Source of the DNA: a virus
DNA length: 22,258 nt
Strand: one strand, 5' to 3'
IMG/VR virus record: IMGVR_UViG_3300044800_000327
Location: 1 to 22,258 of that record
Each line of letters starts with the position of its first letter. The stretch's first letter is position 1. A program made the position numbers and the translations under genes. Below are positions 1 to 22,258 of this stretch, piece by piece. The notes under the pieces are model-generated. The model did not search any database and was not told the origin of the DNA. It was given only the letters and a program-made list of their open reading frames with translations.

Positions 1-804
1 ATTATAGAAAATTTGTCCATCGGTATATTCTTCACTATCTGAAGGTGCATAATATTCTAACCAAACATCACCGTTTTCTACTTTTTGTTGAAAATCAGAA
101 CCTTCATTAACTGAATAATGAAAATCTTTAGATGTTACTTCTTTTTGACCTATTACTTTTATAATATCAGATGCATTTCCCTGAAACCCAGCTTTAGTTC
201 CTTCACCAGAAGTATTGTCAACAGGATAATCTTCAATCCATAATTGTCCTTGTTCTTCCAATGTCCAGACTTTATATCTTTTTCCATCAATGTCCACAAT
301 GGCATACGGTCCTTGATATTTATCGAAACCTCTAACATCAATTAATTTTAACTTTTCATGTGTTGCATCTGATATTTGCTCAACCTCATTTCGTAATGAA
401 TTTTTCCAAGCAACATCATCCTCATCATCGCTCCATTCACCAGTTTCATCCAATTCCTTTTCTGGTGTTGCATTTAATTCACCTTTTATGAATTCTTGTT
501 GTTCTGGAGAAAGCCACCAACTCACAGTTTCTGCTGGTGTTTGAAGTATGTTATAATCCATACCAAGAAAATCATTTTGAAAAAATTTAACCAATTCTTC
601 TTTTTGGTATACATTATTATTACCATTTATAAATTGTAATACTTTTTCATACCATTTATATTGTGGAGAATCAATTGGGTTAATGTATTTGGCATGACCC
701 GGGAAACCACTTATGATTGATTGATAAGTATTTTCATTGGAGTTAAATGTTTTATCAAGTTTGCCCATGACTTCGAAAAGTCTTTGTCTACTATCTTTTC
801 TCAT
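1..804 (-). CDS. Tagged phage protein of unknown function (3' end outside window)
   Basis: An open frame of 268 codons runs from the ATG at 804 to the window edge without a stop, so the C-terminus is missing. The N-terminus, MRKDSRQRLFEVMGKLDKTF, belongs to a tag shared with the proteins starting at 1175, 1649, 5412 and 13962. Here it ends in NSNEN rather than the LNE seen in the other four. The rest is acidic and rich in aromatic residues (for example VSWWLSPEQQEF and DGKRYKVWTLEEQ), with no signal peptide or membrane segment. It lies 17 nt after the stop of the gene ending at 822 and has no promoter motif of its own, so it is probably the third gene of the operon starting at 1649. I do not recognise a domain. 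By analogy with the tag family it may be an internal head protein, which is inference. Confidence 0.8.
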   Translation of the reverse strand, partial: MRKDSRQRLFEVMGKLDKTFNSNENTYQSIISGFPGHAKYINPIDSPQYKWYEKVLQFINGNNNVYQKEELVKFFQNDFLGMDYNILQTPAETVSWWLSPEQQEFIKGELNATPEKELDETGEWSDDEDDVAWKNSLRNEVEQISDATHEKLKLIDVRGFDKYQGPYAIVDIDGKRYKVWTLEEQGQLWIEDYPVDNTSGEGTKAGFQGNASDIIKVIGQKEVTSKDFHYSVNEGSDFQQKVENGDVWLEYYAPSDSEEYTDGQIFYN

Positions 805-821
805 CTTCAGAATTAATTATT

Positions 822-1175
822 TTATTTACCAACTTTTGCTTTATCCCAATTCACAACAGGCACTTTTTTTGCTGCAGGAGCATCAGCTTCCTTTAGTTCT
901 TTCTTGTCTTCGTGTTCTTTTTCTTCTTCTTCAGGAGTTTCAGCTTCTTCATGTTCTTTGGATTCTTTATCTTCCTTTTTTTCGAAATTGAATTTTTTCT
1001 TTCCAGAACCTTCTTCTTTTTCGTCTTTTTTAGAATCCTTTTCTTTTTCATCTTCTTTGCCTTCACCTTTTTTCTTATCGAAATTCCATTCGTTAAGACG
1101 TTGTGCACTTGGTTTAAATGTTGGGTCTATTTTACCCAAGACTTCGAAAAGTCTTTGTTTGTCGTACTTTTTCAT
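822..1175 (-). CDS. Tagged, highly charged low-complexity phage protein
   Basis: The product is 117 aa. Residues 1-29 form the shared tag (KYDKQRLFEVLGKIDPTF, ending QRLNE). From about residue 33 to 100 it is almost entirely Lys, Glu and Asp in short runs, likely disordered or a charged helix. The last 17 residues (PAAKKVPVVNWDKAKVGK) are less biased. It is the middle gene of a leftward operon, 30 nt after the stop at 1206 and 17 nt before the start at 804. No enzymatic domain is visible. Highly charged small proteins with a cleavable N-terminal leader are typical of T4 internal head proteins, so a DNA-associated virion role is possible. That assignment is inferred from the tag and composition. 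Other long frames overlapping this gene are by-products of its purine bias. Confidence 0.75.
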   Translation of the reverse strand: MKKYDKQRLFEVLGKIDPTFKPSAQRLNEWNFDKKKGEGKEDEKEKDSKKDEKEEGSGKKKFNFEKKEDKESKEHEEAETPEEEEKEHEDKKELKEADAPAAKKVPVVNWDKAKVGK

Positions 1176-1205
1176 AGTTTTAATTATTAATTTAATTGTT
1201 TTTAT

Positions 1206-1649
1206 TTAACTTATATAAACTTTGCCATCTCTACCCAGATATATGTCAACTGGTTTTATGCTTCTGGCTAAGTTTTGTAATTTATCATTATTATCATCAA
1301 AAAATCCTGCACCATGTCCATTTCTGGATAACCATAAATTATGACCAAGTGTTTTAGAATCATATGCACTTAATTCATCAGGTGCTTCTTGTTGTGCTTT
1401 CTTTATAAAATTATAAATTTCAATTTTTGAGTTTACTACGGATTCTTTATCAACATCATAAATTGTTTTATCCTTTAAATCATTTTCTTCACTTTCTTCT
1501 GCCCATAATGCAGTTTCAAGATAACTGTTTAAAATTTCATCAATATTAAGTTCACCCAGATTAACATCTTCGTTTAAAACTGGTTTAAATGTTTTATCCA
1601 ATCTACCCATGACCTCAAAAAGTCTTTGTTTGTCGTATTTCGACTTCAT
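1206..1649 (-). CDS. Tagged phage protein with a GHNLWLSRNGHGAGF motif
   Basis: The product is 147 aa. It starts with the shared tag (KYDKQRLFEVMGRLDKTF) and has LNE at residues 25-27. The C-terminal half carries LGHNLWLSRNGHGAGFFDD, a conserved stretch I recall from hypothetical proteins of many tailed phages, then a short segment ending DIYLGRDGKVYIS. A His/Asn/Gly-rich motif of this kind could be a small catalytic or binding site, but no function is known to me. It is the first gene of the leftward operon 1649-1206-1175-822-804. The late-type motif GTATTTATT ends 14 nt upstream of the ATG, which supports this start. Confidence 0.8.
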   Translation of the reverse strand: MKSKYDKQRLFEVMGRLDKTFKPVLNEDVNLGELNIDEILNSYLETALWAEESEENDLKDKTIYDVDKESVVNSKIEIYNFIKKAQQEAPDELSAYDSKTLGHNLWLSRNGHGAGFFDDNNDKLQNLARSIKPVDIYLGRDGKVYIS

Positions 1650-1663
1650 AATATTGAATTTAT

Positions 1664-1672
1664 AATAAATAC
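1664..1672 (-). promoter_or_regulatory. Putative phage late promoter element GTATTTATT
   Basis: On the minus strand GTATTTATT lies 14 nt upstream of the ATG at 1649, followed by A/T-rich sequence. It matches the motif found before most structural genes in this window and would drive the three-gene tagged-protein operon. Confidence 0.55.
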
Positions 1673-1673
1673 G

Positions 1674-1705
1674 TTGTAAAGTTAGAAAAAAATATAGTAT
1701 CTTTG
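1674..1705 (+). promoter_or_regulatory. Putative host-type (Bacteroidota sigma) promoter
   Basis: TTG (1674-1676), a 21-nt spacer and TATCTTTG (1698-1705) fit the Bacteroidota pattern of TTTG near -33 and TAnnTTTG near -7. It points to the secreted protein at 1757. A late-type variant, CTATTTATA, follows at 1718-1726, so this gene may have two classes of promoter. Confidence 0.5.
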
Positions 1706-1756
1706 GTACGAATATTGCTATTTATATAATATTATGTTTAAATTAAAAATAAAATT

Positions 1757-2929
<1,173 letters not shown>

Positions 2930-2944
<15 letters not shown>

Positions 2945-3319
2945 TGTAAGTGATTTATAATAACTATCGAATAACGATTGAATGTTTTGACTTCCAGCAA
3001 AATTCATTGAATGTATGAGAATTGTTGCTGGAAGTTCTTTTTTATTATCGATACAATAATAAATTAACCATTTTGCACAATGATAACCAGTCTTTTCGGT
3101 ATATTGATCATATTCTAATCGTTGCATATAATGCTCGTCTGCCAAGTCATGATCAAAGGAATACCCTTCAGCTACACCATTTTCTAATGTGTCTTTAATA
3201 AATTCATCATATGAACGAACAATAGTCCAATCAACACTTATATATATTGGTTGTAATGTATAGTCATAGGCATCTCTTGGCATACGAAAGTCATCAAGGA
3301 AAACATATCTATTTGTCAT
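2930..3319 (-). CDS. Cyclic-phosphate-processing receiver-domain (cREC) protein
   Basis: The product is 129 aa. It has the layout of the cREC family, a receiver-like fold predicted to act on cyclic phosphates at RNA ends: YVFLDDFRMPRDA near the N-terminus (acidic pair and Arg), VRSYDEFI, YSFDHDLAD at about residues 53-61 (the DHDL signature), then GYHCAKWLIYYC and the C-terminal IHSMNFAGSQNI (His/Asn). The family assignment is from memory of these motifs. The gene lies directly downstream of, and in the same direction as, the tRNA array: the tRNA-Gln(TTG) 3' end is 44 nt upstream. That suggests a job in tRNA end healing or defence against anticodon nucleases. It also has its own host-type promoter, whose -7 element ends only 4 nt before the ATG, so the mRNA may be nearly leaderless. 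Its 3' end overlaps the convergent gene by 15 nt. Confidence 0.8.
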
Positions 3320-3323
3320 CTTG

Positions 3324-3355
3324 CAAAGATATATAATTTATATTAAAAAAACAAA
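3324..3355 (-). promoter_or_regulatory. Putative host-type promoter for the cREC gene
   Basis: On the minus strand TTTG (3352-3355), a 20-nt spacer and TATCTTTG (3324-3331) match the Bacteroidota promoter consensus. The ATG at 3319 is only 4 nt beyond the -7 element, implying a very short or absent 5' leader. Confidence 0.6.
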
Positions 3356-3362
3356 TATTTTG

Positions 3363-3433
3363 TTCCCTCACCAAGATTCGGACTTGGACTCTCAGATTCA
3401 AAGTCTGATACGCTACCATTACGTTACAAGGGA
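3363..3433 (-). tRNA. tRNA-Gln (anticodon TTG)
   Basis: The gene folds as a full cloverleaf. The acceptor is TCCCTTG/TGAGGGA with discriminator A. The D arm pairs ACG/CGT and contains AATGGT. The anticodon stem TCAGA/TCTGA closes loop CTTTGAA (anticodon TTG, codon CAA). The T arm is CCAAG-TCCGAAT-CTTGG. The terminal CCA is not encoded. It is the last tRNA of the leftward array. Confidence 0.92.
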
Positions 3434-3439
3434 GAGTAA

Positions 3440-3482
3440 TTTTATGCATAAAGTACCGAATTTCAGTACCGTGTGCATAAAA
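3440..3482 (-). repeat. Inverted repeat between the two tRNA-Gln genes
   Basis: TTTTATGCA (3440-3448) and TGCATAAAA (3474-3482) are a perfect 9-bp inverted repeat. The loop contains a second one around GTACCGAATTTCAGTAC (3453-3469). In the array transcript this makes a long stem between the tRNAs, possibly a processing or spacer structure. Confidence 0.7.
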
Positions 3483-3489
3483 TCTATTG

Positions 3490-3560
3490 CTACCTCATCA
3501 AGACTCGGACTTGAATTTAATGCTTCAGAGGCATTCACACTGCCATTGTGTTATGAGGCA
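3490..3560 (-). tRNA. tRNA-Gln (anticodon CTG)
   Basis: The acceptor is TGCCTCA/TGAGGTA with one G-T pair and discriminator G. The D arm is ACAC-AATGGCA-GTGT. The anticodon stem AATGC/GCATT closes loop CTCTGAA (anticodon CTG, codon CAG). The T arm is TCAAG-TCCGAGT-CTTGA. CCA is not encoded. It is a second glutamine isoacceptor beside the TTG one, with a similar D and T arm, so the pair probably arose by duplication. Confidence 0.9.
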
Positions 3561-3561
3561 A

Positions 3562-3629
3562 TATCACGTAATAAAGTGATAAATCAAATTATCACGTTTT
3601 GTCGTAAATATTTGCTTAATTTACGACAA
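3562..3629 (-). repeat. Hairpin-forming spacer between tRNA-Gln(CTG) and tRNA-His
   Basis: Three inverted repeats lie here. TATCAC (3562-3567) pairs with GTGATA (3576-3581). GTGATAA (3576-3582) alternatively pairs with TTATCAC (3589-3595). A perfect 11-bp stem joins TTGTCGTAAAT (3599-3609) to ATTTACGACAA (3619-3629) over a 9-nt loop. The first two are mutually exclusive. No gene is seen between 3561 and 3699. Confidence 0.7.
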
Positions 3630-3699
3630 TATTTTCAAAGAATATTATAATGCTTAGAGGTTTATAAAGGTTTTTTTGCGCACCCCTTGGCGTATTTTG

Positions 3700-3773
3700 G
3701 GTGATTGATGAGTTACGATCTCATTACCTCTTGGTTCACAGCCAAGCACTCTTCCAATTGAGCTACAACCACC
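3700..3773 (-). tRNA. tRNA-His (anticodon GTG) with encoded G-1
   Basis: The acceptor GTGGTTG/CAATCAC carries the extra 5' G (position -1) opposite C73, the hallmark of bacterial tRNA-His. The D arm begins GCTC and ends GAGT. The anticodon stem CTTGG/CCAAG closes loop CTGTGAA (anticodon GTG, codons CAT/CAC). The T arm is ATGAG-ATCGTAA-CTCAT. CCA is not encoded. Confidence 0.93.
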
Positions 3774-3827
3774 ATGTTAATTATTATAAAATTATTTAAT
3801 TTAAGTTATATTTTTAACTTCGAACAG

Positions 3828-3836
3828 TATTTATAT
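3828..3836 (+). promoter_or_regulatory. Putative late promoter element GTATTTATA for the HNH gene
   Basis: CAGTATTTATATTAAAATAA begins at 3826. The 9-nt core ends 34 nt before the ATG at 3871 and matches the motif of the structural genes. Confidence 0.5.
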
Positions 3837-3870
3837 TAAAATAAATCAACGTAGTTAAAAAAATAAAATC

Positions 3871-4554
3871 ATGAAAAACAAGTATTTAAAAGAAAATTTC
3901 GAACCCATAGTAAAAGTTTCAAAAAATATAACTGAAATATTATTAAAATTGGAAATGAATGGTAAGGGAGATACGAGAAAAACAATAAGAAAATACATAA
4001 ATTTATATAATATAGATATTTCACATTTTGAAACACAATTAGATAGGTATAATAGAACATTAAAAAAGAATATTGCATTTCATAAAATTCCAATAAAAAA
4101 TATATTAATATCAAATTCGACATATAGTTGTGTTTCTTTATTGAAAAAAAGATTATATAATGAAGGATTAAAAGAACGTAAATGTGAATTATGCGGACAA
4201 GATGAAAATTGGCGTGGTGAACATATGAGTTTAATTCTTGATCACATAAATGGTATCAATAATGACCATAAAATTGAAAATTTAAGAATTGTATGTCCAA
4301 ATTGTAACGCAACATTACCTACATATTGTAGAGGAATAAAAGGAATAAATAAAAAAGGAACATTAAAAAATAATAAAAATTTTAATCATTATGAACACTC
4401 TGTCTCACAGCGTAAAACGCAACGTCCATCATATGAACAACTTCAAAAAGAAATTAAAGAAAATGGATATTCTGCAACAGGTGGAAAATATGGTGTAAGT
4501 GATAATGCAATAAGAAAATGGATAAAATTTTATGAAAAATTTAATGTCCTTTAA
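3871..4554 (+). CDS. HNH endonuclease, probably a free-standing homing nuclease
   Basis: The product is 227 aa. A zinc-associated HNH core is visible: CELC at 105-108, LILDHINGINNDH with the Asp-His pair at 124-125, then ENLRIVCPNCN with the second Cys pair at 142 and 145. The N-terminal 100 residues are basic and helical. The C-terminus (PSYEQLQKEIKENGYSATGG, then a segment ending NAIRKWIKFYEK) looks like a helix-turn-helix that reads DNA. Genes of this type in phages are usually homing endonucleases that cut nearby sites. It lies on the plus strand within the leftward tRNA array, between the His gene and a degenerate Tyr tRNA, with its own late-type motif. This is consistent with insertion into the array. 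The exact target is unknown. Confidence 0.88.
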   Translation: MKNKYLKENFEPIVKVSKNITEILLKLEMNGKGDTRKTIRKYINLYNIDISHFETQLDRYNRTLKKNIAFHKIPIKNILISNSTYSCVSLLKKRLYNEGLKERKCELCGQDENWRGEHMSLILDHINGINNDHKIENLRIVCPNCNATLPTYCRGIKGINKKGTLKNNKNFNHYEHSVSQRKTQRPSYEQLQKEIKENGYSATGGKYGVSDNAIRKWIKFYEKFNVL

Positions 4555-4562
4555 AATAAGCA

Positions 4563-4642
4563 ATAAATTTTGGGTATTCGATGATAATTCCAAGTTTTCA
4601 TAATCTACAGTTATATGCTTTACCAAATAAGCTACAAATTCC
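4563..4642 (-). pseudogene. Degenerate tRNA-Tyr-like sequence (anticodon GTA)
   Basis: The 5' half is tRNA-like: GAATTTG-TA-GCTT, a D loop ATTTGGTAA, AGC, then anticodon stem TATAA/TTATG around loop CTGTAGA (anticodon GTA, Tyr). The 3' half is not: ATCGAAT resembles a T loop but has no matching stem, and the 3' strand AAAATTT pairs poorly with the acceptor. The long variable arm expected for bacterial Tyr is also not convincing. It is most likely a decayed tRNA in the array beside the HNH gene. Confidence 0.45.
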
Positions 4643-4708
4643 ATATTTAATATTATCGATATTTCAAAGAACTCGTTAAACATTTAGTCAATCAATTAAG
4701 ATTGTGCG

Positions 4709-4744
4709 GTGATTACTACGTGCAAGTAGTTTAACATCAATCAC
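4709..4744 (-). repeat. Inverted repeat just downstream of tRNA-Pro
   Basis: GTGATT (4709-4714) pairs with AATCAC (4739-4744). Inside, ACTAC (4715-4719) pairs with GTAGT (4726-4730) over loop GTGCAA, leaving an 8-nt bulge. It sits immediately 3' of tRNA-Pro on the array transcript, a third example of a stem separating tRNAs. Confidence 0.6.
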
Positions 4745-4745
4745 T

Positions 4746-4818
4746 TCGAGTAGGAGGGATTCGAACCCCCAAAGTCCTGATTCCAATTCAGGTTGGTTAC
4801 CAATTACCGTACTACTCG
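4746..4818 (-). tRNA. tRNA-Pro (anticodon TGG)
   Basis: The acceptor is CGAGTAG/CTACTCG (7 bp) with discriminator A. The D arm pairs GGT/ACC around AATTGGTA. The anticodon stem CCTGA/TCAGG closes loop ATTGGAA (anticodon TGG, codon CCA). The T arm is GGGGG-TTCGAAT-CCCTC with one G-T pair. CCA is not encoded. It is the first tRNA after the attenuator. Confidence 0.94.
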
Positions 4819-4844
4819 ATAAAAACATTTCAACAAACACCAAT

Positions 4845-4874
4845 AAAAAACCCCACTCGATATGAATGGGGGGT
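4845..4874 (-). terminator. Intrinsic terminator in front of tRNA-Pro (attenuator terminator)
   Basis: In minus-strand RNA, CCCCAUUC (from 4871 to 4864) pairs with GAGUGGGG (from 4858 to 4851) over loop AUAUC: eight pairs with one wobble. It is followed at once by six U (4850-4845). The stem can extend through AAA/UUU using the two upstream C as slack. The U-tract ends 26 nt before the first base of tRNA-Pro, so termination here would silence the whole tRNA array. Confidence 0.8.
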
Positions 4875-4927
4875 TTCTTTAACCTAAAAACTTTTTCTCG
4901 AAAAATTTAAGTATAGTTTCCCCATTC
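4851..4927 (-). promoter_or_regulatory. Attenuator: competing antiterminator and terminator helices
   Basis: Segment 2 (GAATGGGG, 4927-4920) lies in the leader ORF. It is the exact complement of segment 3 (CCCCATTC, 4871-4864), the 5' arm of the terminator. Segment 4 (GAGTGGGG, 4858-4851) differs from segment 2 by one base and competes for segment 3. Pairing 2:3 would prevent 3:4 termination. Segment 2 starts 6 nt after the last of six Pro/Gln/His codons and ends 10 nt before the stop codon. A ribosome stalled on the early codons leaves segment 2 free, while one reaching the stop covers it. A weak upstream helix (TCCA/TGGA) can also sequester the start of segment 2. The pairing is seen in the sequence; the regulatory reading is inference. 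Confidence 0.7.
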
Positions 4928-4978
4928 CAAAATTGGATGCTGTGGTTGCGGAACTATGTTTACTAAATTTTTCATCAT
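4907..4978 (-). CDS. Leader peptide of the tRNA array, 23 aa with a Pro-Gln-Pro-Gln-His-Pro run
   Basis: ATG at 4978 to TAA at 4907 encodes MMKNLVNIVPQPQHP followed by ILEWGNYT. Codons 10-15 are CCG CAA CCA CAG CAT CCA. The four intact tRNAs downstream are Pro(TGG), His(GTG), Gln(CTG) and Gln(TTG), so every codon in the run is read by one of them. The ORF starts about 35 nt after a host-type -7 element and ends 33 nt before the terminator hairpin. Codons 18-20 (GAA TGG GGA) form the antiterminator strand. A second in-frame ATG directly follows the first. There is no Shine-Dalgarno, as elsewhere in this window. The product itself is probably irrelevant, with translation acting as a sensor of charged Pro, Gln and His tRNA. 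It is too short to be judged real from coding statistics alone. Confidence 0.65.
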   Translation of the reverse strand: MMKNLVNIVPQPQHPILEWGNYT

Positions 4979-5012
4979 CTAACAAATAACATTAATTAAA
5001 AAATTTACTCTG

Positions 5013-5043
5013 CAAAGATATACATTAAAATCATAAATACAAA
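5013..5043 (-). promoter_or_regulatory. Host-type promoter of the tRNA array and leader peptide
   Basis: On the minus strand TTTG (5040-5043), exactly 19 nt, then TATCTTTG (5013-5020) match the Bacteroidota TTTG-N19-TAnnTTTG promoter very well. Transcription would start near 5005 and give a short leader before the ATG at 4978. The extended -7 (TATATCTTTGCA) is identical to that of the cREC gene, so both probably belong to the same class used before late transcription. Confidence 0.7.
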
Positions 5044-5079
5044 CAAAATGCAAATTATTTTCAAATTATTTTAAATTTT

Positions 5080-5412
5080 TTATTTATAACCCAATTCTCT
5101 CATTACTTGTTCGACATCTATTCTGACTTGTGTAATAGTAATATTTGATGTTTGTGGTTTATATCCTAACATTGAAAACCATCCTTTAAATGCTGCTGGA
5201 AATTGATCAATGGTTCTTATTCGTTGCAATGTTGGTGCAATCATTTTATATGTTTGATCTGCATATTGCACATCTGGTGATTGAGTCATTGCAGATTGTC
5301 CAGCTATTGTTGTTTGAGCAGCAGTTACTTGTTCATTTAAATTTGAGTTGAAAGTTTTATCAAGCCTAGTTATAATTTCAAAAAGTCTCTCTTTCTCATA
5401 TTTCTTTCTCAT
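5080..5412 (-). CDS. Tagged phage protein of unknown function
   Basis: The product is 110 aa. It starts with KKYEKERLFEIITRLDKTF and has LNE at residues 25-27, so it belongs to the tag family of the operon at 1-1649. The rest (about 80 aa) has a Thr/Gln/Ala-rich linker followed by a small globular part (PTLQRIRTIDQFPAAFKGWF) ending QVMRELGYK. No known domain is recognised. If the tag is removed at LNE, the mature product would be about 83 aa. A GTATTTATA motif ends 11 nt before the ATG. Its stop lies 37 nt upstream of the tRNA promoter, and no terminator separates the two, so late transcription may run into the attenuator. Confidence 0.75.
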   Translation of the reverse strand: MRKKYEKERLFEIITRLDKTFNSNLNEQVTAAQTTIAGQSAMTQSPDVQYADQTYKMIAPTLQRIRTIDQFPAAFKGWFSMLGYKPQTSNITITQVRIDVEQVMRELGYK

Positions 5413-5423
5413 AACAAATTTAA

Positions 5424-5432
5424 TATAAATAC
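5424..5432 (-). promoter_or_regulatory. Putative late promoter element GTATTTATA
   Basis: On the minus strand AGTATTTATATTAAA ends just upstream of the ATG at 5412. The 9-nt core ends 11 nt before the start codon. Confidence 0.55.
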
Positions 5433-5473
5433 TATAATAACAGATAAAAAAACATATTATTTTTTAGTTTAAA

Positions 5474-5482
5474 GTATTTATT
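5474..5482 (+). promoter_or_regulatory. Putative late promoter element GTATTTATT upstream of the PorP cassette
   Basis: AAAGTATTTATTTTTATATA lies 82 nt before the PorP start, farther than for other genes. The intervening leader holds no convincing ORF. It is the only motif of this type in front of the three-gene surface cassette. Confidence 0.4.
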
Positions 5483-5564
5483 TTTATATAATTCTTTGAA
5501 ATGTTATGATTAATGTTTACATTCTAAAAATTTAAAATAAATGTCTTTCCAATAGTGATAAAAA

Positions 5565-6572
5565 ATGAAGATTAAGAATATAATATGTTTATTAACGCTA
5601 CTATTTTTTATTTTTAAAAATGGTTTTAGTCAAGACCCTACGTTTTCTCAGTTTTATGCGAATTCTTTATATCTTGCGCCATCATTTGCTGGAGAGATAG
5701 AAGGAAATAGATTTTCATTAAATTATAGAGATCAGTGGCCCGCTATTTCTAGAGTATATAATACTTATAGTTTTTCTTTTGATAAGTCTTTATCAAATTT
5801 TAATTCTGGAATAGGATTATTAGCTACTTATGATGTTGCAGGATCAGGGAATTTAAGTACTACAAACATAGGTGTTCTTTATTCATATGATTTTAACATA
5901 ACAAAAGAGTGGCATGTGAGACCGGGCGTGGAATTTAAATTTTATTACCTCGGTTTAGATATAAATAAATTAATTTTTAATACTCAAATATCAAACGCTG
6001 GAAATATTCCTGTAATTCTTCCTCCACAATTTAATAACATAGGAGGAATTGATTATACAACATCAATACTTATCTATAATGATAATATATGGGGTGGTTT
6101 TACTTTAGATCATATGTTTAAACCTAAATTATCATTTTATGGAGATAACACTACTGTTCCCATAAAAATTAGTTTATTTGGGGGTTGGCAAATTTATAAA
6201 AGAACAAGATTAAGACAATCAGAACAAGATATAGTTTCTCTTGCTATGATTTTACAAAAACAAGGACAATTTTATCAATCTGATGTAGGCGTATATTACT
6301 ACGTACATCCTTTAGTATTCGGAATATGGTATAGAGGAATTCCATTTTTAAAGGTTTCACATACAACATTACAAGCTGGAGATGCAATAATAGGTTTAGT
6401 CGGAATAAAAACAAAACAATTTAAATTTGGATATAGTTATGATTTTACAATATCTAATTTATATTCTTCAACTAAAGGAGCTCATGAAGTTTCTATGATA
6501 TATGAATTTAATGCGTTACATTTATTAAAAAAATCAGGAAGAATGAAAGCTATGCCATGTCCAGAATTTTAA
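5565..6572 (+). CDS. PorP/SprF family type IX secretion outer-membrane protein
   Basis: The product is 335 aa, a usual length for the family. It has an N-terminal signal peptide (to about residue 22, FKNGFSQ) followed by the family hallmark DPTFSQFYANSLYLAPSFAG and later RFSLNYRDQWPAI. The remainder alternates amphipathic strands with aromatic girdles, as expected for an outer-membrane beta-barrel. PorP/SprF-like proteins act with the T9SS of Bacteroidota. Particular paralogues are dedicated to secretion and surface attachment of substrates with type B sorting domains, the classic pair being SprF with the adhesin SprB. Here the gene is followed 12 nt later by a lipoprotein gene and then by an adhesin with a type B domain, so the three look like a functional set. 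Finding it between phage genes is unusual and implies acquisition from a Bacteroidota host. Confidence 0.9.
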   Translation: MKIKNIICLLTLLFFIFKNGFSQDPTFSQFYANSLYLAPSFAGEIEGNRFSLNYRDQWPAISRVYNTYSFSFDKSLSNFNSGIGLLATYDVAGSGNLSTTNIGVLYSYDFNITKEWHVRPGVEFKFYYLGLDINKLIFNTQISNAGNIPVILPPQFNNIGGIDYTTSILIYNDNIWGGFTLDHMFKPKLSFYGDNTTVPIKISLFGGWQIYKRTRLRQSEQDIVSLAMILQKQGQFYQSDVGVYYYVHPLVFGIWYRGIPFLKVSHTTLQAGDAIIGLVGIKTKQFKFGYSYDFTISNLYSSTKGAHEVSMIYEFNALHLLKKSGRMKAMPCPEF

Positions 6573-6584
6573 AAAATATATAAA

Positions 6585-6860
6585 ATGAAAAAAATATTTA
6601 TAATTTTATGCATATTAATAACAATATGTGGCTGTTATTCAAGGAAGGAATCTTTCTATAGCAGAAAATATCCTACTGAAACTAGAAAAAGCTATCATGA
6701 AAAAAAGGGATTAATGATATTGAGCAATACTTACATGGGAAGAAATGGCGCAATTAATTCTAGACATAATAAACAAACTAAAAGAAAAGCATATAAAAGA
6801 TTTAATAAACTTAATAAACTTAATAAATATCATAGATTTGGAAAATATCCAAATAGATAG
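6585..6860 (+). CDS. Small basic lipoprotein of the PorP/SprF cassette
   Basis: The product is 91 aa. Hydrophobic residues 4-15 lead to a lipobox (TICGC) with the lipidated Cys at 17. The mature part is basic and includes YHEKKGLMILSNTYMGRNGA, then a Lys/Arg/Tyr-rich tail (TKRKAYKRFNKLNKLNKYH). The phrase KGLMILxNTxxGRN recalls small lipoproteins in Bacteroidota genomes, some near gliding or T9SS genes; this is from memory. The gene lies between PorP/SprF and the adhesin with short gaps (12 and 53 nt), so an operon is likely. Function is unknown. It may anchor or assist the PorP-like barrel or the surface adhesin. Confidence 0.75.
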   Translation: MKKIFIILCILITICGCYSRKESFYSRKYPTETRKSYHEKKGLMILSNTYMGRNGAINSRHNKQTKRKAYKRFNKLNKLNKYHRFGKYPNR

Positions 6861-6913
6861 AAAATGCGGTCAGTATATGAAAATGAATATAAAACAAAAT
6901 AAATAATTATTTT

Positions 6914-8419
6914 ATGAAAAGAATTCTTTTCTTTTTAATTTTAGCGTTTTTATCTCTGTCTGTGTTTGGACAGAATTGTTCTATTTTAGCAAAAGCCAAT
7001 AACATCACTCCTGACAAATTATGTTCTCCAGTTAGTGCAGTTTGGAATGTAAGTTATGCTGGTGTTAATGATGCTGGAACAGAAGTAGATATTCAATATG
7101 ATTGGGGTGACGGAACTCCGATACAAACAATCCCTGCTACTAATATAGGTCTTGGAATTTTTGAAACAACAATTACACATGTTTATACATCTGCTGGTAA
7201 TGTCTGTAATTATTATCCACAAGCAACATTAATGGTTAATGGAGTTTTATGCACTTCATCAACTCAAGAACAGATAGTTACAGTATGGGACAATGATGAT
7301 CACAATGGTGGTTATATGCATATTAACCCTACTGTTTATCCAATTTGTGTGGGAAATGGAGCAAATGTCAAATTTCAGGATTTAACTCAATTCAATTGTG
7401 TTCCACCACAAGAAAACGATGTTCCAAATGAATCTACACGATGGGTTCAATGGATTTATGGAACTGACATTACTATGACAGGTATTCCTATAACAGTTAA
7501 TGGTGTATTACATACTTTTCCATTTTCCGGACCAATTATAACACTACTCGGACCCGTTACTGGTTCTGGTGTATATTCAGATATAATTAATGTCGCAAAT
7601 GATAAACTTGTAGGACAATATTTTCAAGTCACTTTGCGTAATTGGAATTATTGTAATCCCTATGATGACCCAAATATTCCCGGATCACCTGTAGATTCTA
7701 TAAACGGTGACCATCCGCCTGTGGTCACTACCGCAATAATATTAATTGTACCCTATCCTGATCCTACTATAACACCAATAGATACACAATGTCTTCAAAA
7801 TCCAGCTATTACGTTAACTGCTCATGATGTTGGTGGAACTTGGTCAGGTGCAGGAGTATCGGGTAATAAATTCTACCCTTCTATAGCAGGTGTAGGAAAT
7901 CATGTTATAACATACAATATTACTGATGGAAATGGATGTAGTGCTTCTGATCAAATAACTGTAACAATAGAACCTATGCCTAATGCTACTATAACACCCA
8001 TAGGAAATATGTGTGTAACAGATATAAAAATCACATTAGTGGCTCATGATACGGGTGGTGTGTGGACAGGTAATGGAGTTATGGGAAATATATTTGATCC
8101 TGCTTTAGCTGGAGTAGGAAATAGCACTATTACATATAACATCACTAATCAATATGGATGTACAAATTCTGATCAAATAACTGTAATAGTTTCATCAACA
8201 CCAAATGCTACTATAATTCCAATAAATAATTTTTGTATGTTAGATACAATTATTACGTTGGTAGCTCATGATGCAGGTGGGATGTGGTCGGGTGACGGTG
8301 TTGTAGCAAATATTTTTAATGCTGAACTTGCTGGAATAGGGGCACACGATATTACATATAAAATCGTTAATGGAAATTGTAGTGATTCTGATACTAAATT
8401 TATAACTATTTTTCCATAA
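6914..8419 (+). CDS. T9SS surface adhesin, N-terminal part (frame interrupted by an in-frame TAA)
   Basis: The product is 501 aa to the TAA at 8417. It has a signal peptide (MKRILFFLILAFLSLSVFG, cleaved before Gln20). An N-terminal PKD-like domain follows (IQYDWGDGTPIQ and a TTITHVYTSAG motif at about 60-100) and then a Cys-containing region. From 7751 on come tandem repeats of about 74 aa of the form PNATITPI, then C, then AHDxGGxWxGxGV, NxFxPxxAGVGxHxITY and GCxxSDxI. Three repeats precede the stop. After the stop the same frame continues with the fourth repeat, and the sorting domain only appears at 10333, so this piece alone would be secreted but could not be attached by the T9SS. The stop falls in the repeat junction, where the other copies read SxPNATI, FPIPNATI or ATPNATI. 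Confidence 0.85.
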   Translation: MKRILFFLILAFLSLSVFGQNCSILAKANNITPDKLCSPVSAVWNVSYAGVNDAGTEVDIQYDWGDGTPIQTIPATNIGLGIFETTITHVYTSAGNVCNYYPQATLMVNGVLCTSSTQEQIVTVWDNDDHNGGYMHINPTVYPICVGNGANVKFQDLTQFNCVPPQENDVPNESTRWVQWIYGTDITMTGIPITVNGVLHTFPFSGPIITLLGPVTGSGVYSDIINVANDKLVGQYFQVTLRNWNYCNPYDDPNIPGSPVDSINGDHPPVVTTAIILIVPYPDPTITPIDTQCLQNPAITLTAHDVGGTWSGAGVSGNKFYPSIAGVGNHVITYNITDGNGCSASDQITVTIEPMPNATITPIGNMCVTDIKITLVAHDTGGVWTGNGVMGNIFDPALAGVGNSTITYNITNQYGCTNSDQITVIVSSTPNATIIPINNFCMLDTIITLVAHDAGGMWSGDGVVANIFNAELAGIGAHDITYKIVNGNCSDSDTKFITIFP

Positions 8420-9526
8420 CCTAATGCAACTATTAATCCTATAGGTGTTTTATGTACTGAAAGTCCTGTAGTTATTTTATCTGCTCATGATGATATGGGT
8501 GGTACATGGACTGGAGATGGTGTTATAGGAAATGTGTTTAATCCTTTAATTGCTGGTGTAGGAAATCATATTATAACATATAATATTACAAATTCTAGCG
8601 GATGTAATTCTTTTGATCAGATAATTATAGTTGTGCAAGCTACTCCAAATGCAACCATAACTCCAATAAATAATTTATGTATGAATAATATTAAAATTCC
8701 CTTAATAGTTCATGATACAGGTGGTGTGTGGAGAGGAGATGGTGTTATAGGAAATAATTTTAATCCTTTAATTGCTGGTGTAGGAACTCATATTATTAAA
8801 TATAAAATAGTAAATGCAAATTGTAGTGATTCTGATCAAATATCAGTAACAGTTTTTCCCATTCCTAATGCAACAATAACTCCAGTAAATTCTTTATGTA
8901 CTGATGATCCTAAAGTAACATTAACTGCAGTAGATATTGGAGGAACTTGGACAGGAGATGGAATTACTGGAAACATTTTTGATCCAGCAATTGCGGGTGT
9001 GGGAAATCATATCATTCGATATAATGTTACAAATTCTAGCGGATGTCAAGATTCAGATCATATAGTTATAAAGGTATTAGCGAGTCCTAACGCAACTATT
9101 GTTCCTGTTGATACCTTATGTGTAAATCATCCACCAGTAACATTAACGGTAGTAGATAATAGTGGTATATGGTCTGGAGCTGCTACAAATAATATTTTTG
9201 ATCCTTCAAAAATAGGTGTAGGAAATCATATAGTTAAATATCGTGTAACTAATGCTAATGGTTGTAGTGATAGTGATCAAATAGTTGTTACCATTATGCC
9301 TATTCCTATAGTTAAAATAGGTCATGTTGGAACTGTTTTTATAGGCGACCCACCCTTTGTGTTAAATGCAATACCTACAGGGGGAACATTTTCTGGAATT
9401 GCTGTAACTGGAAATATGTTTGATCCAAATGCAGCAGGTTTAGGAGTTCATGTAGTCGGATATCAGAGTGCTATAGATAAATTTGGATGTTCAGCATCTG
9501 ATACTATTCATATTAAAGTGATAATG
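7751..9526 (+). repeat. Eight tandem repeats of about 74 codons in the adhesin
   Basis: Eight protein repeats span 592 codons. Each begins near PNATITPI and contains a Cys near residue 14 (lost in the last repeat), GGxWxGxGVxGNxFxP, AGVGxHxITYxITN and GCxxSDxI. The eighth is the most divergent. DNA identity between copies is only partial, so the array is old or selected for diversity. This is a repeat type seen in gliding or adhesion proteins of Bacteroidota. Confidence 0.85.
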
Positions 9527-10333
9527 CCATTACTTCCTACAGCTAATTTTCAACCAGATACTACAGGGTGTGCTCCTTTAACCGTAAAATTTCGTAATTA
9601 TAGCAATAATGGTACAACTTGTTTATGGGATTTTGGAGATGGTGTGCTTTCTACTGAAACAAATCCAACACATACATATTATACGGTTGGTAATTATATT
9701 GTAAAATTAATTGAAACTAATATCACGGGAGAATCTATTTTCAATGGTTCTGTTATAGTTTATCAAAATCCTATTGCAATTTTTACTATATATCCTCCAG
9801 AAATAACGAACAATTCTCAAATCGTTGTATTTACTAATTATTCACAATATAATACCACCAATTTATGGGATTTTGGCGATGAAATTATTTCAATAGAAGA
9901 AAGTCCGTGGCATAAGTATTTAGCAGAAGGAACTTATACAGTAACGTTAATAATCAGTTCGTCAGAAGGATGTATAGATTCAACAAAATTAACCACTCCA
10001 ATTAAAGTAAGATTTATTGTTGGAAAAATAGTATTTCCAAATGCATTTCGTTGGAATCAATCGGGTCAAACAGGAGGATATTGGACAGAAGAAGGTGTGG
10101 TTGACGATTATATTTTTAGACCTCATTTTGAGAATGTATTAGAATATCATTTACAAATATTTAACAGATGGGGAGTTTTAATATATGAAAGTCATAACTT
10201 ATATAAAGGATGGGACGGTTATTTTGCTAATGGAAGTTTAGCTATTCAAGGAGTATATATCTGGAAAGCAACAGGAAGATTTACAGATGGAAGATATTTT
10301 GATATTGTAGGCGATGTAACTTTTTTACATTAA
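8495..10333 (+). CDS. T9SS surface adhesin, C-terminal part with type B sorting domain
   Basis: This continues the frame of 6914-8419. The frame is open from 8420, and the first ATG is at 8495 inside a repeat, so it is not a natural start. From 8420 it covers repeats 4-8, then two PKD domains (CLWDFGDGVLSTETNPTHTY and NLWDFGDEIISIEESPWHKY), then a C-terminal type B T9SS sorting domain (gliding-motility, CHU_C-like): FPNAFRWN, YHLQIFNRWGVLIYES, GWDGYFANG, IQGVYIWKA and the ending VGDVTFLH. Such domains direct substrates through the T9SS with a SprF-like partner, here the PorP/SprF gene at 5565. Without readthrough or repair of the TAA, this half has no signal peptide. With both halves joined, the protein would be about 1139 aa. 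The open frame, intact domains and absence of other lesions suggest a recent mutation or a recoding event. Confidence 0.85.
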   Translation: MGGTWTGDGVIGNVFNPLIAGVGNHIITYNITNSSGCNSFDQIIIVVQATPNATITPINNLCMNNIKIPLIVHDTGGVWRGDGVIGNNFNPLIAGVGTHIIKYKIVNANCSDSDQISVTVFPIPNATITPVNSLCTDDPKVTLTAVDIGGTWTGDGITGNIFDPAIAGVGNHIIRYNVTNSSGCQDSDHIVIKVLASPNATIVPVDTLCVNHPPVTLTVVDNSGIWSGAATNNIFDPSKIGVGNHIVKYRVTNANGCSDSDQIVVTIMPIPIVKIGHVGTVFIGDPPFVLNAIPTGGTFSGIAVTGNMFDPNAAGLGVHVVGYQSAIDKFGCSASDTIHIKVIMPLLPTANFQPDTTGCAPLTVKFRNYSNNGTTCLWDFGDGVLSTETNPTHTYYTVGNYIVKLIETNITGESIFNGSVIVYQNPIAIFTIYPPEITNNSQIVVFTNYSQYNTTNLWDFGDEIISIEESPWHKYLAEGTYTVTLIISSSEGCIDSTKLTTPIKVRFIVGKIVFPNAFRWNQSGQTGGYWTEEGVVDDYIFRPHFENVLEYHLQIFNRWGVLIYESHNLYKGWDGYFANGSLAIQGVYIWKATGRFTDGRYFDIVGDVTFLH

Positions 10334-10380
10334 AATTAATATATTTTTAAAAATTTTTAAAGTGAATATAATATAAAAAA

Positions 10381-10409
10381 ATTGCACCACATATAAAAAG
10401 TGGTGCAAT
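10381..10409 (+). terminator. Intrinsic terminator after the adhesin
   Basis: ATTGCACCAC and GTGGTGCAAT form a perfect 10-bp stem over a 9-nt loop, with A-rich sequence before and TTCTATT after. It closes the surface cassette 48 nt after its stop codon. The flank 10410-10545 holds no gene that I can see, only AT-rich sequence and a minus-oriented GTATTTATA at 10467-10475 with no gene behind it. Confidence 0.8.
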
Positions 10410-10545
10410 TTCTATTGAATTCTCAAAACATAACTTAATTATAATTTAAGCAATGGTTTCTCAGAATATAAATACTTTTCTTTTGACTATTTTTATATAA
10501 ATTTACGAAAGAAAGATAATTTTTTAATTTAACATACATTATCAA

Positions 10546-10554
10546 GTATTTATA
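10546..10554 (+). promoter_or_regulatory. Putative late promoter element GTATTTATA
   Basis: CAAGTATTTATAGTAAAATA begins at 10543. The core ends 14 nt before the ATG at 10569, and the downstream TAAAATAA is shared with the elements at 3828 and 18646. Confidence 0.6.
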
Positions 10555-10568
10555 GTAAAATAAAATTC

Positions 10569-11183
10569 ATGATAAGCAAAGATATTATCAAGATAATTAA
10601 TGAAGAAGCATCGAGTTTTGACTTTTTAGGTAATGAAGATTATTTGAAAGAACGAGAAATCATTGATTTATTGCAAAATGAAGAATTTCAAAAACAATTT
10701 ATTTGTGATTCGCTTTTAGAAAGAAAAAATAAAATAAAAACTGATGTTTTTGAATCAAAAATTGGTGGTGATTGGGAAGACGAAGATGCCTCAAATCTTA
10801 CTCTTGATTATTTTCTTAAGGTTGAATATAAGTATGATCTGGAAAAAGAACCAGTTAAATTCGATTTAAGTTTTTACAGTGATAATATTTCTATAAGTAA
10901 GAGGGATGATTATGATAAAGGAAGACTTGGTGGTACAACTGATAGTGATATTGCACCATCTGGCAGAGCATGGTTTAATGGCTTTAATTGGATGGATATA
11001 AATGTTGATTTAAATACAAGCGAAGGTGATGAAATTAAATTCATGGCGTTTGAAAAAGCACCTTCGAAAATAAAAATGTTATTTATTAGGGAATATGTTG
11101 AAGGATATGTTGGTAATTATACAAACATGGATATTGATACTCCCGAAGCAAAAGAAAAAATTCAAAATGTACCATATTGTTAA
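10569..11183 (+). CDS. Conserved-looking phage protein of unknown function
   Basis: The product is 204 aa, acidic, with no signal peptide or membrane segment. The N-terminus MISKDIIKIINEEAS has INE at residues 10-12. This resembles in position and sequence the leader of T4 internal proteins, which are cut after a similar I-x-E at about residue 10. Next comes FDFLGNEDYLKEREI with LLQNEEFQKQFICDSLL, a segment I recall from hypothetical proteins of large phages. The C-terminal half is beta-rich. It is followed 12 nt later by the cupin-like gene at 11196, so the two are probably cotranscribed from the late motif 14 nt upstream. Function is unknown. Possible packaging in the head is an inference from the leader. 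Confidence 0.75.
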   Translation: MISKDIIKIINEEASSFDFLGNEDYLKEREIIDLLQNEEFQKQFICDSLLERKNKIKTDVFESKIGGDWEDEDASNLTLDYFLKVEYKYDLEKEPVKFDLSFYSDNISISKRDDYDKGRLGGTTDSDIAPSGRAWFNGFNWMDINVDLNTSEGDEIKFMAFEKAPSKIKMLFIREYVEGYVGNYTNMDIDTPEAKEKIQNVPYC

Positions 11184-11195
11184 CAATAAAATGAT

Positions 11196-11471
11196 ATGTC
11201 AAATGAAAGAAAATTAATATTAGAAAAGGTTAATATGCTAATTAATAAACGAAAAGCAGAATTGCTTAAGAGATTTCCTTCTATTCATGAAGTTGATGAT
11301 GGAATTATTGTTCGTTTTTTTAGTGAATGGGATGATTGTGTTAATAATATTAAATATCATAAAATTATTAACGAAAACAATTCTAAAGATATTAGTATTT
11401 TTTATTTTCTTCCTAAAGGTGCAATAATTGAATTGAAAAAAGAGAATATATTAAAACAATATCATGTTTGA
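11196..11471 (+). CDS. Cupin-like protein, 5' part (probable frameshift at an A6 run)
   Basis: The product is 91 aa as read: it starts MSNERKLILEKVNMLINKRK and ends KGAIIELKKENILKQYHV. The C-terminal part, SIFYFLPKGAIIELKK, looks like the first half of a small cupin barrel. The -1 frame that opens at 11432 continues this fold convincingly (REYIKTISCLSGKFEINVNS). A single lost A in the run at 11436-11441 would explain the break and give a protein of about 136 aa. The natural product is therefore either truncated, repaired by programmed -1 slippage, or split by a sequencing indel. It follows the gene at 10569 by 12 nt. Confidence 0.65.
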   Translation: MSNERKLILEKVNMLINKRKAELLKRFPSIHEVDDGIIVRFFSEWDDCVNNIKYHKIINENNSKDISIFYFLPKGAIIELKKENILKQYHV

Positions 11472-11605
11472 GTGGAAAATTTGAAATTAATGTAAATAGT
11501 ATTGTTACTTATCTTACTGGTTTTAAAAAACTTTGTTTAGATGTTGATGAATTTGAGGGTGTAGCACTTGAAGATAGTTATGTTCTTACTACAAATGGTT
11601 TTTAA
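11432..11605 (+). pseudogene. Frameshifted 3' part of the cupin-like gene
   Basis: This is an open -1 frame relative to 11196-11471, ending at TAA 11603-11605. From 11441 it reads REYIKTISCLSGKFEINVNS and later LDVDEFEGVALEDSYVLTT, typical of the second half of a small cupin fold. It has no ATG; a TTG at 11468 could start a 45-aa peptide. Its stop abuts the stop of the convergent gene (11606), leaving no spare bases, which suggests the reading frame was a real gene end. Confidence 0.55.
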
Positions 11606-11815
11606 TTACCATTTTTTTAGGGGGCATTTACTTTTTTTTGATCTCGTTTTTGCGGGCATGTAGCAACCACACATTGCACATGACTTATTTGTTTTAAATT
11701 TTTTACATTCATTAATAACGCAAATTGCAATTCTTTTTTTTGCAAGTTCTTCTACTTGTGGGTCTTGAAACACATAATTTTTCCAGCCATCATAAATTTC
11801 GCTTAACTGGCTCAT
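11606..11815 (-). CDS. Small Cys-rich phage protein (zinc-ribbon-like, DUF6171-like)
   Basis: The product is 69 aa. An N-terminal helix contains GWKNYVFQDPQVEELAKKR, then CVINEC, CAMCGC and KTRSKKSKCPLKKW. The three Cys groups and the closing KCPLKKW resemble small phage proteins I recall as a conserved uncharacterised family (DUF6171-like, GWKNYxF and a final SxCPLxKW). It probably binds zinc. It starts one base after the stop of the LamG-like gene at 11817, so the two are cotranslated or cotranscribed. Role unknown. Confidence 0.75.
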   Translation of the reverse strand: MSQLSEIYDGWKNYVFQDPQVEELAKKRIAICVINECKKFKTNKSCAMCGCYMPAKTRSKKSKCPLKKW

Positions 11816-11816
11816 A

Positions 11817-13868
11817 TTATCTGTAGATTATTCTTCCACCCTTTGTTATATGCATTGTTGGCTTTGATTTTGCTTCAATTAATGCATTATGTAGAACTTC
11901 TGGAGAAGTTAATGCGTTATTATATACTCTTAATTTTTGGATTCCACCAATAAATGAAGAATTAAAGTTCTGTTCAATTAATAAATTGTCTTTTCTTTCG
12001 TCCTGTACTAATATATCAGCACCCCTATATGTGAAATCACTAAAAAATAGAGGTATATTTGAATTAAAATCATAATCTGATTCAATTAATAAACCAATGT
12101 TTACCTGTTTTTTACCTGTGTTGTCTTTAATGCTAAATTTAGTATTTAATGGCAACCAAACATCTTCACCAGTTAAAAATGATTCTACTGGTATACCTGA
12201 TATGTCTAAACCTTGCAATAATAAATATTGCAAAAATACAGGTAAACCACTTACACCGAAATACATAATACCATTCAACATATATTCATATTCTTGTCGA
12301 TCTGGAAATGGATGCAATCCAAGACCCAACAATTTTGCAATATATGCTTGTGTTAACGGTAATACGTATTGTGATTCTTGATGAATATTAACATCAACTT
12401 CGTCACTATAAACTAAAATACTTACTCTGTTATTGCCAATTTGTTTAAAAAAACCATTGTTTAACATTGCCAGATTGATTTCATATTCTCTGTTTGACAA
12501 TACAGTAACAGGATGATTAAATTTAAGAAAATATGTGTGTGCTGAAGTACTTGTTGTGCCTGTATATTCAACACGCATTACTGTAACTGGAATATCAGCA
12601 CCTGTGCATTTATCAATTATTTTAAATGATGTTGTGTCGGCACTTAATGTCAAACCACTTAAATAAGTATTTCCAGTTGGTGCTATATAACATTCGGTTG
12701 AAATCGGGTCTGCTTCAACAAAGAAATTATTATTTATATAATTTGTATCCTGACCTTTATAAAGGACATATGTTTGATAATCATAATGCCATGAATTCTT
12801 TAATCCAAATGAACCACCACCCCAGCTAATTGAATACGGCACACCTATTTGTTTTTCTTTATCATTACTAAGTGCACTAAAATAATATTCGGGGAATTCA
12901 TGAATTATCCAAATGGCACGACCATTAACATAAAAAATTAATTTGCCCGTTCTTTGTGGTTCACATTCTAATAATGAAGGCAATTCAACAAAATAATTTG
13001 GTAAAAACACCATATCAATCATTGTAAAACCAGTAGCTGTAACGGTAGCTACTGATTGATTGGTTACTATAAGTCCATTATTGTCAACATATTTATATGC
13101 AATTTTTTTATCTTGAGTTAATTCAAATGCGATTACGTTGTTTTTAGTACTACCAGTTGCTGGTAATTCAACATATTTTGTTTCATATCTATCTTCAAAC
13201 GATCTAAAACCTTTTTTCAATATTTTTTTTGGTTCATAACCGTTTAAATAATTATCAAAACTGGTAGTAACACCTGTAGTTATGTTTGTAATACCAGTTA
13301 TTGTTTCACCAGAAAAATATGGATTATATTTATCTTCTGCACGTAAACCCATCATGTAAAATATACCTGATGAATTTGGATATAGATATACCAATGTTTC
13401 AATTGTTATACCTTTATTATATCGTGCTGGCAATAATTCATAATTATAACCATCTAATTTGAAAAATCCCTGCAAATATCCACCATTAAGTCTAAAATAA
13501 TTTCCTGTTGTGGCTGATGCTCCTGTTACTCCGCTTATAGTATATCCAGAATATGCTGTCGTTGCAGTATATCCGCTTGTGTTGCCAGTTGATGGGTTAA
13601 TAACATTATTATATCCAATTCTGTACATTGAAAATAATGTATCTGTAGGTGTGAGCGTTATACCAGTCCACATTAAATTGGTTCTACCATTATCAAATTC
13701 TGTCAACCCAAAGTCGATAAGATTAATATTGTCAGATACAGCACCTGCCCATTTAGTTAAACTGAATGCAGTAAAACCAGTATTTAAGTCCCATGACTTT
13801 AATTGAGTTAAATCAATTTGTATAGCAAGATTGTCGGTAATTATACCATATAAGCATTCTAAATTCAT
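11817..13868 (-). CDS. Large LamG/concanavalin-like virion protein, likely tail fibre or baseplate
   Basis: The product is 683 aa from the ATG at 13868 (MNLECLYG). An upstream in-frame ATG at 13898 is rejected because the late motif lies between the two. The protein is beta-rich, Gly/Thr/Asn-rich and lacks a signal peptide. It shows a jelly-roll lectin pattern: GYLQGFFKLDGYNYELLPARY, then ITIETLVYLYP, then KLIFYVNGRAIWIIHEFPEYY. It closes with IGGIQKLRVYNNALTSPEVL, the classic end of a LamG-like domain, then ITKGGRIIYR. Such proteins in Bacteroidota phages are usually virion components that may bind host glycans. It is the first gene of a two-gene leftward unit with the small Cys-rich protein. 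Confidence 0.8.
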   Translation of the reverse strand: MNLECLYGIITDNLAIQIDLTQLKSWDLNTGFTAFSLTKWAGAVSDNINLIDFGLTEFDNGRTNLMWTGITLTPTDTLFSMYRIGYNNVINPSTGNTSGYTATTAYSGYTISGVTGASATTGNYFRLNGGYLQGFFKLDGYNYELLPARYNKGITIETLVYLYPNSSGIFYMMGLRAEDKYNPYFSGETITGITNITTGVTTSFDNYLNGYEPKKILKKGFRSFEDRYETKYVELPATGSTKNNVIAFELTQDKKIAYKYVDNNGLIVTNQSVATVTATGFTMIDMVFLPNYFVELPSLLECEPQRTGKLIFYVNGRAIWIIHEFPEYYFSALSNDKEKQIGVPYSISWGGGSFGLKNSWHYDYQTYVLYKGQDTNYINNNFFVEADPISTECYIAPTGNTYLSGLTLSADTTSFKIIDKCTGADIPVTVMRVEYTGTTSTSAHTYFLKFNHPVTVLSNREYEINLAMLNNGFFKQIGNNRVSILVYSDEVDVNIHQESQYVLPLTQAYIAKLLGLGLHPFPDRQEYEYMLNGIMYFGVSGLPVFLQYLLLQGLDISGIPVESFLTGEDVWLPLNTKFSIKDNTGKKQVNIGLLIESDYDFNSNIPLFFSDFTYRGADILVQDERKDNLLIEQNFNSSFIGGIQKLRVYNNALTSPEVLHNALIEAKSKPTMHITKGGRIIYR

Positions 13869-13885
13869 TTTATACAAGAATTTAT

Positions 13886-13894
13886 AATAAATAC
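13886..13894 (-). promoter_or_regulatory. Putative late promoter element GTATTTATT
   Basis: On the minus strand AGTATTTATTATAAATTC ends upstream of the ATG at 13868 (gap 17 nt). Its position inside the longer reading frame is what decides the start codon of the LamG-like gene. Confidence 0.55.
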
Positions 13895-13918
13895 TCATGC
13901 ATTTTAATTAATAGTTTT

Positions 13919-13927
13919 GTATTTATA
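13919..13927 (+). promoter_or_regulatory. Putative late promoter element GTATTTATA
   Basis: TTGTATTTATAGAAAATATC begins at 13917; the core ends 34 nt before the ATG at 13962. With the motif at 13886-13894 it forms a divergent pair 24 nt apart. Confidence 0.5.
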
Positions 13928-13961
13928 GAAAATATCATTATAAAGATAAAAAATATATAAC

Positions 13962-14390
13962 ATGGCAATTTCTGAAAACGATAAACAAAAATTGTTTATA
14001 TTAATGGCAAAATTAAACCCGACTTTTAAACAAAGACAAGTGGTTTTAAATGAAGATGAAGATAAATGGATTCAAAAAGCAGTTAATCCAGAGCATAAAG
14101 GTTTTTGTACACCCTTAAATAAGCCAACCTGTACGCCAGCACGTAAAGCATTGGCTAAGAGATTTAAAAAGGGTATTGATGAAGAATATACTGAATCTAC
14201 TCCTGAAGAATTAAAAAATATGGCAGAAAAAATTAAAATAGCTGTTGATGATTTAGTTAATAATAATGATGAATTTGGAATATTAAGAACATTATATAGA
14301 TTGCTTGTTGAAAGAAAAAAAGCAAGTGGAATTCCTCAACCTGCAATAACTTCAGAAGTGGCAGAAGTAAAAGAGCCAAAAATATCTTAA
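13962..14390 (+). CDS. Tagged phage protein with a basic GFCTPLNKPTCTPARKALAK module
   Basis: The product is 142 aa. The N-terminus AISENDKQKLFILMAKLNPTF with LNE at 29-31 is a divergent copy of the shared tag. Right after it comes KWIQKAVNPEHKGFCTPL, then NKPTCTPARKALAKRFKKG, a compact Cys/Pro/basic module that I recall in assorted phage and large-virus proteins. It may bind nucleic acid or zinc. The C-terminal half is helical (EELKNMAEKIKIAVDDL) and ends in an acidic tail. It is followed 9 nt later by the nucleotidyltransferase gene, suggesting one operon. If cut at LNE, the basic module would be the new N-terminus of the mature protein. Confidence 0.8.
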   Translation: MAISENDKQKLFILMAKLNPTFKQRQVVLNEDEDKWIQKAVNPEHKGFCTPLNKPTCTPARKALAKRFKKGIDEEYTESTPEELKNMAEKIKIAVDDLVNNNDEFGILRTLYRLLVERKKASGIPQPAITSEVAEVKEPKIS

Positions 14391-14399
14391 TTAAAAGAA

Positions 14400-15215
14400 A
14401 TGATTGAAAACGAAAAAACTCCAAGATTTTGGTCAAGCAGATATTGGTCAAGAAACAACATTTCAGATGTTTTGAAAGAAGTTGTTGAACCTGAAACTGT
14501 TGACGTATCATCAATTAAAATGAACGAAACATTAAATCCATTTATTTGGGAATCGGACGAAAAAATAAAACCTGAAGTAAGAAATATATTGCTAAAAAAT
14601 GCTAAAAGATTTATTGAATTTTCAGATGTTGAAAATTTGAAATTTAATGATGTTATGTTAACTGGCAGTATGTCAAATTATAATTATAATGACGAATCAG
14701 ATTTAGATGTACATATAGTATTGGATTTTAATCAAATTTCTGAAAATAAAGAATTTGTTGGTGACTTTTTTAAATTAAAAAAAGCATTGTGGGCAGATAA
14801 ACTTCCAATACAGGTGAAAGGTCATGAAGTTGAAGTATATTTTCAGGATGCTGGAGAACCACATCATTCATCTGGTACATATTCATTAGTTAAAGATGAA
14901 TGGATTAGAAAACCGACAAAAAAAGTCATAAATGTTGATTCTGCTGATGTTCAATTAAAGTCTGCAGATATAATGAATGCGATTGATGATCTTGATAGTA
15001 ATAAAAATCAAAACGATTTTTTAAAAAAACACGAACAATTAAAAAATAAAATAAAAAAATACAGACAAGCAGGACTTGATAGTAACGCTGGTGAGTTTTC
15101 AACTGAAAATCTTGTATTTAAGGTATTGAGGAATACTGGTTATTTAGAAAAAATGGTTGAATTTAAAAATGACTATTTAACTAAAGAATTAAGTTTAAAT
15201 GAATTTATGACATGA
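14400..15215 (+). CDS. Predicted nucleotidyltransferase (Pol beta-like fold) with possible cleavable leader
   Basis: The product is 271 aa. Residues 86-107 read MLTGSMSNYNYNDESDLDVHI. This is the G-S then D-x-D signature of the Pol beta nucleotidyltransferase superfamily: GS at 89-90, Asp101 and Asp103. A following strand, GHEVEVYFQDAGE (141-153), may supply the third acid. The substrate is unknown; family members transfer nucleotides to RNA ends, proteins or small molecules. The first 40 residues look unstructured and end in MNE (41-43), which could be a prohead-protease site. Placement between a tagged protein and the 858-aa head-type protein fits a virion-packaged enzyme, as T4 Alt is. It overlaps the next gene by ATGA. 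Confidence 0.75.
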   Translation: MIENEKTPRFWSSRYWSRNNISDVLKEVVEPETVDVSSIKMNETLNPFIWESDEKIKPEVRNILLKNAKRFIEFSDVENLKFNDVMLTGSMSNYNYNDESDLDVHIVLDFNQISENKEFVGDFFKLKKALWADKLPIQVKGHEVEVYFQDAGEPHHSSGTYSLVKDEWIRKPTKKVINVDSADVQLKSADIMNAIDDLDSNKNQNDFLKKHEQLKNKIKKYRQAGLDSNAGEFSTENLVFKVLRNTGYLEKMVEFKNDYLTKELSLNEFMT

Positions 15216-15463
15216 ACAGATATATCTTAACAGAAGCACAATTACGTGAATATGTTGAAACAAAAAAATCTGAAAAGATTTTTTACGACATATTGGAAGA
15301 TTTGCATAAAAATGCGAAATTTTTAAATGAAAATATTTCACGTCAGAGAACAAACCAAACAATTATTGAGAATTACAAAAGAAAAGACTTGTTAACTTCC
15401 AGAGTTGTTGAAATGCTAATTAAGAATAAAATTATTGATGAAAAGCATGAAATAATTCTATAA
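15212..15463 (+). CDS. Small helical phage protein of unknown function
   Basis: The product is 83 aa and starts MNRYILTEAQLREYVETKKS, inside the stop of the upstream gene (ATGA overlap), so it is translationally coupled. It is predicted mostly helical and charged. LNE occurs at residues 38-40, after an N-terminal stretch reminiscent of a leader. No domain is recognised. It ends 76 nt before the 858-aa gene, which has its own late motif. Confidence 0.65.
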   Translation: MNRYILTEAQLREYVETKKSEKIFYDILEDLHKNAKFLNENISRQRTNQTIIENYKRKDLLTSRVVEMLIKNKIIDEKHEIIL

Positions 15464-15487
15464 TAGTATTTTTTTGTTCATAATAAA

Positions 15488-15496
15488 GTATTTATA
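15488..15496 (+). promoter_or_regulatory. Putative late promoter element GTATTTATA
   Basis: AAAGTATTTATAAAAAAATA begins at 15485; the core ends 42 nt before the ATG at 15539. The same downstream sequence (AAAAAAATATAA) follows the motif before the portal gene. Confidence 0.55.
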
Positions 15497-15538
15497 AAAA
15501 AATATAACGTACATAATAAATATTTTAAAATTTTTCAC

Positions 15539-18115
15539 ATGAAAAAACATGCATCAGAAGAAGCATTTTACCAAAGACTTAAAGAATTGGCAGAAGTAAA
15601 TAAACCTGTATTAAAGGACAATACCCGTAATTTGGGTACTTTAATCGATTACAAAAGAGCAGCAGATGGTATTGCTTATGGTATTATAAAAGAACAACAT
15701 CACTACTATATTAAAAAAGCTGGTATAAAAGAAAACCCAAGTGTAGCAGATTTTGCATATATCGGTGGTTTGTCAAATATAACAGAATATCAGTATTCTA
15801 AATTATCAGAAGCTGATAAACAAAGAAATATGATCTTTGGCACTATTAATGAAGCTGTTTCTCATAAACCAAGTTTAACTGGCAGTAAGAAAAAAAGACT
15901 TAATGAAGATAGAGCAGGAAAAGAAATTGATAATGCTGAAAGTAAATTAGGTGATTTAGATGCAGCAACAAGTGCTGAAACAACTCCTGAAACCCCGGGT
16001 GCTCCATTAGAAATTGGTGCAGAACCATCAACACCTGATGCAGTTTCCAGTGAACCTGCTGCTGGTACAGAAGAACCAGTTGCTGGTGCAGAAGAACCTG
16101 CTCCTGCAGATAATGCAGAACCTGTTCCTGCTGGCGGTGAAGAAACCGATGTTACTACTGGTGACGAAACTCCTACTGGTGATGAAGAATTACCACCTGA
16201 AGGTGACGAAACTGGTGTAGCTCCTGAAGGTGACGAAACTCCTGCAGGCGATGAAGAAGTTACAAAATTGATTGGTAAGTTAACAAATAGAGTTAGAAAA
16301 ACTGAAATGGAAGACCCTGAAATTAAAGGTGAATTAAAATCACTTATATCAGCATATAAAGATAAATTGAAAAAAATGGATATTGAAGACAGAAAAGAAA
16401 TTGCTGACGGTATCCTTAAAGTTGTTGGTGCTGAAGAAATTGCAGATTTAGGTAACAGTGTAGAACAAGACAAACCTGAAGGTGTTAATCCTGAAGGTGG
16501 AATTGAAGAAGAACAGTGTGCAGAATGTGGTGGATTTGGTAAATATGCTGAATCAAGAGGTTATGACAGTCCAGAAAAATTCATGGAATGCGATAGTGAA
16601 GAACAAGCAAACGTTGTAAACGGTTATGTGGGCGCACAGGAAGATGGCATGAATGACGGTGACGAAAAAACAATTAGTTTAGTTATAAAATTATCTCCAG
16701 AAATTCTTGATAAATTAAAATCGGATTATGGTCGTGATGATTATGCTGAAAAAATGCAACCACAAGTTGATTCAATGAATGAATCTGAAGAAGATACAAT
16801 GGCACAACTCAACGAATTTTGGGGTGGATTAGGTGCTTTAGGTAAAGCTGCAGGTCAAGGTATTGGTAAAGCTGCTGGTGCAGTAGGTGGTGCAATTGGT
16901 GGTGCTGCTAAAGGTGCATATAATGCTGTTGGTAATGCTGCAAGTAACGTTAAAACAGGTGTTCAAAACGCTGTATCAAATATTAAAAAAACATATAATC
17001 AGGGTGAAATAAATCCTGAAGTATCAAAACTTGAAAGTGCTGCTGCTGATTTAGGAAAACAAATCGCTGCTTTAAATAAAAGAATGGTTGGTGCTGGTCA
17101 ACAACCTGTTAATGTTAAAAGTATTTTAACAACAATCCAAAATCAACTTGGTGCTGGTGGTCAGGCAAACTTAGGTAAGTTAAGAGCTGCTGAAGGTGTT
17201 GTAGACCCTGCAAATGTTGAAGTTCAACCAAATGTATTAAAGGAAGAAGATGAAACCGATGAACCAGAAATAGAAAAAACTGGTGAAGAAACTCCAGAAG
17301 TAGGTATTGAAACTGGTGAAGAAACTCCTGAAACTCCAGAAACTGGTGAAGAAACTCCAGAAATTGGTGTTGAACCTGATAAAGCTGCTGATAATGTTAG
17401 TTTCTTTGGAAAAGATTCTCAATCATTAGGTGGTGGTGTTGTTAAACCAGATGGTGCTCCAACAACTGCTGTTGATGTTACAATTGAACCAGATAAAACC
17501 ATTCAAATTACAATGAATGAAGCTAAGAAAAAACTGATTAAACAAATTGCAGAAGGTGTTAATTCTTATATGAATGAAATTTCACCTGTAAAAAAACTTG
17601 AACCAGTAAAAAGTCTTCCACCTGTAATGAGCGAAAGTGAAGTAAAATTAAGAAAATATATTCGTACAAGACTTGAAGAAAAAGCAGGTTTGAGAAAAGC
17701 AAATCTTAATGAAGGCAAAAAATCAGCAAATCTGAAAAAACTTGATGAGGTAATTGACAAACAATTTAAATTGTTCGAATCTGTTGTGCTTAAAAAAAAA
17801 GATAAATTGAATGAGGTATTAGGACTTGAGAAATTAGGAATTAATGTCACTCCTGAAGAAAGAGTTGCTGCTGGTTATAAAAATTTAAATTCAACTGATC
17901 AAGATAAAATTACTGAATTGTTTCAAATTGCTTTTAAAAACATAATTATAAATCCAAAAATGAGTATTATTGGAGATGCTGCAAAAAAAGCAACACCAGA
18001 AGAAAAATATGAACTTCTTAAACAATATGTTGCTGGTGGCGGTGGCACATTAAGAGTAGATAAAACGGGTAAATTAATTTACGCATCAAGACAATTTCAA
18101 AATACTGGAAAATAA
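15539..18115 (+). CDS. Large acidic, probably proteolytically processed head protein (prohead core or internal protein)
   Basis: The product is 858 aa. Zones in order: a conserved-looking N-terminal domain (SEEAFYQRLKELAEVNKP, NLGTLIDYKRAADGIAYG and DFAYIGGLSNITEYQY, residues 6-105); an Ala/Pro/Glu/Thr acidic linker (145-240); a helical segment; QCAECGGFGKYAE (326-338); a Gly/Ala-rich stretch (427-470, such as GKAAGAVGGAIGGAAKGAYN); a second EETPE-rich linker (570-615); and a basic helical C-terminus. Eight hydrophobic-Asn-Glu sites occur: INE 103, LNE 121, MNE 413, LNE 424, MNE 659, MNE 678, LNE 723 and LNE 757. T4 prohead protease cuts after (L/I)-x-E, and such sites mark scaffold and internal proteins that are cut during maturation. 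No fold is recognised for certain. It ends at a strong terminator. Confidence 0.8.
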   Translation: MKKHASEEAFYQRLKELAEVNKPVLKDNTRNLGTLIDYKRAADGIAYGIIKEQHHYYIKKAGIKENPSVADFAYIGGLSNITEYQYSKLSEADKQRNMIFGTINEAVSHKPSLTGSKKKRLNEDRAGKEIDNAESKLGDLDAATSAETTPETPGAPLEIGAEPSTPDAVSSEPAAGTEEPVAGAEEPAPADNAEPVPAGGEETDVTTGDETPTGDEELPPEGDETGVAPEGDETPAGDEEVTKLIGKLTNRVRKTEMEDPEIKGELKSLISAYKDKLKKMDIEDRKEIADGILKVVGAEEIADLGNSVEQDKPEGVNPEGGIEEEQCAECGGFGKYAESRGYDSPEKFMECDSEEQANVVNGYVGAQEDGMNDGDEKTISLVIKLSPEILDKLKSDYGRDDYAEKMQPQVDSMNESEEDTMAQLNEFWGGLGALGKAAGQGIGKAAGAVGGAIGGAAKGAYNAVGNAASNVKTGVQNAVSNIKKTYNQGEINPEVSKLESAAADLGKQIAALNKRMVGAGQQPVNVKSILTTIQNQLGAGGQANLGKLRAAEGVVDPANVEVQPNVLKEEDETDEPEIEKTGEETPEVGIETGEETPETPETGEETPEIGVEPDKAADNVSFFGKDSQSLGGGVVKPDGAPTTAVDVTIEPDKTIQITMNEAKKKLIKQIAEGVNSYMNEISPVKKLEPVKSLPPVMSESEVKLRKYIRTRLEEKAGLRKANLNEGKKSANLKKLDEVIDKQFKLFESVVLKKKDKLNEVLGLEKLGINVTPEERVAAGYKNLNSTDQDKITELFQIAFKNIIINPKMSIIGDAAKKATPEEKYELLKQYVAGGGGTLRVDKTGKLIYASRQFQNTGK

Positions 18116-18131
18116 TAATAATGAGACATAT

Positions 18132-18161
18132 AAAAAACCCGAAATATTTTCGGGTTTTTTT
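18132..18161 (+). terminator. Intrinsic terminator after the 858-aa head protein gene
   Basis: AAAAAACCCGAAA pairs with TTTCGGGTTTTTT across a very short loop and is followed by a T-run. It is a strong, largely symmetrical terminator 17 nt after the stop at 18115. Confidence 0.88.
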
Positions 18162-18173
18162 GTAACCTTTTCT

Positions 18174-18180
18174 TATTTAT
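18174..18180 (+). promoter_or_regulatory. Weak late-type element TATTTAT
   Basis: CTTATTTATTTTCG lies directly after the terminator, 28 nt before the ATG at 18209. It lacks the leading G of the consensus, so it is a weaker candidate. Confidence 0.35.
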
Positions 18181-18208
18181 TTTCGTATAAGTACATAAAT
18201 CTAATATT

Positions 18209-18625
18209 ATGGCGCAAATTGAAATTATAGAAAACAAATACCGCAGAACATATGCTGGTGGGTCAAAGAAAAAAGAACTGGAACTTTTTTTAAAAGTACA
18301 GGGCACAAAAGAAGATCATTCTGATTGTGATTGGCTTGAATATAGAAGAATATTATTTACATATTTGAAAGACGTTATAATAGTTTTGTATTCATGGAAA
18401 CAATATTGTTTGTTTGAAAGCTATCTTTTTTTATTCTTGTCACTAATATTTTTAAAAATACAATATGTACTATTCATCTTATTGGGTATTGCAATTATAT
18501 TTCAAATTCTTCATTTTGTTTTTTCTGAAAAGGAAAAAGAATTTCTCAGAGCATATGATATGAGCCAAACGATACTCTTAAGCGAAATAAAGAAAAGATT
18601 GGGATTTGATCTTGATAAAATTTAA
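18209..18625 (+). CDS. Small membrane protein with two transmembrane helices
   Basis: The product is 138 aa. A cytoplasm-type basic N-terminus (YRRTYAGGSKKKELELFLK) is followed by two hydrophobic helices separated by a short turn (YLFLFLSLIFLKIQYVLFIL, then LGIAIIFQILHFVF, about residues 71-107). A charged C-terminal helix follows (EKEKEFLRAYDMSQTILLSE). The helical hairpin with both ends on one side suggests an inner-membrane protein. No signal peptide or known family is recognised. It lies alone between a terminator and a late motif. Roles such as holin or superinfection exclusion cannot be supported. Confidence 0.7.
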   Translation: MAQIEIIENKYRRTYAGGSKKKELELFLKVQGTKEDHSDCDWLEYRRILFTYLKDVIIVLYSWKQYCLFESYLFLFLSLIFLKIQYVLFILLGIAIIFQILHFVFSEKEKEFLRAYDMSQTILLSEIKKRLGFDLDKI

Positions 18626-18645
18626 AATTAACTTAAACATTTACA

Positions 18646-18654
18646 GTATTTATG
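18646..18654 (+). promoter_or_regulatory. Putative late promoter element GTATTTATG
   Basis: ACAGTATTTATGGTAAAATA begins at 18643; the core ends 13 nt before the ATG at 18668. Confidence 0.55.
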
Positions 18655-18667
18655 GTAAAATAATATC

Positions 18668-19150
18668 ATGGAATACGAAGACAACAAGTTAAAGTTGATT
18701 TATGTACATAAGATCGGGTACAATGTAAATTATGAGGGATTATATGAATTTATTTTTTCTCTCGATGAAACTAATGTTGATATGGAAGGTTGGTGTTGGG
18801 ATATGTCACCTGCATGCGATCATGCAATGCCACCAACAGAAGAATTTATTAATGCAATTTTTAATTTAAAAACAAGTTCATTTGATTTATTTTGCTTACA
18901 TGAAGCTACTGATAGAGAATATATGCATGGCTATCATACTATTCATTGTTTAGCATATGAAGTTGAAAAAAGAGATGAAGATAACAATGTTAGTGATTAT
19001 CATGAGATGTTTGAAACTGAAAATAATGATGTTCCATTATTGGTATTTCATTATGGTATGACATTAACAAAAGTTAAAGACTTGCTTAATTCAAGAAAAA
19101 TCATTCTAAAAAATAATGAATTTGTAGAAACATCTTCTATAAAATTCTAA
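18668..19150 (+). CDS. Phage protein of unknown function upstream of the terminase
   Basis: The product is 160 aa, acidic and aromatic-rich. The N-terminal part (YVHKIGYNVNYEGLYEFIFS, then GWCWDMSPACDHAMPPTEEF) follows a pattern I recall in hypothetical proteins of cyanophages and other T4-like phages: a GxNxxGxYxYEFxFS start followed by a WD and PP stretch. The middle holds HEATDREYMHGYHTIHCLAY with several His that could bind a metal. No signal peptide or membrane helix is present. The late motif is 13 nt upstream. Function unknown. Confidence 0.75.
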   Translation: MEYEDNKLKLIYVHKIGYNVNYEGLYEFIFSLDETNVDMEGWCWDMSPACDHAMPPTEEFINAIFNLKTSSFDLFCLHEATDREYMHGYHTIHCLAYEVEKRDEDNNVSDYHEMFETENNDVPLLVFHYGMTLTKVKDLLNSRKIILKNNEFVETSSIKF

Positions 19151-19151
19151 C

Positions 19152-19159
19152 GTATTTAT
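19152..19159 (+). promoter_or_regulatory. Putative late promoter element GTATTTATA preceding a hairpin RNA
   Basis: CGTATTTATAATTGCCC follows the stop at 19150. The next late motif, for the terminase, lies 91 nt further on. The interval has no ORF, so this element would produce either a longer terminase leader or a short RNA containing the stem at 19200-19227. Confidence 0.4.
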
Positions 19160-19199
19160 AATTGCCCATCTTACCATATTAGGAAGAAGGGGTTCTGGA

Positions 19200-19227
19200 G
19201 CGTGATACATCAAGATATGTACCACGC
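19200..19227 (+). other. Stable hairpin in the terminase upstream region
   Basis: GCGTG (19200-19204) pairs with CACGC (19223-19227). After one mismatch, TACAT (19206-19210) pairs with ATGTA (19217-19221) over loop CAAGAT. It has higher GC than the surroundings and is followed by TTTGCGGTTTTAT, so it may be a weak terminator or a structured RNA. Confidence 0.55.
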
Positions 19228-19249
19228 TTTGCGGTTTTATAGGGTGAGA

Positions 19250-19258
19250 GTATTTATT
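19250..19258 (+). promoter_or_regulatory. Putative late promoter element GTATTTATT for terminase
   Basis: GAGAGTATTTATTATAAAAA begins at 19246; the core ends 13 nt before the ATG at 19272. Confidence 0.55.
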
Positions 19259-19271
19259 ATAAAAATTTATA

Positions 19272-21374
19272 ATGAGTCTTAAAGATATCGACCCTGATAG
19301 TATTCCCGAAAAAGATAATGACGAATCGTTATTTCCTGAACACGTACCGTTAATTCCTCTTAATATACAAAGAGAAAAAGAAAAAGAGGAACTTAGAAAA
19401 AAAGCCAAAGAACTTAGAAAAAAAATTGGTAAAATTGAACCAATCGTTGTTACTAAAGATGGTACTGCAAAAAAAGCCAGTGAATTAATTAAATCAGAAC
19501 AAGAATATGAAATAGTTCGTTGCGGTATAAATCCAATTTATTTTATTGAAACATATTTAACAATTTTTGACCAGACAAAAGGTGTTGCAGGTCTTATTGT
19601 TCCATTTATATTATTTGATTTTCAAGTAAAACTCATTAAAACATATATGGAAAATAGATTTGTTGTTGCAAACAAATATCGTCAAGCAGGTGTTACAACA
19701 ACAACTTGTGCATATATTGCATGGTATGTAATGTTCAATCAAAACAGACAAGTTGCTATTGTTGCAGATAGACTCGAAACTGCTCGTGATGAAATCATGA
19801 ATGACGTTGTTGATTTTATTGAAAGTTGTCCTAAATGGTTAAGACCAAAAACTGGTAGAGATACGGGTGAAAGAAATTTAAAGGATACTCAAAAATTAAA
19901 AGTATATGATAATAATTCAAAATTAGGTGCTTTCTCATCTAAGGGTCTTCGTGGTTATACACCAACATTATTGTTTTGGGATGAAACTGCATGGACAGAA
20001 AAAGGTGATAAATTCTGGACATCAGCGAAACCAACATTACAAACTGGTGGTTCTGCAATTATGGTATCAACACCTTCTGGTCTTGATGCTGTGTTCTATA
20101 AAACTTTTAATGGTGCTCGTAGAAATGAAAATAATTTTAAAGCAGTTGAATTATGGTGGTATAATGACCCAAGATATAATAAAGATTTGAGTTGGATTAA
20201 GAATAAAGGTAAAGAAACCGAAAATAAAATATTTGATCAAAATTGGGATAATATAACAAGAATTAAGATGATGGATGATGGCTGGGAAGCCAGTTCTCCT
20301 TGGTTTGAAGATCAGATCAGAGAAGCAGATGGGGATATGCGTAAGATTGCACAGGAATTATTGTGTTCTTTCTTAGGTTCTGGTGATAATTTTATTGCTG
20401 AAGAATACTTAAAGCGTATTCAGGAAGAAGAAATAACAACACCAATTCGTCAGGAATATATTGATTTAAATACATGGATTTGGGAAGACCCGATTGTGGG
20501 AGAAGATTATATTATGGCATTAGATGCTTCTGCAGGACATGGAGAAGATAATTCCACAATGAATATGCTTAAAACCGTTGAAGTAATTGAAGAAAAGATA
20601 ATTACAAAAAATGGTAGAACCAAGAAAGTTAAGATTAGACGACATAAAGTAGAACAAGTTGCAGAATATTATGGCAAAGTAACTCCGCAAACATTAGCTG
20701 AAATAGCATATCATTATGGAAGAGAATATAATAATGCATATTGTGTAGTTGATATCACTGGTGGTTATGGTGTTCAGACAGTTGAAAAATTACTTGATTC
20801 TGGATATGAAAATATCCATTATGCCGAAGTAACACATAAACCAAGTAGAGACAGATTACAAGGTTACATTAGAAAAGGTCAAAAGACAATGAGTGATGGT
20901 GCAGTTATGAACGTGGATTTAATCCCCGGATTTTTCATTGGTGGTAACCGTGCTTCAGTAGTACTTGAATTGCAAAGAGCAATTCATTTAAAAGATGTTA
21001 TTATTCATTCTGTCAGATTATTAAATGAATTAAAAACATTCGTCACTGTAGCAGGAAATCGTGTTGCAGATCATAAACGTTCATTTCATGATGATTCAAT
21101 CATGGGATTATCAATTGGGTTATATGTATTGAATTTTGATATGGCACGTTATAAACAAAGTAAGGGGATTACTGAAAAAATGCTTAATGCAATTATTACT
21201 ATCAATGATATAAATGAAATTGGAAGAAGAGTACCTACTGGTCATACTCTTACTATTAGAGATACCACTATTAAGAATAAACCCATGATTTCGCCCAATA
21301 ATGTATCACCATTAAATCCATATGGAGCAAATGCATGGTTATTTGATGGATTGAAAGAGAAAAAGAAAAAATAA
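19272..21374 (+). CDS. Terminase large subunit (T4 gp17-like), DNA packaging ATPase/nuclease
   Basis: The product is 700 aa. The ATPase domain has a P-loop-position motif, KYRQAGVTTTT (135-145); Walker B TLLFWDE (232-238) with the catalytic Glu; and a coupling motif STPSG (266-270). The RNase H-like nuclease domain has YIMALDASAGHGEDNS (413-428, first Asp), CVVDITGGYG (491-500, second acid) and a late RSFHDDSIMGLSIGLYVL with the final acids. The family powers packaging of DNA into the prohead at the portal and cuts concatemers. The charged 80-residue N-terminus (KEKEELRKKAKELRKKIGK) precedes the ATPase. The P-loop lacks the usual Lys of GKT and has Val instead; an upstream Lys/Arg may compensate, as in other divergent terminases. 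The portal gene follows 73 nt later. Confidence 0.95.
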   Translation: MSLKDIDPDSIPEKDNDESLFPEHVPLIPLNIQREKEKEELRKKAKELRKKIGKIEPIVVTKDGTAKKASELIKSEQEYEIVRCGINPIYFIETYLTIFDQTKGVAGLIVPFILFDFQVKLIKTYMENRFVVANKYRQAGVTTTTCAYIAWYVMFNQNRQVAIVADRLETARDEIMNDVVDFIESCPKWLRPKTGRDTGERNLKDTQKLKVYDNNSKLGAFSSKGLRGYTPTLLFWDETAWTEKGDKFWTSAKPTLQTGGSAIMVSTPSGLDAVFYKTFNGARRNENNFKAVELWWYNDPRYNKDLSWIKNKGKETENKIFDQNWDNITRIKMMDDGWEASSPWFEDQIREADGDMRKIAQELLCSFLGSGDNFIAEEYLKRIQEEEITTPIRQEYIDLNTWIWEDPIVGEDYIMALDASAGHGEDNSTMNMLKTVEVIEEKIITKNGRTKKVKIRRHKVEQVAEYYGKVTPQTLAEIAYHYGREYNNAYCVVDITGGYGVQTVEKLLDSGYENIHYAEVTHKPSRDRLQGYIRKGQKTMSDGAVMNVDLIPGFFIGGNRASVVLELQRAIHLKDVIIHSVRLLNELKTFVTVAGNRVADHKRSFHDDSIMGLSIGLYVLNFDMARYKQSKGITEKMLNAIITINDINEIGRRVPTGHTLTIRDTTIKNKPMISPNNVSPLNPYGANAWLFDGLKEKKKK

Positions 21375-21377
21375 TAT

Positions 21378-21424
21378 GTATTTATATTTAGTAACGACTT
21401 TTCAGAGATTTCTAAGTATTTATA
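21378..21424 (+). promoter_or_regulatory. Two putative late promoter elements before the portal gene
   Basis: GTATTTATA occurs twice, at 21378-21386 and 21416-21424. The second ends 23 nt before the ATG at 21448 and is followed by AAAAAAATATAA, as at 15488. Confidence 0.5.
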
Positions 21425-21447
21425 AAAAAATATAAAAAATTATAAAA

Positions 21448-22258
21448 ATGGCTGAAGAAAAAAAAGGTGGAACAATATATCAACAACTTAATTCATTTTT
21501 GAATCTCGGTAGTATGGATGTGCAAACTGCACAACCAACCGTATCTGCAAGTACACCCCCAAAAGAAACAAAAATTATTATTAAGGGTGCATCTCCTGAA
21601 GAAATCCACAAAAAAGGTTTGGAGTTAGAACAAAAAAGAGAACTCCAAAATAAATTCTTTCGTACAACAGACAGAGGTTTCCAAAAAGCACTTCAATATG
21701 AAGCAGCCAGATTACCTGCATATATTGATTATGAAGGTATGGAATATTACCCAATCATTTCAAGTGCATTGGATTTATTCATGGAAGAATCTACAACAAT
21801 TGGCTTGAATGGCAAAATGTTGAATATTTACAGCAATAAAGAACGTATAAAATTTTTACTTGAAGAATTTTTCTATGATATTGTTAATGTAAATGTTAAC
21901 TTACCATTCTGGGTAAGAAACTTGGTTAAATATGGAGACAATTTCGTGTTATTATATGGTGAGAGAAAAAAAGGTATTACACATGTAAAACAATTAGTAA
22001 ACTATGAAATTGAAAGATTTGAAAGAATCCAAAATGGCAAGCCATATGTAAAATTCAAAGAAAGAATGACTGGTGATGAATTCAATACATTTGAAATTGC
22101 TCATTTCAGATTACTTGGTGATGATAAATATCTCCCTTATGGTTCATCAGTGCTTAATAAGGTTCGTAGGGTTTTCAGACAATTGGTTATGGCTGAAGAT
22201 GCTATGTTAACTTACCGTATTATTCGTGCAGGTGAAAAGAAAGTATTCAAAATTGACG
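21448..22258 (+). CDS. Portal vertex protein (T4 gp20-like), N-terminal part, runs off the window
   Basis: 270 codons are visible; the C-terminus is outside. After a flexible N-terminus (EEKKGGTIYQQLNSFLNLGS), residues 85-110 read MEYYPIISSALDLFMEESTT. This is followed by NLPFWVRNLVKYGDNFVLLY and later LPYGSSVLNKVRRVFRQLVM with TYRIIRAGEKKVFKID. These are the conserved features of gp20-type portals: the MxxxPxIxxALDxxxEE helix, the RxxxKYGD motif and the RxxRAxExxVFxID strand. The portal forms the 12-mer ring that docks the terminase and initiates prohead assembly. Position directly after the large terminase fits the usual order. Confidence 0.92.
   Translation, partial: MAEEKKGGTIYQQLNSFLNLGSMDVQTAQPTVSASTPPKETKIIIKGASPEEIHKKGLELEQKRELQNKFFRTTDRGFQKALQYEAARLPAYIDYEGMEYYPIISSALDLFMEESTTIGLNGKMLNIYSNKERIKFLLEEFFYDIVNVNVNLPFWVRNLVKYGDNFVLLYGERKKGITHVKQLVNYEIERFERIQNGKPYVKFKERMTGDEFNTFEIAHFRLLGDDKYLPYGSSVLNKVRRVFRQLVMAEDAMLTYRIIRAGEKKVFKID

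Follow-up and report, generated by a model that had tools for sequence, protein, structure and literature searches.

Very large bacterial viruses appear to place tRNA clusters behind leader peptides spelled in the amino acids of those tRNAs

Organization of the leader and tRNA array

The window, by which we mean the whole stretch of DNA analysed, is a 22-kb viral fragment from IMG/VR (22,258 nt) that encodes a T4-type terminase, a PorP/SprF protein and a type IX secretion signal domain. Together with a promoter of the Bacteroidota type, for which the consensus TAnnTTTG or TTTG has been quoted (PMC7366714), this gene content points to a phage of Bacteroidota. On the minus strand the window carries a tRNA array preceded by the following elements, listed in the direction of transcription.

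5013–5043 (−), Bacteroidota-type promoter TTTG-N19-TATCTTTG, with TTTG at 5043–5040 and TATCTTTG at 5020–5013
4907–4978 (−), leader ORF of 23 codons, MMKNLVNIVPQPQHPILEWGNYT, one of 16 distinct homologous class A peptides
4950–4957 (−), segment 1, ATAGTTCC, which in the predicted fold pairs with GGAAACTAT (4921–4913) when untranslated
4934–4951 (−), sensor codons CCG CAA CCA CAG CAT CCA (Pro-Gln-Pro-Gln-His-Pro), cognate to the downstream tRNAs
4920–4927 (−), segment 2, GAATGGGG, 5′ half of the antiterminator, kept in relatives
4864–4871 (−), segment 3, CCCCATTC, 5′ arm of the terminator and 3′ half of the antiterminator
4851–4858 (−), segment 4, GAGTGGGG, 3′ arm of the terminator
4845–4850 (−), terminator T-run, T6
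4745–4819 (−), tRNA-Pro(TGG), ARAGORN
3699–3772 (−), tRNA-His(GTG), ARAGORN
3489–3560 (−), tRNA-Gln(CTG), ARAGORN
3362–3433 (−), tRNA-Gln(TTG), ARAGORN

The short leader ORF thus sits between a promoter and an intrinsic terminator, and its regulatory codons are cognate to what the operon supplies. Promoter, ORF with its Pro-Gln-Pro-Gln-His-Pro run, terminator and the four tRNA genes are all as the initial annotation had described them, and its further claim of two helices that exclude each other holds as well: GAATGGGG within the ORF is exactly complementary to the terminator 5′ arm, a complement of equal or greater length arose in only 1 of 1000 dinucleotide shuffles of the leader ORF, and the antiterminator (2:3) and the terminator (3:4, with the loop ATATC between CCCCATTC and GAGTGGGG) are mutually exclusive in silico. 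To these elements we add segment 1, which was absent from that description and whose predicted pairing, with the arms, gives a complete 1:2 / 2:3 / 3:4 geometry.

Between tRNA-Pro and tRNA-His lie two elements missed initially, an antisense HNH endonuclease gene (3871–4554, +) and a degenerate tRNA-like sequence (4565–4641, −) that scores 29.5 bits, the Rfam threshold, and is not called by ARAGORN. DNA resembling the HNH region also occurs inside other tRNA arrays of relatives (locus L007, 11821–12220; locus L013, 15430–15806), a distribution to be expected if a homing endonuclease moves from one tRNA gene to another. Another TTTG-N-TATCTTTG promoter (3355–3324, −) stands just upstream of the cREC_REC-domain gene that follows the array.

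Elsewhere in the window, the phage genes at 5565–10333 (+) encode a membrane protein of type IX secretion, PorP/SprF (E = 8.5e-51), together with a protein that has PKD repeats and a type IX secretion signal of the CHU_C kind; it is unusual for a phage to carry type IX secretion parts of its own. An N-terminal motif like KYDKQRLFEVLGKLDPTFKP is common to several otherwise dissimilar proteins (822–1175, 1206–1649 and 5080–5412, −; 13962–14390, +) and is perhaps a targeting or capsid-packaging tag; two of these proteins searched against Pfam gave no match.

Class A leaders in related phages

Relatives were fetched with neighbouring proteins as probes, leaving the leader itself out of the search. 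All five distinct types that cover the place (L007, L008, L010, L011 and L012/L013, the last with one near-identical copy) have a leader with a Pro/Gln/His run, pairing arms and a terminator before Pro/His/Gln tRNAs, as the initial annotation had anticipated for related phages. Their peptides are MMKNLVNIVPQPQHPQKLEWGNYA, MRNLRNIQPQPQQHPQNVEWGSYA, MKNLMNIQPQQHPQIDEWGNYV, MMKNFLHIQPQPQHPQDAEWERYA and MKRLTNIQPQPQQHPQMSEWGSYA. Two other probes were of no use: the exact codon run, searched as DNA, gave two unrelated chance matches, and the PorP-like protein found no relatives.

A 21-nt leader pattern recovered a real leader followed by a terminator at 22 of 22 viral loci, whereas its 17 matches in bacterial and archaeal genomes (257 billion bases) all lacked such a peptide, a terminator and a tRNA. 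In the one bacterial genome considered as a source of cellular tRNA operons for comparison, the tRNA clusters are highly repeated. Across the 16 class A peptides known in total, segments 2 and 3 pair entirely by Watson-Crick pairs in 15 leaders and over 7 bp in the remaining one, while the terminator contains at least one G-U pair in every case. Joint changes in the pairing arms, which had been proposed as a check, are indeed seen between leader classes, where the arms covary.

Candidate leaders at other tRNA arrays

The initial annotation proposed a single attenuator. We find support for that attenuator, but it does not stand alone: the arrangement is a general one, with one leader per array. 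An Asp/Glu/Val/Leu/Ala/Trp array lies downstream of the leader MKRLFDILVAVLMVDVLLWAAEEDKLCTVG and its relatives (run VLLWAAEED), a Tyr/Lys array downstream of MRTFGKYYYGKKSYKKQFIRIG... (run YYYGKKSYKK), and a Thr/Cys/Ile/Ser/Phe/Gly/Asn/Arg array downstream of MKTYRNISSISTSTTSRNGNGIFCSDFTGRN...; one 349-kb contig has four leader classes, each before one of its four arrays. Through their tRNA and HNH regions we also matched records of 630 kb, a size that places them in the Mahaphage clade; the hosts predicted for this clade in its original description are Bacteroidetes (PMC7162821). Six arrays in these records have leaders of matching composition, as follows.

Leu/Ser/Cys array, leader MKAMILSLCLSLSLSL... 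(ILSLCLSLSLSL run)
Asp/Tyr/Gln/Lys array, leader ..AKQDKQYQPQYD..
Glu/Ala/Ile/Val/Gly array, leader ..IAIVEIAVIGGAEEGV..
Arg/Ser array, leader ..SSSRSSS..
Pro/Asp/Gln array, leader ..PQPQDQDP..
His/Phe/Trp/Lys array, leader ..HKNFSKSHKWF..

Each leader reads from two to nine amino acids, matching its array, and the composition follows the tRNAs when these are rearranged: tRNA-Tyr is grouped with Glu in two Mahaphage-clade phages and with Asp/Gln/Lys in a third, and the leader tyrosines move along with it. Internal leaders are cognate only to the tRNAs still downstream, so that one array shows the series DYQK, KQY and K, and another passes from PDQ to Q7, seven glutamines before four tRNA-Gln genes. 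Lone tRNAs differ in this respect, as no leader was seen at the lone Met/Arg tRNAs checked and no cognate leader at five loci (L074, L075, L076 of G006, L082 and L102) with lone tRNAs of the Met, His or suppressor type (CTA anticodon). Judged from these sequences, a putative cognate leader device stands before the majority of tRNA arrays in this phage group and in the huge phages of the Mahaphage clade; some other jumbo phages have it too.

Leader codons match the tRNA content of their arrays

We scored each leader by the fraction of its residues whose tRNA is encoded in its array and permuted the pairing of leaders and arrays within each genome. The true pairing ranked top of all permutations in six of six genomes (1/720, 1/120, 1/120, 1/24, 1/6 and 1/6). 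A wider scan searched the 800 nt upstream of each tRNA site for its best ATG ORF and compared this ORF with 4000 random windows from the same phage, giving p ≤ 0.001 at 28 of 162 tRNA sites (14 phages); in the swapped-set control, where disjoint tRNA sets of the same genome were exchanged, 11 of 734 tests did so, some of which may overlap a neighbouring leader. Many of the leaders are related, so these tests are not all independent. Counting wobble, an anticodon of the array can read 375 of the 395 cognate sensor codons. The suggestion that the codon run covaries with tRNA content is therefore borne out across many arrays, by both the permutation and the random-window tests.

Several candidates at p ≤ 0.001 come from phages outside these groups: GMHPVCGMVHMFPCGGGRPM in Lak-A1, EIIAIERNVFVRAEAAMFWYPI in Agrobacterium phage Atu_ph07, QYQLQQLPLVLYPY and others in Salicola phage SCTP-2, and RNNVRQIRVRQ and one more in CcrColossus; a 735-kb Mahaphage also gave a match. 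Clear antiterminators are present in Atu_ph07 and SCTP-2, while of the CcrColossus leaders one was found without a terminator and the other lacks agreement between switch and sensor. In the cultured Bacillus phage G the candidate is the annotated gp86 (MMKCSWFEFDTDFTDVFYCEYTFYSLYTF..., 58381–58515; L083 2382–2516), which precedes a Cys/Asp/Phe/Tyr/Glu/Thr/Ser/Trp array and, although annotated as a hypothetical protein, is probably the leader peptide of that array, with a modelled switch that is not clean. No convincing leader was seen in scans of T5, KVP40, Listeria A511 and S-CBWM1, of which KVP40, S-CBWM1 and the main array of T5 lie outside the reach of the test because these arrays hold nearly every isotype; PTm1 has no tRNAs.

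A predicted RNA switch at the end of the codon run

Exact k-mer complementarity proved too strict for some leaders (L059, L064, L056), and we therefore used partition-function folding. Since the equilibrium between 2:3 and 3:4 fails to separate on from off in many leaders, as it does in hisL and trpL, we modelled the state before segment 4 is made: the ribosome was set on each codon in turn, and the RNA downstream of it was folded through segment 3. For the window leader, the antiterminator has a probability of 1.0 with A-site codons up to His14, 0.5 at Pro15 and 0.1 at Ile16, which places the modelled switch where the cognate run ends; in E. coli hisL the same model gives a drop in antiterminator at the last His codon. 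In silico, and with hisL as the control, stalling on the regulatory codons leaves segment 2 free and passing them blocks it.

The agreement extends to the other leaders. When the switch codon is computed from the RNA and nothing else, it falls no more than two codons away from the last cognate codon in 37 of 43 leaders, as against a mean of 11.4 and a maximum of 21 in 10,000 shuffled pairings of switch and sensor. Of the residues in the eight codons that precede the switch, 79% are cognate, compared with 21% beyond it. A switch at the end of the regulatory run corresponds to the ‘control region’ concept of Elf and Ehrenberg (PMC1183508). Without a ribosome, the window leader is predicted to form the 1:2 hairpin, with P(anti) = 0.1, and many other leaders have P(anti) near 1. 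Adding segment 4 makes the terminator the preferred equilibrium fold of many leaders, that of the window included, at almost all ribosome positions, and we therefore assume that the on/off decision must be kinetic; hisL and trpL are likewise terminator-favoured at equilibrium, so the objection is not specific to the phage leaders. The comparison of terminator and antiterminator folding that had been suggested as a check thus gives a switch at the last cognate codon before segment 4 is made and a favoured terminator afterwards.

Discussion

Codon runs that track the tRNAs, arms that covary, conservation in relatives and a modelled switch at the last cognate codon all support the reading of the initial annotation, and we consider it very likely that the locus is a ribosome-mediated transcription attenuator of the his/trp type that regulates tRNA genes. 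RNA polymerase would start near 5006 and a ribosome would translate the leader peptide. Were tRNA-Pro, tRNA-Gln or tRNA-His scarce for codons 10–15, the ribosome would stall and block segment 1, so that GAATGGGG (2) could pair with CCCCATTC (3) while GAGTGGGG (4) had yet to be made; with 2:3 formed there would be no terminator, and the tRNA-Pro/His/Gln array would be transcribed. With enough tRNA, the ribosome would pass the run and cover segment 2, so that 3:4 forms and transcription ends at 4845. Tight coupling of transcription and translation in Bacteroidota is uncertain.

What such an attenuator senses can be read in two ways. The signal could be amino-acid starvation, acting through low charging of host and phage tRNAs alike; known his/trp attenuators do sense it (PMC1183508) and a ribosome stalls for want of charged tRNA irrespective of the reason, but operons that encode tRNAs would not relieve a lack of amino acids, and we regard this version as rather unlikely. 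As the natural signal we favour a shortage of tRNA over one of amino acids, because the product of the operon is tRNA and because one leader can combine as many as nine unrelated amino acids whose sole common feature is that their tRNA genes lie in one array. We put forward, tentatively and at somewhat less than even chances, that jumbo phages of several bacterial phyla run a codon-resolved surveillance of the tRNA pool: every leader would probe just those tRNAs that its own array is able to replace, and the loss of one of them, to a host anticodon nuclease or host tRNA decay for instance, would trigger its replacement. That the leaders sense anticodon nucleases is an attractive conjecture. 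Phage tRNAs are reported to evade host anticodon nucleases, which is a proposed reason why phages carry them (PMC10264068); that study is concerned with tRNA sequences, whereas the leaders concern the regulation of the same kind of product.

Readings that dispense with a cis-acting sensor fare much worse. The leader peptides could be small proteins that act in trans, in keeping with their similar N- and C-termini within classes and with the precedent of leader peptides such as peTrpL that act in trans (PMC7298713), yet their composition tracks the tRNA array in cis even at internal leaders and the codon run stops where the RNA switch lies, and we hold this to be very improbable. We reject, as scarcely credible, a terminator that merely ends the upstream 110-aa gene next to an incidental ORF: that gene does end just upstream (5080) and intrinsic terminators are common, but the promoter stands between gene and ORF, the ORF is conserved as a peptide, the arms pair beyond what shuffles give and the composition follows the tRNAs. 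Low-complexity coincidence or scanning bias, conceivable since AT-rich DNA abounds in short ORFs and many of them were screened, has a negligible chance of being right and is contradicted by the within-genome permutation, random-window and swapped-set controls, by the independent boundary test and by the contrast between viral (22/22) and bacterial (0/17) pattern matches.

The phage leaders share with E. coli hisL and trpL a short ORF with a regulatory codon run, exclusive 2:3 and 3:4 helices, an intrinsic terminator and a last antiterminator-permitting codon that closes the regulatory run. They differ in that they occur in phages, in that hisL and trpL control biosynthetic enzymes whereas the phage leaders would control tRNA genes, in that one leader reads two to nine different amino acids that match its array, and in the nested internal attenuators that would re-sample the remaining tRNAs. 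T-box riboswitches also read tRNA status and control transcription termination, but there the RNA binds uncharged tRNA directly, whereas in the phage leaders the translated ORF would be the sensor; we rejected a T-box, as Rfam gives no match to a Stem I or specifier domain, and no Rfam family covers the leader. In ErmBL, MsrD and the TopAI uORF, a ribosome stalled in a short uORF likewise alters RNA folding, but these sense drugs that act on the ribosome, whereas the codons of the phage leaders match downstream tRNAs. In the open-access literature, to which our search was confined, we found no description of phage tRNA arrays under the control of leader peptides; the initial annotation likewise knew of none. 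Ribosome-mediated attenuation is a known kind of regulation; the target, the proposed signal, the multi-amino-acid design, the nesting and the phage distribution are new.

The reasons for which phages carry tRNAs, and the means by which those tRNAs are controlled, have been open questions for decades. A cognate attenuator for each array would imply that tRNA supply is measured by the phage in the course of infection and that its response is specific to each isotype, and the leaders bear on the choice between codon compensation and defence against anticodon nucleases because each is a ready-made reporter of the tRNAs that the phage treats as critical. Leader control can be tested at once in cultured phages, for example Bacillus phage G. 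Attenuation would hereby be extended from enzymes of amino-acid metabolism to adaptor RNAs, with multi-amino-acid and nested sensors, and the tRNA-cluster leaders would constitute a self-correcting supply system for translation that is new to description. If the surveillance reading is true, they would amount to a feedback counter-defence for which RNA, the ribosome and a short ORF suffice.
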